A DNA stretch of 64,000 bases, taken from contig NZ_JABXYJ010000001.1 of NCBI RefSeq assembly GCF_013377855.1, positions 248,001 through 312,000 of the forward strand, in the 5' to 3' direction. Below, in pieces: positions 1-64,000 of the stretch. The notes beneath the pieces are model-generated. The model searched no databases and was not told the DNA's origin. It worked only from the letters and a program-made list of their open reading frames with translations. The translations under genes were made by a program, and so were the position numbers. Each line of letters starts with the position of its first letter. The stretch's first letter is position 1. Origin of the DNA: Cognatundibacterium oligocarboniphilum (GTDB taxonomy: Bacteria > Pseudomonadota > Gammaproteobacteria > Burkholderiales > Burkholderiaceae_D).

Positions 1-59
1 AGCGCTTCAGTGAACTTTATATTTCACACAAAGACTTGACAGACTGGAAAGCAATCGGT

Positions 60-755
60 TTACGCCAGACTGCGATAACGCCGTACCAGCGCCGATACTG
101 ATCTGACTCGGACATCGACACTGGCCGTTCCGCGCCCGCGCTGGCTCAGCGGCAGATAGCCCCGGACCCAGACGGTACGCAAGCCTTCATGTCGGGCAGC
201 GCGCAAATTGTCGAGACTGTCTTCCACCAGAATGCAGCGGCTGGCCGCAACGTGATGCTGCGACAGCCATTTACGCAAAAACAGACGCGAAGGCTTCGGT
301 TGCAACCGGCCATGCACCCGCATCTCCTCAACCGGAATATGATCGTCAAAATGCCGGTGCAGATTCAGGTACCGCAATACGCGGTGGGAATAATGGCGCG
401 GCGCATTGGTCAGCAGAATTTTTTTTCCGGGCAGACGGCGCAGGATATGCGATAAGCCGCGTTCGGCGCGGATCATCGCAGGCAGGTCATCAAAGGCATG
501 CGCCTGCTGTAAAAACTCTTCCGCCTTCACACCATGATGCCTGACCATGCCAATCATCGTCACGCCGTAGCGCAGGTAATATTCCTGTCGCACTGCGTTC
601 ACCGTGGCTTCATCTGCCGGTGTGTTGCCGTCACCGAGAATGCGCGCGATATACGCATTCATGTTGCGGTTGATTGCGGGAAAAATCGCATGCGACGCAT
701 TGTGCAGCGTGTTGTCCAGATCGAACAGCCAGACTGGTGTTGCGGTTTTACGCAT
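60..755 (-). CDS. HAD-family pyrimidine 5'-nucleotidase-like hydrolase
   Basis: Predicted cytosolic phosphatase of the haloacid dehalogenase superfamily, about 231 residues. The N-terminus carries motif I (FDLDNTL, with the two catalytic aspartates), and ILVEDSLDNL near residue 175 is motif IV with the Mg-binding acidic residues. Overall it matches the SDT1-like pyrimidine 5'-nucleotidase group, which removes phosphate from UMP/CMP or related small phosphates; the real substrate is not visible from sequence. A TTG two codons upstream is possible, but the ATG at 755 puts motif I at the usual distance. It lies 66 bases downstream of argB on the same strand, so co-transcription is likely. Family call is firm, substrate uncertain. 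Confidence 0.85.
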   Translation of the reverse strand: MRKTATPVWLFDLDNTLHNASHAIFPAINRNMNAYIARILGDGNTPADEATVNAVRQEYYLRYGVTMIGMVRHHGVKAEEFLQQAHAFDDLPAMIRAERGLSHILRRLPGKKILLTNAPRHYSHRVLRYLNLHRHFDDHIPVEEMRVHGRLQPKPSRLFLRKWLSQHHVAASRCILVEDSLDNLRAARHEGLRTVWVRGYLPLSQRGRGTASVDVRVRSVSALVRRYRSLA

Positions 756-821
756 CAGCAATCACCAGAATCTGACCGCTGTGTTGCTGATACGGCATAA
801 TCTGCTCCGGGATAAGCAGGT

Positions 822-1745
822 TTAATGGCTGCGGATCATTGTGCCGAATGCCTGTTCGGTGAGCACTTCCAGCAACAGCGAATGTTCGATGCGGCCATCA
901 ATGATGTGCACCGTATTGACGCCGGACTTGGCAGCGTCCAGCGCAGAAGAAATCTTCGGCAGCATACCGCCGGAAATCGTACCGTCGGCAAACATTTCAT
1001 CGATTTCGCGCGCCGACAGATCCGTGACCAGATTGCCCTGCTTGTCGAGCACGCCGGGAATATTGGTCATCATGATCAGTTTTTCAGCCTTCAGGATTTC
1101 AGCAATCTTGCCCGCCACCAGATCGGCATTGATGTTATAGGCCTGACCATCTTCACCGAAACCGATCGGGGAAATAATCGGGATGAAGGCATCGTCCTGC
1201 AATGCCTTGACCACCGCCGGATTGATCGCATCGATTTCACCGACAAAGCCGATGTCGAGCATTTCACCCGGATTTTCGCGGTCCGGCATCATCATTTTAC
1301 GGGCACGGATCAGGCCACCGTCTTTGCCGGTCAGACCCACTGCCTGACCGCCATAGTGATTGATCAGCATCACAATGTCCTGCTGGACTTCGCCGCCCAG
1401 CACCCATTCGACGACTTCCATGGTTTCGTCGTCCGTGATGCGCATTCCCTGCACAAACGTGCCCTGCTTGCCCATTTTCTTGAGCGCATTATCAATCTGC
1501 GGGCCGCCGCCGTGCACCACGACAGGATTCATACCAACCAGTTTCAGCAAAATCACGTCACGGGCAAAACCATGTTTCAGGCTTTCTTCCGTCATGGCAT
1601 TACCGCCGTATTTGACGACGATGGTCTTGCCGTGGAATTTACGGATGTAGGGCAATGCCTGTGCCAGAATCTCTGCTTTGATGACAGGTTCGACACCCGC
1701 CAATTTATCTTCGCTCACTGCTGTATGGATGTTCAAATCGCTCAT
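822..1745 (-). CDS. argB: Acetylglutamate kinase
   Basis: Catalyses ATP-dependent phosphorylation of N-acetyl-L-glutamate, the second step of arginine synthesis, in the cytosol. The 307-residue protein has the amino-acid-kinase fold signatures: VKYGGNAM near residue 45 (phosphate-binding Gly-rich loop with Lys), [11 protein letters not shown] near residue 79 (substrate binding), and the C-terminal [19 protein letters not shown] segment that binds ATP. The N-terminal extension (about 25 residues, including [14 protein letters not shown]) is the helix found in arginine-inhibitable hexameric enzymes, so feedback control by arginine is expected. The gene runs toward the HAD phosphatase and diverges from the sigma-factor gene, with 96 bases between start codons. 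Confidence 0.97.
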
Positions 1746-1841
1746 AATGACGGTATCCTGAAGGTATCATGAAGTTTTTTCGATAAGCCGGATTTTACAG
1801 GAAACTTTCCTGAGCGCCTTTGTCAATTCTGCCTTAAATTT

Positions 1842-2420
1842 ATGACATCACCGACCGATCTGCACCGGCAACTGGAAATCATGCAACCGCTTCTGCTGCG
1901 CTTTGCCCTGCTGCAATTGCGGAACAAAACTGCTGCGGAAGATGCCGTGCAGGAAACCCTGCTGGCAATCCTTGAAAAACCGGACAGTTTCGCAGGGCAA
2001 TCCAGTTTCCGCACCTATGTCACCGGCATTCTGAAATACAAGATCATCGATCACCTGCGTGCGCAGAAACGCGAAACTCCGCTGACTGTGAACGACGGCG
2101 ATTCCGAAACCGAGCTGATCGATCATTTATTCACTGCCGATGGTCACACCATCAGCCCGCCCGCCACCTGGGGCGAGCCGGAATCTGTTTTGCAGCAAAA
2201 AGATTTTTTCCGTATCCTGCAGTTATGTCTGGAAAATCTGCCGGAAAAAACCGCTCAGGTTTTCATGATGCGGGAATGGCTGGAACTCGACGCTGAAGAT
2301 ATCTGTAAGGAACTCGGGGTCAGCGCGTCTAATCTATGGGTGATCCTGTACCGTGCCCGCCTGCGTTTGCGGGAATGTCTCGATATCCACTGGTTTGTTC
2401 ACCGTCAGCCTGGGAAATGA
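1842..2420 (+). CDS. ECF-type RNA polymerase sigma factor
   Basis: A 192-residue sigma-70-family factor with only regions 2 and 4. Region 2 spans about residues 12-70 (core binding and -10 recognition; DAVQETLLAILEK, then SSFRTYVTGILKYKIIDHLRAQKR). Region 4 spans about 130-185 (EKTAQVFMMREWLELDAEDICKELGVSASNLW, a helix-turn-helix for -35 recognition). It resembles the small family of proteobacterial sigma factors paired with a mini zinc-finger partner. The next gene starts 3 bases after the stop and encodes such a partner, supporting a sigma/anti-sigma operon. No clear autoregulated promoter is visible in the short divergent gap to argB. The stimulus is unknown. Confidence 0.9.
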   Translation: MTSPTDLHRQLEIMQPLLLRFALLQLRNKTAAEDAVQETLLAILEKPDSFAGQSSFRTYVTGILKYKIIDHLRAQKRETPLTVNDGDSETELIDHLFTADGHTISPPATWGEPESVLQQKDFFRILQLCLENLPEKTAQVFMMREWLELDAEDICKELGVSASNLWVILYRARLRLRECLDIHWFVHRQPGK

Positions 2421-2423
2421 CTT

Positions 2424-2648
2424 ATGCGATTCTTATACACGTGCAAACAGGCACATCAGAAAATATCAGAAAACCTGGACCGGCCGCTGAGTTTCAGCGA
2501 ACACGTGCATCTGAAGCTGCACCTGTCGCTGTGCGATGCCTGCTCCCGGTTCCGGCAGCAAATGCAGCTGTTGCGCCATTCCATGCAACAGATTTCCAGT
2601 CTGCCCGCAGAAATGGATGAACAGACCCGGCCGGAGTCATCGATATGA
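2424..2648 (+). CDS. Mini zinc-finger (HC2/ZAS-type) putative anti-sigma factor
   Basis: A 74-residue soluble protein with a Cys at residue 7 and a His-x3-Cys-x2-Cys motif (HLSLCDAC, about residues 35-42), the arrangement of the zinc-binding anti-sigma domain. There is no transmembrane segment, so it would act in the cytosol, unlike RseA-type membrane anti-sigma factors. Zinc or thiol oxidation could release the sigma factor, as known for RsrA-type ZAS proteins, but this is inference from the motif. The stop overlaps the start of the next gene (ATGA), so the three genes look translationally coupled. Confidence 0.75.
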   Translation: MRFLYTCKQAHQKISENLDRPLSFSEHVHLKLHLSLCDACSRFRQQMQLLRHSMQQISSLPAEMDEQTRPESSI

Positions 2649-2851
2649 GCCGCTGCCCGCGCTGTCAAACCGAGTTTCTGTGTGCAATGGCCGACCAGAC
2701 CGGCAAGCCATGCTGGTGCACGGCATTGCCACCGGTCGATTTTTCTTTATTACCGAAAGGAAAGCTGGATATGGATGCAAGCTGTTTTTGCCCGGCCTGT
2801 CTGCCCACATGGAAAGCCAGCCTAGAAGCCAGTCGCAACAAGCCGGAGTAA
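2645..2851 (+). CDS. Cysteine-rich CWC family protein
   Basis: A 68-residue protein with seven cysteines in C-x2-C (CPRC), isolated C, C-W-C (PCWC) and C-F-C-P-A-C groups. This is the signature of the short proteobacterial 'cysteine-rich CWC' family, whose biochemical role is not established. The pairs could bind zinc or iron. It overlaps the zinc-finger gene by four bases and ends 52 bases before folE, so it may be the last gene of the sigma operon. Function should be left open; a redox- or metal-linked role alongside the sigma/anti-sigma pair is only a guess from context. Confidence 0.75.
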   Translation: MSRCPRCQTEFLCAMADQTGKPCWCTALPPVDFSLLPKGKLDMDASCFCPACLPTWKASLEASRNKPE

Positions 2852-2903
2852 TTTCGGTTACCATACGCGACCTGATAATCAGCCTTTCTGATAGGAAATC
2901 AGT

Positions 2904-3611
2904 ATGCCGAATGATACCCCCGTCAATTACAAAGCCGTCCAGATTCCGGTTTCACAGCGAATTCGTGAGCGGATACAGGCGAGTCATACCCGCTTTCACG
3001 CAAACGACAATATTTCCCGCTTCATTGAAGCCGGTGAACTCGACGAACTGCAGGCGGAAGTCGAGGAAAAAATGCGGGCAGTGCTGCAAAGCCTGGTGAT
3101 CGATACCGACAGCGACCACAATACCCAGGATACCGGGCGGCGGGTCGCCAAGATGTTTATCAACGAAGTATTTGGCGGACGCTACGTGCCGATGCCGCAG
3201 GTTACTGAATTTCCGAATGCCTCGCATCTCAACGAACTCATGATCATCGGTCCGATCACGGTGCGCAGCGCCTGTTCGCATCATTTATGTCCGATCATCG
3301 GTAAAGTCTGGATCGGCGTCATGCCAAACGAACATTCCAATCTGATCGGCTTGTCCAAGTACGCCCGGATTGCTGAATGGATCATGAGCCGGCCGCAGAT
3401 TCAGGAAGAAGCCGTGGTACAGCTGGCAGATGCTTTACAGGAAAAAATGCAGCCGGACGGACTCGCAGTCGTCATGGAAGCGGACCATTTCTGCATGCAC
3501 TGGCGCGGCGTCAAGGATACCGAGGCTAAAATGATTAACAGCGTGATGCATGGCTCCTTCCTGAAAGATCCGAACCTGCGCCGTGAATTTCTATCCCTGA
3601 TTAAACGTTAA
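2904..3611 (+). CDS. folE: GTP cyclohydrolase I
   Basis: Converts GTP to dihydroneopterin triphosphate, the first step of tetrahydrofolate and pterin synthesis; a cytosolic zinc enzyme. The 235-residue protein keeps the zinc ligands: SACSHH near residues 122-127 and HFC near 195-197, which correspond to the Cys/His/Cys set of E. coli FolE. GLSKYARI and RGVKDTEAKM are also conserved active-site blocks. It is close to the E. coli length with a slightly longer N-terminus. A good AGGAAA ribosome site sits 6 bases before the ATG. A BLUF gene follows after 18 bases, so the two are probably one transcript. Confidence 0.95.
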   Translation: MPNDTPVNYKAVQIPVSQRIRERIQASHTRFHANDNISRFIEAGELDELQAEVEEKMRAVLQSLVIDTDSDHNTQDTGRRVAKMFINEVFGGRYVPMPQVTEFPNASHLNELMIIGPITVRSACSHHLCPIIGKVWIGVMPNEHSNLIGLSKYARIAEWIMSRPQIQEEAVVQLADALQEKMQPDGLAVVMEADHFCMHWRGVKDTEAKMINSVMHGSFLKDPNLRREFLSLIKR

Positions 3612-3629
3612 CCTGAACAGGAAAACATC

Positions 3630-4055
3630 ATGTTAGTCCGCTTGCTGTATGCCAGTCGCGTCTCCGATGGAAACATGTGCGATATCGTCCAATCCATCAT
3701 GCAACAATCCCGCCAGCATAATCCACCGCATGGCATCACCGGCGTGCTGTGCCATACCGATGCAGTTTTCATGCAGGTACTCGAAGGCGGGCGCAAGGCA
3801 GTCAATACGCTATACAGCCACATCCTGCGCGACCCGCGGCATACGGACGTGATCTTGCTGGATTACGAGGAAATCGGCGAACGCCGCTATGCCGGATGGA
3901 CCATGGGACAGGCGAATATGAATAAAATCAACCCGTCCATCTTGTTGAAATATTCACCGCTGCCGGAACTCAATCCCCATGAGATGCCGGGTAAGACCCT
4001 GCTCTCGCTGATTGATGAACTGATGGCCACAGCTTCGATTGTCGGCCGCACCTGA
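3630..4055 (+). CDS. BLUF-domain blue-light sensor (short type)
   Basis: A 141-residue flavin photoreceptor of the short BLUF class, with no attached output domain. The three residues needed for the FAD hydrogen-bond switch are present: Tyr7 (LLYASR), Asn31 (QHNPPH) and Gln49 (VFMQVLEG). The GWTMG segment near residue 94 supplies the usual Trp/Met pair. Residues after about 100 form a short C-terminal cap that in such proteins usually contacts a separate partner. It lies 18 bases after folE behind an AGGAAAA ribosome site, which suggests co-expression with pterin synthesis. The partner and output cannot be read from the sequence. Confidence 0.93.
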   Translation: MLVRLLYASRVSDGNMCDIVQSIMQQSRQHNPPHGITGVLCHTDAVFMQVLEGGRKAVNTLYSHILRDPRHTDVILLDYEEIGERRYAGWTMGQANMNKINPSILLKYSPLPELNPHEMPGKTLLSLIDELMATASIVGRT

Positions 4056-4057
4056 AC

Positions 4058-4096
4058 CTGAGTGTCAGGACACCATCCTGCTATCCTGACACTCAG
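4058..4096. terminator. Bidirectional hairpin between convergent genes
   Basis: A perfect 13-base inverted repeat, CTGAGTGTCAGGA at 4058-4070 and its complement at 4084-4096, with a 13-base loop. It lies exactly between the stop of the BLUF gene and the stop of the convergent M48 gene, whose stop codon is inside the right arm. There is no long U-run on either side, so it may act as a 3'-end stabiliser or a weak terminator rather than a strong intrinsic one. Confidence 0.6.
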
Positions 4097-6063
4097 CGCA
4101 GACTGGCAAGCTCCGGCACAGGCGCATCAATCGCCGCGCACACCGCCCGCAGCAGATCAATTGTTTCATGTTCTGCCGAACCAGTGCCGGGCGTCGCAGC
4201 CGCAAACAATGCCTTGATCAGGAATGGTTTTGCCAGCGGCGCCAGCTGATTGCACTTCTGCAATGCAATCCGCACATCAAAAAAATCCATTTCTGCCGTG
4301 TTCTGTAAATCGCTGGGCTGCAGCTGCAGCTCTGGCAATACCCCGGCCAGCCTCAGCCATGCGGCCCCGACTTCGTCCTGACGCGCAAAACTACGCGCCA
4401 CCAGTGATCCCAACAGGCAGACCTCACTCCGCAGCTGCCCGATCTGACCGTAACGCACAGGAATCGCTCTCCCAGCATCGGGGCCAAGGCGGCGCTCCAG
4501 GACGCTCTGGATCACAAACTCGGCCTGCGTCATCTGCTGGTCGGCCGTAATCAGTCTGGCACTCAGCGCCAGCAATTCTCCGCGCTGGGCGGGGGACAGC
4601 AATTTCAACGCAGGCATCGCCAGATCAAGCAAAGGCAGGCGTGCATTGTTTTGCAATGCTTCCAGTTGCAGCAAAAGTTGTTCCGCCTGCGTCACGCTGC
4701 CGGCAGCGGATTGCGCCAGCAATTGTTGCTGGACGCGGTATGCATCCGGATTACGCCTGTCCATCAGCATGGCCAGAACCAGCGCAAACGCGGACTGCGG
4801 TGCGCGGGCAGCCTCCAGTAAAGTGCTGTTGTAAGGATTTGGCCGGGAGGACGCTGCAGCCTTGGCCGGGACGGCGGTAGCCAGCGCAAGTCCTGCCATC
4901 GCCATTTCCGGTAAAGCAGCAGAATGCGCGCCGAAACCGGCAATATCCCGTGCGGTGCCGGCAGCATTGAATGGCGCAGATGCAACGGCGGATATAGCGG
5001 CTGATTCAGCCTCCATACCTTCCTGTTCATCGACCGGCTCCAGAAATGCCACGTTCTTGCCATAAACGCGCTGTAAGCGCTCTTCCAGCGGCGGATGGGT
5101 CGCGAATAATCCGGACAGCAGATTCGGCCGTGCAGCCCCCAGAAACAGGTGCGAAAGCTGTTCTGCCCGTGGGTTATCAATACGGGAGCCGCATTCATTC
5201 GTCCGGGTCAGACCGCCGATTTTCCTTAACGCCCCGCCGATTCCATCCGGATTACGGGTGAACTGCACCGAGCTGGCATCGGCTAAAAATTCTCGCTGAC
5301 GCGATACGGCAGACTTGATCAGGCGACCAAAAAAAATACCGACATACCCCACTACAAACAGGATAACGCCCAGCGCCAGCAAAACCAGCTGTATCGGCGG
5401 GCCTTTTTCATCACGGCTGCGCGAACTTCCAAGACGCGATCCCCAGTACATCAGCTCCTGCCCGAGTCCGGCAATCATCTGGATGCCAAACAGGACACCG
5501 ATCAGGCGGATATTCATACGCATGTCGCCGTTCAAAATATGGCTGAATTCATGTCCCACCACACCTTGCAACTCATCCCGGTTCAGGCGCATCAGCGTGC
5601 CTCTGGTCACCGCCACCACCGCTTCGTTCTGGTGGTAGCCGGCAGCAAAGGCATTGATCGCATCTTCATTATCCAGCACATAAACCCGCGGACAGGCGAT
5701 ACCGGAGGCCAGCGCCATTTCCTCCACGATATTGAGCAAACGCCGTTCATGGATATCTTCGGAAGCCGGCAATACCAGCCTGCCGCCTGCCATTTGTGCC
5801 ACGGCATCACCGCCGTCGCGCAACTGATAGATTTCAAACAGCGTACCGCCAGCGATTACTGCCAGTGTCAGCAATGACGACAACAGAAAAAATCCCGGCG
5901 GATATCCCTGCGCTAAGTCGGTCCGGCTTCCCTGGCTCCAGTGCCATACAAAAGCGATAGAAAAATCGACTGTGACGACAATCGCCACCACCGCCAGGAA
6001 AAACAGAAACAACAGCTTCTTGCTCTGCCTGTGCGCCTGATCCTGCTGTTCAAAAAAGTTCAT
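4093..6063 (-). CDS. Membrane M48-family zinc metalloprotease (HtpX-like) with long C-terminal extension
   Basis: A 656-residue inner-membrane peptidase. Two transmembrane segments lie near residues 16-40 and 57-80, followed by the M48 catalytic domain with HEFSH at 171-175. A further hydrophobic pair lies around 225-250 (LVLLALGVILFVVGYVGIFF). The region after about residue 350 is Ala/Leu-rich, predicted helical, and much longer than in HtpX (about 290 residues), so this is the larger proteobacterial M48 type usually found beside LemA. The lemA-like gene lies 26 bases upstream and is transcribed first, supporting a two-gene unit. A role in membrane-protein quality control is inferred from the family. 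Confidence 0.88.
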   Translation of the reverse strand: MNFFEQQDQAHRQSKKLLFLFFLAVVAIVVTVDFSIAFVWHWSQGSRTDLAQGYPPGFFLLSSLLTLAVIAGGTLFEIYQLRDGGDAVAQMAGGRLVLPASEDIHERRLLNIVEEMALASGIACPRVYVLDNEDAINAFAAGYHQNEAVVAVTRGTLMRLNRDELQGVVGHEFSHILNGDMRMNIRLIGVLFGIQMIAGLGQELMYWGSRLGSSRSRDEKGPPIQLVLLALGVILFVVGYVGIFFGRLIKSAVSRQREFLADASSVQFTRNPDGIGGALRKIGGLTRTNECGSRIDNPRAEQLSHLFLGAARPNLLSGLFATHPPLEERLQRVYGKNVAFLEPVDEQEGMEAESAAISAVASAPFNAAGTARDIAGFGAHSAALPEMAMAGLALATAVPAKAAASSRPNPYNSTLLEAARAPQSAFALVLAMLMDRRNPDAYRVQQQLLAQSAAGSVTQAEQLLLQLEALQNNARLPLLDLAMPALKLLSPAQRGELLALSARLITADQQMTQAEFVIQSVLERRLGPDAGRAIPVRYGQIGQLRSEVCLLGSLVARSFARQDEVGAAWLRLAGVLPELQLQPSDLQNTAEMDFFDVRIALQKCNQLAPLAKPFLIKALFAAATPGTGSAEHETIDLLRAVCAAIDAPVPELASLR

Positions 6064-6089
6064 GGAAGCCGGATGCCGTGATCAGTTGT

Positions 6090-6680
6090 TCAGAATGACA
6101 CTTTGACGGCCTTGCGCTCTTCTGCCGATTCGGTCGCCTGCAACAACTCTCCGGCCTTGAATCCGAAGGTATTGGCGATCAGTGAACCCGGAAACTGCTC
6201 AATGCCGGTGTTATATTGCATCACGCTGTCGTTATAGGCCTGACGTGCAAACGCAATTTTGTTTTCGGTTGCCGTCAGTTCTTCTGTCAGCTGGATCATG
6301 TTCTGATTCGCTTTCAGGTCAGGATACGCCTCAGACAGCGCAAACAGGCGGCCTAATGAAGCATTGAGCGTACCTTCGGCTGCAGCCAGCTGCTGCACCG
6401 ACGCCGCATCCGCCTGAGCGTTGCCGGCATTGCTGCTGGCAGTCACTGCCTGGTTGCGTGCCGCAATCACCGCTTCCAGGGTTTCCCGTTCGTGCTTCAT
6501 ATAGCCTTTGGCCACTTCGACCAGATTCGGAATCAGGTCGTAACGCCGTTTCAGCTGCACATCAATCTGGGAAAATCCGTTGCGGAAGCGGTTGCGCAAG
6601 CTGACCAGACGGTTATACACACCAATCACCCAGAACACGATCAATGCAATCACGACTAACAAAATTATCATGGCTATCAT
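6090..6680 (-). CDS. LemA family protein
   Basis: About 196 residues starting at the ATG at 6680, which has a GGAG ribosome site; the frame stays open 15 codons further upstream but those codons look untranslated. An N-terminal membrane segment (residues 1-20, MIAMIILLVVIALIVFWVIG) is followed by an all-helical LemA domain with the conserved YDLIPNLVEVAKGYMKHE block and the LQLTEEL/TATENKI-type region. LemA proteins are membrane-anchored with most of the chain outside the cytosol; their molecular function is poorly defined. The pairing with the downstream M48 protease is a common arrangement and suggests they act together. Confidence 0.9.
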   Translation of the reverse strand: MIAMIILLVVIALIVFWVIGVYNRLVSLRNRFRNGFSQIDVQLKRRYDLIPNLVEVAKGYMKHERETLEAVIAARNQAVTASSNAGNAQADAASVQQLAAAEGTLNASLGRLFALSEAYPDLKANQNMIQLTEELTATENKIAFARQAYNDSVMQYNTGIEQFPGSLIANTFGFKAGELLQATESAEERKAVKVSF

Positions 6681-6733
6681 AATTACTCCGGAAAAAAACC
6701 GGTGCGGCGCACCGGTGAATTGCATGCAGTGAA

Positions 6734-7393
6734 TCAGTTATTGACCGGTGCTTTATCTGCCTTGTTCGGCTGCACCAGCATCGCTTTCAAATCGTCTTCG
6801 CTGATATATTCCAGCACTTTGACTACTTTGCGCACACCGCTGATGCCAGCGGCGACATCCGCAGCCTGCGCGCCTTCCCGCTGCGTCACGCGTCCCATCA
6901 GATAAACGACTCCGGCTTCGGTGGTGACTTTAAATGCGCTGGCATACAGATCCTTGGTATCGACAAACGTCGCTTTGACCTTGGTGGTGATGTAAGCATC
7001 GTTCGAGCGCGCGGTGAAATTTGATGCCCCGGCAATCTGGATTTCATTCATGACCGACACCACGCCTTCGATTGCCTTCACTTCGCGCTCTGCTGCGGCT
7101 TTGGTCTGCTCATCAGGAACTTCACCCGTCAGCAGGGCGCGACGGTTGAATGCATTGACATTGACATGCGCGCCATCTCCCAGCGCATTGGCCAGCCTGA
7201 CCTCGCCTTTCACCATGATGGCCTTGTCTTCGGTCTGCGCGCCGAGAGTGCGGCGATCGGTTGCGGCAAACGTGCCGACCACGGCACTACCGACTGCCAG
7301 TTCAACGCAGCCCTGCAGACTCAGCAAGGCTGTACAGCACAGACCGGCCATGAGGCAACTGCGGATAATTTTTTTCTGACCTGCTTTAAACAT
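6734..7393 (-). CDS. Dual BON-domain outer-membrane lipoprotein (DolP/YraP-like)
   Basis: About 219 residues from the ATG at 7393, chosen because a near-perfect GGAGGTGAT ribosome site precedes it. A lipoprotein signal ends in LSLQGC. Two BON domains follow, about residues 60-125 ([13 protein letters not shown] ... VSVMNEIQI) and 135-205 ([11 protein letters not shown] ... VVKVLEYI), the architecture of E. coli DolP (YraP), which supports outer-membrane integrity. Its upstream neighbours (SIS protein, YraN, and divergent RsmI) reproduce the E. coli yraL-yraN-diaA-yraP block, strengthening the call. The ribosome site lies inside the 3' end of the SIS gene, so the two are coupled. Confidence 0.88.
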
Positions 7394-7982
7394 CGGTATC
7401 ACCTCCGAATAGTGCGGCATCAATGCCGTCGCACAGACAATGGATAGTCAGCAAATGCACCTCCTGAATCCGCGCGGTACGGTCATGCGGCACACAGATA
7501 TGCACATCGGCTTCCGTCAACAATTTTTCGATTTCACCACCGCCTTTCCCCGTCAGCGCAATCACCCGCATATCACGTTCTGCTGCGGCATTGATCGCAT
7601 TGATCACGCTGGAGGAATTTCCCGATGTGGAAATCGCCAGCAAGATATCGCCCGACTGGCCAAACGCCTGCACCTGCTTGGAAAACACCTCCTGAAAGCT
7701 GTAGTCGTTCGCCACGGCTGTCATGATCGAGCTGTCTGTCGTCAGGGCCATGGCAGGCAAAGGCAGGCGCTCGCGTTCAAACCGGCCAACCAGTTCGGCA
7801 GCAAAATGCTGACAGTCAGCTGCCGATCCGCCATTACCGCAGGCAAGTATCTTGTTACCGTTAGACAGCGCAAGGAACATGAGTTCCACCGCTTCTGCAA
7901 TTGGTTGCGCCAGTGCTTCGGCCGCGCGCATTTTTAATTCGGCACTTTCATGGAAGTGCGCCTGAATACGTTGATTTGTCAT
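7386..7982 (-). CDS. SIS-domain protein, DiaA / phosphoheptose isomerase-like
   Basis: A 198-residue cytosolic SIS-fold protein. [20 protein letters not shown] near residue 50 and [12 protein letters not shown] near 118 are the sugar-phosphate binding loops shared by GmhA (sedoheptulose-7-phosphate isomerase) and DiaA (DnaA-binding initiation regulator). Gene order (between yraN and the dolP-like gene, opposite rsmI) matches the E. coli diaA locus. However, GmhA-type catalytic residues appear retained, and Burkholderiales annotations often call this gene gmhA. I therefore give the family rather than one role: either LPS heptose synthesis or replication-initiation control, possibly both. Confidence 0.8.
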
Positions 7983-8007
7983 AGTGTGTCAGATTATATG
8001 GCAGGAC

Positions 8008-8394
8008 TCAGCCTGTCATGACGTTTTGTAACCAGTGGATTGTACCTGCTTCGATCGCAATCACGTCAAAACGGCATGGCGGCTGGTGTTGCAGGGTCTG
8101 CAGAAAAACCTGCGCAGCGTGCAGCCACTTGCGCTGTTTGGCAATAGTAATGCTCGCCAGCGCGCCGCCAAACTGCATTGAAGCACGTGCCCTGACCTCG
8201 ACAAAAACCAGGGTATTGCCATCACGCATGACCAGATCGATTTCCCCGCCCCGGCATAAAAAATTTTTCTGCACCAGCGTCAACCCTGCCTGCTGCAGAT
8301 ATTCCAGTGCCTGCTGCTCGGCGGCATCGCCGCGACGGCGCTGGCTGGTACGGCGATCAGGTGGTTCCGGGGGCTGCATCGGTTCATGTCGCAT
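8008..8394 (-). CDS. yraN: YraN / UPF0102 family endonuclease-like protein
   Basis: About 128 residues from the ATG at 8394; a longer reading to 8478 would run into the divergent rsmI start region. The core RRRGDAAEQQALEYLQQAG, followed by GGEIDLVMRDGNTLVFVEVRAR, is the YraN signature: a restriction-endonuclease-like fold with the E-x-D-x(n)-E-V-K/R type metal site. The biochemical function of the family is not settled; links to recombination or Holliday-junction handling have been proposed. It is divergently placed to rsmI, as in many proteobacteria, and transcribed toward the SIS gene. Confidence 0.88.
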   Translation of the reverse strand: MRHEPMQPPEPPDRRTSQRRRGDAAEQQALEYLQQAGLTLVQKNFLCRGGEIDLVMRDGNTLVFVEVRARASMQFGGALASITIAKQRKWLHAAQVFLQTLQHQPPCRFDVIAIEAGTIHWLQNVMTG

Positions 8395-8434
8395 AGCGTA
8401 CAATCTCGGTTTCCTTACATTAAGATGGCCAGGC

Positions 8435-9349
8435 ATGAGCACCAGTGAATTCACCCTGTTAAACAACAGCGCTATCATGGATGCGGTGACCCGGCAGCAT
8501 TATCCTGCAGGCACATTATATGTAGTCGCCACACCGATTGGAAATATCGCCGATATTTCACTACGGGCTCTGCATGTGCTGTCGCTGGCAGATGCGATCG
8601 CCTGCGAAGACACCCGTAACACCGCGCAATTGCTGGGCCGCTACGGGTTAAATAAACCGCTGATTGCAGCGCATCAGCACAATGAACGGGAAGCGGCCGA
8701 AAAAATCCGGACACGGCTGCAAGCAGGTGAACGTATTGCCCTGGTGTCCGATGCCGGCACACCCGGCATTTCCGATCCCGGCGCGCGTATTGTCGACCTG
8801 CTGAGCCAGTCCGGTATTCCGGTGACGCCGTTACCCGGAGCCTCCGCAGCGATCAGCGCTTTGTCCGCCAGCGGTTTGCTGCATGACCATTTTTATTTCA
8901 TCGGCTTTCTTCCCGTTAAAAACAGCCAGCGCGAAACTGCATTACGAAGTCTGACACAAATTCCAGCCACACTGATTTTCTACGAAGCGCCGCACCGCAT
9001 TACTGACACCCTCAAAACCATGGCAGAGGTATTCGGTCACAGCCGTACCGTGGTGCTGGCGCGGGAAATCAGTAAATTATTCGAGGAAATTCACCGTTGC
9101 CCTTTGCAGGAAGCGCTGATCTGGGTTCAGGCAGATGCACACCGTGAAAAAGGGGAATACGTGATCCTGGTGGATGCTGCGCCGGAGCTGGCTGCAGATG
9201 ACACCGAAGCCCGCAGGGTGCTTGGCATCTTGCTGGAAGCGTGTTCGGTCAAACAGGCAGCAGCACTGGCAGCACAGCTGACGGGGATGAAAAAAAATAC
9301 GCTGTATCAGCTGGCGCTCAGCATGAGGGAAGAAAAAGAAGAAGACTGA
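8435..9349 (+). CDS. rsmI: 16S rRNA (cytidine-1402 2'-O)-methyltransferase
   Basis: SAM-dependent methylation of the ribose of C1402 in 16S rRNA, in the ribosomal decoding site. The tetrapyrrole-methylase-type fold is clear: LYVVATPIGNIADISLRAL, ACEDTRNTAQLLGRYG, LVSDAGTPGISDPGARIV and PLPGASAAISALSASGL appear in canonical order. I chose the ATG at 8435 (304 residues); an in-frame ATG at 8477 is also possible and neither has a strong ribosome site. The open frame continues 139 codons further upstream, but that part is antisense to yraN. The stop codon directly abuts the stop of the convergent rlpA gene. Confidence 0.93.
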   Translation: MSTSEFTLLNNSAIMDAVTRQHYPAGTLYVVATPIGNIADISLRALHVLSLADAIACEDTRNTAQLLGRYGLNKPLIAAHQHNEREAAEKIRTRLQAGERIALVSDAGTPGISDPGARIVDLLSQSGIPVTPLPGASAAISALSASGLLHDHFYFIGFLPVKNSQRETALRSLTQIPATLIFYEAPHRITDTLKTMAEVFGHSRTVVLAREISKLFEEIHRCPLQEALIWVQADAHREKGEYVILVDAAPELAADDTEARRVLGILLEACSVKQAAALAAQLTGMKKNTLYQLALSMREEKEED

Positions 9350-10525
9350 TCAGCGCTGCACAATCAGCGGGCGACCGATACCAAGCTCGCCAGCCTGAGA
9401 CAGCGCCGACATCGCATCCGAACGGCTGCCAAACGGTCCGCTGACCAGACGGTACAAGCTGCCCTGCTGGACGATATTGAGATCAGGCAAACGGCTTTCG
9501 GCCCGGCTTTTCAGGTAAGACAGGATGGATTCAGCGTTTGACCGGATCGCATAAGCGCCGAACTGCAGATAATAATTTCCGGCGCTGACTGCCGTCGTAA
9601 GCGCTGACTGCGCCTGAACGGCTGACGGAGGCGCTGCGCTGGCAACAGTGTCCGGAGCCAATGAGGTTGCAGCGGTTACCGGAACTGATGTCGCTGGCGT
9701 GTTTGCTTTCACTGTCGGTTGCCCCAGATACCCCTGCGAAGTCAGCAGCTCGTCCAATGTCATGCTGGCGTGCTCCGGACGTACTGTCGTACCACTTGCC
9801 GGTGGCGCTTCCGTCTTGACTGCGACTACCACAGGAACACTGACCGGAGATTGATTCTGACGATTTTCCGCCATACGTTCTATATCTGCCGGTAACAGGC
9901 GCTCCACCTCAATCTGACTGCTGCCTTTGCCCAGAATATCGAGTTTCAGCGCCGCGGTATAAGACAAATCGATGATGCGATTGGAATGGAATGGTCCGCG
10001 GTCGTTAATGCGGACGATAATCTGTTTGCCGTTCGTCAGGTTAGTGACCCTGGCATACGAAGGAATCGGCAGAGTCGGATGCGCAGCGGTAATTTTGTAC
10101 ATATCGTACAGTTCGCCGGAAGAGGTTTTCTGGCCATGAAATTTCTTGCCGTACCAGCTGCCGATTCCGCGCTGAACCAGCGGTGTGGTGTTATCAGCAA
10201 TCGGGGTATAGGTCTTACCGAACACTACATAAGGTTTATTGCCAGAACGGGAAAACGCTTCCTGCACCGGGATCGGGTCAACCGTGAATTCCAGCCCCTC
10301 CGGCGGATGATCACCCGGGCCATCGTCCTGATAATAACCACCTTTGCCGGAACTGGCTTTCGGTAAAACAGGTGTACTGGGTGTAGGTTTGCTGGCAGGC
10401 ACGGTTCTGACCGTATCAGCAATGATGGTAGGTGGCGATTTCTGCACCGTACCGCAAGCCACCAGCAATGCCGCAGGCAGCGGCAGCAACAGCCATTTCA
10501 GAGATACTGAATGTTTTTTGCTCAT
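9350..10525 (-). CDS. rlpA: RlpA-family septal/peptidoglycan lipoprotein with SPOR domain
   Basis: A 391-residue outer-membrane lipoprotein (lipobox LLVACG near residue 24). The double-psi beta-barrel domain lies at about 115-205 (GIGSWYGKKFHGQKTSSGE, RVTNLTNGKQIIVRINDRGP), the fold of RlpA enzymes that cleave naked glycan strands. A Pro/Thr/Ala linker leads to a C-terminal SPOR domain (about 315-390) that binds denuded septal peptidoglycan. It is the last gene of the rod-shape operon and overlaps rodA by four bases (ATGA), so it is made together with the elongation machinery, as is usual in Burkholderiales. Confidence 0.93.
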   Translation of the reverse strand: MSKKHSVSLKWLLLPLPAALLVACGTVQKSPPTIIADTVRTVPASKPTPSTPVLPKASSGKGGYYQDDGPGDHPPEGLEFTVDPIPVQEAFSRSGNKPYVVFGKTYTPIADNTTPLVQRGIGSWYGKKFHGQKTSSGELYDMYKITAAHPTLPIPSYARVTNLTNGKQIIVRINDRGPFHSNRIIDLSYTAALKLDILGKGSSQIEVERLLPADIERMAENRQNQSPVSVPVVVAVKTEAPPASGTTVRPEHASMTLDELLTSQGYLGQPTVKANTPATSVPVTAATSLAPDTVASAAPPSAVQAQSALTTAVSAGNYYLQFGAYAIRSNAESILSYLKSRAESRLPDLNIVQQGSLYRLVSGPFGSRSDAMSALSQAGELGIGRPLIVQR

Positions 10526-11634
10526 GTTTGCACCAGTTTACGATTCCGCTGCACACTCATCATGATGCCGGTTGCCATCCCCAGCGTCACCAGCGCCGTG
10601 CCGCCATAACTTAAAAACGGCAGCGGCACACCAACTACCGGCAAAATGCCGCTGACCATCCCCATGTTCACAAATGCATAGGTAAAGAATATCATGGTCA
10701 CCGACCCTGCCATCAGGCGCGCAAACAAGGTAGGAGCGTTCGCGGCAATCATCAGGCAACGGATAATCAACAGGAAATATAGGCTGACCAGCAGCAGATT
10801 ACCAATAAATCCGAATTCTTCCGAAAATACGGCAAAAATAAAATCCGTGGTGCGCTCCGGAATAAACTCCAGATGCGCCTGCGTCCCCTTGAGCCAGCCC
10901 TTGCCATGCAGCCCGCCAGAGCCGACAGCGATCGTTGACTGAATGATGTGAAATCCTTTACCCAGCGGATCACGGGTCGGGTCCAGCATGGTCAGCACCC
11001 GGTCGCGCTGATAATCATGCAGCATGTAGGGCCAGATCAGCGTCGGCGTGACAATCGCGACAAAAGAAATCAGCGTCAACAATACCTTCCATGACAGACC
11101 TGCCAGAAAAATCACCGTAAAACCGGCTGCCACCACCAGCAAAGCCGTGCCCAGATCCGGCTGTTTGGCAATCAGTCCGACCGGGATGGCGAGAATCACC
11201 GTCGCAATCACAAAATCCTTTACCCGCAAGGCGCCCTCCCGCTTCTGGAAATACCAGGCCAGCATCAGCGGCGTCGCAATTTTCATGATTTCAGAAGGCT
11301 GAATCGGGGTGCCGACATTCAGCCAGCGGCGGGCACCTTTTTTCACCATGCCGAAAGCCGCCACCGCAATCAGCAGCGCCACGCCGAAACTGTAGATGGG
11401 GATCGCAAAGCGCATCAGCGTCTGCGGCGGGATATTGGCAAAAATCCACATGATGACAAACGAGACCAGGATATTACGCAGCTGGTCTTCGACACGTCCC
11501 GGAAAATCAATGCCCGCCGAATACAGCGTCACAATTCCCAGCGACAGGATCAGGAAAATCAGTATCGCCAGCGGTGCGTCAAACACCATGATGTGAGAGC
11601 GGATTGCACGCCAGTTAAACGATCGGTTTTGCAT
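10522..11634 (-). CDS. mrdB: Rod-shape SEDS peptidoglycan polymerase RodA
   Basis: A 370-residue inner-membrane glycosyltransferase of the SEDS family that polymerises lipid II in the elongasome with PBP2. There are about ten hydrophobic segments. The conserved loop with IAKQPDLGTALL, the GKGW segment (SGGLHGKGWLKGTQ) and the EFGF/PLPFLSYGG C-terminal signature are all present. Its start lies 2 bases after the mrdA stop, so PBP2 and RodA are translated together, matching their 1:1 complex. Confidence 0.96.
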   Translation of the reverse strand: MQNRSFNWRAIRSHIMVFDAPLAILIFLILSLGIVTLYSAGIDFPGRVEDQLRNILVSFVIMWIFANIPPQTLMRFAIPIYSFGVALLIAVAAFGMVKKGARRWLNVGTPIQPSEIMKIATPLMLAWYFQKREGALRVKDFVIATVILAIPVGLIAKQPDLGTALLVVAAGFTVIFLAGLSWKVLLTLISFVAIVTPTLIWPYMLHDYQRDRVLTMLDPTRDPLGKGFHIIQSTIAVGSGGLHGKGWLKGTQAHLEFIPERTTDFIFAVFSEEFGFIGNLLLVSLYFLLIIRCLMIAANAPTLFARLMAGSVTMIFFTYAFVNMGMVSGILPVVGVPLPFLSYGGTALVTLGMATGIMMSVQRNRKLVQT

Positions 11635-11636
11635 GA

Positions 11637-13622
11637 TTAATCCTTATTCCCTTTGGTCTGTTCACCGGGTTTGGGACCGCCTTCTGAATCAGCATCGGCG
11701 CGGACTTCGGATTCGGCCTTGGTTGCCAGCACATCGCTTTTTGGTGCCGGGCTTTTATCTTTTTCGGCAGGTCGCTTGCCAAGCAGATAGTAATCCAGCG
11801 CTTTCCTGGCGATCGGTGCGGCAAACTCAGAGCCGAAACCCACGTTTTCCACCACCAGCGCCAGCGCAATTTTTGGCTTGTCTGCCGGCGCAAAAGCAAT
11901 ATACAACGCGTTATCACGATGTTTTTCCAAGGTATGCCTGGCATCGTATTTACCGCCATTCAGGCCGACCACCTGCGCGGTTCCGGTCTTGCCGCCGGAA
12001 ACATATTCGGCTCCGGCAAAGGCACGCACGCCGGTGCCGCCCGCCACCGAAGTCACACCGATCATCGCATTTTTGATGAAATCTATATTTTCCTGTTTCA
12101 GCGGGATACGATAACTCTCTTTCGGCACCGTCAGCGTGCGGGCTCTGGTCTGCGGGTCTTCGGTGGATTTGACCAGATGCGGCTTCATTACGATACCGTT
12201 ATTCGCCAGTGTCGCCATCGCATGCGCCATCTGCAGCGGCGTGAAGGTGTTATAGCCTTGTCCGATCCCCAGGGAAATGGTTTCACCGGCATACCATTTC
12301 TGTTGCGCCGCTTTTTTATACACGCTGCGTTTCCAGGCAGTGGAAGGTAGCACGCCCTGTTTCTCATGCTCCAGATCAATACCGGTTTTTTGCCCAAAGC
12401 CAAACGGTTTCATGAAATCATGGATCGCATCGACACCCAGATCGTTGGCCAGAATATAGTAGTAAGGGTCGCAGGACACCACGATCGACTTGTACATATC
12501 GACCATACCATGCCCGCCGGGTTTGTCATCGTTAAAACGGTGGCCGCCAAACATGAAGAAGCCCTGATCGGCGATGGCCTGTTGCGGTGTGCGCTTACCC
12601 AGTTCCAGCGCTGCCAGTGCCATGTAAGGCTTATAGGTCGAGCCCGGCGGGTAGCTGCCGGACAAAGGACGGTTCAGCAGGGGGCGGTCTTCCGAAGTAT
12701 TGAGTTCGGTCCAGCTTTGCTGGTCAATACCCTCCACAAACAGATTCGGATCATAGGTCGGCTTGGAGACAAACGCCAGCACATCACCGGTTTCCGGCTC
12801 AATCGCCACCAGGGCGCCCCGGCGTTCGCCAAACGCCTCTTCAATCACTTTCTGCAATTCGATGTCGATGGACAGGATCAGGTTTTTACCGGAAGTCGGC
12901 GGCGTTCTCGACAAGGTACGGACAGCGCGGCCACCGGCTGACACTTCCACCTCTTCAAAACCGGTATTGCCATGCAATATTTTTTCGTAACTCTTTTCCA
13001 GCCCTTCCTTACCGATATAGTCAGTGCCGTTGTAATTGGCAGCGTCTTCCATGTCATCAATCATTTCTGCGTCTTTCTGACTGATGCGGCCGATATAGCC
13101 AATCACATGGGAAGCGATATCCCCTTGCGGATACTGACGGAATAAGCGCGCCTGAATATCGACGCCGGGAAAACGGAAACGCTGCGCCGTAAAACGCGCC
13201 ACTTCCTCATCAGTCAGGCGGGTACGGATCGGCAGGCTTTCAAAGCTCTTGGAGTCTTCCAGCAATTTGCGAAAACGCTTGCGGTGCTTGGGCTGAATAT
13301 CCACCAGATCCGCCAGCTGATCGATCAGCACATCCATGTCCTGCGTAATCTTGGACGGTGTGATTTCGAGTGTATAGGCAGAATAATTCCTCGCCAGAAT
13401 CACGCCATGACGATCCAGAATCAGACCGCGGTTAGGCACAACGGGAACGATATCAATCCGGTTTTCATCTGCCAGCAGGACATAGTCATCATGTTTCACA
13501 ATCTGCAGCCAGACAAAGCGGGAGACCAGCGCGATAAAACAGGCGAACACAAAAATGCCGATGAAAATCAGCCGCATACGGAAAAAATATAATTCGCGTT
13601 CCGTGTTCTTCAGTTCATTCAT
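11637..13622 (-). CDS. mrdA: Penicillin-binding protein 2 (elongation transpeptidase)
   Basis: A 661-residue class B PBP that cross-links new peptidoglycan during rod elongation. It has one N-terminal membrane anchor (LIFIGIFVFACFIALVSRF, about 13-32), then the PBP dimerisation/pedestal region. The transpeptidase domain carries STYK (within GSTYKPYMALAA, about 330), an SCD motif (VVSCDPYYYIL) and KTGTA (SGGKTGTAQVVG). The C-terminal 45 residues are charged and low-complexity. It sits between mreD and mrdB in the standard order. Confidence 0.96.
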   Translation of the reverse strand: MNELKNTERELYFFRMRLIFIGIFVFACFIALVSRFVWLQIVKHDDYVLLADENRIDIVPVVPNRGLILDRHGVILARNYSAYTLEITPSKITQDMDVLIDQLADLVDIQPKHRKRFRKLLEDSKSFESLPIRTRLTDEEVARFTAQRFRFPGVDIQARLFRQYPQGDIASHVIGYIGRISQKDAEMIDDMEDAANYNGTDYIGKEGLEKSYEKILHGNTGFEEVEVSAGGRAVRTLSRTPPTSGKNLILSIDIELQKVIEEAFGERRGALVAIEPETGDVLAFVSKPTYDPNLFVEGIDQQSWTELNTSEDRPLLNRPLSGSYPPGSTYKPYMALAALELGKRTPQQAIADQGFFMFGGHRFNDDKPGGHGMVDMYKSIVVSCDPYYYILANDLGVDAIHDFMKPFGFGQKTGIDLEHEKQGVLPSTAWKRSVYKKAAQQKWYAGETISLGIGQGYNTFTPLQMAHAMATLANNGIVMKPHLVKSTEDPQTRARTLTVPKESYRIPLKQENIDFIKNAMIGVTSVAGGTGVRAFAGAEYVSGGKTGTAQVVGLNGGKYDARHTLEKHRDNALYIAFAPADKPKIALALVVENVGFGSEFAAPIARKALDYYLLGKRPAEKDKSPAPKSDVLATKAESEVRADADSEGGPKPGEQTKGNKD

Positions 13623-13699
13623 GATGGATCAGTCGGTTCAGGCAGAGGTCACGACGGGCATAATGTGCACGAGTTTGCATGTCGGTTTGCTTCAGCAAT

Positions 13700-14218
13700 T
13701 CAGATCGGCCGGGTATGGTCTTTATCGATCGCACGTTTTTGTGGCGCCAGTAAAATCGCTGTTGCTACTGGCCATAACAGGGTCGTCACCACACTCTCGG
13801 AAAAATACAGCCAGCCGGGAAAGTGCGCATCCGGTGCAACCAGCAGCCGTACCACGATCTGCAGCCCCTGCACAAACAGGAACAGGGGGAATACATGCAG
13901 CGACTGCGTCAGCGGATGAAACCACAATACCCGGCGATGAATGGTGATCGCAAAATATGACAACAGGGTATATGCCAGCGCATTCTCGCCCAGATGAATC
14001 GCATCATGCACGTCCATCAGCAATCCCATTGCAAAGGCGATACCGATACCGACTTTACGCGGCTGGTGAATGCTCCAGAACACAATCACCAGCGCCACAA
14101 AATCAGGCACGATCACATAACCACCCCAGGGCAGGAAATTGAGCAGGAATGCCACCGCAAAACTCAGCGCAATAAACAGCGGATTAACCGGCAATAAGAT
14201 GTAATGTGGCTGGTTCAT
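13700..14218 (-). CDS. mreD: Rod-shape-determining membrane protein MreD
   Basis: A 172-residue inner-membrane protein with about five hydrophobic helices. It includes the conserved MGLLMDVHDAIHLGENALAYTL-type block (residues about 63-85) that identifies MreD. It acts as a membrane component of the elongasome with MreC, RodA and PBP2. The start overlaps the mreC stop by four bases. A 77-base gap separates it from mrdA, the widest within the mreC-rlpA part of the operon. Confidence 0.93.
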   Translation of the reverse strand: MNQPHYILLPVNPLFIALSFAVAFLLNFLPWGGYVIVPDFVALVIVFWSIHQPRKVGIGIAFAMGLLMDVHDAIHLGENALAYTLLSYFAITIHRRVLWFHPLTQSLHVFPLFLFVQGLQIVVRLLVAPDAHFPGWLYFSESVVTTLLWPVATAILLAPQKRAIDKDHTRPI

Positions 14219-15273
14219 TTCGCTGGTTCCTTCACCGCCGGGCCTGGACTATCTTTTCCGGTTTCTTTGACATCCTGTTTTTGTTCAGCGTTGCTGCCTG
14301 TTGCTTTCGGATCAGCAGACGGTGCGGCAGGCGGCTCTGCCGGTCTGACTTCAGCCGATGGCAATGCCGCATCACGGGTGACTTTGCGGTTGATCTTTTC
14401 TTTTTTGGCGCGAATGTCTTCGGTATCAGGACGCGGCAAATTTGCAGTCGACACCTGCAGGATCAGCACCTGACGGTTTTTATCGATACCGGCAGCGGGA
14501 ACACACAGGATATTTTCAAACGTGGTGGTGGCTTTGTTTTCCACCTGCACGACTTTCGCAACCGCCAGCCCCGGCGGATATATACCGTCAATTCCCGACG
14601 TCACTAGCTGATCGCCAGCCTGGACATCGGCATTGCTGGTCATGCGCATGTCCAGGTAAGCGGACTGGCCCCGTCCATACGCCACACTGCGCAGGCCATT
14701 GCGCAAAATCTGCACCGGAATCGCCTGACTCTTATCGGTCAGCAAAGTCACTTCCGCCGTCAGCGGAAACACCCGCGTAACCTGACCTGTCACGCCAAAG
14801 TCGTCAATCACCGGCTGTCCTTGGACGATGCCATCTTTCAGTCCGCGGTCAACAATGACTTTCCGCGTTGAAGGGTCGCGCGCATCGTAAATAATTTCTG
14901 CCAGCACCGACTTCACCGGTAAGCGTTCGCGGGCATTCAGCAGATTGCGTAAATGGGTATTTTCCGACTGCAGTTGCCCGGTCTGCTGCAACAGGGTGGC
15001 GTTTTGCGTCTGCTGCCGCTTTAAGCGGGTATTTTCTTTTTCCAGATCGGACAAGGCCACGAAATAATGCGACGCCTGCCGGACTGCATCCCCCGGCATC
15101 ACGGCCAGCATCTGTACCGGATACAACACTGTCCCCAGCACCTGGCGCACCAGGGTCAGTGATTTCAGGCGCGCATCCACCACCAGCAGGAAGATCGCCA
15201 GAATGGTGAAAAAGATCGCCCTGGCACGTGCTGAAGCGCCTTGCTTGAAGAGTGGTGGCGGACTGTAATCCAT
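14215..15273 (-). CDS. mreC: Rod-shape-determining protein MreC
   Basis: A 352-residue bitopic inner-membrane protein. It has one membrane segment (about 19-40), a coiled coil (about 75-115, SDLEKENTRLKRQQTQNATLLQQ region) and the periplasmic double beta-barrel that dimerises and contacts PBP2 (VIYDARDPSTRKVIVDRG, GQVTRVFPLTAEVTLLTD). After about residue 285 comes a Lys/Pro/Ala/Glu-rich tail of some 65 residues, disordered by composition, a common but variable extension in Burkholderiales MreC. Confidence 0.95.
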   Translation of the reverse strand: MDYSPPPLFKQGASARARAIFFTILAIFLLVVDARLKSLTLVRQVLGTVLYPVQMLAVMPGDAVRQASHYFVALSDLEKENTRLKRQQTQNATLLQQTGQLQSENTHLRNLLNARERLPVKSVLAEIIYDARDPSTRKVIVDRGLKDGIVQGQPVIDDFGVTGQVTRVFPLTAEVTLLTDKSQAIPVQILRNGLRSVAYGRGQSAYLDMRMTSNADVQAGDQLVTSGIDGIYPPGLAVAKVVQVENKATTTFENILCVPAAGIDKNRQVLILQVSTANLPRPDTEDIRAKKEKINRKVTRDAALPSAEVRPAEPPAAPSADPKATGSNAEQKQDVKETGKDSPGPAVKEPAK

Positions 15274-15340
15274 ATCAATTTATCGTCAGAAACGGCTGCT
15301 GATCCGTCATCAGGACAGCTCACCCGGTCGCCCGAAAAGC

Positions 15341-15362
15341 AAAAAGCCGACAGCAGCCGGCT
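15341..15362 (-). terminator. Weak intrinsic terminator / attenuator between mreB and mreC
   Basis: Read on the minus strand, a 5-base stem (AGCCG / CGGCT, loop of 8) is followed by TTTTTGC. It sits in the 155-base mreB-mreC gap. It is short, so it more likely attenuates than fully ends transcription, which would give more mreB mRNA than mreCD. Confidence 0.4.
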
Positions 15363-15428
15363 CTCCAACAAGCACATGCAAAACAGGCGGGAATCGTGAC
15401 ATACCTGCCCCCGCCTTTTCCGCCAGTT

Positions 15429-16772
<1,344 letters not shown>

Positions 16773-17075
16773 ATGTCACTGACTCTCAACGATGTTAATC
16801 GCATTGCCAACCTGGCAAAGCTGAATATTTCCGCTGCCGAGGCCGATTCCACACTGGATAAGCTCAATGGCATTTTCGCACTGGCCGAACAACTGAAAGC
16901 GGTCGATACGACCGGCGTCGCGCCGCTCAGCCACCCTATCGCAGCACTGTTGCCGGAGCTGGCGTTGCGCCTGCGCGAAGACATCGTGACCGAAACCAAT
17001 CAACGCGATGCCTACCAGCAGCCCGCTCCCGCCACTCAGGACGGCCTGTATCTGGTCCCCAAGGTCATCGAATAA
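16773..17075 (+). CDS. gatC: Asp/Glu-tRNA amidotransferase subunit C
   Basis: The 100-residue small subunit of GatCAB, which converts Glu-tRNA(Gln) and Asp-tRNA(Asn) to the amidated forms. [23 protein letters not shown] at the N-terminus, then [19 protein letters not shown] and PLSHPIA, are the conserved GatC blocks; this belt-like protein wraps around GatA and GatB. It is the first gene of gatC-gatA-gatB. Presence of the operon indicates indirect Gln and/or Asn tRNA charging. Confidence 0.95.
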
Positions 17076-17093
17076 GCCATCCGGAATTTGATT

Positions 17094-18554
17094 ATGCATA
17101 CCAAAACTCTCGCCCAATTATCTGCCATGCTGCAAAGCAAGCAGGTTTCTGCCACAGAACTCGCTCAGCACTTTCTCAACCGTATTCAGGGCAGTGATCT
17201 GAATGCCTTTCTGCATGTTGACCCTGCCCTCACGCTGAAACAGGCTGCGGCTGCCGATGCCAGCATCGCTGCAGGTACAGCGACTGCGCTGACCGGCATT
17301 CCGGTAGCGCACAAGGATATTTTCGTGACCCGGCACCTGCGCTCCACCGCCGGCTCGCACATGCTGGAAAATTATGTCAGTCCATTCGATGCCACCGTAG
17401 TCGACAAACTGGCGCAGGCTGGCATGGTCACGCTGGGCAAGCTCAATTGCGATGAATTCGCCATGGGTTCTTCCAATGAAAACTCGTATTTCGGCGCTGT
17501 GAAAAATCCGTGGGATAAAATTGCCGTGCCCGGCGGCTCATCGGGCGGCTCGGCAGCGGCGATTGCCGCCCGCCTGGCACCTGCCGTCACCGGCACCGAT
17601 ACCGGCGGCTCGATCCGGCAGCCTGCCTCTTTCTGCGGCGTGACCGGCATCAAGCCGACTTATGGCAGCGTCTCCCGTTACGGTATGATTGCCTTTGCCT
17701 CTTCGCTGGACCAGGGCGGACCGATGGCGCAAACAGCAGAAGACTGCGGCCTGCTGCTCAAGGCTATGGTCGGCTTTGACGAAAAAGATTCCACCTCGCT
17801 GGAGCGTCCGCCGGAAGATTTCAACCGCACTCTGAACCAGTCACTGCAAGGCTTGCGCATTGGCGTGCCGAAAGAATTTTTCGGTGACGGACTGGCAAAG
17901 GATGTGGAGCAGGCGGTACGTGCCGCGCTGGACCAATATGTGAAACTGGGGGCCACGCTGGTAGAGATTTCCCTGCCGAAAACCGAATTATCAATCCCCG
18001 TGTATTACGTGATCGCTCCTGCCGAAGCCTCTTCCAACCTGTCCCGCTTCGACGCCGTGCGCTACGGACACCGCGCAGCCAGCTATACCGATCTGAACGA
18101 CATGTACCGCCAGTCCCGTACGGAAGGTTTCGGCGCGGAAGTGAAGCGTCGCATCCTGGTCGGTGCTTATGTTCTGTCGCACGGCTACTACGACGCTTAC
18201 TATCTGCAAGCACAGAAAATCCGCCGCCTGATCGCGCAGGATTTTGCTGCCGCGTTCGAGAAGTGCGACGTCATCATGGGGCCGGTCGCACCGACAGTGG
18301 CCTGGGATCTCGGTGCGCAATCGGATGACCCCGTTGCCAACTATCTGGCCGACATCTTCACGCTGTCCACCAGCCTCGCCGGATTGCCGGGCATGTCGAT
18401 TCCCTGCGGCTTTGGCCAGGGTGATAAAAATGCCAGGCGTCCGGTGGGTCTGCAACTGATCGGTAATTATTTCACTGAAGCCAGATTGCTCAATATCGCG
18501 CATCAGTATCAGCAGGTGACCGACTGGCACCAGCGCACGCCGGATACCATCTGA
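17094..18554 (+). CDS. gatA: Asp/Glu-tRNA amidotransferase subunit A
   Basis: The 486-residue glutaminase subunit with the amidase-signature fold. It releases ammonia from glutamine for GatB. The Ser-cisSer-Lys triad is visible: Lys in VAHKDIFVT (about residue 73), [11 protein letters not shown] (about 148), and [17 protein letters not shown] with the nucleophilic Ser. A TTG two codons upstream would lengthen it by two residues, but the ATG at 17094 with an upstream GGAA is preferred. It sits 18 bases after gatC and 37 before gatB. Confidence 0.97.
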
Positions 18555-18591
18555 ACCCGGGTCAGCGACAGTCAATCACAAAGGAATAACT

Positions 18592-20052
18592 ATGCAATGG
18601 GAAGTCGTTATCGGTTTTGAGACGCATGTGCAGCTCAAAACACACTCCAAAATTTTCAGCGGTTCATCCACCCGGTTCGGCGCCGAACCAAACACCCAGG
18701 CCAGCCCGGTCGATCTGGCGCTGCCCGGCGTGCTGCCGGTGATGAACAAAGGCGCAGTTGAAAAAGCCATCCAGTTCGGTCTGGCAGTCGGTGCGCATAT
18801 CGCACCGGAATCGATCTTTGCGCGTAAAAATTATTTTTATCCCGATCTGCCGAAAGGCTATCAGATCAGCCAGTTTGAAATCCCGGTGGTGCAAGGTGGC
18901 CATGTGCCCTGCATCGTCGAAAAAGACGGCCAGCCTGAACTGCGCCAGATCCAGCTGACCCGTGCCCATCTGGAAGAAGATGCCGGTAAATCGCTGCATG
19001 AAGACTACCAGGGCATGACCGGCATCGACCTGAACCGCGCCGGCACGCCGTTGCTGGAAATCGTCACCGAACCGGTCATGCGCAGCGCCACGGAGGCGGT
19101 CGCCTATGCCAAAGCGCTGCACTCGCTGGTGATGTGGCTCGATATCTGCGACGGCAATATGCAGGAAGGCTCTTTCCGCTGCGACGCTAACGTTTCCGTG
19201 CGCCCTGTCGGGCAGCAGGAATTCGGCACCCGCTGCGAAATCAAAAACCTGAACTCCTTCCGCTTCCTCGAAGAAGCGATTAACTACGAAGTCCGGCGTC
19301 AGATCGAGCTGATCGAAGACGGTGGCAAAGTCGTGCAGGAAACCCGCCTGTACGACCCGGACAAAAAAGTCACCCGCTCCATGCGCAGCAAGGAAGATTC
19401 GCAGGATTACCGCTACTTCCCCGACCCTGACTTGCCACCGCTGCGCATCTCGCCGGAATGGGTGGAACAGGTACGCCGCACGATGCCCGAACTGCCGGCT
19501 GCGATGCGCAGCCGTTTCGTCGAACAGTTCGGCTTGCCGGAATACGATGCGGCCGTGCTGACACAATCCAAAGGTATGGCGACTTATTATGAAGCGGTGG
19601 TCAGTGCCGCAGGTGCTGCGCTGGCGAAGCCTGCCGCCAACTTCATGATGGGCGATGTCGCCTCCACGCTGAACCGCGAAGCCATCGACATCAGCGCCAT
19701 TCCGGTTACCGCGGCACAACTGGCGTTGCTGTTACAGCGGATTGCCGATGGCACCATTTCCAACAAGATCGCCAAAGAAGTGTTTGCCGGCATGTGGGAA
19801 GCGCCAGCCGCTGCCGACAATCTGGCCGACCAGGTCATTGAAGCCAAGGGGCTGAAACAGATTTCCGATGTGGGCGCGCTGGAAAAAATCATCGATGAAG
19901 TCATGGCTGCCAACCAGCAATCCGTAGAGGAATATCGCGCCGGCAAAGAAAAAGCATTCAACTCACTGGTCGGACAGGCGATGAAAGCCACCAGGGGCAA
20001 AGGCAATCCGGCCCAGGTGAATGAATTGCTGAAGAAAAAGCTGGCGGGCTAA
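18592..20052 (+). CDS. gatB: Asp/Glu-tRNA amidotransferase subunit B
   Basis: The 486-residue kinase/amidotransferase subunit that activates the tRNA-bound Glu/Asp and accepts ammonia from GatA. The N-terminal [28 protein letters not shown], and [18 protein letters not shown] blocks form the catalytic cradle, and the C-terminal 150 residues contain the helical tail (YqeY-like) that binds the tRNA elbow. AAGGAA precedes the ATG. Confidence 0.97.
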
Positions 20053-20065
20053 ACGGAATCTACTC

Positions 20066-20716
20066 ATGTCTGCTGAAGCTCCTCCTGTATTCGGTCTGCC
20101 ACCGGTAGTGGATACCGTTGGCGGCATTGATCAGCTCGGCAGGGACTGCAGAGTGTCACCGGGCGTGACCCTGCTGCGGCATGGCAGCCGCTCCGGTTGT
20201 CTGATCCGGCTTGGCGACGGTGTCAGCCTGTTTGACCACAACCGTCTGGTGGTCGGCGACGTCTCGATCAATACCGATGCCTGCATCGAGATTGGCGACC
20301 GCAGCATCGTCAATGTCGGCGGCTATTTATCCGGCGAGGGAGGGTTGCGCATCGGCAAGGAAGTGCTGATCGGACCGCATGTGCGCATCTTCAGCGCCGG
20401 TCATGCGATTCACGGCGGCGAGGCATCGATCTACCTCAATCCACTGACGTATGCTGGCGTAGACATCGGGGATGGCGCATGGATAGGCGGCGGCGCCACC
20501 ATCCTGCCCGGCGTGACGATAGGACGTGGCGCGGTTGTCGGAGCGGGTAGTATCGTCACGGAAGACGTGCCGGATTTCGCCATTGCCGTCGGTAATCCGG
20601 CACGGCTGCTGCGCTACCGGCAGCATCATGCCCCGGCAGGCTGGCAGGAGTCCGCAGCTATGGCAGCGCCCACCTCGCTCTGGCAACACTTGAGCGCATG
20701 GTGGAAAGGACGTTAA
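20066..20716 (+). CDS. Hexapeptide-repeat (left-handed beta-helix) acyltransferase
   Basis: A 216-residue protein built of imperfect [LIV]-G-x4 repeats from about residue 40 to 175 (LIRLGDGVSLFD, IEIGDRSIVNVGG, YAGVDIGDGAWIGGGATILPGV, IGRGAVVGAGSIVTEDVPDF). The typical ending AIAVGNPARLLRYR identifies an O-acetyltransferase of the WbbJ/CysE-like group. His in GHAIH near residue 113 could be catalytic. The acceptor is probably a sugar or surface glycan, but is not evident. It follows gatB by 13 bases and is followed by a strong terminator, so it is the end of the gat transcript. Confidence 0.85.
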   Translation: MSAEAPPVFGLPPVVDTVGGIDQLGRDCRVSPGVTLLRHGSRSGCLIRLGDGVSLFDHNRLVVGDVSINTDACIEIGDRSIVNVGGYLSGEGGLRIGKEVLIGPHVRIFSAGHAIHGGEASIYLNPLTYAGVDIGDGAWIGGGATILPGVTIGRGAVVGAGSIVTEDVPDFAIAVGNPARLLRYRQHHAPAGWQESAAMAAPTSLWQHLSAWWKGR

Positions 20717-20734
20717 CCGTCAGAAACCATCAAT

Positions 20735-20763
20735 AAAAAAAAGCGGCTGATGCCGCTTTTTTT
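20735..20763. terminator. Rho-independent terminator (gat operon end)
   Basis: AAAAAAAAGCGGC-TGAT-GCCGCTTTTTTT: GC stem of five plus A/T extension and a U-run on the plus strand, 18 bases after the acyltransferase stop. The flanking A-run makes it potentially bidirectional. Confidence 0.9.
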
Positions 20764-20855
20764 ATTGCCTGCTGCCATCGCCCGTTCCCGCAACCTGCAC
20801 AGACTGAGAATGCTTGAACGCATCAGCCTGTTGCCGGAATTCCGGTCAGCACAAT

Positions 20856-20884
20856 AAAAAAAGGCGGCTTGCGCCGCCTTTTTT
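20856..20884. terminator. Rho-independent terminator (secreted-protein gene end)
   Basis: AAAAAAAGGCGGC-TTGC-GCCGCCTTTTTT. On the minus strand it lies 21 bases after the stop of the secreted-protein gene and ends with a U-run. Together with the terminator at 20735-20763 it insulates two converging transcripts. Confidence 0.9.
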
Positions 20885-20904
20885 ATCAGCATTAACTAAT
20901 CAGA

Positions 20905-22416
20905 TTAGTTAGAGCCAGTTGCAGCACCAACGTTGGATGTGTAACCGTTCACACCACCGATGTTAGTGATAACGCCTTGTGGGTTAACCAGCAGAGGCTG
21001 AACAGCCAGAGCATTGGTTGGACCATTTACCTGCAGGCTAGACCAGCCAGCTGGCAGACCCAGCTTAGTTGTCACGTCAGAAGTAGAAACGATAACAGAT
21101 GCATTAGGTTTCAGAGCTGGAGCAACAACTGCTGGTGTACCTTGAGCACCGGTATTCTGATCGTAAGCAACAGCAGAAATATCCGCTGCTACAATACCAG
21201 TGTTGATGATGCGCAGGTAAGTATTGTAGCCTGTGCCCAGAGCACCAGTTTGTGGTACGAAGCTAGGTACGAATACTTTAGAACCGTTAGAAGTCAGGTT
21301 GTATGCATTGCCACCGGAGGAAACGGATGCTACCGCACCAGCACCAGCTACGTTTGCAACAGTAGAAGCATTGCCAATTGTGTACTGAACTGGGAACTGG
21401 ATCTGTTTAGCACCTGCTGTTGTGTAGCACAGGTAAGCTGGAACAGCAGGAGTGCCACTCATAGCAGCGATATTGGCAACTGGGATTGTGCTGAATACGA
21501 CAGATTTCTTGTCAGTAGACACGGTTGTTGTCACGCCGGCGATTGCTGTCGCACATGCTGCATCGCTAGTCAGAGATGGCGTACCGGCAGAGAAATCACC
21601 AGCAGCAGACACAGTCACTGCACCAAAGTCAGCAACAGCAGGAGTACCGCCAGATGGTGTCTTCAGAGCGCCATTAACTGTCAGTGCAACGGAACCCAGG
21701 TTGATAATTGCTGTACCAGTTGTATTGGAAGTGGAAACGTTTTTGAACGTTGTCAGAGTACCGGTCGAAACGTCAACAACTTTTGTTTCTGCTGTAGCGA
21801 AAGCAGCAGAAGATGTCACTTTTTCAGACAGAGTAACAGCAGAGTTCAGGATAGTTGCAGATACAGGTGCCTCGATCCATGTGGAAACGCCAGCATAATC
21901 GCCAGGTGTCGATGTGTAACCGACAGCAGCAGTTACAGAACCGCCAGCAGCCAGTGCAACATTCAGGCCAGTCAGCGTAGTTGCCGGCGCAGCTGGAGCA
22001 GCTGGCTGGTTAATCGAAACTGTTGTACCAGCAGGCAGGCCAGATGATGGCGCAGTGACTGTGAAGTAGTAGCCTTTGCCGTCTGCATCAGCTGTCGCAG
22101 CACTAGCAATACTACCATTAGCATTAGTAGCAGAGTAGATGGTGCCATTACTGCTAGCAACAACGATGTTGGCAGCTGCAGGAACAGCAACCATCGTACC
22201 GGCGCTTGGGCGTACGTGGAATGTCACTGCAGTGTTCGATACCAGCAGAGAAGACGTTGCAAAAGTCAGGTTTGGCTGAGCAACAACTGCTGCAGCTGTA
22301 ACATATTCAGCAGCCAAAGTCGAACCGATGTTTACAGCCAGTGTACCGGCGTTTGCAGCCAGCGCTGACAAACCCAGCGTAGCAGCAACAGCAACACGCA
22401 TCATAGAATGTTTCAT
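20905..22416 (-). CDS. Exported Ala/Thr/Val-rich protein, candidate T2SS substrate / surface-layer protein
   Basis: I do not recognise a named family. From the ATG at 22416 (ribosome site AAGGAA) it has 503 residues with a clean Sec signal peptide, cleaved after ANA at residue 23. The mature chain is dominated by Ala, Thr, Ser, Val and Gly, with few charged residues, only two Trp and only two Cys (AACATA and YLCYT), which could form one disulfide. This composition is common for beta-rich S-layer proteins and adhesins. The last 110 residues (TYLRIINTG ... VAYDQNTGAQ ... LQVNGPTNALAVQPLL) look like a discrete beta-sandwich. Codons are strongly skewed to GCT/GCA/GTT/GGT/ACT, unlike the neighbours, as expected for a highly expressed gene. 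It lies directly downstream of gspD but has its own TTGACA promoter and strong terminator. Confidence 0.75.
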   Translation of the reverse strand: MKHSMMRVAVAATLGLSALAANAGTLAVNIGSTLAAEYVTAAAVVAQPNLTFATSSLLVSNTAVTFHVRPSAGTMVAVPAAANIVVASSNGTIYSATNANGSIASAATADADGKGYYFTVTAPSSGLPAGTTVSINQPAAPAAPATTLTGLNVALAAGGSVTAAVGYTSTPGDYAGVSTWIEAPVSATILNSAVTLSEKVTSSAAFATAETKVVDVSTGTLTTFKNVSTSNTTGTAIINLGSVALTVNGALKTPSGGTPAVADFGAVTVSAAGDFSAGTPSLTSDAACATAIAGVTTTVSTDKKSVVFSTIPVANIAAMSGTPAVPAYLCYTTAGAKQIQFPVQYTIGNASTVANVAGAGAVASVSSGGNAYNLTSNGSKVFVPSFVPQTGALGTGYNTYLRIINTGIVAADISAVAYDQNTGAQGTPAVVAPALKPNASVIVSTSDVTTKLGLPAGWSSLQVNGPTNALAVQPLLVNPQGVITNIGGVNGYTSNVGAATGSN

Positions 22417-22484
22417 ATTTTTATTTCCTTGTATACAAAAGTTAATTTGCAATTGCAATTGCGTCTTTCTTTAAAGACCGACGT

Positions 22485-22512
22485 AGCATATCAAAAAATA
22501 TTGTTATGTCAA
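22485..22512 (-). promoter_or_regulatory. Sigma-70-type promoter of the secreted-protein gene
   Basis: On the minus strand: perfect -35 TTGACA (22512-22507), 16-base AT-rich spacer, -10 TATGCT (22490-22485). Predicted transcription start is near 22478, giving a leader of about 60 bases that includes a repeated GCAATT motif. The promoter makes expression independent of the T2SS operon. Confidence 0.7.
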
Positions 22513-22669
22513 AGTAATTCATTATGACGGAACGATGACAAACAGGTTCTCAGAAAGAATTACCCCCTTTGGCGATGGCGTACTGCTGCCTTCAAAGCGG
22601 AATTTAACTCAGTTTCCAGATAAAAATCAATGTATACCTGTGTGCCCACATCAAACATGTCACAAATTA

Positions 22670-25054
22670 TTATTTCACCCCTTTCTGTAAAGCGCGGATC
22701 TGCTCAATAATCTTTGAATCAGTCACAATATTCTCCGTTTTTTGTGCGGTTGCAGGCGTTTTTTCTGAAGTTACTTTTGTAGCAACATCAGATGCATTTT
22801 CCGATGCCTTTTCTTGCTGACCTGCCTCGTCAATAGCAGAAGAGTAATCCTTCTGCTTTTCACCGGCTTGTGTCTCTTTTTTGCTACTTTCCTTGCTGAC
22901 CGGTGTTTTTTTAGCTGGTAATACTAGCTGATTCACCGGAGCCGCCGCAGCCCAGCTGCCTAACTGATTCCGGAAAGCCTGGGTGATTGACTGAGCGGTC
23001 TGATCGTCATCCACTATATAAGGGGTGATCAGGACGATCAGCTCGGTCTTGTCATTGGTATCGGTCTGGGAGCGGAATAAGGAACCGAGGATGGGGATGT
23101 CTTTTGCCAGCGGCACGCCGGTGTTATTGCGCTGATTGTTGCCGGAAATCAACCCTGCCAGCATGACGGTGGCACCATCCTGAATCGAGAGCTTGGTTTC
23201 AATCTTGCGGTTGCTGAAAGTGGGGGAGCTGCTGACGCCGGTATCGGTCACGCCGGCAGAGCTGACCTCCTGCGAAACATCGACATCAATTCTGCCGCCG
23301 GCATGAATCACGGGCTTTACCTTCAGGATGATGCCGGTGTCCTTGTACTGGATGGTCTGGGTGACTCCGGCGACGCCCGGCGTAATCGATGCGGTGGTCT
23401 GCTGGCTGGTCAGGATCGGCACCTGTTGTCCGACGGAGATCGTGGCGCTTTCGCCATTGCGTGCCATGATGCGTGGGCTGGACAGGATCTGGGCGCGCTT
23501 GTTGCCAGCCAGCGCGTTGATGGCGGCCTTGATATTGCCATTGACGAGGCTGAAGGTCATACCGCCAGACTTCAGGCCGAGGTTGCCGAGCGTGCCGCCG
23601 ACGACGTTAGAAGTGGTGCTGCCATTGTTCAGCGCCCATTCGACGCCGAGGTTCATGCTGTCGGTCAGCGCGACTTCTGCGACCGTCATTTCGATCAGCG
23701 CCGAGCGCGCAGGTTTGTCGAGCTCGCGCAGCAATCCTATCCATTGCGAATACTGGTCTGCGGTACCCTGAATGATCAGGGTGTTGGTGGCCTTGTGCAC
23801 CACCACCCGGGCATTTTTTGCCGCACTCGCCGGCGTATTGCCAACGGTCGCCGTTGCGGGTGCGCCAGCGCCGATCAGGTCGCTGACGGTTTTGGCGAGG
23901 TCTTCGGCATCGAGATTCAGCACGGCGTAGGTGAAGTAGCCATTATTCCCCCGTGCCTTGGTCGGTTGGTCGAGGTCGTTCACCCATTCCGTCACGTGCT
24001 TCAGGATGGCGTCGTCTCCGGCAAAAACGATCAGGCTGTTATTGGCTGAAATCGGCAGCAACATGATCGGCATACTGGTCGCGCCCGGCCCCATGCCAAC
24101 CTGTGAGGTATAACCTTCGGCGGCAAGAATTTCGGTGAGTTTTTTCGCCAGATCGTCAACTGTCCAGTACACCGGATTAATGCGCTGGCTGGTGCGGCCG
24201 CGCATGGTCGGCTGATCCAGTATACGCACCACTTCCAGCGCCGCACGAACGTCTTCTGTTTCGCCAGAGATCATCAGGGCATTGTATTGCGCGCTTTCGG
24301 TCAGTTGCAGGCGGTTGGCAAACATCTGGGATAGCCACTGCCGCATTTCCACCGATCGCAAAGCATTCATTTCCACATACTGATAGATAGGGCGTAATGC
24401 GATCGGTACCTCGGGCAAGGCGCGACCACGACGGATTTCGGGTGAATAACCCAGCTGGGCATTGTCGGGCACGATGCGGTAAAAGCCGCCGACATCATTC
24501 ACTGTCACGCCATAGCTTTTCAGCAGCATCTGTGCTGCACGCAATACTTCGGAAGGCGTCTGCGGTCTGGAAGTGCGCAGGGTCACGAGGTCTTTGCGCT
24601 CCAGCACACGCGGATCAACGCTGAAATTGGCTTTCAGTACCACGCCGTACACGGTGTTAATAAATGCAGGCAGGGCGATCTGGTCAAACACCAGCGAAAT
24701 ATCGGCTTTTTCATTGGCGGGCAATTCCTGCGGCTTGCTGGCGCTGGCCGCGGCCGCGGCTGGCGGACGCGGCGTTTTTCTGACCGTCACGCGGGGTTCG
24801 TCGCTGGTTGCGGTCTCATTGGCGGCACTGCCGGTGCTACCTGCGGCAGCGTCATCGCTGGCGGTGGTCAGCTGCAGGGTGGTTGGCAAGGGGCCCGGTT
24901 TGTTCAGATTCAGCAACGGATCATATTGCGCGCAGCCGGACAGCAGCAAAGCGATCATCAGCGGCAACGTCTGCAGGGCAAAAGGTGGCTTGCGGGCATT
25001 CAGTGTGTGCATGGGAGAATGGATGTTTCCTGAGTTTTTTTGCATAGCATTCAT
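22670..25054 (-). CDS. gspD: Type II secretion outer-membrane secretin GspD
   Basis: A 794-residue secretin forming the outer-membrane gate. It has a lipoprotein-type signal (LLLSGC, about residue 41), then the N0 domain (ISLVFDQIALPAFINTVYGVVLKANFSVD, about 120-190) and repeated N1-N3 ring domains. The secretin core spans about 490-690, with VPILTSQQ, the TGIILKVKPVIHAGGRIDVDVSQEVSS block and GVPLAKDIPILGSLFRSQ. The last 100 residues are a Lys/Glu/Ala-rich tail of low complexity. A lipidated, N0-containing secretin could insert without a separate pilotin; none is seen nearby. It is the last T2SS gene in the operon. Confidence 0.93.
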   Translation of the reverse strand: MNAMQKNSGNIHSPMHTLNARKPPFALQTLPLMIALLLSGCAQYDPLLNLNKPGPLPTTLQLTTASDDAAAGSTGSAANETATSDEPRVTVRKTPRPPAAAAASASKPQELPANEKADISLVFDQIALPAFINTVYGVVLKANFSVDPRVLERKDLVTLRTSRPQTPSEVLRAAQMLLKSYGVTVNDVGGFYRIVPDNAQLGYSPEIRRGRALPEVPIALRPIYQYVEMNALRSVEMRQWLSQMFANRLQLTESAQYNALMISGETEDVRAALEVVRILDQPTMRGRTSQRINPVYWTVDDLAKKLTEILAAEGYTSQVGMGPGATSMPIMLLPISANNSLIVFAGDDAILKHVTEWVNDLDQPTKARGNNGYFTYAVLNLDAEDLAKTVSDLIGAGAPATATVGNTPASAAKNARVVVHKATNTLIIQGTADQYSQWIGLLRELDKPARSALIEMTVAEVALTDSMNLGVEWALNNGSTTSNVVGGTLGNLGLKSGGMTFSLVNGNIKAAINALAGNKRAQILSSPRIMARNGESATISVGQQVPILTSQQTTASITPGVAGVTQTIQYKDTGIILKVKPVIHAGGRIDVDVSQEVSSAGVTDTGVSSSPTFSNRKIETKLSIQDGATVMLAGLISGNNQRNNTGVPLAKDIPILGSLFRSQTDTNDKTELIVLITPYIVDDDQTAQSITQAFRNQLGSWAAAAPVNQLVLPAKKTPVSKESSKKETQAGEKQKDYSSAIDEAGQQEKASENASDVATKVTSEKTPATAQKTENIVTDSKIIEQIRALQKGVK

Positions 25055-25055
25055 A

Positions 25056-25508
25056 TTAGTTACGCCCGACTGCGAGCATGGCCTTTTTGCCGTTGACAGA
25101 AATAACGACCCAGTTTTGTTCTATCCGCATCACCGGAAAACCGCCGGGCAATTTATCGCCTGCGCTGAGTGTCTGCAAGTTGGCGGGATTATCTTTGAAA
25201 CTGATCACCAACTGATTGCTGCCGCCTGTCTTCACTACCGCCACGATACGCCAGTCCGGCGGCGTCAGCGGTTTATCTTCGGCCAGCCGGAGTTCAGCGG
25301 CTGGTTCCTTCCATAAGGTCCGGCTACTGAGCTGCTCCACTTTCATTTTGGGATCGGCCTTATAGACTGTCGGAATTTCCCATTGAGAAGCACCGCTGGG
25401 TGCGAGCTTTACGACGGGCAAAGGCGGCATGGCAATTGCCATGATGCCGATTCCGGATATTGCCAGCAGGCTGGTGACCATGGCGGTGAAACGAATCCGG
25501 AGCCACAT
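25056..25508 (-). CDS. GspC/PilP-like T2SS inner-membrane adaptor (HR domain)
   Basis: A 150-residue bitopic protein. It has one N-terminal membrane segment (about 8-28) and a periplasmic domain, with WRIVAVVKTGGSNQLVISF and LSAGDKLPGGFPVMRIEQNWVVISVNGKKAML at 84-147 forming a beta-rich HR-like fold. This fold links the inner-membrane platform to the secretin N0 domain. It is shorter than enteric GspC (no PDZ or coiled-coil part) and placed just before gspD, as for the XpsN/GspN position in xps-type systems, so either name could be used. Its start overlaps the gspM stop by one base. Confidence 0.75.
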   Translation of the reverse strand: MWLRIRFTAMVTSLLAISGIGIMAIAMPPLPVVKLAPSGASQWEIPTVYKADPKMKVEQLSSRTLWKEPAAELRLAEDKPLTPPDWRIVAVVKTGGSNQLVISFKDNPANLQTLSAGDKLPGGFPVMRIEQNWVVISVNGKKAMLAVGRN

Positions 25509-26191
25509 CAGGATTGTCCTTTCGCAGGTGATGCTTCATTGGCGCTATTTGTGGCGCTATTTGTGGCGCTGTCTGCGGCACCGGCTGCGCCCTGCCCGCC
25601 GGACTGCCCGGACAAACGGGTTAATGCTTTCAGATTCATTTCAGCCCGCCCTGTGGTGCCGACCCAGTTATAGGTCAGGCTGTCGACGACCATCGTTTGC
25701 TTGTTGGTGTCGATGATCTGCAACAGACTATACAACGTACGCGGCAATGCCTCGAAGCGCAGCTTGGCACGCATGACGCTGACGCCCGGGACCGTCGCAG
25801 CTTCGTCCTCTCTGGTCTTTGCACCGTCGTCTGCCAGTGCTTCGGACAGCGCGACGGTTGCATTGACGGCTTTTTCCTGCAACAGCAGATTTTGCAGGTA
25901 ATCGTTCCACTTGGACTGGATCAGACCGTGATTGCTGTCGGTCCAGTCTTTGGTACGCAATTCATCGAGCGCCTTACCAGCTTCCTTGCTGCGTACCAGC
26001 CATGATGTATCGGTTGCCTGCTGCCGTGCCTGCGCCAGCTGGACGCTGAGACGACGGTATTCTTTCTGTTTTTTGACGACCCGTTCCGATTGATCCAGGG
26101 TCAGGTAAGTGCCCAGCGTTGCCACAATCAATGCCAGGCCGATACGCAGCCGGATGTTGTTGCTGAGTTGTGCACGGAGACTGTCAGCCAT
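25508..26191 (-). CDS. gspM: GspM/PilO-like T2SS platform protein
   Basis: A 227-residue bitopic inner-membrane protein with one membrane segment (about 15-33, LRIGLALIVATLGTYLTL). A coiled-coil stretch (about 34-80) leads to a ferredoxin-like periplasmic domain (about 110-190, VMRAKLRFEALPRTLYSLLQIIDTN). It would pair with GspL in the assembly platform. The C-terminal 35 residues are Ala/Ser/Asn/Gly-rich and include a short tandem repeat (SATN). The name follows gene order and topology, since GspM sequences diverge greatly. Confidence 0.75.
   Translation of the reverse strand: MADSLRAQLSNNIRLRIGLALIVATLGTYLTLDQSERVVKKQKEYRRLSVQLAQARQQATDTSWLVRSKEAGKALDELRTKDWTDSNHGLIQSKWNDYLQNLLLQEKAVNATVALSEALADDGAKTREDEAATVPGVSVMRAKLRFEALPRTLYSLLQIIDTNKQTMVVDSLTYNWVGTTGRAEMNLKALTRLSGQSGGQGAAGAADSATNSATNSANEASPAKGQS
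25541..25576. repeat. Three tandem 12-bp units in the 3' end of gspM
   Basis: GGCGCTATTTGT occurs twice back to back (25541-25552, 25553-25564), followed by a diverged third copy (25565-25576). The frame is kept, encoding repeated SATN in the disordered tail. Slippage could change the copy number without a frameshift. Confidence 0.85.
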
Positions 26192-26192
26192 T

Positions 26193-27320
26193 TTATTCTT
26201 TTCCTCCTGCAGGATTGTCTGTCGTCATGCTCACGCCTTTGCGCGGCAGCACCGTCATGCGGAATGACAGCGCTTTGGTGTCGCGTGCCAACAGGTTCTG
26301 CACTTGTGCAAAATAACCGCTGGCGATGAGGTTTTTGGTAATGTCGGCGCGGGATGGCGTTTCCAGCCCACCGGCAATCACGATGCGGAGTTTATTTTCC
26401 TGAAATTCCCATTCGCGGATGGTGGAGTCAGACGGCAGGGCTTCTGCGACTGCGGTCATCAGGTCAAGCTGACCCGGATAAGGGTCGAGACGCTGGCGCG
26501 CCGCAATTTCATCCACAGCACGCAATGCGGTTTCTCTGGCCTGTACCAGATTGTTGGCCTGTCCGGTCAGCTGTGCCATGTCGGTGCGGATCTGATTCAG
26601 CCCACGGTTGAGTTGCTGCTCGCGCAGGCTGTACCAGCCATAAGGCAGCACCAGACACAAAAACAGCAGGGCATAAAACCACTGTTCCAGACGGTGGTGA
26701 GATTGCGACAATCCGGCGCTGGTGATGACGGGCAGCCACGGCTGGATGCGGATGGCGGGTTGCTGCGCTGTCGGTAATTGCGCTGAAACAGGAAGCGGGC
26801 TGCCGGCTTCACGGCAAAATCCGATGTAATCCTGCAGCTCCGGTGTTTGCGGCCACCAGCGGCTGCCGTGCAATTCGCCCTGTTTCCAGTATTGGGCTTC
26901 GACGCCATCCGGACAGGTGACCAGACGCATGCCATCGGTATGCGGCGCTTGCAGCACGGTCTCCGGAATTGCCTCGGCGTTTTGCCACGTTGCGGGCAAT
27001 TCGGCACGCCGCGCACTCAGCCAGGCGGCATCCCAGCACCAGACCAGCGCAGCATCAGATTCCAGCACAATCGCAAATTCCGGTTGTGCAAACGGTGACC
27101 ATTGCCGCAACTGCAATTGCAGCGCCTGCAGCCTGCGTTTGGCCGGAATATTTTTCAGGTCAAAGCGGGAAAAACGGCAAAATCCGCGGGCGATCACCAG
27201 TTGCGCTGGCAGCAGCGCGGTACCGGGCTTACTGAGAGGCGCCCTGGAGGATAAAAGGAGCCGTCGCGGCGCTGGCAGGCGTTGCCGTAAGGTCGAAAGG
27301 AATTGACGGAATGGCGTCAT
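26193..27320 (-). CDS. gspL: T2SS platform protein GspL
   Basis: A 375-residue protein with a cytosolic actin-like domain (about 1-215) that binds the GspE ATPase, one membrane segment (about 225-245, WFYALLFLCLVLPYGWYSL) and a periplasmic ferredoxin-like domain (about 290-370, MTAVAEALPSDSTIREWEF, RIVIAGGLETPSR). The only ATG overlaps gspK by 92 bases and lacks a clear ribosome site. A non-ATG start inside the overlap cannot be excluded, which would remove up to about 30 basic N-terminal residues. Confidence 0.85.
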   Translation of the reverse strand: MTPFRQFLSTLRQRLPAPRRLLLSSRAPLSKPGTALLPAQLVIARGFCRFSRFDLKNIPAKRRLQALQLQLRQWSPFAQPEFAIVLESDAALVWCWDAAWLSARRAELPATWQNAEAIPETVLQAPHTDGMRLVTCPDGVEAQYWKQGELHGSRWWPQTPELQDYIGFCREAGSPLPVSAQLPTAQQPAIRIQPWLPVITSAGLSQSHHRLEQWFYALLFLCLVLPYGWYSLREQQLNRGLNQIRTDMAQLTGQANNLVQARETALRAVDEIAARQRLDPYPGQLDLMTAVAEALPSDSTIREWEFQENKLRIVIAGGLETPSRADITKNLIASGYFAQVQNLLARDTKALSFRMTVLPRKGVSMTTDNPAGGKE

Positions 27321-28248
27321 TATTTTTTTGTATTATTCGTTGAGGAATACGGTAGTAGTAGTCGATACGCCAGGGTGCCTCGGGAGCGATCGGAGTAAGC
27401 GCCACATTATATCTGATAGATGTCTGCTGACTGTCTGCGCCCAGACTGACCCGGATCGTATCTGCCGGGAAGGCAATCACTTTAAAATACAGCTGTTGCA
27501 CGTCAATGCCAAGCAGATTTGCCAGTTGCCCTTCATTCAGAATCGGTTCGATATCCCGGTATTGCAAAATTCTGGGTACCGCTTCTGCGGTAATCCCCGG
27601 CAAAGTCATCAGAACCGCCGGTATGGCGGTATTCGGATTCACGGCTATGACTCTGGCAGTGGTCACCCAGTCGGTGATCGGTTCGCTGCCCGACCAGAGG
27701 CTGTCCTGCTCTTTCCAGCCATAAACCTGACGCAGCTGATCCGGCGTCACCAGCAATTGCCCGGTCGGGGCAGGCAGACCGTGAGTCTTGTAGTCCTCTT
27801 TCTGGACGCCATTCAGACGGTGCATATTCGGCGTCGGGTCCATGTAATCCATCAGGGTATCAAATAACCGGTCGTGCTCGGCTTCCGGCACTCCTTTACG
27901 GTTCAGCAGGACCCCCAGCGTATCCCGGCTGGCGCCATTGATGGCATACAAACCGCGAGTATCCTGAAACCGGGCAATGCAATCGCCCTCCATGCGGTAA
28001 GGCTGGTTATTGAGCTTGATATGCGTCGCCGGATCCCCCAGGCCATACATGCTGAATCCCTGGGTCGCCAGCAGGTAGGCGATTTCTGCCTTGCTGTCGC
28101 TGCAGGCAATCTGGGTCTGGATGTGGGCGTCGTATTGCTTGGCCAGTTCGATCGAGGCGGCAATCCGCTGGGCGAAATAGGTAGCGGCAATCGTAATGCC
28201 GGCCAGTATCCACAGCGTTGCCACCAGAATGAATCCGCGCGACTTCAC
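27229..28248 (-). CDS. gspK: T2SS minor pseudopilin GspK
   Basis: A 339-residue pseudopilin with a prepilin peptidase site after SRG and a following hydrophobic helix (FILVATLWILAGITIAATY). As in other GspK proteins, the Glu at position 5 of the mature chain is absent. The large globular part (about 60-290) forms the tip of the pseudopilus together with GspI and GspJ. Translation starts at GTG (28248), with GAGGTGATG upstream and a four-base GTGA overlap with gspJ. Confidence 0.9.
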   Translation of the reverse strand: MKSRGFILVATLWILAGITIAATYFAQRIAASIELAKQYDAHIQTQIACSDSKAEIAYLLATQGFSMYGLGDPATHIKLNNQPYRMEGDCIARFQDTRGLYAINGASRDTLGVLLNRKGVPEAEHDRLFDTLMDYMDPTPNMHRLNGVQKEDYKTHGLPAPTGQLLVTPDQLRQVYGWKEQDSLWSGSEPITDWVTTARVIAVNPNTAIPAVLMTLPGITAEAVPRILQYRDIEPILNEGQLANLLGIDVQQLYFKVIAFPADTIRVSLGADSQQTSIRYNVALTPIAPEAPWRIDYYYRIPQRIIQKNNDAIPSIPFDLTATPASAATAPFILQGASQ

Positions 28249-28865
28249 CGCATCACCTCGTTAAATTTTTTCCGGATATCCGGCAAGGGATTGACGGGTC
28301 CAGCCGGTTTGAACGCCAGCACCCACGGCTGACCATCACGCTCAGTCTCGATGCGGATGCTTTCCGGTATCTGGCGGCTGCGGTCAAATTCCGGCGGCCA
28401 GCTTTCATGCTCCTGCTGTTTGGTATCGAGATAGATAAACCGGCCGCGCCGTCCTTCCCAACTCAGCAAACGCAGGGGCTTATCCTGATACTGTGTATCG
28501 CTGTATTCCAGCACCATGCGTTTTTCAGCGACATCAAACCGCAGGCGCAATTGAAATGCGGTCGGTACGCCAAACTGGCCGGTAAAGACGGAGGTGCTGA
28601 TAGCGCTGATCTGCAATGGCCGACCTTTGAATTGCTGCTTGCCGTCTTCATCGTCCGGCTGCACGCCTTCCAGCAGCTGAGTCAGCCACGACTGCGCCAT
28701 CGCCTGATTGCTGTTGCGGTCGAGTTCGGTGCCGAAACGCTGGTGCAGGCTCATGGTGTGTTGCAATGCCTGCAGCAGGATCATGACGATCATACCGGAC
28801 ATGGCAATCACGACCAGCATTTCCAGAATTGTGAATCCGGCGGCGGGTTTATCAGAAGATGCCAT
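28245..28865 (-). CDS. gspJ: T2SS minor pseudopilin GspJ
   Basis: About 206 residues. The class III prepilin signature AAG-FTILEMLVV near residue 11 retains mature Glu5. A 20-residue hydrophobic helix is followed by a beta-rich domain (QLRLRFDVAEKRMVLEYSD, LLSWEGRRGRFIYLD). I use the ATG at 28865; a GTG three codons earlier is equally open. It overlaps gspI by 14 bases. Confidence 0.88.
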   Translation of the reverse strand: MASSDKPAAGFTILEMLVVIAMSGMIVMILLQALQHTMSLHQRFGTELDRNSNQAMAQSWLTQLLEGVQPDDEDGKQQFKGRPLQISAISTSVFTGQFGVPTAFQLRLRFDVAEKRMVLEYSDTQYQDKPLRLLSWEGRRGRFIYLDTKQQEHESWPPEFDRSRQIPESIRIETERDGQPWVLAFKPAGPVNPLPDIRKKFNEVMR

Positions 28866-29295
28866 TGAGCGCACGCACTTTCTTAAAACCTGCCAGTTTC
28901 AGATGCAGGGTGAACCAGGCCGGATCTTCCACCGTGCGCCCAGTCACATCCACCTCATACAAACCGACCTGATACAGGCCGATGCCGGACGGATAGGCAC
29001 GATTATCCGCCACCGGCCCGGACACTCTGGATTTCCACTCGATACGGTAAGCGCCGAATTCTGCCTTGCCGTCCGGATTTTGCATGGGATTGACCGCCTG
29101 CATATAGCTGACTACATTGGCGATCGCATCATTACGCGCATTGATGGTCTGCACTTTCCCCAGTGAAATGATGCTGGTGTTGATCCAGGCAAACAGGGTC
29201 ATGCCGATGGTGCCGATGAGCGCAAATGCAACGATCGCTTCGAGCAGGGTAAAGCCGCGCTGACGACGGCAGATATCCGGGTATTTATTGCGCAT
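28852..29295 (-). CDS. gspI: T2SS minor pseudopilin GspI
   Basis: About 147 residues, with a prepilin cleavage site in RQRG-FTLLEAIVAFALIG including Glu5, a hydrophobic helix and a small globular domain with the YRIEWKSRVS strand. It forms the pseudopilus tip with GspJ and GspK. ATG at 29295 (GTG at 29298 also open); the first bases overlap the gspH 3' end. Confidence 0.87.
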   Translation of the reverse strand: MRNKYPDICRRQRGFTLLEAIVAFALIGTIGMTLFAWINTSIISLGKVQTINARNDAIANVVSYMQAVNPMQNPDGKAEFGAYRIEWKSRVSGPVADNRAYPSGIGLYQVGLYEVDVTGRTVEDPAWFTLHLKLAGFKKVRALNGIF

Positions 29296-29716
29296 CACTG
29301 ACCCCGCATCGTGGCGCAGACAGACGTATCACTTCCGGCGGATGTTCAGGAATCCGGAGCTCCAGCACGCCGCCATCACAATAGCCATTAAACTGGTAAT
29401 GCAGCGGCACCGGTATGCGCACCGACCATCCCACAGGCAAATCGAGCGCAGGCTTGCCGTCTTTCAGCACATCGGCCAGATTATCCGTTTTCAGCACAGA
29501 ATCCTGTGCCAGCAGGTAATGGCGGTAACTGAGCGCATTAATCTGCGCCAGCACTCCGGACCGTTCGCTGCGATAGCGCACGCTGTCAATCAGCTTGCCC
29601 AGCGCCGGCATCGCCAGCGACCCCAACAGGCCTAACATCGCCAGGACAATCAATAACTCCAGCAAGGTGAAACCGTATTGCCCGGAATGCTTTTTTTTAT
29701 GGCTGCTTGTTGGCAT
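29285..29716 (-). CDS. gspH: T2SS minor pseudopilin GspH
   Basis: About 143 residues from the ATG at 29716, chosen because the short leader MPTSSHKKKHSGQYG precedes the prepilin motif G-FTLLELLIVLAMLG with Glu5. The frame remains open 62 codons upstream, but that part is antiparallel to no known domain and overlaps gspG. The globular part is small and beta-rich. It overlaps gspG by 20 bases. Confidence 0.85.
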   Translation of the reverse strand: MPTSSHKKKHSGQYGFTLLELLIVLAMLGLLGSLAMPALGKLIDSVRYRSERSGVLAQINALSYRHYLLAQDSVLKTDNLADVLKDGKPALDLPVGWSVRIPVPLHYQFNGYCDGGVLELRIPEHPPEVIRLSAPRCGVSDAQ

Positions 29717-30155
29717 GATCGCCAGCAGGAACGATACCGATGGCACCCTCGCCATTCTGATTACCGTCCGGGCCCAGTGAGTACAGGGCAAACGGCTTGC
29801 CTGCCGGTCCCGGCACGGCATACACGTAAGGCGCACCCCACGGATCGGTCGGCAGCTCCTCATCCAGATACGGGCCTTTCCATTTGTTTTTGATTTTTTC
29901 ATCGGCAGGCGGCGTATTCAGGATTGCCAGACCTTCTGACTGCGTGGGAAAACGGCCAATGTCGAGCCGCATGGTTTCGAGCGCACCCTTGAGCATCTTG
30001 ACCTGGGTTTGCGCAGTCTGGACTTTGGATGAGTCGAGCTTGCCAAACAGCTTGGGGCCGACCAGACTTGCCAGCAAGCCGATAATCACCAGCGTGACCA
30101 GCATTTCGATCAGCGTAAAGCCGGCCTGGCGGAGTAATTGACGTGTGTTTTTCAT
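29697..30155 (-). CDS. gspG: T2SS major pseudopilin GspG
   Basis: A 152-residue major subunit of the pseudopilus. It has prepilin motif QAG-FTLIEMLVTLVIIGLLASLV with Glu5, then the GspG core, including LKGALETMRLDIGRFPTQSEGL, WKGPYLDEELPTDPWGAPYVY and the C-terminal SLGPDGNQNGEG calcium-binding loop. Processing needs a GspO/PilD prepilin peptidase, which is not in this window. A GGAA ribosome site precedes the ATG. Confidence 0.96.
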   Translation of the reverse strand: MKNTRQLLRQAGFTLIEMLVTLVIIGLLASLVGPKLFGKLDSSKVQTAQTQVKMLKGALETMRLDIGRFPTQSEGLAILNTPPADEKIKNKWKGPYLDEELPTDPWGAPYVYAVPGPAGKPFALYSLGPDGNQNGEGAIGIVPAGDHANKQP

Positions 30156-30207
30156 TTCGGTTCCGGATTTCTGAAAGTACGTGATTCCATGATTTAATTC
30201 ATTGCAC

Positions 30208-31410
30208 CTAGACTGCGATATCGCTCAGGCTGGTGATCGCCATCATGATAGCAGCCATGATCAGACCGATGACGGAACCAATCAGCAAAATCGTGATGGG
30301 TTCGAGCATGATCAAAAATTTTTTCATCCTCTCCTGCCCGGCATTGGTATGCAGCACGGACAAGGTTTTCAGGGTAGTGGACAATTCGCCGGTGCGCTCC
30401 CCTACTCTGACCAGATTCAGGCCCATCGGGTTCAGTGTGCGGTGCACACCCAGCGACTCGGCCAGCGAAGTACCGCCTTTAAGATCGCGCACTGCCAGCG
30501 CCAGCTGCTGTTTCAACAGGCTGATCTGCACTCCCCCCTGCGCCAGTTCCATCGCCTTCACGATGGGCACGCGGTTTTCCAGCAGGGTGGACAACATGCC
30601 GGCCCAGCGGCCGATTTCCGTTTCGATCAGCCATGCGCCGATCAGGGGCATGTGCGCCAGCGCATCCCAGAATTTCTGCCTGACCTGAGGGCGAGAAAAT
30701 ATCCCTGCCAGGAAAAATACCGCCAATCCGGCTCCGACGCCCAGAATCAGCAAATGCTCTTTCACAAACATGCCGGTCTGCAGCACCCAGACGGAGATAT
30801 CGGGTAACTTGCCTTTGTTGTTTTTGAGCAGTCCGGCAAATTTGGGCACCACGACGATAAAAATCAGCAGAGTCGCGAGTACCCCGGAAACCGCCAGCAC
30901 CGCCGGATAGGTCAGCGCATTGCGCATATCCTGACGGACTTTCTCTTCATACTCCATCTGATTCGCCGCATGATGCAGGGAATGGGCGAGTTTGCCGGTC
31001 ATTTCACCAGCGGCAACCAGTTGCATCAGATAATCAGGAAAATCAATGCCGCAGGTTGCCAGGGCATCCGTGAGTTTGCCGCCGCCACGCAGAGTCTGGG
31101 CAATCTGTTGTGCAGCCTGGCCGACGGGCGTGGCGCCAGAGGCCTCGCTCATGGACTGGATGGCTTCCACCAACGATACTCCTGCTGCCAGCAAGGTTGC
31201 CAGTTCCCGCACCATCAGCATTTTGTCCTGCGCGCTGACGATCCGTCTGCTGGCCGGCTGACTGGCTGCCTGCAAGCTGATCGGACGCAGTGAGACAGGC
31301 GTCAGTCCCTGCTGCCGCAGCAGGCGTATGGCATCTGCCTCATTGCCCGCTTCGATCTGGCCTTTCACCATGCGCCCGTCTGCGGTGCTGGCTTCGTATT
31401 GATATGCCAT
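30208..31410 (-). CDS. gspF: T2SS inner-membrane platform protein GspF
   Basis: A 400-residue polytopic protein (about three membrane helices near 165-190, 218-240 and 370-395) with two repeated helical GspF domains (SLVEAIQSMSE, GGKLTDALA ... and the second copy with LGVHRTLNPMGLNLVRVGERTG). It forms the base beneath the pseudopilus with GspE/L/M. The start codon overlaps the gspE stop (TGATG). Confidence 0.95.
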   Translation of the reverse strand: MAYQYEASTADGRMVKGQIEAGNEADAIRLLRQQGLTPVSLRPISLQAASQPASRRIVSAQDKMLMVRELATLLAAGVSLVEAIQSMSEASGATPVGQAAQQIAQTLRGGGKLTDALATCGIDFPDYLMQLVAAGEMTGKLAHSLHHAANQMEYEEKVRQDMRNALTYPAVLAVSGVLATLLIFIVVVPKFAGLLKNNKGKLPDISVWVLQTGMFVKEHLLILGVGAGLAVFFLAGIFSRPQVRQKFWDALAHMPLIGAWLIETEIGRWAGMLSTLLENRVPIVKAMELAQGGVQISLLKQQLALAVRDLKGGTSLAESLGVHRTLNPMGLNLVRVGERTGELSTTLKTLSVLHTNAGQERMKKFLIMLEPITILLIGSVIGLIMAAIMMAITSLSDIAV

Positions 31411-33131
31411 CAGCCTGCCACCTGATTACTTAAACCGGTGACCCGCATGACTTCATCGATCGTTGTCATGCCATTTCTCGCCTTGATCAATCCGTCTTCC
31501 CGCAAATTGCGATAACCATCGCGCCTTGCCAGCTGATTCAACTCATGCGCGGGCATGCGTTGCACAATCGCCGCCTGCAATGCAGTTGTGACTTCAACAA
31601 ATTCATAAATACCGACCCGGCCACGATAGCCGGTCTGCTGGCATTGCGGGCAACCGGCAGCGTGATGCCATTGCGCCGGGGACGCCAGCAATGCCGGGAA
31701 ACGCTGCTGCAAATCCTGCATCTGGCTGCTGAATTCGGCCGGCGCCGACTGCAGCATTTCGTCTTCCGTGACTGGTCTGGCACAGTGCTGGCACAGGCGG
31801 CGCACCAGTCGCTGCGCCTGCACCGCACGCAGGGAGGAAGCCACCAGAAAAGGTTCCAGCCCCATGTCGATCAGACGGTTGAACGCGCCCAGCGCATCAT
31901 TGGTATGCAGGGTGGAAAACACCATGTGCCCGGTGAGCGCCGACTGCACCGCGATTTCTGCAGTTTCCAGGTCACGGATTTCACCGATCATGATGATATC
32001 GGGGTCATGCCGCAGGATCGCCCTGAGCGCACGGGCAAAGGTGTACTCGATTTCTGCGTGCGTCTGGATCTGGGTGATGCCGTCCATCTTGTATTCCACC
32101 GGATCTTCGACCGTGATGATTTTCTTTTCACGATCGTTCGCTTCGGCCAGCGCAGCATATAAGCTGGTGCTTTTTCCGGAACCGGTCGGCCCGGTCACCA
32201 GCACGATGCCGTGCGGCTCCTTGATCCATTGCCGGAATTTTTCCAGATGATCGGCTTCCATACCCAGTTTTTTGAGGCTGAAATCCTTGCGCTCCTTAGG
32301 TAGCAAACGCAACACGATTGATTCGCCATGCACACCAGGAATCACCGATACCCGGATGTCGATGTCGATGCCGCTGGCACGAATGCTGATGCGGCCATCC
32401 TGCGGCAGGCGACGTTCGGCAATATCCAGCCCCGAAATCAGCTTGATGCGCGACACCACGGCGTCGAAGCGGTCTCTGCCGAAACGCATCTTGGTGGTCA
32501 GGATGCCATCCACCCGGAAACGGATTTCAAACCCATGCTCTTCCGGTTCGATGTGAATATCCGATGCCCCCAGATCAATCGCCTGTGCCCAGGTGTTATT
32601 GACCAGCTCGATGACCGGCGCTTCTTCGGCCAGCTCGCGCAAATGCGCGACTTCATCGGAAAAGGCGCTGGCCAGATTATCGGCACGCAGCAGGTTGAAC
32701 ATCCGCTCCACGTCGCGGGAACGGATGAAATGCCATTGCAGCCGGTGCTGCGTAAAACTGCTGCTCAGGGTTTCATTCACAAAACTGTTGAGCGGATTGG
32801 CGGAAGCACATTCGATAGCACCTTCCGCCCCTTCCCAGATCACGACACCCTGCTCGGCCAGCCAGCCCGTGCTGATCCCGCCGAGCTGCGCAGCCTGCTC
32901 GATCACTGCCGCTGAAGTGGGCAGCAAAGCTTCATCCAGCACCGGTATTTCCAGCTGCCCGGCCAACACCGGCAGCAGATTGTCTTCGGAAATAGCACCG
33001 ATACGGATCAGTATCTGCCCCAGCCGCGCACCAAGCTGGGGTTGCAACTGCAGCGCCCGCTCTACGTCAACGCCGGAAACCAGTTGCTTCTGAATTAATA
33101 ACTCACCGATCGGTGTCAGATTCATGGACAT
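31410..33131 (-). CDS. gspE: T2SS assembly ATPase GspE
   Basis: A 573-residue cytosolic hexameric ATPase driving pseudopilus assembly. N-terminal N1E/MshEN-type region (about 1-160), then the ATPase core with Walker A GPTGSGKSTS, the Asp box (IITVEDPVEY), Walker B (DIIMIGEIRDLETAEIA) and the His box (TGHMVFSTLHTND). A zinc-binding tetracysteine element typical of GspE is present (CQHC ... CPQC). It follows the SoxZ-like gene by 8 bases in the same operon. Confidence 0.97.
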   Translation of the reverse strand: MSMNLTPIGELLIQKQLVSGVDVERALQLQPQLGARLGQILIRIGAISEDNLLPVLAGQLEIPVLDEALLPTSAAVIEQAAQLGGISTGWLAEQGVVIWEGAEGAIECASANPLNSFVNETLSSSFTQHRLQWHFIRSRDVERMFNLLRADNLASAFSDEVAHLRELAEEAPVIELVNNTWAQAIDLGASDIHIEPEEHGFEIRFRVDGILTTKMRFGRDRFDAVVSRIKLISGLDIAERRLPQDGRISIRASGIDIDIRVSVIPGVHGESIVLRLLPKERKDFSLKKLGMEADHLEKFRQWIKEPHGIVLVTGPTGSGKSTSLYAALAEANDREKKIITVEDPVEYKMDGITQIQTHAEIEYTFARALRAILRHDPDIIMIGEIRDLETAEIAVQSALTGHMVFSTLHTNDALGAFNRLIDMGLEPFLVASSLRAVQAQRLVRRLCQHCARPVTEDEMLQSAPAEFSSQMQDLQQRFPALLASPAQWHHAAGCPQCQQTGYRGRVGIYEFVEVTTALQAAIVQRMPAHELNQLARRDGYRNLREDGLIKARNGMTTIDEVMRVTGLSNQVAG

Positions 33132-33139
33132 GCGGTTCT

Positions 33140-33448
33140 CTATACGGTGACGCGGAAAGTTTCAACAGCGGTTTTGCCAAGATTATCCAGCCATTCTACT
33201 TTGACGATATCGTTTTTCAACAAATGCCTGGCACGGCACACCAGCTTGGGATGTGCCGCCATGGCCGGATTGAACTGTGCTGTCAGCAACACGCGGTCAT
33301 TGCTGGTAATGCTGAGTTCCTGAATGAAATTGCGGTAACTGACTTTACCGGATTTGGCCTGCAAGGCACTGTCATCGCGGAAGGGATTATCTATCAGCAA
33401 AGTCATTTCCACGAAATCATTCTGACGTTTGCATGTTAATGCGATCAT
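33140..33448 (-). CDS. SoxZ-like periplasmic protein at the head of the T2SS operon
   Basis: A 102-residue protein without its own signal peptide. It matches the SoxZ pattern along its length: NPFRDDSALQAKSGKVSYRNFIQELSI, then VLLTAQFNPAMAAHPKL, then KNDIVKVEWLDNLGKTAVETF; SoxZ has an Ig-like fold and dimerises with SoxY. In the thiosulfate-oxidising Sox system SoxZ lacks a signal and is carried out by SoxY through the Tat route, and the same could hold here, since the SoxY-like gene ends 2 bases before this start. No other sox gene is in the window. A sulfur-oxidation role is doubtful because the partner lacks its carrier cysteine. Confidence 0.75.
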   Translation of the reverse strand: MIALTCKRQNDFVEMTLLIDNPFRDDSALQAKSGKVSYRNFIQELSITSNDRVLLTAQFNPAMAAHPKLVCRARHLLKNDIVKVEWLDNLGKTAVETFRVTV

Positions 33449-33450
33449 AG

Positions 33451-33915
33451 TTATTCGGATAAAAGTTTGTTATCAAACGGAACCGCAATTTTGACTTCTT
33501 TTTGCGCCGTGTAAAGCTTGCCTCCAGCCCGCACGATCAGTTGCACCGTGGTCGTTCCTTTCAGGCGGATCTGCGTCTGAATCTCGGCTTCGGTACCGAC
33601 CGGTATGGTGAACTGCGCAATGGCCGGCGGCACCGCCGTTGCCGCCATCAGCAACATCATTTCTGTTCCAGGCAGCTCGCTGCGGATACGAACCGGAATC
33701 CGCTCCGGATCCAGGCTGACTTCCGGCATCTCAATCAGCAACCGGTTACTCGGCTCCGGCGCTTCTTTCTCGGTCAGGTTTCTGAGCGCTTCAGGCACGG
33801 TATTGGCTTCAAACAGCTTACGGCTCAAGGCCGCCAATACCGTCTGTGGCAACATGGCCGCCGCGATCATGGTCAGTCCGGACACCAGGGATAAGCGTCG
33901 CAACTTATTCAACAT
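33451..33915 (-). CDS. SoxY-like protein lacking the C-terminal carrier cysteine
   Basis: A 154-residue exported protein with a twin-arginine-like signal (KLRRLSLVSG, hydrophobic stretch, cleavage near residue 28-29). The mature part follows SoxY: RLLIEMPEVSLDPERIPVRI, a PPAIAQF segment, TQIRLKGTTTVQLIVRAGGKLYTAQKEVKIAV. In true SoxY the chain ends in GGCGG, whose Cys binds the sulfur intermediate; here the chain ends in PFDNKLLSE and has no cysteine in the mature protein. It can therefore have the fold and the SoxZ-type partner but not the carrier chemistry. It is the first gene of the T2SS operon, with a 373-base upstream region. Confidence 0.72.
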   Translation of the reverse strand: MLNKLRRLSLVSGLTMIAAAMLPQTVLAALSRKLFEANTVPEALRNLTEKEAPEPSNRLLIEMPEVSLDPERIPVRIRSELPGTEMMLLMAATAVPPAIAQFTIPVGTEAEIQTQIRLKGTTTVQLIVRAGGKLYTAQKEVKIAVPFDNKLLSE

Positions 33916-34288
33916 ACAAACCTGTCTTTCAATAAATATAATTTAAAACATTTCTGTGAGTCATCCGCCATCCGACCACAGGCAGGGACAAAACCCTGGT
34001 AGTCGCGCCGGGTTATTTGGGCGCAGGTGACCGTTTTCTGTTGAGCTGGCGAAATATCGGGATTTTACCTGTTATTGAGCTGGCAATAAGGGAAAATCCC
34101 AGAAATCATCTTGATGAGTTTTGATCACGTTTTGTGTAAATTCCTGCATTTATGCAACAATTTGTTTTACTGGTCAATCGCACAGCCCTATATAGTAGAA
34201 TGCGGGCTGCGATTATAAAATCAAATAATTATCGCTGCTCCGATCAATTACTTCTCTACAACAAGCCTCGTGCCCCCCTGCCCCAGCA
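33916..34288. promoter_or_regulatory. Divergent control region of the T2SS operon and the polysaccharide cluster, with a long hairpin
   Basis: This 373-base gap separates the T2SS/Sox-like operon from wzm and carries no gene. At 34059-34100 an interrupted inverted repeat pairs GGGATTTT with AAAATCCC and, inside, TTATTG with CAATAA around the loop AGCTGG. TTGAGCTGGC is also repeated directly at 34041-34050 and 34075-34084. Downstream, 34190-34260 is AT-rich with TATATAGTAGAAT, a possible -10 for wzm, but no good -35 is evident. No U-run follows the hairpin, so an operator or leader structure is more likely than a terminator. Confidence 0.5.
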
Positions 34289-35131
34289 ATGCGTATATTT
34301 AAATCTCTCCTGTGCTTTTTGCGGGCGCCATGGGTCAGTTTGTGGATCAACCGGGAATTGCTGTATCAGCTTTGCAAACGCGATATCAGTGCCAAATATA
34401 AGGCCTCAGCACTGGGCCTGGCCTGGTCTGTGCTGCTGCCACTGACCATGCTGGCAATTTACGCTTTCGTTTTTGGCGAAATATTCAAATCACGCTGGGG
34501 CAATGCACCGCCGCCACAGACCTGGTCGGAAAGACTGAGTTTTGCCCTGATTCTGTATGCCGGTCTGATGACGTTTAACTGGTTTGCAGAATGTCTTTCC
34601 AAAGCACCGGTCACGATTCTGCAACATGTGAATTTCGTCAAGCGCGTGATTTTCCCCCTGGATATTCTCCCGGTCATTCCGGTCGTCATCGGTGGATTTC
34701 ATTTCCTCATCAGCGGTCTGGTGCTGGCGGGCTTCACTTTGGCGTCGCCCGTAGCCGTTACATGGCACTGGCTGCTGACTCCGTTATTACTGCTGCCGTT
34801 TGTTTTTTGCCTCACAGGCATGAGCTGGCTGCTCAGCGCGATTGGCGTGTATTTCCGCGATATGGAGCAGATGATGCCGGCACTGACCAGTGCGCTGATG
34901 TTCCTGAGTCCGGTGTTTTATTCAGTACAGGTGCTACCGGAATTTATCCGTCCCTGGCTGATGGCTAATCCAATGACGCTGATGATTGAAACTTTGCGCG
35001 ATCTGCTGTTCTGGCAGCAGCTACCTGCATTCACCGTGCTTCTCGCACTGTATGGCTTTGCACTGCTGCTGTTTTATCTGGGTTATTCGTGCTTCACCGT
35101 CTTGCGCCGGGGGTTCAGTGATGTCCTCTGA
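34289..35131 (+). CDS. wzm: Polysaccharide ABC transporter permease (Wzm-like)
   Basis: A 280-residue inner-membrane permease of the ABC-2 O-antigen/teichoic-acid export type with six predicted helices. It starts with an amphipathic stretch ending in RDISAKYKASALGLAWSVLLPL, the interface sequence typical of Wzm/RfbD/KpsM proteins. FRDMEQMMPALTSALMFLSPVFYS is the matching second conserved block. It exports lipid-linked polysaccharide across the inner membrane. No clear ribosome site; its end overlaps wzt by 11 bases. Confidence 0.9.
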   Translation: MRIFKSLLCFLRAPWVSLWINRELLYQLCKRDISAKYKASALGLAWSVLLPLTMLAIYAFVFGEIFKSRWGNAPPPQTWSERLSFALILYAGLMTFNWFAECLSKAPVTILQHVNFVKRVIFPLDILPVIPVVIGGFHFLISGLVLAGFTLASPVAVTWHWLLTPLLLLPFVFCLTGMSWLLSAIGVYFRDMEQMMPALTSALMFLSPVFYSVQVLPEFIRPWLMANPMTLMIETLRDLLFWQQLPAFTVLLALYGFALLLFYLGYSCFTVLRRGFSDVL

Positions 35132-36359
35132 TGTCATGATTTCCGCTCAAGGTATTGGCAAGGCCTATGCCTTGAACGCCAGCCCCTTGCGTCAGATGCT
35201 GGCGCAATTCCGGCCAGCCCGGAGAACAGATGATTTCTGGGCGCTCAGGCCATTAGACCTGACCGTGCGGCGGGGTGAAGTGATCGGCGTGATCGGGCAG
35301 AATGGTTCGGGAAAATCAACTTTGTTGCAGCTTTTATGCAATACGCTGAACCCCAGTTGCGGTAAGGTACAGGTCAATGGCCGGCTGGCGGCATTGCTCG
35401 AACTTGGGGCCGGATTCAACCTGGATTTTACCGGCTGGGAAAATATCCGTTTAAGTGCCGCCCTGTATGGCCTGAGTCACGCAGAAACCGAACAAAAAAT
35501 CGGGGCGATCGCGGCTTTTGCGGATATCGGGGATTTTATAGACAAACCAGTCAAGACTTATTCCAGCGGCATGTTTGTACGGCTGGCGTTTGCCGTGATT
35601 GCCAATATTGATGCGGATATTCTGGTGATTGACGAAGCACTGGCTGTCGGTGATGTCTTTTTTACCCAGAAATGCATGCGTTTTCTGCAGTCTTTTGCGG
35701 AAAAAGGCACCATCCTGTTTGTCAGCCATGACAGCGCCAGCGTCGTCAGCCTGTGCAACCGCGCGATTTTGCTGGAGCACGGAATGCTGCTGGCCGATGG
35801 CGACCCAAAAACCATCACCGAATATTACTTGCAAAAACAATATTTCCATCAGCAACCGCAAACGGAGCAGGCACCGGTAAAAACTGGCGATTCTGCGGTA
35901 AATCAGGGAGAATTCGGGCTGAAGGGATTATCCGTGCAGACAGTCAGCGTTCTGGACAGCGCAGGGGAACCGGTATTTCAGCTGCACGGCGCGACGTCTT
36001 TATGCCTGAACATACAGATTATGGCGCATCAGGACACAGCACATCCGCTGGTCGGTTTCTCTCTGAAAGACAGACTGGGGCAGGTCATGTTTGGCGGCAA
36101 CTCCGCCGATGCACAAGGCCATTTACCTGCCCTCCAGGCAGGGCAATCATTGCAGGTGGAATTTGATCTCACCGTCCCCGGTCTGACGCTCGGCGATTAC
36201 ATGATCAGCGTTGCAGTCGGGGAAGGGAATGCCAGAAATCATCTGATGCATCACTGGATCCATGATGCCTACGCCCTGCATTCAACGCTGACAGTTCAGA
36301 GTGGCATGCTGGAAATTCCTGTCGACAGAATGCGTCATCATTTGTTGTCCACATTATGA
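35121..36359 (+). CDS. wzt: Polysaccharide ABC transporter ATPase with C-terminal substrate-recognition domain (Wzt-like)
   Basis: 412 residues from the ATG at 35121; the open frame begins 45 codons earlier inside wzm but those codons are not needed. The nucleotide-binding domain (about 1-245) has Walker A GQNGSGKST, signature YSSGMFVRLAFA, Walker B ILVIDEALAVGD and the switch His in FVSHDSASV. After a linker, about residues 270-405 form a beta-rich Wzt_C-type domain (LCLNIQIMAHQD, VGFSLKDRLGQVMFGGN, LTLGDYMISVAVGEG). In E. coli O8/O9a and others this domain reads the modified non-reducing end of the polymer before export. The next gene begins with a methyltransferase domain, fitting that scheme. 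Confidence 0.92.
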   Translation: MSSDVMISAQGIGKAYALNASPLRQMLAQFRPARRTDDFWALRPLDLTVRRGEVIGVIGQNGSGKSTLLQLLCNTLNPSCGKVQVNGRLAALLELGAGFNLDFTGWENIRLSAALYGLSHAETEQKIGAIAAFADIGDFIDKPVKTYSSGMFVRLAFAVIANIDADILVIDEALAVGDVFFTQKCMRFLQSFAEKGTILFVSHDSASVVSLCNRAILLEHGMLLADGDPKTITEYYLQKQYFHQQPQTEQAPVKTGDSAVNQGEFGLKGLSVQTVSVLDSAGEPVFQLHGATSLCLNIQIMAHQDTAHPLVGFSLKDRLGQVMFGGNSADAQGHLPALQAGQSLQVEFDLTVPGLTLGDYMISVAVGEGNARNHLMHHWIHDAYALHSTLTVQSGMLEIPVDRMRHHLLSTL

Positions 36360-39300
36360 ATACATCAAAAAGTAATACGGCGATTCCGGTTGCTGAACGC
36401 TATCAGTACGACATTGATCTTTCTGCCAACACGGCTGCGACACAGGTTATCCGGTTGACCGGTGAGCGGAAATCGGTACTGGAACTCGGCCCCGGGCCAG
36501 GCACGATCCTGCGTTATCTGGCGCAGCATCAGCAATGCACCGTCAGTGCAGTAGAGCTGGATGAGGCCTGTGCCGATGCATTACGGGATGTTTGCCAGAC
36601 CGTGGTGCAGGGTGATCTCAATCAGTCAGACTGGCTGCAGGCATTTGCCGGACAGCGCTTCGATGTCATCATTGCCGCCGATGTGCTGGAGCATCTGCAA
36701 AATCCGTGGCAATGTCTGCGGGATATGCGCAGCCTGCTGACACCGGATGGTTATGCAGTAATTTCTATCCCGAATGTTGGCCATAATTCGGTGCTGGCAT
36801 CGCTGATGACAGGGCGTTTTCCTTACCAGTCCCGAGGATTGCTGGATCAAACACATTTGCGTTTTTTTACCCGCCATGATTTTGAGCAGGTATTGTTTGA
36901 ATGCGGCTTGTTGCCCAGTCACTGGTTTGCCATTCAGAAACCCGCTGCCGAAGCAGAACTGGGGCATCACTGGACGACCCTGAATCCGATGCAGCAGCAA
37001 ATGCTCAATGCCAACCCTTACGGTAACGACTATCAGTATGTCGTGCGGGCCTATGTCAGCAACGAAGCGGGCCATGTCGCCAAAACGCAAGTGCTGATGG
37101 ACGATACACATGCCATCAATGTCCGGCAGCAGCAGGAAAATGAACGCCTGTCGGTGTTACTCGAAAATCGTCAGCAATCTTTGGAAAATTCGCATCAGAA
37201 AATTGCTGAACTGGTTCGGCAATTTGAATTACAAGATCGCCATTACCTGCAACTGATCAGTGAAAAAGACCAGTCTTATGCGGCACTGACGCAGGAGTTT
37301 CATGTAGCGATTGAGCAGCAACATGCCTTATCCAGCCAGATCGGGCATGAAAAAAATCAACAACTGATCCTGGAACAGGAAATTGAGAAAACTGGTCATG
37401 TGGTGATGGATCTTCAGCAGCAACTACGGCAGGCCGATGCCAGGATTGAAGAACTCTGGAATTCAACCTCCTGGAAAATCACCAAACCGATCCGCGCCCT
37501 GAGGCGATTGTTTGGCGGTGTCTCCATCCGCACACAGCTACGCAATGCTTACCGCGTGATGCCTGCACCGGTCCAGTCTGTGCTGAATCACAGCGGGATT
37601 ACGGCAACACTCAGAAATAATCTGCCTGCAGCTGAGTCCGGCCAGAGCTGGGTCTGTGCCGTCGGCACGGCTGCCGGCACCAACCCGTTTGACGGACTGC
37701 TCAGTAGCAGCGCACCGGATGGAATAGAAGATGTATTTTTCTGGGGCGTGATTGACTGGCATTTCCGCTTCCAGCGTCCGCAACAACTGGCGATCGGCTT
37801 TCATCAGCGCCATCACCGGGTTTTCTACATCAGTTCCGAACTCGTTAACCGGGCTGAACCTGGCTACCAGGTTGAACCGATTCCAGACATGCACAATGTG
37901 TTTCAGATTCGCCTGTACGCAAATTCAGCGCCGCCGATCTATCACCATAGTGCGGACAGTAACCTGTTGCGTCAGTTGCAGACTGGCTTTGCGATGCTGT
38001 TACAGGACGCAGAAATCAAAGATCTGATTTCCATCGTTCAGCACCCGTTCTGGCTGCCGATGGCGCACAGTGCACCGTCCAGCCGTCTGGTGTACGACTG
38101 CATGGATCATCACGAAGGATTTGGAAATTGTCCACCGGACGTGATTGCCGGTGAGCGTGCACTGATGGCAGAAGCAGATACTCTGATCGTCACGTCGGAC
38201 TGGCTGTACAACATTGCCAAAGATAAGAATCCGAATACCTTTATCGTCAGGAATGCCTGCGAATTCAGGCATTTCAGCCAGCGTCCGGCAGATGTGTATC
38301 ACGATCCGAGGCAAAGAAAAATCCTCGGCTATTTCGGCGCCATTTCAGACTGGTTTGACTGCGGCATCGTCGCCAAGCTGGCAGAACACTTTCCGGAATG
38401 CCTGATTCTGCTGGTCGGGGCGGATACCTGCGGTGCTGCCAAGAAACTGGCAAAATACGGCAACGTCAAACTGACAGGTGAAGTGGCGTATCAGCAGTTG
38501 CCGCACTATCTGTATGCATTTGATGTCTGCATCCTGCCATTCCAGATTATTGATCTGACACTGGCAACGAACCCGGTCAAGGTGTATGAATACATGTGTT
38601 CCGGCAAGCCGGTGGTCAGCGTACAGCTGCCGGAACTGGCCAGCATGAAACAAATGGTTTATCTGGCCGACGACAGCAGTCAGTTTATCGCGCATTGCGA
38701 ACTGGCTTTGCAGGAAGCGCCTGATGCACCGCAACGTCAGCAACGCATCACTTACGCCAGTGAACAGACCTGGGTGCACCGTGCGGAAGAGCTGGAAAGC
38801 GCGCTGGAGCAAAGTCGCTCACCGCTGGTCAGCATCGTCGTGGTTACCTATAACAACCTGAACCTGACCCAGCTGTGTCTCGCCAGTATTGAAGCAGAAA
38901 CGACACACATCCGGTATGAAATCATTGTCGTTGACAATGCCTCCAGTGACGGCACCCAGGATTACCTGCAACAATTCGCGGCAGGCAAAGCGCATGTGTC
39001 GCTGATACTGAATGATGACAATACCGGTTTTTCCAAAGCAAACAATCAGGGTCTGGCAAAGGCAAAAGGTGACTATCTGGTCGTCCTGAATAATGACACG
39101 GTCGTCACGCGTGGCTGGGCCAGCAGCCTGATTCGTCATTGCCGGAAAAATCCGGAGATTGGCCTGATCGGGCCAGTCACCAATAATATCGGCAATGAGG
39201 CAAAAATCGATATTACGTATGATTCTCTGGACGAGATGCCAACCAAAGCGCGGGAATATACGTTAACCCACCTGGGACAGTCGTTTGATATCCGTACCCT

Positions 39301-39580
39301 GGCATTTTTCTGCGTCATGATTACCCGTACAACCTACGATCAGATCGGCGGACTGGATGAGGCGTTCGGCCTAGGATTCTTTGAGGATGATGATTATTGC
39401 CGCCGTGCGGAAGCAGCGAAATTCCGCGTTGTCTGCGCTGACGATGTCTTTGTGCATCACAATCTTTCCGCTTCTTTCAACAAGCTGGGGCAAGAGCGTA
39501 AACAGGAATTGTTCCTGAAAAACAAAGCAATTTATGAAGCAAAATGGGGAAAGTGGATTCCCCATAGCTACCGTACCTGA
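36356..39580 (+). CDS. Methyltransferase / coiled-coil / double glycosyltransferase fusion
   Basis: A 1074-residue cytosolic or membrane-peripheral protein. Residues 1-235: class I SAM methyltransferase (VLELGPGPGT at 41-50, ADVLEHLQNPW at 108-118). Residues about 250-370: long coiled coil rich in Gln/Glu. Then ELWNSTSWKITKPIRALRRL (366-385), a linker motif common in O-antigen glycosyltransferases. About 460-810: GT-B-type domain (RFQRPQQLAIGF, GYFGAISDWFDCGI, KVYEYMCSGKPVVSV). About 823-1074: GT-A family 2 domain (LVSIVVVTYNN, IIVVDNASSDGTQ, LNNDTVVT). It overlaps wzt by four bases. Likely roles are chain extension and terminal methylation of the exported glycan; linkage and acceptor are unknown. 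Confidence 0.88.
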   Translation: MNTSKSNTAIPVAERYQYDIDLSANTAATQVIRLTGERKSVLELGPGPGTILRYLAQHQQCTVSAVELDEACADALRDVCQTVVQGDLNQSDWLQAFAGQRFDVIIAADVLEHLQNPWQCLRDMRSLLTPDGYAVISIPNVGHNSVLASLMTGRFPYQSRGLLDQTHLRFFTRHDFEQVLFECGLLPSHWFAIQKPAAEAELGHHWTTLNPMQQQMLNANPYGNDYQYVVRAYVSNEAGHVAKTQVLMDDTHAINVRQQQENERLSVLLENRQQSLENSHQKIAELVRQFELQDRHYLQLISEKDQSYAALTQEFHVAIEQQHALSSQIGHEKNQQLILEQEIEKTGHVVMDLQQQLRQADARIEELWNSTSWKITKPIRALRRLFGGVSIRTQLRNAYRVMPAPVQSVLNHSGITATLRNNLPAAESGQSWVCAVGTAAGTNPFDGLLSSSAPDGIEDVFFWGVIDWHFRFQRPQQLAIGFHQRHHRVFYISSELVNRAEPGYQVEPIPDMHNVFQIRLYANSAPPIYHHSADSNLLRQLQTGFAMLLQDAEIKDLISIVQHPFWLPMAHSAPSSRLVYDCMDHHEGFGNCPPDVIAGERALMAEADTLIVTSDWLYNIAKDKNPNTFIVRNACEFRHFSQRPADVYHDPRQRKILGYFGAISDWFDCGIVAKLAEHFPECLILLVGADTCGAAKKLAKYGNVKLTGEVAYQQLPHYLYAFDVCILPFQIIDLTLATNPVKVYEYMCSGKPVVSVQLPELASMKQMVYLADDSSQFIAHCELALQEAPDAPQRQQRITYASEQTWVHRAEELESALEQSRSPLVSIVVVTYNNLNLTQLCLASIEAETTHIRYEIIVVDNASSDGTQDYLQQFAAGKAHVSLILNDDNTGFSKANNQGLAKAKGDYLVVLNNDTVVTRGWASSLIRHCRKNPEIGLIGPVTNNIGNEAKIDITYDSLDEMPTKAREYTLTHLGQSFDIRTLAFFCVMITRTTYDQIGGLDEAFGLGFFEDDDYCRRAEAAKFRVVCADDVFVHHNLSASFNKLGQERKQELFLKNKAIYEAKWGKWIPHSYRT

Positions 39581-39681
39581 AACACTGCCAGCTGTGCTGT
39601 AAAACAGCCTCAGGCTTTGCAGCAGACAATTAACGTATCATCTGGCATCCGGCAGTCTGCCGGCTCGTTGATTTTGTATAT

Positions 39682-40788
39682 ATGAAAAAAAAGATTATCT
39701 GTGTTGTGGGAACCCGGCCGGAAGCCATCAAAATGGCGCCGGTCATCCAGCGTTTGCGCCAGGAGTCGTGGGCAGACATTCAGGTTCTGGCAACTGCACA
39801 ACACCGTCAGATGATGGATCAGGTGCTGACACTGTTCGGTATTACACCCGACCGCGATCTGAATATCATGCAGCCGAATCAGACGCTGTCATCGCTGACG
39901 GCAAAACTGATTTCCGAACTCGATACCGTATTTCAGCAGGAGCGTCCGGATGCTGTGCTGGCACAGGGAGACACCACAACAGTCATGAGCGTGGCACTCA
40001 GCTGTTTTTATCACCACATTCCTTTCGGTCATGTGGAAGCCGGCCTGCGTACCGGCGATATCTGGAATCCGTTTCCGGAAGAAATGAACCGGGTGGTTGC
40101 CAGCCGCCTGGCGAAGTGGCACTTTGCGCCGACCGGCAGCGCCAAAGCCAATCTGCTGCGCGAAGGCATTCCGGAGTCCGACATTATCGTCACCGGCAAT
40201 ACGGTGATTGATGCGCTACTCGATACAGTAAAGAAAAATCCACAGCCACCTGCTGATCAGGATACCAGTGGGCGCCGCATGATACTGGTTACCTCGCACC
40301 GGCGTGAAAATTTTGGCCAGCCATTTGAAGAAATCTGCAGAGCCATTCTGCATCTGGTCCGGCACAATCCGGATGTGGATATCCTGTATCCGGTGCACCC
40401 GAACCCCAATGTCAAAGACAAGGCCTATGAATTGCTGGGGCAACATCCGCAGATACGGCTATGCGAGCCGCTGGAGTATCTGCCATTTGTAAATGCCATG
40501 CAGCAGGCTTATCTGATTCTGAGCGACTCCGGCGGTGTGCAGGAAGAAGCGCCGGCGCTTGCCAAACCGGTGCTGGTTCTGCGCAGCGAAACAGAAAGAC
40601 CGGAAGCAGTGACTGAAGGCGTCGTGAAGCTGGTGGGCACGGATTTCGATACCATCGTCCGGGAAGCGCAACAGCTACTGGATGATCCACAGTATTACCG
40701 ACAGATCGCACGCGGCGTCTCTCCTTATGGCGATGGCCTTGCCAGCGACCGGATTGCCCGGACACTGAAAAACAGTTTGCTGAGCTAG
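39682..40788 (+). CDS. wecB: UDP-N-acetylglucosamine 2-epimerase (non-hydrolysing)
   Basis: A 368-residue cytosolic enzyme interconverting UDP-GlcNAc and UDP-ManNAc. Conserved VVGTRPEAIKMAPVI at the N-terminus, QGDTTTVMS, HVEAGLRTGD, PFPEEMNR, TSHRRENFG and SDSGGVQEEAPAL define the family, including the active-site His/Glu/Arg residues. Its presence implies that the polysaccharide contains ManNAc or a derivative. It is 101 bases after the fusion gene and 2 bases before the next glycosyltransferase. Confidence 0.95.
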   Translation: MKKKIICVVGTRPEAIKMAPVIQRLRQESWADIQVLATAQHRQMMDQVLTLFGITPDRDLNIMQPNQTLSSLTAKLISELDTVFQQERPDAVLAQGDTTTVMSVALSCFYHHIPFGHVEAGLRTGDIWNPFPEEMNRVVASRLAKWHFAPTGSAKANLLREGIPESDIIVTGNTVIDALLDTVKKNPQPPADQDTSGRRMILVTSHRRENFGQPFEEICRAILHLVRHNPDVDILYPVHPNPNVKDKAYELLGQHPQIRLCEPLEYLPFVNAMQQAYLILSDSGGVQEEAPALAKPVLVLRSETERPEAVTEGVVKLVGTDFDTIVREAQQLLDDPQYYRQIARGVSPYGDGLASDRIARTLKNSLLS

Positions 40789-40790
40789 TC

Positions 40791-41918
40791 ATGCGTTTAA
40801 TTTACTTTGCTCCGGTTCCTTACATGAGTTACTGGCAGCGACCGCACTTTATGATCCGGTCACTGCTGGGCAGGACTTATCGGGAAATCTACTGGATTGA
40901 TCCGACGATCACCCGTCTTCCCAGATGGTCGGATCTGCGCCGTCCAGAAGCAAAAAAAGAACATCTGGCAGCAGAACCGCTGCTCAAGGGACTGCATGTC
41001 CTGAAGCCCGGCGGATTACCGATAGAACCCTTACCCGGCATCAATCTGGTCAACGATTATTTTTCCTGGCGACAGATCAAATCCCAGCTCCGGGCGCTGA
41101 ACGTCGATCAGACATGGGATATCGGTATCGGGCGGCCCAGTCGGCTCGCGCTGTGGGCGGTTCGCTCGCTGCCGGTGCGCGCTGCCTTCATGGATGTGAT
41201 GGATGATTTTCCTGCCTTTTATCAGGGACTGTCCCGTGCTTCGATGAAGCGTACTGAAAATGCCTTACTGGCACAGTGCGATTATTTCTTTTGCAGTGAG
41301 CAATCCCTGATCGGTAAACTACAGCAATCCGGCCTGCGCAAACCGGTCAATCTGGTTCCCAACGGTTATGACATGCAAAGGTTGCCAGCCATCAGCAGCA
41401 GCCCGAAAAGCAATACCATCGGCTTTGTCGGTACCATCGCCGGCTGGTTTGACTGGAAGATTGTGATTGAAATGGCCAGAGCCTTGCCGCAAGTGAATAT
41501 CCGGCTGATCGGCCCGCGTGTCGGCCATGTTCCTCTGCATTTGCCCGCGAACATAGAGCTGCTGCCACCCTGCCTGGTGGCAGACGCGATCCGGCACAGC
41601 CAGGAATTCAGGGTCGGCCTGATTCCTTTCCTGAATAACCAGCTGACCGAATCCGTTGACCCGATCAAATATTATGAATTACGGGCGCTCGGGGTACCGG
41701 TCTGGTCCACCGCATTCGGCAGCATGAAAAACCGGCTGCAGGAGCAGGGAGTCAGTCATATTCACAGCGGTACCGATTGGCAGAAACTCTGGACGTCCTT
41801 GCCGGCCACCAATCCGGATATGCAGCACATCCAGTCATTCCGGGATAGTCATGACTGGGAACAGCGTTTTAGAGATATTCCTGCCTGGCTGGGACTGGCG
41901 TCAGCCAGCCGGGACTGA
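40791..41918 (+). CDS. Glycosyltransferase (GT-B, family 4-like)
   Basis: A 375-residue protein beginning LIYFAPVPYMSYWQRPHFMI. It resembles the central GT-B domain of the 1074-residue neighbour (similar RPQ/RPH start and the GFVGTIAGWFDWKIVIEMA and GLIPF-x-N blocks that precede the donor-binding region). The C-terminal DPIKYYELRALGVPVWST matches the usual nucleotide-sugar site of this group. The start is 2 bases after the wecB stop. Donor and acceptor sugars cannot be read from sequence. It ends the polysaccharide cluster, converging with pyrE. Confidence 0.85.
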   Translation: MRLIYFAPVPYMSYWQRPHFMIRSLLGRTYREIYWIDPTITRLPRWSDLRRPEAKKEHLAAEPLLKGLHVLKPGGLPIEPLPGINLVNDYFSWRQIKSQLRALNVDQTWDIGIGRPSRLALWAVRSLPVRAAFMDVMDDFPAFYQGLSRASMKRTENALLAQCDYFFCSEQSLIGKLQQSGLRKPVNLVPNGYDMQRLPAISSSPKSNTIGFVGTIAGWFDWKIVIEMARALPQVNIRLIGPRVGHVPLHLPANIELLPPCLVADAIRHSQEFRVGLIPFLNNQLTESVDPIKYYELRALGVPVWSTAFGSMKNRLQEQGVSHIHSGTDWQKLWTSLPATNPDMQHIQSFRDSHDWEQRFRDIPAWLGLASASRD

Positions 41919-41930
41919 CTCGCCGCAGTA

Positions 41931-42602
41931 TTACGCCGAAATGCCGTAACGTGTGCGGTAGGCGGCCACTGCGGTTTTGTATTCTTCCAGTTTCCGGTCT
42001 CCGCTGCCAGCTGACAGGTAATCGAACAAATCGTCCAGATTGCCGATGGAAATCACCGGAATTTCATATTCCTGCACCACCTCCTGCACCGCAGACAACG
42101 GCGACAAGACACCGTCTTTACCGGCACGTTCCATGCGATCGAGTGCAATCAGCACGGCGGCAGGGGTGGCACCAGCGGCGCGGATCAGCTCGACCGATTC
42201 GCGCACCGAGGTGCCAGCGGAAATCACATCATCAATAATGACCACTTTACCCTTTAACGGACCGCCGACAATCGTGCCGCCCTCACCGTGGTCTTTTTTC
42301 TCTTTGCGGTTGTAAGCAAACGGAACGTTTCTGCCCCGCGCCGCCAGTGCAACCGCCGTGGCGGATGCGAGAGTGATGCCTTTGTATGCAGGACCGAACA
42401 GCATGTCAAACCCGACACCGGAATTGAGCAATGTCTGGGCATAAAAATCAGCCAGTCTGCCGAGATGGGCGCCATCCGTAAATAAGCCGGCATTAAAAAA
42501 ATAAGGAGAATCGCGCCCGGCTTTAGTGATAAAACTGCCAAAACGGATCACGCCGGCATTGACCGAAAACTCAATAAATTCCTGCCTTAAATTTTTCAAC
42601 AT
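41931..42602 (-). CDS. pyrE: Orotate phosphoribosyltransferase
   Basis: Transfers phosphoribose from PRPP to orotate to make OMP, a pyrimidine synthesis step. I set the start at the ATG at 42602 (223 residues), which has an AGGAG site 8 bases upstream; the frame is open 29 codons further but those residues are not PyrE-like. FGSFITKAGRDSPYFFNAGLF, FGPAYKGITLA, FAYNRKEKKDHGEGG (catalytic loop) and VVIIDDVISAGTSVRE (PRPP-binding motif) are all present. The stop lies 12 bases from the convergent glycosyltransferase stop. Confidence 0.95.
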   Translation of the reverse strand: MLKNLRQEFIEFSVNAGVIRFGSFITKAGRDSPYFFNAGLFTDGAHLGRLADFYAQTLLNSGVGFDMLFGPAYKGITLASATAVALAARGRNVPFAYNRKEKKDHGEGGTIVGGPLKGKVVIIDDVISAGTSVRESVELIRAAGATPAAVLIALDRMERAGKDGVLSPLSAVQEVVQEYEIPVISIGNLDDLFDYLSAGSGDRKLEEYKTAVAAYRTRYGISA

Positions 42603-42936
42603 ATACTGCACTCCTGATAAAGGTGAACGCTGTACTGACCTGCCCCGGTGTGATTCCGGGGAATCGGCGTTTTTTTGGATGGACGACATTTTACCTGACC
42701 ATCTCTGGCAACGGCCTGAATTGCGTTCAAAGTCCCGTCATGAAGACAGTTCGCCCAGGCCAACCGGGCGATGCAGGACAAAAGCCACGATCAGGCGGCA
42801 CATCTTCGTAATTTTCATTACAATCAGGAACCCATTGACCTGACAGACTACCTGTTGCTCATCATTGATTGCTGACACACCGGTATGCCACCATTCCGGT
42901 TATTTTTGATCACCTGATAAATCTGCCCTGATTCCC
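42603..42936. other. pyrE-xthA divergent intergenic region
   Basis: This 334-base region carries no supported gene. A hairpin CCCCGG-TGTGATT-CCGGGG lies at 42643-42661, about 40 bases before the pyrE start on the minus strand, so it would fall in the pyrE leader. No U-run follows on that strand. A TTTTTTT run follows it on the plus strand, but no plus-strand gene ends there. No confident promoter hexamers were identified. Confidence 0.5.
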
Positions 42937-43719
42937 ATGACTAAAATTATTTCTGCCAATCTGAACGGAATTCGCTCCGCCGCCAAAAAAGGTTTTTTTG
43001 AATGGATGGGGCAGGAGCAGCCTGACTTTGTCTGTGTACAGGAACTGAAAGCGCAGGCACCGGATATGACGGAAGATTTTTTGCGTCCGCACGGTTATCA
43101 CGGTCATTTTCATTATGCTGAAAAGAAAGGCTATTCGGGTGCTGGCGTGTACAGCAAACACAAGCCAGATGCGGTGCAGACCGGTTTTGGCAACGAAGAA
43201 TTCGATGCCGAAGGACGTTATGTACGCTGCGATTTCGGCAACCTGTCCATCATTTCGGTGTACTGCCCGTCCGGATCTTCTTCACCGGAAAGACAGGAAG
43301 CCAAATTCCGGTTCATGGATGTTTTTTTCCCGCATCTCGCTGCCTTAATCACGGAAGGTCGAGAACTGGTGATTTGCGGCGACTGGAATATCGCGCATCA
43401 GGAAATCGATCTGAAAAACTGGAAAAGTAATCAGAAAAACTCTGGTTTTTTGCCAGAAGAGCGTCAATGGATGGGGCGTTTATTTGAAGAACTGGGCTGG
43501 GTGGATGTGTACCGCCGCCTATACCCGGATACAACAGGAGAGGCCTACACCTGGTGGAGCAACCGCGGACAGGCATGGGCCAACAATGTGGGGTGGCGGA
43601 TTGATTACCATGTCGCGACATCCGGCATTGCCGCCAAAGCGCAATCTGCTGCCATCCATAAAAGCTCGCGCTTCAGCGATCATGCGCCGCTGACGATTAT
43701 TTACGATCACAGCGTATAA
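42937..43719 (+). CDS. xthA: Exodeoxyribonuclease III / AP endonuclease
   Basis: A 260-residue DNA-repair nuclease that cuts at abasic sites and trims 3' blocks. The EEP fold is clear: ISANLNGIRSAAKKGFFEWM, VCVQELKAQ (metal-binding Glu), GDWNIAHQEIDLKNW (catalytic Asp/Asn), WWSNRGQAWANNVGWRIDYHVAT and the terminal SDHAPLTIIYD His. It lies upstream of an MFS gene on the same strand with 38 bases between. Confidence 0.95.
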   Translation: MTKIISANLNGIRSAAKKGFFEWMGQEQPDFVCVQELKAQAPDMTEDFLRPHGYHGHFHYAEKKGYSGAGVYSKHKPDAVQTGFGNEEFDAEGRYVRCDFGNLSIISVYCPSGSSSPERQEAKFRFMDVFFPHLAALITEGRELVICGDWNIAHQEIDLKNWKSNQKNSGFLPEERQWMGRLFEELGWVDVYRRLYPDTTGEAYTWWSNRGQAWANNVGWRIDYHVATSGIAAKAQSAAIHKSSRFSDHAPLTIIYDHSV

Positions 43720-43757
43720 ATACCGGCGCATGGAGCAGCGATAAAGGAACAGATGAA

Positions 43758-44933
43758 ATGACCGTCGGACAGAGCGCGAATGCACAGGAAGCCCCGCATG
43801 TTGCAGGGCACAGCGCGGCACTGACCGCTGCGCTGGTGCTGGTGACCGGCATGGGTTTTGGCCGCTTTGCGTTCACCGGCATTTATCCGGTGATGGTGCA
43901 GGATGGCGTTCTGAGCATCACCGATGGCACGCTGGCTGCCTCGGCCAATTATGCCGGCTATCTGCTCGGGGCACTGGCAGCCATGCGTTCCCGCCCGGTG
44001 CATGCGCGTCAGTTATGTATGTGGGCGGTGATGTCGACAGTACTCTGCCTGCTGTTGCTCGCTTTCGTACGTGCGCCGTGGCTGATCATCGGTATCCGCG
44101 GTGCTGCAGGCATTGCCAGTGCGCTGGCAATGGTCGGCGCATCTCAATGGCTGTTGCAGCACCGTGGCCATGTACGCGGCGCACCAGTACTGTATGCGGG
44201 TGTCGGCACAGGCATTGCGTTGTCGGCGGAGATTCTCGCGCTGGGTCAGTTTTCAGGATGGCACAGCGGGCAATTATGGGCGCTGCTGGCAGGAACTGCC
44301 TGCATATTATGCATTCTGATCTGGCGTGGCATGGACTCCGCGCATGACAGCACGCCGTTACCGGCAGCGGGGTCAGACACAGCGGCGGCACATCAGATGC
44401 CGACGCCTGCCAGACTGATTCTGCTGTATGGCCTGGCGGGTTTTGGCTACATCATCACGGCGACCTATCTGCCACTTTTGGTACACGACGCACTCAAACA
44501 GGTGAGCCCTCTGCAGGTCTGGGCTCTGTTCGGACTGGGTGCCGCGCCGTCCTGCTTTCTGTGGCATGCAGTGCATGTGCGGCTGGGTACACGCCAGGCG
44601 CTATTCCTGAATCTGCTGGTGCAGGCAACGGGAGTCGTCCTGCCGGTAATTTATCCGTCCCCGGCTGGCTATATTGCCAGTGCGCTGCTGGTAGGCGGTA
44701 CGTTTATGGGTACCGTCACCATCGCGATGCCCGCAGCACGGCATGTTGCGCATACGGTGCAGATGCCGATGCTTGCCATCATGACGGCAGTCTATGGGCT
44801 AGGACAGATTGCCGGACCTCTGGTTGCCAATGCGCTGTACCAGTACCAGCACTCTTTTTCTGGCTCCCTGCTGGTGGCTGGCGCCGGCTTGCTGGCCGGC
44901 GCTGCCTTATGTCTCCGGATCAGGTCATCCTGA
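43758..44933 (+). CDS. MFS transporter, YbfB/YjiJ family
   Basis: A 391-residue inner-membrane protein with about twelve hydrophobic helices. The start of helix 1 (LVTGMGFGRFAFTGIYPVMVQDG) with the following ASANYAGYLLGALAAMRSR loop is typical of the YbfB/YjiJ branch of the major facilitator superfamily. Substrate unknown. AAGGAA lies just upstream of the ATG. The stop is 4 bases from the stop of the convergent 5'-nucleotidase gene. Confidence 0.87.
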   Translation: MTVGQSANAQEAPHVAGHSAALTAALVLVTGMGFGRFAFTGIYPVMVQDGVLSITDGTLAASANYAGYLLGALAAMRSRPVHARQLCMWAVMSTVLCLLLLAFVRAPWLIIGIRGAAGIASALAMVGASQWLLQHRGHVRGAPVLYAGVGTGIALSAEILALGQFSGWHSGQLWALLAGTACILCILIWRGMDSAHDSTPLPAAGSDTAAAHQMPTPARLILLYGLAGFGYIITATYLPLLVHDALKQVSPLQVWALFGLGAAPSCFLWHAVHVRLGTRQALFLNLLVQATGVVLPVIYPSPAGYIASALLVGGTFMGTVTIAMPAARHVAHTVQMPMLAIMTAVYGLGQIAGPLVANALYQYQHSFSGSLLVAGAGLLAGAALCLRIRSS

Positions 44934-44937
44934 GCAT

Positions 44938-46629
44938 TTATCGCTGCACCTGTACCCGGTTCAGATCAATGTCGCTGACGTTCTGGCCACGTTCGCGGAG
45001 ATAGGATGCAAAGGCATCCAGGTCACGCCCGAACAGCTGACGCGCCGTCCCCTGTTTCAGGATGCTGAAACCATCGCCGCCATCAGCCAGAAAACTGTTC
45101 ATGACCACGGTGTAACGCTGTTCCAGATCGAGCGTTTTTCCTGCAATTCTGACTTCCGTGATACGTTGCGCCACCGGCTGCGTCAGCTGCACGGTGTATG
45201 TCACGCCATGAGAAACATAGAGTTTCTTCGGGTCTTCCGCCAAACGGCCACCAGCCCATTGCTGCTGCAATACCTGCATGATCTGCGCACCGGTCAGCTG
45301 CATGCTGACAATCTGATTACCAAAAGGCTGCACCGCATAAATGTCGCCGAAACTGATGTGCAATGGCGCTACTTGCTGACCCGATGGCAGGTCGTTGTGG
45401 ATTCCACCTTCATTCATCAAAGACAGATCCGCATGGCCCTGATGCCGTGCCGCATGCAACTGCGCGTCCGCAATCAGATTACCAAGCTCGCTGTCGAAGC
45501 GGTCGCCCTCCGAAGAGCGCCTGAGTGGTCTGGACATGGTAAGGACTTCGCGCTGCCGCAATGCCGCGGTCTGTGTATTGACCTGACTGACCAGTCTTTG
45601 CGCGACAGCATCGGGGGCGATCTGCTGCTGATTAATCAGGTGGTTGACCGCTTCCGCACGCACTACTGCGCCGCTGCGACGATCCAGCGTCAGCGTGGAC
45701 TCTGTCAGAAACGCGCCATAACTGCGCCCCTGTACTACCAGACGACCGTCAATCTTGCAGGTATACCCCTGATGAGAATGCCCTGAAATCACCAGGCTGA
45801 CTGCTTTATCCAGCTTTTTGACAATCGGGATAATCGGTCCCTGCAAACCGTCACAATGATAAGTCGGATCATTTTCCGGCCCCTTGTAAACAGCGCCTTC
45901 GTGGATCAACGCCACAATCGCCTGAACTCCCTGTTGTTTCAGTTCTGGCACATAACGGTTGATCGACTCTACTTCATCCGCGAAATGCAACTGCCTGACC
46001 GCATCGCCGGCAACCAGGTTCGGCACATCTGAGGTGACCACGCCGACAAAGCCAACTTTGATACTGCCTACCTGACGAATCACATACGGCGTCAGCCACG
46101 GCACAGACTTGCCTTGTTCAAATACATTGGCGCCCAGATAGGCATAATCCGCCCCGTGAAAGCCGGCATACGCGCAACCCGTTGCCGGACATTCACCCTG
46201 GATTTTCCGCATCAGGTCTGCCGTACCGGAATCGAATTCATGGTTACCCACTGCGGTCACCGATAGCTGCATCTGGTTCAACGCCTCAATCACCGGTTCA
46301 TCTTTGAGCAAAGCTGATCCCATCGGAGAGGCGCCGATCAGGTCGCCGCCACCGACCAGAATGCTGGAGGACACCACCGCTCTGCGTTCTTTCAGTTTTG
46401 CCACCAGATAAGCGTAACCTCCGGCAGGAATCTTCCGCAGCTGACCCGGATGAGCCGGGTCCGGTTCGCTGGAAAAATAAGGAACCGGTTGCTCGGCCTG
46501 AAGATTGCCGTGAAAATCATTGATGCTGAATATCGTGATCGTCGTTGTCGGCTGCTGATTGGCAGGTGCCGTGCAGGCAGCCAATATGCTCAGGGCCAGC
46601 AGCCCGGCGAATTTAAATGAACGTTGCAT
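44938..46629 (-). CDS. 5'-nucleotidase / metallophosphatase lipoprotein (UshA-like)
   Basis: About 563 residues from the ATG at 46629, which starts a lipoprotein signal ending in LSILAAC. The N-terminal calcineurin-like domain has FSINDFHGNLQ, GGDLIGASP, GNHEFDSG and SGHSHQGY, which bind two metal ions. The C-terminal 5'-nucleotidase domain shows FGNQIVSMQLTGAQI and NSFLADGGDGFS for nucleotide stacking. It would hydrolyse extracellular or periplasmic nucleotides to nucleoside and phosphate. It lies downstream of the TonB receptor on the same strand, separated by a strong terminator hairpin, suggesting linked nucleotide or phosphate scavenging with stepped-down expression. Confidence 0.9.
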   Translation of the reverse strand: MQRSFKFAGLLALSILAACTAPANQQPTTTITIFSINDFHGNLQAEQPVPYFSSEPDPAHPGQLRKIPAGGYAYLVAKLKERRAVVSSSILVGGGDLIGASPMGSALLKDEPVIEALNQMQLSVTAVGNHEFDSGTADLMRKIQGECPATGCAYAGFHGADYAYLGANVFEQGKSVPWLTPYVIRQVGSIKVGFVGVVTSDVPNLVAGDAVRQLHFADEVESINRYVPELKQQGVQAIVALIHEGAVYKGPENDPTYHCDGLQGPIIPIVKKLDKAVSLVISGHSHQGYTCKIDGRLVVQGRSYGAFLTESTLTLDRRSGAVVRAEAVNHLINQQQIAPDAVAQRLVSQVNTQTAALRQREVLTMSRPLRRSSEGDRFDSELGNLIADAQLHAARHQGHADLSLMNEGGIHNDLPSGQQVAPLHISFGDIYAVQPFGNQIVSMQLTGAQIMQVLQQQWAGGRLAEDPKKLYVSHGVTYTVQLTQPVAQRITEVRIAGKTLDLEQRYTVVMNSFLADGGDGFSILKQGTARQLFGRDLDAFASYLRERGQNVSDIDLNRVQVQR

Positions 46630-46644
46630 TTCATGGTATCCAAA

Positions 46645-46677
46645 GAAAAAGGTCTGCAACAGCATGTGTTGCAGACC
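46645..46677 (-). terminator. Intrinsic terminator / attenuator between TonB receptor and nucleotidase
   Basis: A perfect 11-base stem (GGTCTGCAACA at 46651-46661, complement at 46667-46677, loop of 5) is followed on the minus strand by TTTTTCTTTGG. It is 57 bases after the receptor stop and only 21 bases before the nucleotidase ATG, leaving no room for a promoter between them. The nucleotidase must be expressed by read-through or from a promoter inside the receptor gene. Confidence 0.88.
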
Positions 46678-46734
46678 CGAACTAGTACTCCTGCGTTGCT
46701 GTGCAGATATCACACGGCAACATCAGACTGCCGA

Positions 46735-49116
46735 TTAGAAATCTGCGGAGAATGTCACAGAAGTAAAGCGTGGTGCGCCGAGGTAGTAAAACACGCCCTT
46801 TGCAGCTGCGGTGCCGTAAGGCAGCGCATTGGTCACGTTGAAACTGGACGGATTGCGGTATTTCTCGTTTGTCAGATTGCTGATGCTCAGACGAACCGTT
46901 GGCTTTTTAAACCAGGTGGTATTTGGGAACTGGTAACCTGCATCCAGACCCAGGAGGGTGTAACCCGGAACCAGTTCATCATTGGTCATCGTTGCCCACT
47001 GGCTGCCTGTGTATTTTGCTTTCAGACGTGTGTACCAGACCGCTGTTTCATACTGGGCGCTGAGACCCGCCTTCCAGGTTGGTGTCAGTGTCATCTGCTT
47101 GCCAGCAGTTGGCAGAGTTGCTGTCTTGCTGACGACCAGATCGTCCTGGATTTCGCTCTTGGCATAGCCGACTGAACTGTAGAAGGACCAACCATTGACC
47201 GGCGTATTACCCAGTTCAACTTCAAAACCTTTGGTTTTAACTTTACCGACACTGGTCAGGCTGCTGGTATTGCTGATCGGATCATAAGCAGTTGCCTGAC
47301 GATCACGGAAATCTACTGCATAGACCGTGAACTGACCGGTCAGCTTGTCACTCTGATGACGATAGCCAACGTCGAGGTTGTACGATGTTTCTGCTTTCAC
47401 ATCGACGGGCATGGTTGCCTGACCATTCACGATCACGACGTTGCTTGTCGTGGCATAAACAAAATTAGGTGGCGCCTTCATGTTTTTCGCCAGGCTGGCA
47501 AACAACTGGTTGTTGTTGTCGATCTGGTAGCGGGCACCCAGTTGGGGCAGCAGTTCTGAGTAAGATTTGCTGATGTTGTAGCCTATACCTGCACCTTCGT
47601 TCGGCTTATTGGTGAAGTCTCGCTTCATAGTTGGCGCGCGCAGGCCAACGTTCAGTGTGAACTTGTCGTTCAACATACTGATCGTATCTTGCAGGAAGAA
47701 CTGGTAGCCGGTGCTGATTGTTTTCCAGTCACGAGACTGATACGGCGTACCGTCCGGACGCAGGACACGGCCTTCTTTCAGCCAGATGTCTGCGGCGTTA
47801 CCGTTTGCATCGACCAGCACCATCGGGCCAAATTGCTCGTGCGTTGCACGCTCGTACCAGAAACCAGCCAGAACCTGATGGTTTTCAAAGTTGTGGGTGA
47901 CAGAGGCGGTCACACCAGGACGGTTGGTACGCGTCACGCTGGCATTCGCAACAATCACTTTATCCAGTGTGTCACCATCGCCATTCAGATCAACGCTTGC
48001 GGTGTTCTTGCCGGTTGCCTGATTCAGGAAGCTGCTTTCAGAAACCAGTTTTTGCTGTACGCCACCGTTACCGTAGCCATACCAATAGTAAGGAATGATC
48101 TTGACATCAGTATCCTGACCGATACGGAATTTTGCCGTCGCAGAAGCAATCACGTTTTCAAACGGATTTTGTGTCAGCTTGTAGAAAGAATCTGCGTTCG
48201 CCTGGCTAGGATCGCTGCCTGCTTTGCCCGGTGTCGGCGCTGCGTGGCCGATGAATGTCGTGGAATAATCGTAGTAGTAACCGTTTTTGTTCAGATCAGC
48301 CAGGTTGAATGTGCTGATGTTCTGATTGATTGCGCGGTTATACAAAATGGTACCGTTGATCGAATTGAATTTATCAAAATCCGTGCGGAAACCGATATCA
48401 ACGTGATCACGCTTTGCGCCGCCTTCGCCTTTCCATTTGTCTGCCTGGGCATGCGATGCGGAAATGAAGAAACGGGATTTTCCGTCAGACCACAGACCTG
48501 TGTCGTAACGCATGTAAGTCTTGGACAAGTTCAGACCACCCAGGGTCTGCATCACGCGGAAGCGTTTTTCTTTGGATGGATCGCAGGTAGTGATACCGAA
48601 GTTACCGCCGGTTGCGCCGATCTGTGGGGAGTCAACGTCCGTCGAACCCTGCGTCACAAACTGGGTGCAGGTGTTTTCCTGATCGACGAATTCCTGCGGA
48701 TAAACAGCGAAATTACCGGAGTCATTGACTGGTACGCCGTTGATCGTAGCACCGATCTGGTCGCTGTTGAAGCCGCGCAGAGTCAGACCACCGCCGAACA
48801 GGCCGGTTGCGTCGTAATTGTAGCTATTGACCGCAGGCATCAGCTCCAGCGCCTCATACGCATTACCGGTAGGACGCTGTTTTGCCAGCTCTTCAGCAGT
48901 GATCGTGCTGCGTGCCTTTGGTGCATTTTCCTGCACCATCAGACCCATACCGACTTTCTTGCCGGTGATGGTGACCTGCTTGGAATCTACCGGATCATTG
49001 CTGGTCGCGGCTTGTTGTGCGTAAGCGGAAGACATGCCCAGGCAGGCGATCTGGCACGCTACAGCGACCATCGACAAACGCGATGGAAACGCAGACGATT
49101 GCTTAGTTTGTTTCAT
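46735..49116 (-). CDS. TonB-dependent outer-membrane receptor
   Basis: 793 residues. A signal peptide ends at SAYAQ (about residue 34). A short region with KQVTITGKKV may act as TonB box. The plug domain (about 65-190) contains TLRGFNSDQIGATINGVPVNDSG and two Cys (NTCTQF, TTCDPS) that could be disulfide-bonded. The remainder is a 22-strand-type barrel ending in VTFSADF with the C-terminal Phe required for outer-membrane insertion. No siderophore-specific motif is recognised. The adjacent nucleotidase suggests uptake of a phosphorylated compound or of the freed product, but this is inference. AGGAG lies 7 bases before the ATG; codon use is skewed to high-expression codons. Confidence 0.9.
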   Translation of the reverse strand: MKQTKQSSAFPSRLSMVAVACQIACLGMSSAYAQQAATSNDPVDSKQVTITGKKVGMGLMVQENAPKARSTITAEELAKQRPTGNAYEALELMPAVNSYNYDATGLFGGGLTLRGFNSDQIGATINGVPVNDSGNFAVYPQEFVDQENTCTQFVTQGSTDVDSPQIGATGGNFGITTCDPSKEKRFRVMQTLGGLNLSKTYMRYDTGLWSDGKSRFFISASHAQADKWKGEGGAKRDHVDIGFRTDFDKFNSINGTILYNRAINQNISTFNLADLNKNGYYYDYSTTFIGHAAPTPGKAGSDPSQANADSFYKLTQNPFENVIASATAKFRIGQDTDVKIIPYYWYGYGNGGVQQKLVSESSFLNQATGKNTASVDLNGDGDTLDKVIVANASVTRTNRPGVTASVTHNFENHQVLAGFWYERATHEQFGPMVLVDANGNAADIWLKEGRVLRPDGTPYQSRDWKTISTGYQFFLQDTISMLNDKFTLNVGLRAPTMKRDFTNKPNEGAGIGYNISKSYSELLPQLGARYQIDNNNQLFASLAKNMKAPPNFVYATTSNVVIVNGQATMPVDVKAETSYNLDVGYRHQSDKLTGQFTVYAVDFRDRQATAYDPISNTSSLTSVGKVKTKGFEVELGNTPVNGWSFYSSVGYAKSEIQDDLVVSKTATLPTAGKQMTLTPTWKAGLSAQYETAVWYTRLKAKYTGSQWATMTNDELVPGYTLLGLDAGYQFPNTTWFKKPTVRLSISNLTNEKYRNPSSFNVTNALPYGTAAAKGVFYYLGAPRFTSVTFSADF

Positions 49117-49790
49117 TGACTGCTCCTGATCAGATTACAGAAAAATAAAAATTGCATGAACCTTGTTGATCATCTCAAGCCATTAACACCGCTTGATGAC
49201 ATCTCCATCACACACTTTGTCCGCCTGCTGATGCGGCGCTTTATAGTTTTTCAATTCACTATTCACATTGCGTGGTACAGAGTGTTTTCTTTCCTGATCT
49301 GGCAGCGCAATCGTTTGCTACGCGGAAAGTAAGAAGCATTTACGCTGCGCAAACGATTGCCAATGAATGCAAAAAAATGAAGACTGACTTTCTGTGCTTA
49401 TTTTTTTAGGTGACGCCACCAGTTCAAGGTATTTGTAAAAAAATACTAAACTCAGTGAAGCAATTCTGTGATGTCGTGCTATTAATATACGAAAATAGTC
49501 TATCACAGAAAATTTTTTTACATTACAAAGTGTTACACGACTTTGTGAAAGGATGATGACATCGATTTGGAAATGGCTAAAAACTGTCACAAACAAACCA
49601 CAAAAATATTTTTAAAACAATTATTTACACAGTTTTCATATGGTTTTTTTGTTCTTCCAACCACAAATTCCGTTTCCAGACAGTGTAATGAAAAAGAGTG
49701 TTGTGATGAAAGAAAATCTATTTTTTGGAATCACCAGTCATTTCCATGAAAATTAATATGTCATTTTAACGACTGATGCAGGCAACAGAA
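49117..49790. promoter_or_regulatory. AT-rich intergenic region upstream of the TonB receptor
   Basis: A 674-base region without a supported gene, visibly richer in A/T than its surroundings, especially 49370-49760. A 12-base inverted repeat, GCAATCGTTTGC at 49307-49318 and GCAAACGATTGC at 49349-49360, lies about 190 bases before the receptor start. A second, TTACAAAGT ... ACTTTGTGAA, lies at 49523-49549. On the minus strand TATAAA near 49241-49246 could be the receptor -10, without a good -35, so an activator may be needed. No convincing Pho or Fur box was seen. A 60-codon open frame at 49567-49749 is not supported. Confidence 0.5.
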
Positions 49791-50681
49791 TCAGGGATAA
49801 GTGACGGGTGCGATGTTACCTGCATTCGTCCGGTAAGCAGGCAGACTGGCCAGATCGACATCTTTTGCTCTGGCATACAAAGGCATGACCTCCGGCAGAT
49901 GCCGGCGTATTTCTGCAATCCGGCTATTGCCAGCAGGGTGAGTGGACAGCCATTGTGGTGGTGAATTTTTGTTCACCATTCCCATTTTCTGCCACAAGGC
50001 AATGCCGGCACGTGGGTCGTAACCGGCACGGGCCGCAATATCGAGGCCGACAATATCCGCCTCAGTTTCATCTTCGCGGGAAAATGCTAGCATACTGACA
50101 TTTGCCACCCCGCCCGCCACGGTACCTGCCAGATTCGGGTCGTACCCTTTGGCACCAGCGATAATTTCTGCCAGCTTTACCCCAAAATTAGCGACTGCCG
50201 CCTTGCCAGCACGCTCAGCGCCGTGTTCGCGCAGGGCATGGGCAATTTCATGTCCCATGACGATTGCCACTTCATCATCAGTCAGTTTCAGCGTATCCAG
50301 TATGCCGGTGTAAAACGCGATTTTTCCACCCGGCATGCAATACGCATTGATCTGTTTTGATCCCAGTAAGTTGATTTCCCATTTCCAGCTGCGCGAACGC
50401 TCGTTCCAGCGGTAAGTATAAGGAATCAGGCGGTTGGCGATCGCGCGCAGGCGGATGACCTGCGGATGATTGTCCGGTCCGAGCGCATGCTGGTTTTCTG
50501 CGAGCTGAAGGGTTTGTGCATATTGCAGCGCAGCCTGCTTCTCCAGTGCGCCGGTAGGGGCAAAAATCCGCATCGGCGACATGCCTCCGACTTTGACGCC
50601 GTCCTGTTGCGGGCTTTGCGCCAATGCAGGCATTCCGCCAAACAGGCCGGAGATGATCAATACGATGAGGGAATGTTTCAT
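49791..50681 (-). CDS. Periplasmic M48-family metalloprotease (BepA/LoiP-like)
   Basis: About 296 residues with a signal peptide (cleaved near PALAQ, residue 20) and one catalytic domain. The zinc site is HEIAHALREHGAE with the downstream Glu in SREDETEADIVGLDIAARAGYDP. A short C-terminal segment has WLSTHPAGNSRIAEI, typical of this group. Family members degrade misfolded outer-membrane proteins in the periplasm. The start is ATG at 50681 or 50684. It is monocistronic by spacing, 31 bases after metW ends on the other side. Confidence 0.9.
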   Translation of the reverse strand: MKHSLIVLIISGLFGGMPALAQSPQQDGVKVGGMSPMRIFAPTGALEKQAALQYAQTLQLAENQHALGPDNHPQVIRLRAIANRLIPYTYRWNERSRSWKWEINLLGSKQINAYCMPGGKIAFYTGILDTLKLTDDEVAIVMGHEIAHALREHGAERAGKAAVANFGVKLAEIIAGAKGYDPNLAGTVAGGVANVSMLAFSREDETEADIVGLDIAARAGYDPRAGIALWQKMGMVNKNSPPQWLSTHPAGNSRIAEIRRHLPEVMPLYARAKDVDLASLPAYRTNAGNIAPVTYP

Positions 50682-50739
50682 CATTTCACTCTGACAGGAA
50701 AGAGGCAAAATATCGGGAAAAACAAGTCACGGTCATCAA

Positions 50740-51348
50740 TCAGGCATCACGCTTACGCAGACGGAATACCGCCAGACTGCCACGCCAGTTCGGCAATACA
50801 TGGACGGGCTTGCCCTCATGCAGGGCGACGCATTCCATGACCTCCAGACCGACTTCATGCGCCAGATCGGAAAAATCATAAATCGTTGCACAGCGCACGT
50901 TGGGCGTATCGTACCACTGGTAAGGCAGCGATTTGGAGACCGGCATTTTCCCCCGCAGCAAGGCCGTGCGGTGTGGCCAGTAACCAAAATTCGGAAAAGA
51001 AACGATGGCTTCGCGTCCAACCCGGGCAATATCCCGCAGCAAGGGTTCGACATGTTTCATCATCTGCAGCGATGACAGGCACAGCACCGTGTCAAACGAA
51101 TTATCACCAAACATTTGCAAACCGTTTTCCATGTCCTGTTGAATGACGCTGATACGGCGTTTTGCGCAGGCCAGCACTTTGTCGTCCGCGATCTCGATGC
51201 CATAACCGTGGCACTGCTTGTCGGTCTGCAGGTAATCCAGCATCACACCGTCACCGCAACCGACGTCCAGCACCTCGGACTGTGGCCGGATCCAGTCAGC
51301 AATAAACGCGAGATCCGGGCGAAGCTGATTCAATTCTGCGAAATTCAT
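50740..51348 (-). CDS. metW: MetW, methionine biosynthesis protein
   Basis: A 202-residue SAM-dependent methyltransferase-fold protein: [16 protein letters not shown] (SAM site, about 30-45), [17 protein letters not shown], and [20 protein letters not shown]. MetW acts together with MetX; recent work on proteobacterial pairs indicates MetW is required for activity or stability of the acyltransferase. Its start overlaps the metX stop by four bases, so the two are coupled and should share the upstream riboswitch. Confidence 0.95.
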
Positions 51349-52496
51349 GCTGTCCCTCCCTGCAATCCGGCATCAATCCGGTTGAAATAGGCCGCCACCA
51401 GATTCAGGTAACGCGCATCGTCGAGCAGGAAAGCATCATGCCCGTGCGGTGCATCGATTTCGGCATACGATACGGTACGGCGGTTACTGATCAGCGCCTG
51501 CACAATCTCGCGGCTGCGTTCCGGAGAAAACCGCCAGTCGGTGGTGAACGATGCCAGCAGAAAACTGGCTTGGGTGTGTGCCAGCGCAGCTGCCAGATCG
51601 CCGCCGGTATGCCGTGCCGGGTCGAAATAATCGAGCGCCTTGGTAATCAGCAGATAGGTGTTGGCATCGAAATAATCGGAAAATTTATCGCCCTGATAAC
51701 GCAGATAGGATTCGATTTCAAAATCGACCCCGTAGCCGAACTGGTAATCGCCGGCTTTCAGATCGCGGCCAAATTTTTCCGCCATATCGTCATCGGACAG
51801 GTAGGTGATGTGGCCGATCATGCGCGCCACCCGCAGGCCGCGGCGCGGCACCACGCCATGCGCATAGAAGTCGCCGCCGTGGAAATCCGGGTCAGTCAGA
51901 ATCGCCTGTCTGGCCACATCGTTAAATGCGATGTTCTGCGCCGATAATTTGGGGGTCGATGCAATGACGACGCAGTGTTGCAGCCGGTCTGGATACAGGA
52001 TGCTCCATGCCAGCGCCTGCATGCCGCCCAGCGAACCACCCATCACGGCGGCAAACTGGCGGATACCGAGCCGGTCAGCCACGCGGGCCTGGGCATTGAC
52101 CCAGTCTTCCACCGTCACCACCGGAAAATCCGCACCATACGGCTTGCCGGTAGCCGGATTGGGATGCATCGGTCCGGTAGAGCCAAAACAGGAGCCAAGA
52201 TTATTGATCCCGATGACGAAAAAACGCTTGGTATCGACCGGTTTGCCCGGTCCGACCATGTTGTCCCACCAGCCGATATTTTTAGGCTGATCAGCATAAT
52301 AGCCGGCGACGTGATGCGAGGCATTCAGCGCGTGGCAGATCAGGACGGCGTTCGATTTATCCGAATTCAGGGTGCCATAGGTTTCTATCATCAAGGTGTA
52401 ACCGGCGATACTGGCACCGCTCTGCAGCGCCAGCGGCTCATCGAAACAGAGGGCTTGCGGCGTGACAGCGCCGACGGATCCTGCTGAAGTAGACAT
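51345..52496 (-). CDS. metX: Homoserine O-acyltransferase
   Basis: 383 residues from the ATG at 52496, preceded by GGAAGAG. It is an alpha/beta-hydrolase-fold enzyme that activates homoserine for methionine synthesis. [13 protein letters not shown] carries the nucleophilic Ser, and LDYFDPA and [13 protein letters not shown] supply the acid and His. In Burkholderiales, MetX enzymes paired with MetW are usually succinyl-specific, but acetyl versus succinyl use cannot be decided by eye. A longer reading from 52508 would start inside a hairpin and is rejected. A SAM-II-like aptamer lies 84 bases upstream of the ATG. Confidence 0.95.
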
Positions 52497-52508
52497 ACAC
52501 TCTTCCAT

Positions 52509-52522
52509 CGAGAAAACTCTCG
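52509..52522 (-). promoter_or_regulatory. Leader hairpin beside the metX ribosome site
   Basis: CGAGA-GTTT-TCTCG on the minus strand ends 2 bases before GGAAGAG, the metX ribosome site (52506-52500). It could affect ribosome access and form part of the expression platform of the upstream riboswitch. Confidence 0.5.
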
Positions 52523-52579
52523 TTCAAAAAACTCGGGAAGGCTAAAAGATGGGCTGAATGGGGAAATGGAAAGCTGCAT

Positions 52580-52660
52580 TCAAGCTCGCTTTAGCCGTAT
52601 TTATTGTCCGGAGATTCCAGACCGCGCCCGCAAGCTGATTATTCAAATCGGCGCCACGGA
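52580..52660 (-). ncRNA. SAM-II (metX-type) riboswitch aptamer with an inserted hairpin
   Basis: On the minus strand from 52660: GCGCC-GATTTG (P1 5' arm and first loop), then GCTTGC and GGCGC (P1 3' arm, 52629-52624 region), then AATAAATACGGCTAAA (pseudoknot and triplex strand ending near 52590). This order and these bases match the SAM-II consensus (GCGC..GAUUU ... UUGC..GCGC ... AUAAAU..GCUAAA). Between P1 and the AATAAAT strand sits an extra 6-base hairpin, GTCTGG-AATCT-CCGGAC, not present in the minimal aptamer. The GGCTAAA core (52596-52590) is fully complementary to TTTAGCC at 52546-52540 downstream, a plausible SAM-controlled switch. Located in the metX leader, as expected. Confidence 0.78.
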
Positions 52661-52726
52661 ATAAGCATAACCAAGTCCGGCGCAGACGTCAAACCAGCCG
52701 GCGGACTTGCTATCGGTACAATACGC

Positions 52727-54493
52727 TTAATGCAAGGTCTGTCCGGCGGACTCCATCGCCGCCAGCGTCTCGCGGATAACGACGGGATCATAACTGCGCA
52801 GAATTTTTTTGATGTGGGGCTGCAAAGCATCAATCCGGGTATTCAGAATGGCTTGCTTCACCTCCGGCAATAAGGCTGCCGGCATCGACAGCTCACGGAA
52901 TCCCATTCCGGTCAGCAGGCGGGTCAGGCGCAGGTCGCCAGCCATGCCGCCGCAGATCGAGACCGGGATCTCCGCCTTCTCAGCGGCACTGATCACCATC
53001 TGCAACAGCTGCAAAATCGCCGGATGCAGGTCGTCGTACAGGTGTGCGACTTCATGGTCGGTCCGGTCAATCGCCAGCGTGTACTGGATCAGGTCGTTGG
53101 TGCCAATCGAGAGGAAATCCAGTTTTTTCACGAACATCGGCAATGCCAGCGCAGCGGCCGGTACTTCGATCATGGCACCGACCGGCACTTCGGGATCAAA
53201 TTCCTTGCCTTCGGCGCTCAGTTCCTGCTTGGCCTGTGCAATCATCGCCAGCGTCTGCTCGATTTCAAAATTATGCGCCATCATCGGTACCAGAATCTTG
53301 ACCGGGCCAAAAGCAGAAGCACGCAACATGGCGCGCAACTGGGTCAGGAACAACTGCGGCTCGGACAGGCAGTAACGGATTGCGCGCAAACCCAGCGCCG
53401 GATTAAGGATATTGTGCTCGGTAGTATCGAGCGGCTTATCAGCACCGACATCCAGGGTACGGATGGTGACGGGGCGCCCTTTCATCCCCTGCACTGCAGC
53501 ACGGTAAGCAAGGAACTGTTCTTCCTCGCTCGGCAGTCTGTGCGCCTGGCCGCTTCTTTCCATGAACAGGAATTCGGAACGGAATAAACCAACGCCGCTG
53601 GCACCGGCTTCCATCGCCTGCGTGGTATCGGCGGGCAATTCGATATTCGCCAGCAGGGTGATTTCCACGCCGTCTTGCGTGACGGCCGGTGTTTTTTTCA
53701 GTTTTCCGAGTTTTTTGCGCTGTTTCTGCAGCAGGGACTGGCGTTCACGATATTGTTCCAGCACCAGCGTCGGCGGCGCCACGATCACGACGCCGGCGTC
53801 GCTGTCGATAATCAGCCAGTCGTCCTGTTCGATCAGCTGGGACGCATTGCCCATGCCGACCACTGCCGGAATCCCGAGGCTGCGCGACACAATCGCGGTA
53901 TGCGAATTCTGCCCGCCTTCATCGGTTACAAATCCGGAAAAGGCAACGTCACGGAACTGCATCATGTCCGCCGGAGAGATATCGCGCGCCACCACGATCA
54001 TGTTGGCGCTGCGTTCGTCGATGCTGTCGGAACGGGGCACGGTATCGGCGCTGTCGGTCAGCACCTTCAGCACCCGTTCGGCAACCTGCTGGATATCGGC
54101 CTTGCGTTCGCGCAGGTAGTCATCCTCGATTTCATCGAACTGGGCGGATAATTCGTCGACCTGGGTCACCAGCGCCCATTCAGCGTTGTAATGGCGTGTG
54201 CGGATGATATCCAGCGGCGCTTCCGACACCATGGGATCGGACAGGATCAGAGCGTGTACATCGAGAAATGCGCCCAGCTCGGTCGGCGCATCCTGCGGCA
54301 GATCGGCCCAGATTGTCTGCAATTCTTTATGCACCTGAGTGATCGCATTTTGCAATCGCAGTACTTCGGCCTCGACCAGTTCCTGCGCGACCAGGTAATG
54401 CCTCACGTCCAGCGCGGCAGGCCGCAGCAGATGCGCTCTGCCGATAGCGATGCCACGCGATACCGGAATACCCTGCAATGTGAATGATGCCAT
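52727..54493 (-). CDS. ptsI: PTS enzyme I (phosphoenolpyruvate-protein phosphotransferase)
   Basis: 588 residues from the ATG at 54493 (GGGAG upstream). It transfers phosphate from PEP to HPr. GGQNSHTAIVSRSLGIPAVVG holds the active-site His. SGVGLFRSEFLFMER, PVTIRTLDVGADKP and the C-terminal PEP-binding GTNDLIQYTLAIDR and SICGGMAGD blocks are complete. It follows HPr and EIIA in a regulatory-type PTS operon that lacks a sugar permease in this window. Confidence 0.97.
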   Translation of the reverse strand: MASFTLQGIPVSRGIAIGRAHLLRPAALDVRHYLVAQELVEAEVLRLQNAITQVHKELQTIWADLPQDAPTELGAFLDVHALILSDPMVSEAPLDIIRTRHYNAEWALVTQVDELSAQFDEIEDDYLRERKADIQQVAERVLKVLTDSADTVPRSDSIDERSANMIVVARDISPADMMQFRDVAFSGFVTDEGGQNSHTAIVSRSLGIPAVVGMGNASQLIEQDDWLIIDSDAGVVIVAPPTLVLEQYRERQSLLQKQRKKLGKLKKTPAVTQDGVEITLLANIELPADTTQAMEAGASGVGLFRSEFLFMERSGQAHRLPSEEEQFLAYRAAVQGMKGRPVTIRTLDVGADKPLDTTEHNILNPALGLRAIRYCLSEPQLFLTQLRAMLRASAFGPVKILVPMMAHNFEIEQTLAMIAQAKQELSAEGKEFDPEVPVGAMIEVPAAALALPMFVKKLDFLSIGTNDLIQYTLAIDRTDHEVAHLYDDLHPAILQLLQMVISAAEKAEIPVSICGGMAGDLRLTRLLTGMGFRELSMPAALLPEVKQAILNTRIDALQPHIKKILRSYDPVVIRETLAAMESAGQTLH

Positions 54494-54627
54494 GCCTTGT
54501 CTCCCAAAAAGCGGGACTATTCCCGGTTCTCCGGTCTCGTTACCGGTGGCTGTCATGCAGCACACCGGCGGTTGATGATGACAGCGCGCAGGTTGCGGCT
54601 ATCCGTGCAACGCCTGTAGCAGGAGAC

Positions 54628-54897
54628 TTATTCGCCTTCGCCGAATTTATCGTTGATCATTGCCACGATGGCGTTAAAGCAATCCTGTTCGTCAGCCCCT
54701 TCGGTTTCCAGCATGATCTTGCTGCCCTTGCCCGCCGCCAGCATCATCACGCCCATAATCGATTTTCCGTTCACCCGGCGGCCATTGCGCGCTACCCAGA
54801 CTTCGCTTTTGTATTTACTCGCCAATTGTGTGAACTTGGCGGAAGCGCGTGCATGCAAACCCAGTTTGTTAACGATTTCAATTTCTTGTTGAATCAT
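54628..54897 (-). CDS. ptsH: PTS phosphocarrier HPr
   Basis: An 89-residue phosphocarrier. NKLGLHARASAKF carries the phosphorylated His (about residue 15), and SIMGVMMLAAGKGSKI carries the regulatory Ser (about 46) that HPr kinase can modify. It sits between EIIA and EI, 21 bases after the EIIA stop and 134 before ptsI. Confidence 0.97.
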   Translation of the reverse strand: MIQQEIEIVNKLGLHARASAKFTQLASKYKSEVWVARNGRRVNGKSIMGVMMLAAGKGSKIMLETEGADEQDCFNAIVAMINDKFGEGE

Positions 54898-54918
54898 GCT
54901 GAACTTTCAGATCTCGGA

Positions 54919-55326
54919 TTAATTGGGCGACAGGCGAATACGGTTATCAATACGCAAGGCACCGTTCTGACCGCCCGCCAGCGCCATTTCGACCACCACA
55001 TCCAGTGCGTCGTTACGGTATGTGATAGCGCGCAACAGCATCGGCAGGCTGATACCGGCAATCGTGGCCACCTGGTCTGCCTCGCCCAGCTGGCGGCAGC
55101 AGTTCGATGGCGTACCGCCCATGATGTCGGTCATGACCAGCACCCCGGAACCGTCGTTCAGACGCTGCACGGCAGCGCGCGCCAGATGATTCACCTCTTC
55201 CGGATTCTGGTCGGCAACCACATCAATCGCCTCCAGACGCTCAGGCATACCGCGGAAAACATGCGCCGCTGCCTGGACGAAAGCCGATCCGAGCGGTGCA
55301 TGTGTCAATAACAGTATTCCAATCAT
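54919..55326 (-). CDS. PTS EIIA component, mannose/fructose-family (ManX-like)
   Basis: A 135-residue cytosolic EIIA of the mannose family. ILLLTHAPLGSAFVQAA contains the phosphorylated His (about 9), and GVLVMTDIMGGTPSNCCRQL is the conserved core. With no EIIB/C/D partners in the window it probably works as a regulatory phosphorelay end point, as in the incomplete PTS common in betaproteobacteria. It is 88 bases after gshB, on the same strand. Confidence 0.9.
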   Translation of the reverse strand: MIGILLLTHAPLGSAFVQAAAHVFRGMPERLEAIDVVADQNPEEVNHLARAAVQRLNDGSGVLVMTDIMGGTPSNCCRQLGEADQVATIAGISLPMLLRAITYRNDALDVVVEMALAGGQNGALRIDNRIRLSPN

Positions 55327-55414
55327 AATTTTTCAAAAATTTGGGGAGTATGTGTCAATTTCCATTATTTGCCCAAATAAAACAAGGCTCTTTAAATATA
55401 CTCCCCTGAGTATA

Positions 55415-56362
55415 TTAATTTCCCGCCAGCGCCGATTCGAGCGCATCGATAAACATCGCCGCCACATCAAACCCGGTCTGCTGAGTGATTTCCTGAAAAC
55501 AGGTCGGGCTGGTGACATTCACTTCGGTCAGGCAACTGCCGATGACGTCTAATCCTACCAGCAACAGACCTCTTTGATAAAGCTGCGGCGCCAAAGTCTG
55601 TGCAATCTCAAGATCTCTTTCCGACAAGGCTTGCGCCACGCCAACGCCGCCCGCCGCCAGATTGCCGCGTATTTCGCCATGCTGGGGAATCCGCGCCAGC
55701 GCGAACGGCACCACCTTACCGCCAATCAGCAGTATGCGCTTGTCACCCTGAACAATCTCGGGGATATAACGCTGAACCATGATGGTGCGGCTGCCGTTGT
55801 CGGTCAGGGTTTCGATGACGGAACCCAGATTCATGCCGTCGGCACCGATGCGGAAAATACCCATGCCGCCCATGCCGTCCAGCGGTTTCAGGATCACGTC
55901 CCGGTGTTCGCGGTGAAATGCGCGGATGCGCTCTGCATCGCGCGTCACCAGCGTCGGCGCAGTGAACTGGCTGAATTGCGCAATGCTGAGTTTTTCGTTG
56001 TGATTCCGGATCGCCGTCGGTTTGTTGAACACCCGCGCACCCTGCTGTTCTGCCAGCTCCAGCAGATAAGTGGCGTAAATGTATTCCATGTCGAAGGGCG
56101 GGTCCTTGCGCTGCAAGACCACGTCAAACGCCTTCAGCGCCACGTCGGTGGCTGCATCGGCGCGATACCAGTCGTCCGCTGTGCCGGTCAGATGAATCTG
56201 GCGGGCCGCTGCCGTCACCACGCCATTTTCCAGCGCGATATCCTGCGGCTCCATGGCGTAAATACTATGGCCGCGCCTGACCGCTTCGCGCATCATCGCG
56301 AAGGTCGAGTCTTTGTAGGTTTTGAACTGCGATAAAGGATCAGTCAGGAAAGCAATTTTCAT
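55415..56362 (-). CDS. gshB: Glutathione synthetase
   Basis: A 315-residue ATP-grasp ligase joining gamma-Glu-Cys and glycine. IAFLTDPLSQFKTYKDST at the N-terminus, PDM-type substrate residues in QRKDPPFDMEYIYATYLLE, the ATP-binding DVILKPLDGMGGMGIFRI glycine loop, and VGLDVIGSCLTEVNVTSPT (metal ligands) are present. The gene follows gshA by 33 bases. Confidence 0.96.
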   Translation of the reverse strand: MKIAFLTDPLSQFKTYKDSTFAMMREAVRRGHSIYAMEPQDIALENGVVTAAARQIHLTGTADDWYRADAATDVALKAFDVVLQRKDPPFDMEYIYATYLLELAEQQGARVFNKPTAIRNHNEKLSIAQFSQFTAPTLVTRDAERIRAFHREHRDVILKPLDGMGGMGIFRIGADGMNLGSVIETLTDNGSRTIMVQRYIPEIVQGDKRILLIGGKVVPFALARIPQHGEIRGNLAAGGVGVAQALSERDLEIAQTLAPQLYQRGLLLVGLDVIGSCLTEVNVTSPTCFQEITQQTGFDVAAMFIDALESALAGN

Positions 56363-56395
56363 AGCCCTACTTTCGCACCGGGAATACCGGTCAGA

Positions 56396-57694
56396 TTAAT
56401 AAATTTCCGGATTGGGGTCGGTTTTTTCCAGTTCCAGCGAAGCCGCCAGCAAAGCCAGCCTTGCAACCACACCGTACAGATAAAAACGGTTCGGCGCCGC
56501 AGTACCCGGCTTGGCTTTCATATCCGGTACCGCATGCTGTTGCGCAAAGGCCAGCGGCACGAAGTGCATGCCTGGCGTATTGAGGTTTTCATCCACGCCA
56601 CGGCCTTCATGAACGCGGTAGAAACCACCGACCACGTAGCGGTCGATCATATACACCACCGGCTCCGCCACCGATTCGTTGATCTGCTCGAAGGTATACA
56701 CGCCTTCCTGCACGATCACATCCGACACTTCCAGGCCGTCTTTCACGACTGCCATTTTGTTACGCTGCTTACGGTTCAGGTCGCGGACTTCATCGGAACT
56801 GTGCACGGTCATGATGCCCATGCCATAGGTGCCGGCATCGGCCTTGACGACAACAAACGGTTTGTCCTTAATGCCGTATTCCTTGTATTTTTTACGGATT
56901 TTCGCCAGCACGGTATCGACTGCCGTGGCCAGCGCATCTTCGCCGGTGCCATCCTGAAAATTGATGTTATTCACCCTGGCGAAATACGGGTTCAGCATCC
57001 ACGGGTCGATATCGACCAGCTTGGCAAATTTTTTGACCACCTCATCGTAAGAAGCGAAGTGATTACTCTTGCGCCGCATTGCCCAGCCGGCATGCACCGG
57101 CGGCAACAGCGTCTGTTCATTGATATCTTCCAGAATAGCCGGGATGCCCGCCGACAGATCGTTGTTCAGCAGGATAGTGCAAGGGTCAAAATCTTTCAGC
57201 CCCAGCCGGCGTCCGTTGGCTGAACGCTCCAGCGGCTCCAGAATCAGCTGACTACCGTCCGGCAGCGTCAGCGGCGTCGGCGCGGTAATCTCCGGCGAGA
57301 GCGAACCCAGCCGCACATTCAGGCCGGTCTGGCGGAAAATCTGCATCATCCGCGCAACGTTTTGCAGATAGAAAATGTTACGGGTATGGCTTTCGGGAAT
57401 CAACAACAGATTTTTTGCATCAGGGCAATATTTTTCGATCGCCGCCATCGCTGCCTGCACTGCCAGCGGCAGCATTTCAGACGCCAGATTATTAAATCCG
57501 CCGGGAAACAGGTTGGTATCGACCGGCGCAAGCTTGAAGCCTGCATTACGCAAATCCACCGAACAGTAGAAGGGCGGCGTATGTTCCTGCCATTCCAGCC
57601 GGAACCAGCGCTCAATCGCCGGTGTGGCTTCGAGTATTTTCTTTTCTAAATCGAGCAGGGGGCCGTTTAAGGCCGTGACGAGGTGCGGAACCAT
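56396..57694 (-). CDS. gshA: Glutamate-cysteine ligase, proteobacterial GshA type
   Basis: 432 residues, first step of glutathione synthesis. It is unrelated in sequence to E. coli GshA and belongs to the compact type found in many beta- and some gammaproteobacteria. PFYCSVDLRNAGFKLAPVDTN and FPGGFNNLA are conserved near the N-terminus. KPFVVVKADAGTYGMGIMTV with the Ala/Gly-rich loop is the ATP-binding part. It leads the operon gshA-gshB-EIIA-ptsH-ptsI. Confidence 0.93.
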   Translation of the reverse strand: MVPHLVTALNGPLLDLEKKILEATPAIERWFRLEWQEHTPPFYCSVDLRNAGFKLAPVDTNLFPGGFNNLASEMLPLAVQAAMAAIEKYCPDAKNLLLIPESHTRNIFYLQNVARMMQIFRQTGLNVRLGSLSPEITAPTPLTLPDGSQLILEPLERSANGRRLGLKDFDPCTILLNNDLSAGIPAILEDINEQTLLPPVHAGWAMRRKSNHFASYDEVVKKFAKLVDIDPWMLNPYFARVNNINFQDGTGEDALATAVDTVLAKIRKKYKEYGIKDKPFVVVKADAGTYGMGIMTVHSSDEVRDLNRKQRNKMAVVKDGLEVSDVIVQEGVYTFEQINESVAEPVVYMIDRYVVGGFYRVHEGRGVDENLNTPGMHFVPLAFAQQHAVPDMKAKPGTAAPNRFYLYGVVARLALLAASLELEKTDPNPEIY

Positions 57695-57838
57695 AGTAAC
57701 CTTTGTTGAAGTGCTTGCTACCCGCCGGTACCGGCGCAGTCATCGCTGCAATGGGTCGGGACCGGGGGCATGGTGACTTTGCTAGCTTGGGGTGAAATGA
57801 CAGGAATCAAGTCACTTCCGCAGATACCCCTACCAACT

Positions 57839-58141
57839 TCAGGACGATTTGGCCAGCAGGCTGAAATGCTCCACCACCGGCGGGGCCGCAAAATACGGGC
57901 CGACGATCGCACGCCACTGCGTAAATGCCGGAGATTCGCGGAAATCAATGGTGTGGTTTTCCAGCGTTTCCCAGAAAATCATCAGGGCATAGCGTTCCGG
58001 CGATTCGATACCTTTGTTGACTTTAAAGCCGCAGAATCCCTTGGCGTGGGAAATCACTTCTGCCAGGCCACGCTGGATGGCGGCGTCGAATTCGGTCTGC
58101 TGACCGGGATGAATACGGATATCGGCAAGTTCGAGAATCAT
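57839..58141 (-). CDS. Antibiotic biosynthesis monooxygenase (ABM)-domain protein
   Basis: A 100-residue dimeric alpha/beta-barrel type protein (ILELADIRIHPGQQTEFDAAIQRGLAEVI ... LMIFWETLENHTIDFRESPAFTQWRAIVGPYF). Members include quinol monooxygenases and heme-degrading enzymes, but most are uncharacterised, and no heme ligand signature is clear. It stands alone, about 145 bases upstream of gshA on the same strand, and could be co-transcribed with it. Confidence 0.85.
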   Translation of the reverse strand: MILELADIRIHPGQQTEFDAAIQRGLAEVISHAKGFCGFKVNKGIESPERYALMIFWETLENHTIDFRESPAFTQWRAIVGPYFAAPPVVEHFSLLAKSS

Positions 58142-58243
58142 GATGGGCTCTTTGACAGAAAATGGTGTTGGAACAAATTGCGGATCAGTCTCACATTATG
58201 GCATTAATTGGCGCTCCGATTATCGACGGCGCCACAATCTGCC

Positions 58244-59263
58244 TCAGACCAGCCCCTGATCGGCCAGCTCCTTTTTGAGATAGGCGTAAAACACCGGTGC
58301 TGCCACCACGCCGGGAATGCCAAACAGCGTTTCCATGACCAGAATCGCAGTCAGCAGCTCCCAGGCGCGCGCATTGATCTGAGCCCCGATGATACGGGCA
58401 TTCAGGAAATATTCGGCTTTATGAATCACTACCATGAAAACCAGCGAAACCAGGGCAATATTCAGGGAATGTGACAAAGCGACAATGACCAGCACCGAAT
58501 TGGAGATAATGTTGCCCGCCACCGGAATCAGCCCGGCAATAAACGTAATCGCAATCATGGTTTTGGTCAGCGGCAGATGCACCCCGGCCAGCGGCAGGAT
58601 CAGCACCAGATAAACCGCCGCCAGCAAGGTATTAATCAGCGAAATCTGCACCTGGGCAAACACGATCTTGCGGAAAATCCTGGCAAACTGTCTGGCGCGC
58701 TGCTGCAAAGCGGCAGCGAAAGGTTTGCGGTTTGCCGCGGCCGCTGTACTGCGCAATGCCACCAGGCTACCGATCACCATCCCCAGCAGCAGGTGCACGA
58801 TCAGGTGTCCCGCCTCCGGCACCAGCAATTTTGCTTCACCGGCATGCTCACGCAGCCAATGTGCAATCATTGTCTGCAAGGCGTCGACATCTTCCGGGAT
58901 GTTAGTGCTCACCCATTCCGGCATCTGGCTACGGCTGGCTTCCAGAATATCGGCCAGTCGCTGCAGCAGATTATGCAGGTTGCCGGCATCGCTGCGCAGG
59001 AAAACATGCCCGCCCCAGATCCCCAGTACCAACACCAGCATCAACACTGCCGACAACAAGGCCACCGCAATCAGACGCGACTGACGATGGCGGAACCGTC
59101 TTGCAATCGCCGGCGCCAGCATGTGCACCAGCGAATACACCAGCAGTCCGGAAAACAGGGCGACCAGTAATCCGGCTTTCAGCACCAGCAGCAAGCTGAT
59201 GCCGGCAACGAGATAAGAAGCGTAAGCCGAGGCAGTCTGACGGAAATCCTTTTGCACGAGCAT
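58244..59263 (-). CDS. AI-2E-family transporter
   Basis: A 339-residue inner-membrane protein with about seven hydrophobic helices and a central loop region (about 85-150), typical of the AI-2E/TqsA/PerM fold. Conserved LAGVHLPLTKTMIAITFIAGLIPVAGNIISN (about 225-255) identifies the family. Substrates range from autoinducer-2 to cations, and the name does not prove a quorum-sensing role. It starts 9 bases after the MAPEG gene stops. Confidence 0.88.
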   Translation of the reverse strand: MLVQKDFRQTASAYASYLVAGISLLLVLKAGLLVALFSGLLVYSLVHMLAPAIARRFRHRQSRLIAVALLSAVLMLVLVLGIWGGHVFLRSDAGNLHNLLQRLADILEASRSQMPEWVSTNIPEDVDALQTMIAHWLREHAGEAKLLVPEAGHLIVHLLLGMVIGSLVALRSTAAAANRKPFAAALQQRARQFARIFRKIVFAQVQISLINTLLAAVYLVLILPLAGVHLPLTKTMIAITFIAGLIPVAGNIISNSVLVIVALSHSLNIALVSLVFMVVIHKAEYFLNARIIGAQINARAWELLTAILVMETLFGIPGVVAAPVFYAYLKKELADQGLV

Positions 59264-59272
59264 GGTCTCTCC

Positions 59273-59662
59273 TTAACGAATCAAGCCAGACAGTCCCGCC
59301 ACAGCCAGCAACAGCAGGATAAAAGCACTGGTTACAGACAAGACAAAGCCGGACGCACGCTTGGCCGGGTTCCGGAAATAGGCAAGCGCATACCAGATAC
59401 GGCTCACCACCCAGACTGCACCGGTCAGCGCCGCCCATCGGTCACTGAACCAGAATGCACACAGCCATAAAGAAGGCAGGAAAAAAGCCAGCTGTTCCAG
59501 CGTATTCATCTGCACCCGTAAAGCGCGCAGGAATTCGGGCGGCCCATCCACCGCCGGCGCTTTTACCTGATAACGCCCACGCGCCCTGCCTGCTTCTGCG
59601 GCGGTCCAGAAATAAACGAGTAAAGCAGCAATACTGACCCAGGAAGTCCAGAAAAAAGACAT
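59273..59662 (-). CDS. MAPEG-family membrane protein
   Basis: 129 residues from the ATG at 59662 (GGAG upstream), with four hydrophobic helices. The glutathione-binding signature of the family is recognisable in QMNTLEQLAFFLPSLW and ISRIWYALAYFRNPAKRASGF. MAPEG proteins are glutathione transferases or peroxidases in membranes, so a link to the nearby gsh genes is plausible but not shown. Confidence 0.88.
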   Translation of the reverse strand: MSFFWTSWVSIAALLVYFWTAAEAGRARGRYQVKAPAVDGPPEFLRALRVQMNTLEQLAFFLPSLWLCAFWFSDRWAALTGAVWVVSRIWYALAYFRNPAKRASGFVLSVTSAFILLLLAVAGLSGLIR

Positions 59663-59707
59663 AAACACACTCCGGCTGAATACATCAGAAAGAAAAAACC
59701 GATTGAA

Positions 59708-59756
59708 TTACTCACGATCACCTGCATCTATATGTGAGTAACTATCGTGATCACAA
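59708..59756. promoter_or_regulatory. Overlapping inverted repeats (operator-like)
   Basis: Two interleaved inverted repeats: TTACTCAC (59708-59715) with GTGAGTAA (59734-59741), and TCACGAT (59712-59718) with ATCGTGA (59744-59750), which is followed by TCAC. The two pairings exclude each other. They lie between the MAPEG start and the glycine-zipper gene, a divergent promoter region of about 245 bases; a regulator-binding site is more likely than an RNA switch. Confidence 0.45.
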
Positions 59757-59907
59757 GATACAAACAAGGCGCAACCTGTCTATTTCATCCATCATTGAAA
59801 CATAGATTTACATCTCTTCTGTCCACGGAATCAGAACTTCCGGCGTTAAACAGACACTAACCCCAGACAGACTGATGATCATTTGCAATTTGCAGCGAGG
59901 TAATTAT

Positions 59908-60423
59908 ATGAATTTCACACTAAAACAATTTTCCCTTGGTACTTCACTGCTGGCGCTCGCATGCGCCCTGCCTGCCGCACAGGCAGCCGATTTTGAGGAT
60001 TATGCCCGCGTCATCAACGTCCAGCCACAAGTCGAGCAAATCAATATGCCGCGCCAGGAATGCCGTACCGAATATGAAACGATACAGCGGCCGCAGGAAC
60101 GCAGTAACTCCGGCGGCATCATCGGCGGTATTGCGGGCGGTCTGCTCGGCAGCCAGGTCGGCGGCGGCAACGGCCGGATCGCAGCTGCAGCAGCCGGTGC
60201 GCTGACCGGAGCCATCGTCGGCGACCGCATGGACAATAACAATCAGCAAGGCGGTTACGACAGCCGTCCGATACGCCAGTGCCGCACCGTGGACAGCTGG
60301 CAGACACGCACCAACGGGTATGCCGTGACCTATGAATACAATGGCCGCACCTATACTTCGGTAATGCCTTACGATCCCGGTTCACGCCTGCGCCTGCATG
60401 TGTCGCTGACACCGCGTCCATAA
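59908..60423 (+). CDS. Glycine-zipper 2TM-domain outer-membrane protein
   Basis: 171 residues from the ATG at 59908 (AGG 9 bases upstream). A signal peptide is cleaved at AAQA (about residue 22). The central glycine zipper GGIIGGIAGGLLGSQVGGGNG (SlyB/RcnB-type) is followed by AAAAGALTGAIVGDRM. Two CR-pairs (RQECRTEYE, RQCRTVDSW) may form a disulfide. The C-terminal half is tyrosine-rich (GYAVTYEYNGRTYTSVMPYDPG), as in proteins annotated as surface antigens. Function not known; related proteins stabilise the envelope. Confidence 0.87.
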   Translation: MNFTLKQFSLGTSLLALACALPAAQAADFEDYARVINVQPQVEQINMPRQECRTEYETIQRPQERSNSGGIIGGIAGGLLGSQVGGGNGRIAAAAAGALTGAIVGDRMDNNNQQGGYDSRPIRQCRTVDSWQTRTNGYAVTYEYNGRTYTSVMPYDPGSRLRLHVSLTPRP

Positions 60424-60458
60424 GTACATCCGGCACAGCACTGTGCCATTCCTTCAAC

Positions 60459-60484
60459 AAAATGCCGCACTCAGCGGCATTTTT
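60459..60484 (+). terminator. Rho-independent terminator
   Basis: AAAATGCCGC-ACTCA-GCGGCATTTTT. The GC core and U-run lie 36 bases after the glycine-zipper stop. A second perfect hairpin, GGCACAG-CA-CTGTGCC, lies just before it at 60432-60447. Confidence 0.88.
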
Positions 60485-60595
60485 CATAAATATTTCCACA
60501 AACCAACATTAACTGCCTCTCTATTGAGCAGCAACAGCGACTGTTTATAGTATGATCTTGCGGCAAACTTAATGCTTCCGCTCCGTCTCCAGTCC

Positions 60596-62065
60596 ATGAA
60601 AAACATCTTAAAAAAATACGGTCTGCTGGTATGGCTATCGCTCATCCTCTTAACCGGGTTCATGATCACGCTGTTTACCGGGTTCATCGCATCCCGCAAT
60701 CTGCTACAGCAACAAATTGCTGAGCAGAGCTTGCCGGTCACCAGCGATGCTGTCGTTGCGGAAATCCAGAAAGAAATCCTGCGTCCGGTGCTGATTGCGT
60801 CGCAGATGGCGAGCAACACGTTTGTCCGCGACTGGATGAACGCTGGCGAGGAAGATCAGACGCAAATCACCCGTTATCTGAAAGAAATCAAGGCAAAAAA
60901 TAATGCGGTTTCCGTTTTTCTTACCTCCGGCCTGACACACCGTCAGTACAATGCCAGCGGCACACCAAAAACCCTCAGTGAAACCGATGCACGGGACGCA
61001 TGGTTTGCAAGGATGCGAAATCAGAAAACACCTTACGAAACCAGCGTCGATGCCGATGCGGCCAATCACGACAGCATGATGATTTCTGTCAGACACCGGG
61101 CCATTGACGAGAATAAGAATTTTATCGGCGTCGCTGGCATCGGGTTTGCATCCGATACTGTCAGAAATCTGATCGATCAGTACCAGAACCGGTTTCACCG
61201 CAAAATTTATCTGGCCGACACCAAAGGCAACATCCTGCTGACAGGCAGCAATGCCGGAAATCTACGCGGTAATCTGACCGGCATTGACGGCTTGCAAGCA
61301 CTGGCGCCACGGATTCTGGCAAACCGCAAAAATGAACCCCTGCACCTGGAATACAGTTCTGATGCCGGCAACGTGCAGCTCAGCACCCGCTTCCTGCCTG
61401 AACTGGGCTGGCATCTGCTGGCCGAGCAGGACACCGGCAGCGATATCCAGCCCTTGCAGAATGTGTTTCTGATTAATCTCGGTATCAGCACTGCGGTAAT
61501 GCTGCTGGTGATCGCCATCGCCTGGCGGAGTATCCGGCGTTACCAGAAAAAACTGGAGACCTCCGCCGAAACCGATGCTCTGACCAAACTGCTGAATCGT
61601 CATGCCTTTGATTTCGTCTTTCAGCAGGCACTGCTCGACAGCGAACGATCAAGGCAGCCGATATGCGCTGCACTGATTGATATTGATTTCTTCAAAAAAA
61701 TCAACGACAAGCATGGGCATCTGGTCGGCGACCATGTGCTGCGTGAAATTGCCGCCATCTGCCGCCGCTCACTGCGGGAAAGCGATATCCTGTGCCGTTG
61801 GGGCGGCGAAGAATTTCTGGTGCTGCTGAAAAACTGCACACTGGAAAAAGCGACATCGATTGCAGAAAATCTGCGCAACACCATCGCCAGCAATGACTTC
61901 TCACGCACCACCGATCTGCTAAAGCAAAAGCTGACTGTCACCGTCAGTATGGGCGTTGCTGAATGCAAAAACCACGAAACGGAAGACAGTGTGTTTGAAC
62001 GTGCAGACCAGGCTTTGTATCAGGCCAAAACCAATGGCCGCAACAGCGTTTATTTTTCCGAGTGA
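60596..62065 (+). CDS. Membrane diguanylate cyclase (CACHE-type sensor plus GGDEF)
   Basis: About 489 residues; ATG at 60572 also open. Two membrane segments (about 9-30 and 300-320) flank a periplasmic sensor of about 265 residues that reads as a double-CACHE domain (ETDARDAWFARM, SVDADAANHDSMMISVRHRAID, FIGVAGIGFASDTVRNLIDQY). The GGDEF domain follows, with active GGEEF in CRWGGEEFLVLL and an intact inhibitory I-site RESD five residues before it, so c-di-GMP product inhibition is expected. The last 16 bases overlap the convergent DUF2520 gene. Confidence 0.93.
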   Translation: MKNILKKYGLLVWLSLILLTGFMITLFTGFIASRNLLQQQIAEQSLPVTSDAVVAEIQKEILRPVLIASQMASNTFVRDWMNAGEEDQTQITRYLKEIKAKNNAVSVFLTSGLTHRQYNASGTPKTLSETDARDAWFARMRNQKTPYETSVDADAANHDSMMISVRHRAIDENKNFIGVAGIGFASDTVRNLIDQYQNRFHRKIYLADTKGNILLTGSNAGNLRGNLTGIDGLQALAPRILANRKNEPLHLEYSSDAGNVQLSTRFLPELGWHLLAEQDTGSDIQPLQNVFLINLGISTAVMLLVIAIAWRSIRRYQKKLETSAETDALTKLLNRHAFDFVFQQALLDSERSRQPICAALIDIDFFKKINDKHGHLVGDHVLREIAAICRRSLRESDILCRWGGEEFLVLLKNCTLEKATSIAENLRNTIASNDFSRTTDLLKQKLTVTVSMGVAECKNHETEDSVFERADQALYQAKTNGRNSVYFSE

Positions 62066-62883
62066 TGCCGCTTTGACGCCAGCTGGCGTGTCAGTGGGAT
62101 AAAGCTGCGATACAGTTCGCCGGTATCCCGGTTCCAGCACTGCACGGCGGCCTGCTGCCGGCTGACAGTCTCCAGATCGCCGCGTGCGATCGGCCCGGTC
62201 AGGGCAGCGGCGCATCCCATCGTCAATGCATTTTCTAGTGACTGCCGCGCCAGCGGCGCAGCCATTGCCAGCGCCTGCTGCGGCGGAATGCCAGCAGCCG
62301 CATAGGTTTGCAGCGCCACCTCAATCAGTGTCACCAGATAATTACTCGCAAAGACGGAACCCGCGTGATACAGCAGCTTATTGGCGGCACTGATCTGCAC
62401 CAGCGTGGCGCCGGCGCTCTGCAATGCAGGCGAGAGGACGTCCAGCGCAAGCGCGTCACCTTCGATGCTGCAGATCGTACCGCTGAAGTCTGCTGCCACC
62501 AACGCCGGATTGGCGAAGCTGCGCACCGGATGCACGCTGGCCACAGCAACACCGGCAGCTGTGGCAGCCTGCAATTCGGTGGAGGCTTTGGAACCGCTGC
62601 AATGAAAAACCACATTCCCCGGTTGCAGCACATCCTGTTTCACTAACTGCTGACAAACGGCCGCCAGATGATCGTCCCCGACGGCCAGCATCCAGACATC
62701 TGCCGGCGTCAGTTGCGCCCAGTCTGCGACCGCTGTGCCGGCACCGGCAAAGGCACACGCCTGCTGCGCGCTAGGCAAAGTACGATTCAGTATCTGCTGC
62801 ATCTGAAACGCAGCGCTGACATGAAAGCGCTGCGCCAGCACCCGGCCGACTTTACCGGCTCCGATGACAGAAAAGCGCTTCAT
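62050..62883 (-). CDS. Rossmann-like and DUF2520 domain protein
   Basis: 277 residues. It begins FSVIGAGKVGRVLAQRF, a NAD(P)-binding Gly motif. The N-terminal half resembles the pyrroline-5-carboxylate reductase/F420-oxidoreductase-type Rossmann fold. The C-terminal half (about 130-260) is the DUF2520 helical domain (AANKLLYHAGSVFASNYLVTLIEVAL), which resembles the ProC/ketopantoate-reductase partner domain. The biochemical activity is unknown. It overlaps the Crp/Fnr stop by four bases and so is translationally coupled to it. Confidence 0.85.
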   Translation of the reverse strand: MKRFSVIGAGKVGRVLAQRFHVSAAFQMQQILNRTLPSAQQACAFAGAGTAVADWAQLTPADVWMLAVGDDHLAAVCQQLVKQDVLQPGNVVFHCSGSKASTELQAATAAGVAVASVHPVRSFANPALVAADFSGTICSIEGDALALDVLSPALQSAGATLVQISAANKLLYHAGSVFASNYLVTLIEVALQTYAAAGIPPQQALAMAAPLARQSLENALTMGCAAALTGPIARGDLETVSRQQAAVQCWNRDTGELYRSFIPLTRQLASKRHHSEK

Positions 62884-63578
62884 GCGTCTGCCTCGTCCGG
62901 AAAACGGCGCAAACCATCGAGATTCAGAATCGTGATGCCGCCGTAATCAACCGTCAGCAGTTTTTTCTTTTCCAGCAATTGCAAAGCCTGATTCGCTCTT
63001 TGGCGCGACACGCTGGAGATATAGCCGATTTCTTCCTGGGAAATCTGTAACTGCATGCTGCTGCCCGGATTCAGATAGGGATTGAACATGGAAGCCAGAC
63101 AACGCGCAACGCGGGTATCAGGGTCCAGCATACGGTCATATTCGACCAGCGAAATAAACAGACCCAGCCGCTCATTTAACTGATGCAACAGGAAACGGTT
63201 AAAGGCAATGCTGTGGTCCAGCAAAAAATTGAACGTGCTGCGCGGCATGTAGGCAACGCGGGTATCGCGCAGCGCGACAACGTCGTAACGCCGTGGCTCG
63301 GTCTTGAGCAGCGAGCCTTCGCCAAACCATCCGCCTGCCAGCATACAGCTGAAGGTCACGGTTTTTCCGTCCGGCGAAATACTGCTCATTTTCAGGAAAC
63401 CTTCCATCACGCCCATCCAGTGATCGACCGGATCGCCCTTGCGGCAGACATACCCGCCCGCCGGGATAAAGCGCTCCACCACTTCATCTTCCACTTTCTG
63501 CATATGCTCAGGAGCCAGCATGCCGGCCCACATGGTCTTTGCAAATCGTTGCCGGGAATCATTCCTGTTATTTGTCAT
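62880..63578 (-). CDS. Crp/Fnr-family transcriptional regulator
   Basis: 232 residues. The cyclic-nucleotide-binding-type beta-barrel is at about 30-150 (IPAGGYVCRKGDPVDHWMGVMEGFLKM, GEGSLLKTEPRRYDVVAL), then a dimer helix, then a helix-turn-helix at about 175-225 (ISQEEIGYISSVSRQRANQALQLLEKKKLL). There is no N-terminal Cys cluster, so not an oxygen-sensing FNR. The effector is unknown. It is divergent to the acyl-CoA ligase start and could regulate it. Confidence 0.9.
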   Translation of the reverse strand: MTNNRNDSRQRFAKTMWAGMLAPEHMQKVEDEVVERFIPAGGYVCRKGDPVDHWMGVMEGFLKMSSISPDGKTVTFSCMLAGGWFGEGSLLKTEPRRYDVVALRDTRVAYMPRSTFNFLLDHSIAFNRFLLHQLNERLGLFISLVEYDRMLDPDTRVARCLASMFNPYLNPGSSMQLQISQEEIGYISSVSRQRANQALQLLEKKKLLTVDYGGITILNLDGLRRFPDEADA

Positions 63579-63920
63579 ATTGTGCGATGCACCACCGAAA
63601 GTTCAGGCATTCCGTCAGATTGTCAGTCAAACGACAGCCATCAGAAATGCAAGCCTCTAGTATCTGATCCATAAAGATGTAAGCGGACATTGTAAGCGAG
63701 CCGTGACGCCAGCGGAATCAGCCAGCGGCACAATCACAATATCTGCCGGAAGTTTCACCGTTTCCGCCACAGCAGGCCGTAAGTCTAACGTAAGGCAGGG
63801 TGAGGAAACTCCGTAAAGCAACCCAGAAAAAGGGCAAGCTGTGCAAGGTCAGAGAACCTTGTTCCCAGGAACACACAGCATTCCCGGCAAGCCCAACATA
63901 ATCAGGCTGATGGTGGAGAC
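63579..63920. promoter_or_regulatory. Intergenic region between Crp/Fnr regulator and acyl-CoA ligase
   Basis: A 342-base divergent region. Two adjacent hairpins, CAAGGT-CAGAGA-ACCTTG (63844-63861) and GTTCC-CA-GGAAC (63861-63872), lie about 50-75 bases before the ligase start. A GTAAG ... GTAAGG direct repeat is at 63780-63795. No clear sigma-70 promoter was identified. A small open frame at 63718-63927 on the minus strand has no protein-like features. Confidence 0.45.
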
Positions 63921-64000
63921 ATGACAATCAATGCGAACAGCACGTTCCCCAGGTTACTCCTGGAACACGGAACAGCACACCCCGATCATCCCGCGTTCCG
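63921..64000 (+). CDS. AMP-dependent acyl-CoA synthetase, 5' end only
   Basis: The window ends inside this gene. The first 27 codons from the ATG at 63921 (preceded by GGTGGAGAC) read MTINANSTFPRLLLEHGTAQ, then PDHPAFR. This resembles the N-terminal helix of long-chain acyl-CoA ligases, in which a P-x-x-P-A-x-R element marks the start of the AMP-binding fold. The product cannot be confirmed without the rest of the gene. Confidence 0.55.
   Translation, partial: MTINANSTFPRLLLEHGTAHPDHPAF

Follow-up and report, generated by a model that had tools for sequence, protein, structure and literature searches.

The S-layer type II secretion system (T2SS) of Aeromonas salmonicida (spsE to L) is described, in the available part of the report, as ending in vapA, between Wzm and Wzt (PMC4483657). 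According to the accessible passages on NpdA, its S-layer genes adjoin a gsp cluster of 12 genes in many Beta- and Gammaproteobacteria (PMC10765051), and the Slr4 S-layer gene likewise adjoins a T2SS cluster in the excerpted report on that protein (PMC7821379). The term 'sox' is absent from these extracts on NpdA (PMC10765051) and Slr4 (PMC7821379), from the extract of the AnnoView text on the Slr4 neighbourhood (PMC11094555) and from extracts of two Delftia texts (PMC3110197, PMC4572682). Undibacterium is not named for NpdA in the extract concerned (PMC10765051), and the A. salmonicida extract mentions some hypothetical proteins and does not name SoxY or SoxZ (PMC4483657). The locus analyzed here resembles sps-vapA, by layout and not by sequence, in having a presumed surface protein gene at the end and Wzm/Wzt genes nearby (PMC4483657). 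It resembles the NpdA and Slr4 systems in having a presumed S-layer gene, slp, beside a T2SS cluster, the likeness of slp being one of gene layout alone (PMC10765051, PMC7821379).

The locus also harbours a gene pair related to the SoxYZ thiosulfate carrier (TIGR04488/TIGR04490; Paracoccus 2OXG). The pair shares with this carrier the Pfam subunits, the SoxY fold, the gene order soxY-soxZ, the RR ahead of the SoxY hydrophobic stretch and a SoxZ without signal. Unlike the carrier it lacks the GGCGG arm, scores under the equivalog cut-offs and is linked to a T2SS, in a genome without a SoxA match or a SoxB over cut-off. Other SoxY paralogs have a changed arm or changed partners, e.g. the AACIE-arm type (TIGR04487) and the quinoprotein-dehydrogenase-associated SoxYZ-like carrier (TIGR04557); the T2SS-linked SoxY group differs from the former in that both AACIE rows of our tree fall outside it. 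Divergent SoxY-S groups were found to adjoin dehydrogenases, otr and dms, in a text whose available part contains no word beginning with 'secretion' (PMC11237559). No description of a pairing of SoxY(Z) with a T2SS or an S-layer was found among the titles and abstract openings listed from the open-licence literature.

The window, i.e. the whole stretch of DNA that was analyzed, comprises 64,000 nucleotides of Cognatundibacterium oligocarboniphilum (contig NZ_JABXYJ010000001.1, positions 248,001 to 312,000). On its (-) strand the genes follow each other in the order soxY, soxZ, gspE, gspF, gspG, gspH, gspI, gspJ, gspK, gspL, gspM, gspC-like and gspD, then slp (Table 1). The gaps of 2 bases between soxY and soxZ and of 8 bases between soxZ and gspE, with the pair directly before gspE, agree with the original prediction. 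The cluster encodes the ATPase, inner membrane protein, pseudopilins and secretin of a T2SS, with L, M and C recognised by position or weak match; for the gspL-position protein neither Pfam nor NCBIfam gave a match at E 1. The slp frame begins 211 bases past the gspD frame. On the other side the Wzm-like gene starts 373 bases from soxY and is followed by Wzt-like and glycosyltransferase genes. The intergenic region contains one weak promoter consensus site (33964-33935, (-)), which is not evidence of function, and a promoter/terminator scan gives no conclusion (4 promoter-like sites versus 2.0 in shuffles). The segment 34289-40788, divergent from the operon, codes for a Wzm/Wzt-like exporter, a 1074-aa multidomain methyltransferase/glycosyltransferase and a UDP-GlcNAc 2-epimerase, and is likely an O-antigen cluster. 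In all five Undibacterium genomes that carry SoxYZ, and at five other loci, a wzm-like gene is located near the cluster. This cargo side of the locus, i.e. the linked slp gene and the adjoining O-antigen export genes, had been missed by the original prediction.

Table 1 Features of the secretion locus and adjoining genes (positions in the window)
Feature	Position	Strand	Basis and remarks
slp, large secreted protein, presumed S-layer-like cargo	20905..22458	(-)	likely start 22416; relatives adjoin same T2SS
gspD secretin	22670..25054	(-)	PF00263 8.7e-47; lipobox-like signal by inspection
gspC/N-like protein	25056..25508	(-)	PF11356 0.0018, under cut-off
gspM-position protein	25508..26191	(-)	position and orthologs
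gspL-position protein	26193..27320	(-)	position and orthologs
gspK-like	27229..28248	(-)	PF21687 2.3e-7
gspJ-like prepilin	28245..28874	(-)	PF07963 1.2e-4
gspI-like prepilin	28852..29298	(-)	PF07963 6.1e-7
gspH-like prepilin	29285..29902	(-)	GFTLLELL prepilin motif, orthologs elsewhere; true start probably further inside listed ORF
gspG major pseudopilin	29697..30155	(-)	TIGR01710 158.5 bits, cut-off 88.85
gspF-like	30208..31410	(-)	PF00482 2.1e-45
gspE-like ATPase, weak MshEN-type N-domain	31410..33131	(-)	PF00437 3e-134; TIGR02533 569/630 bits, under cut-off
SoxZ-like protein	33140..33448	(-)	102 aa; signal peptide absent by inspection; PF08770 6e-14
SoxY-like protein	33451..33915	(-)	154 aa, no Cys, presumed exported; PF13501 5e-15; model matches SoxY
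divergent intergenic region, 373 bases	33916..34288		presumed promoter region of soxY-gsp operon and wzm-like gene; gene coordinates
Wzm-like ABC-2 permease (O-antigen export)	34289..35131	(+)	PF01061 1.4e-22
Wzt-like ATPase with Wzt_C domain	34986..36359	(+)	PF14524 3e-24, PF00005 1.3e-18

Profile HMM searches bear out the reading of the first two genes as a SoxY-like and SoxZ-like pair. The SoxY-like protein scores 56.1 bits with PF13501 (Pfam cut-off 28.4) and the SoxZ-like protein 52 bits with PF08770 (Pfam cut-off 25), while their scores with the NCBIfam equivalogs stay under the cut-offs (87.2 versus 125 bits for TIGR04488, SoxY_true_GGCGG; 50.1 versus 76 bits for TIGR04490, SoxZ_true). 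The AlphaFold model of the SoxY-like protein (mean pLDDT 83.3) has as its 15 best PDB matches chains from SoxY or SoxYZ entries, with 2oxg_Y on top (E 2.6e-8, TM 0.87 on target). Searching the PDB by sequence with the SoxZ-like protein gave nothing at E 1. The SoxY-like chain ends in AVPFDNKLLSE and, as had been noted for its PFDNKLLSE tail, lacks the GGCGG arm; the whole chain contains no Cys. Its N-terminus is Tat-like, with RR ahead of a hydrophobic stretch, and the motif RLSLVSG is what we take to be an incomplete Tat consensus. PF13501 and PF08770 each have a single match in the 3.67 Mb genome, namely the pair in the window. The genome belongs with Undibacterium (Burkholderiales; Oxalobacteraceae in the NCBI taxonomy). 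The same stretch is present in U. griseum FT31W, where soxY shows 97% identity, and the locus also occurs in U. terreum; both are environmental strains. These sole matches, together with recurrence in other species, confirmed that the pair beside gspE is real and above chance.

Relatives of gspE were collected with E limits between 1e-110 and 1e-150 (in the genus 0.001) from evenly drawn groups, comprising 294 genomes from the family, 399 from the order, 274 from the class and 399 from family f49. A SoxY-like gene was found at most about 1.5 kb from gspE in 23 of the 38 related loci, a count of loci examined in which six of the positives come from a search whose query, the gspE of a SoxY-bearing relative, favours positives. 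SoxZ accompanies SoxY in nine of the 23, the other 14 have SoxY only, and the remaining 15 of the 38 loci have neither. Copies of G009, G022 and G041 (L017-L019) were counted once, and G030 (L057), whose gspE is cut by a contig end, was excluded from tree and counts. The neighbourhood is not unique to one strain; recurrence in other species ruled out this explanation.

Within the genus, where the genome-wide PF13501 search was carried out, 17 of the 43 genomes searched have a SoxY match. Five genomes carry SoxY and SoxZ before gspE (G000, G009, G022, G041 and G036; gspE 84-100% identical) and four carry SoxY alone (G032, G002, G016 and G034; gspE 47-49%); in one, G030, a contig end cuts the locus, and the other 33 gave no gspE match better than 1.5e-114. 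Beyond the genus, SoxY-bearing loci were found in G078, G116 and G103 (294 family genomes searched) and in G637, G493, G457, G609 and G676 (399 genomes of the order searched). At the new gspE matches from the 274 class genomes no SoxY was seen by tblastn and ORF view. With the gspE of G676 as query, seven of the 399 genomes of family f49 matched at 1e-150, and SoxY is present in every one of them, including G676. The six later loci (L161-L166) are in neither tree. Four of the six later SoxY proteins have no Pfam SoxY match and two a weak one (0.014 and 0.0036); an HMM from the other SoxY rows recognised all six at E 3e-17 to 3e-28 (small ORF set).

In the gspE tree the relevant clade (32 rows, support 100/99) contains nine loci with SoxYZ, eight with SoxY only and 15 with neither. 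An HMM re-check of 989 ORFs revealed no SoxY at these 15 loci; L126-L129 and the PilB-like rows fall outside the clade, and the SoxY check there was by tblastn/ORF view at most. The head position of the pair, which the original prediction had described, applies to the window and is not general, as the pair is divergent from gspE in three of the nine SoxYZ loci (G637, G493 and G457). Of the eight SoxY-only genomes in the gspE tree, seven gave no SoxZ in a genome-wide search (36 genomes, excluding G1019, G1072, G1107, G994, G1018 and G1055); the other one, G034, has a SoxZ beside its canonical SoxY. SoxY is the conserved element, and part of the family does without SoxZ, which corrects the original prediction of a recruited pair.

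Phylogenetic analysis of SoxY, in trees with long branches, few columns and a bootstrap that is not fully settled, split 17 T2SS-linked proteins from 35 canonical and two AACIE rows (96/83, 169 columns). The same split was obtained without the tail (98/96, 100 columns), where the canonical sample, which is narrow (Undibacterium relatives and mostly Rhodocyclales), is not one group. In the tail-cut tree the two members with a tail Cys (G116 and G078) branch first and the other 15 cluster together (98/93). This order fits a stepwise loss of the Cys.

Neither Pfam nor NCBIfam has a match for the slp protein. Its model is beta-rich and of low confidence (mean pLDDT 58), with weak PDB matches, and was too poor for a fold assignment, which was dropped; a Pfam Slr4 match of one of eight slp proteins (E 0.5) was not used. 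A linked slp occurs in each of the 11 SoxY-bearing clusters that share the window's type. In nine it is clear, with relatives after gspD in G009, G022, G041, G036, G637, G609, G078 and G116, and in G493 and G457 it is weak. A strict profile built from three close relatives scored 716 bits in G009, 599 in G022, 173 in G116 and 131 in G637, down to 48 in G078, 31 in G609 and 18 in G457; G493 is not listed, and this profile did not reach it or the second slp group. That group belongs to a second cluster type, in which a slp-type gene, recognised by motif, stands before soxY in ten of 12 clusters (G032, G002, G016, G034, G103, G1072, G1107, G994, G1018 and G1055); the soxY of three of these ten was recognised by the HMM from other SoxY rows. 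In G1019 no slp-type gene was seen directly upstream of soxY, and in G676 a slp relative lies about 3.4 kb past gspD on the opposite strand. The two slp groups align profile to profile over 454 columns (hhalign 99.2%, E 1.1e-19). G116 has, near its 507-aa slp-type protein and on the opposite strand, a second one of 900 aa (L152:5582-8284), which outscores the former on the strict profile (173 versus 43 bits).

A T2SS cluster linked to the gene of a large secreted protein is the layout of the known S-layer systems, and this type of T2SS probably exports an S-layer protein. Recruitment of the pair to the T2SS, as originally proposed, is supported by recurrent linkage, by the single SoxY group, by purifying selection and by the absence of SoxA and SoxB over cut-off. 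The proposal can be narrowed to one particular T2SS type, probably that for the S-layer; the genome's other gspE-like gene (a 477-aa frame) lies on contig 30, a contig other than that of its sole SoxY. We somewhat favour the view that a sulfur-less SoxY(Z) has taken up a dedicated role as periplasmic accessory to a T2SS that exports one self-assembling surface-layer protein. Gene linkage, one SoxY group, Cys loss in most members, SoxA/SoxB absence over cut-off, purifying selection and the linked slp support this view. A SoxY(Z) sulfur carrier would have lost its sulfur-binding arm, and its SoxY would be exported via the Tat-like signal, with the signal-less SoxZ, where present, carried along. 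In the periplasm the Ig-like complex, or SoxY alone, would dock at the T2SS. There it may act as an adaptor that holds or presents the incoming S-layer subunit, which we infer to be slp, until it enters the secretin, its presumed export route. The holding might occur through the better conserved N-terminal part of this subunit. Against the accessory reading count the absence of SoxY at 15 of 38 loci and of SoxZ at 14 of 23 and the divergent pair at three loci.

The original prediction had left the role of the accessory open between scaffold, substrate chaperone and cargo adaptor. The recruitment idea is largely borne out; these roles cannot be separated on sequence, and the adaptor and scaffold readings both stand. 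At least five of the 15 SoxY-negative loci have the same kind of secreted protein (G050, G342, G376, G552 and G446), and SoxY is therefore not essential to a T2SS of this kind. SoxY(Z) could instead be a structural part of the T2SS that assembles or stabilises the secretin or the short GspC-like protein, like the pilotins and scaffolds of other T2SS. Such a part is conceivable, if rather unlikely. Consistent with it, the GspC-like protein is short and weakly matched, and the pair evolves with the machine and not with slp. The T2SS proteins of G000 and G009 are 88-99% identical to each other (GspC-like 93, GspM-like 88) and their SoxY and SoxZ 97-98%, versus 55% (265/480) for slp, of which the first 50 columns, signal included, match at 39. 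However, 15 of the 38 related T2SS manage without SoxY, and in ten of the 12 second-type clusters soxY lies between the slp-type gene and gspE, which indicates a tie to the cargo as well. SoxYZ has not kept pace with the variable part of slp, and contact with the machine or with the N-terminus of slp is the likelier option, as we infer from these alignments. The slp of the window (20905-22458) has diverged from that of the close relative G009 as if under diversifying pressure; fast change is as expected for an exposed surface layer.

A second alternative is that the pair is still a carrier of sulfur or of another covalent group by another residue, e.g. for placing a small group onto slp or for redox repair. 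Fold and family are indeed those of SoxY and SoxZ, and two members, G116 and G078, retain a tail Cys (GPCKK and GPCE). However, a post-signal Cys is missing in 20 of the 23 T2SS-linked SoxY proteins (that of G994 has one Cys near the N-terminus, in a reading that is possibly over-long), and the tails of the 17 linked SoxY in the tree differ widely in length and sequence. The own genome has one SoxY, one SoxZ and no SoxA match, and its best SoxB match reaches 40.7 bits versus a cut-off of 550, in a search where ten of 14 control genomes likewise give matches under cut-off. SoxA and SoxB are both missing over cut-offs in seven of the nine genomes with T2SS-linked SoxYZ; both occur in G041, and of the two SoxA alone in G022 (56% complete). 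A covalent carrier of this kind is thus judged highly improbable. Thiosulfate carriage in particular was rejected as a role on the grounds of the Cys loss and of the state of SoxA and SoxB in the genome, which make it very unlikely for the window pair. An annotation that goes by the SoxY or SoxZ domain and nothing else would credit these genomes with thiosulfate oxidation in error. An RR signal is present in nine of nine linked SoxY with SoxZ and in eight of 14 without, and is not specific; the idea, suggested by the first loci, that the Tat signal is retained solely where SoxZ rides along was dropped on these counts over all 23.

That soxY and soxZ are passenger genes, decaying beside the operon by chance, would agree with their patchy presence and with the failure to find SoxZ next to gspE at 14 of 23 loci, but is already largely refuted and hardly credible given a linkage retained across several genera and gene orders and dN/dS values of 0.035-0.130 for the computable pairs (several with dS near saturation), soxZ of the near-identical pair G493-G457 (0.218) being the exception. 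For G000-G009 the values are 0.042 (soxY), 0.035 (soxZ) and 0.049 (gspE), and for G022-G041 0.095, 0.072 and 0.028; many pairs have dS at or near saturation, and several saturated ones yield no ratio. These ratios indicate purifying selection on soxY and soxZ.

How a T2SS chooses its cargo and holds it in the periplasm is a long-standing open question. A system that has one likely cargo, and in which the accessory is small, separable and conserved, would offer a handle on it. The dedicated accessory, if true, would be a clear case of a carrier from energy metabolism re-used for protein export. The wider claim, that these proteins form a new, sulfur-less SoxY(Z) family whose specific role is that of a periplasmic adaptor for the S-layer-secreting T2SS of Burkholderiales, and that its stepwise history is still visible, is evenly balanced in our judgement. 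The stages that would be visible are SoxY with a tail Cys, Cys-less SoxYZ and SoxY alone, the latter in some genomes diverged below Pfam detection. In two Undibacterium genomes, SoxY-related proteins with an AACIE arm (L047:6425-7006 and L016:1483-2010) adjoin SoxZ as well as a SoxA match and belong to a separate system.
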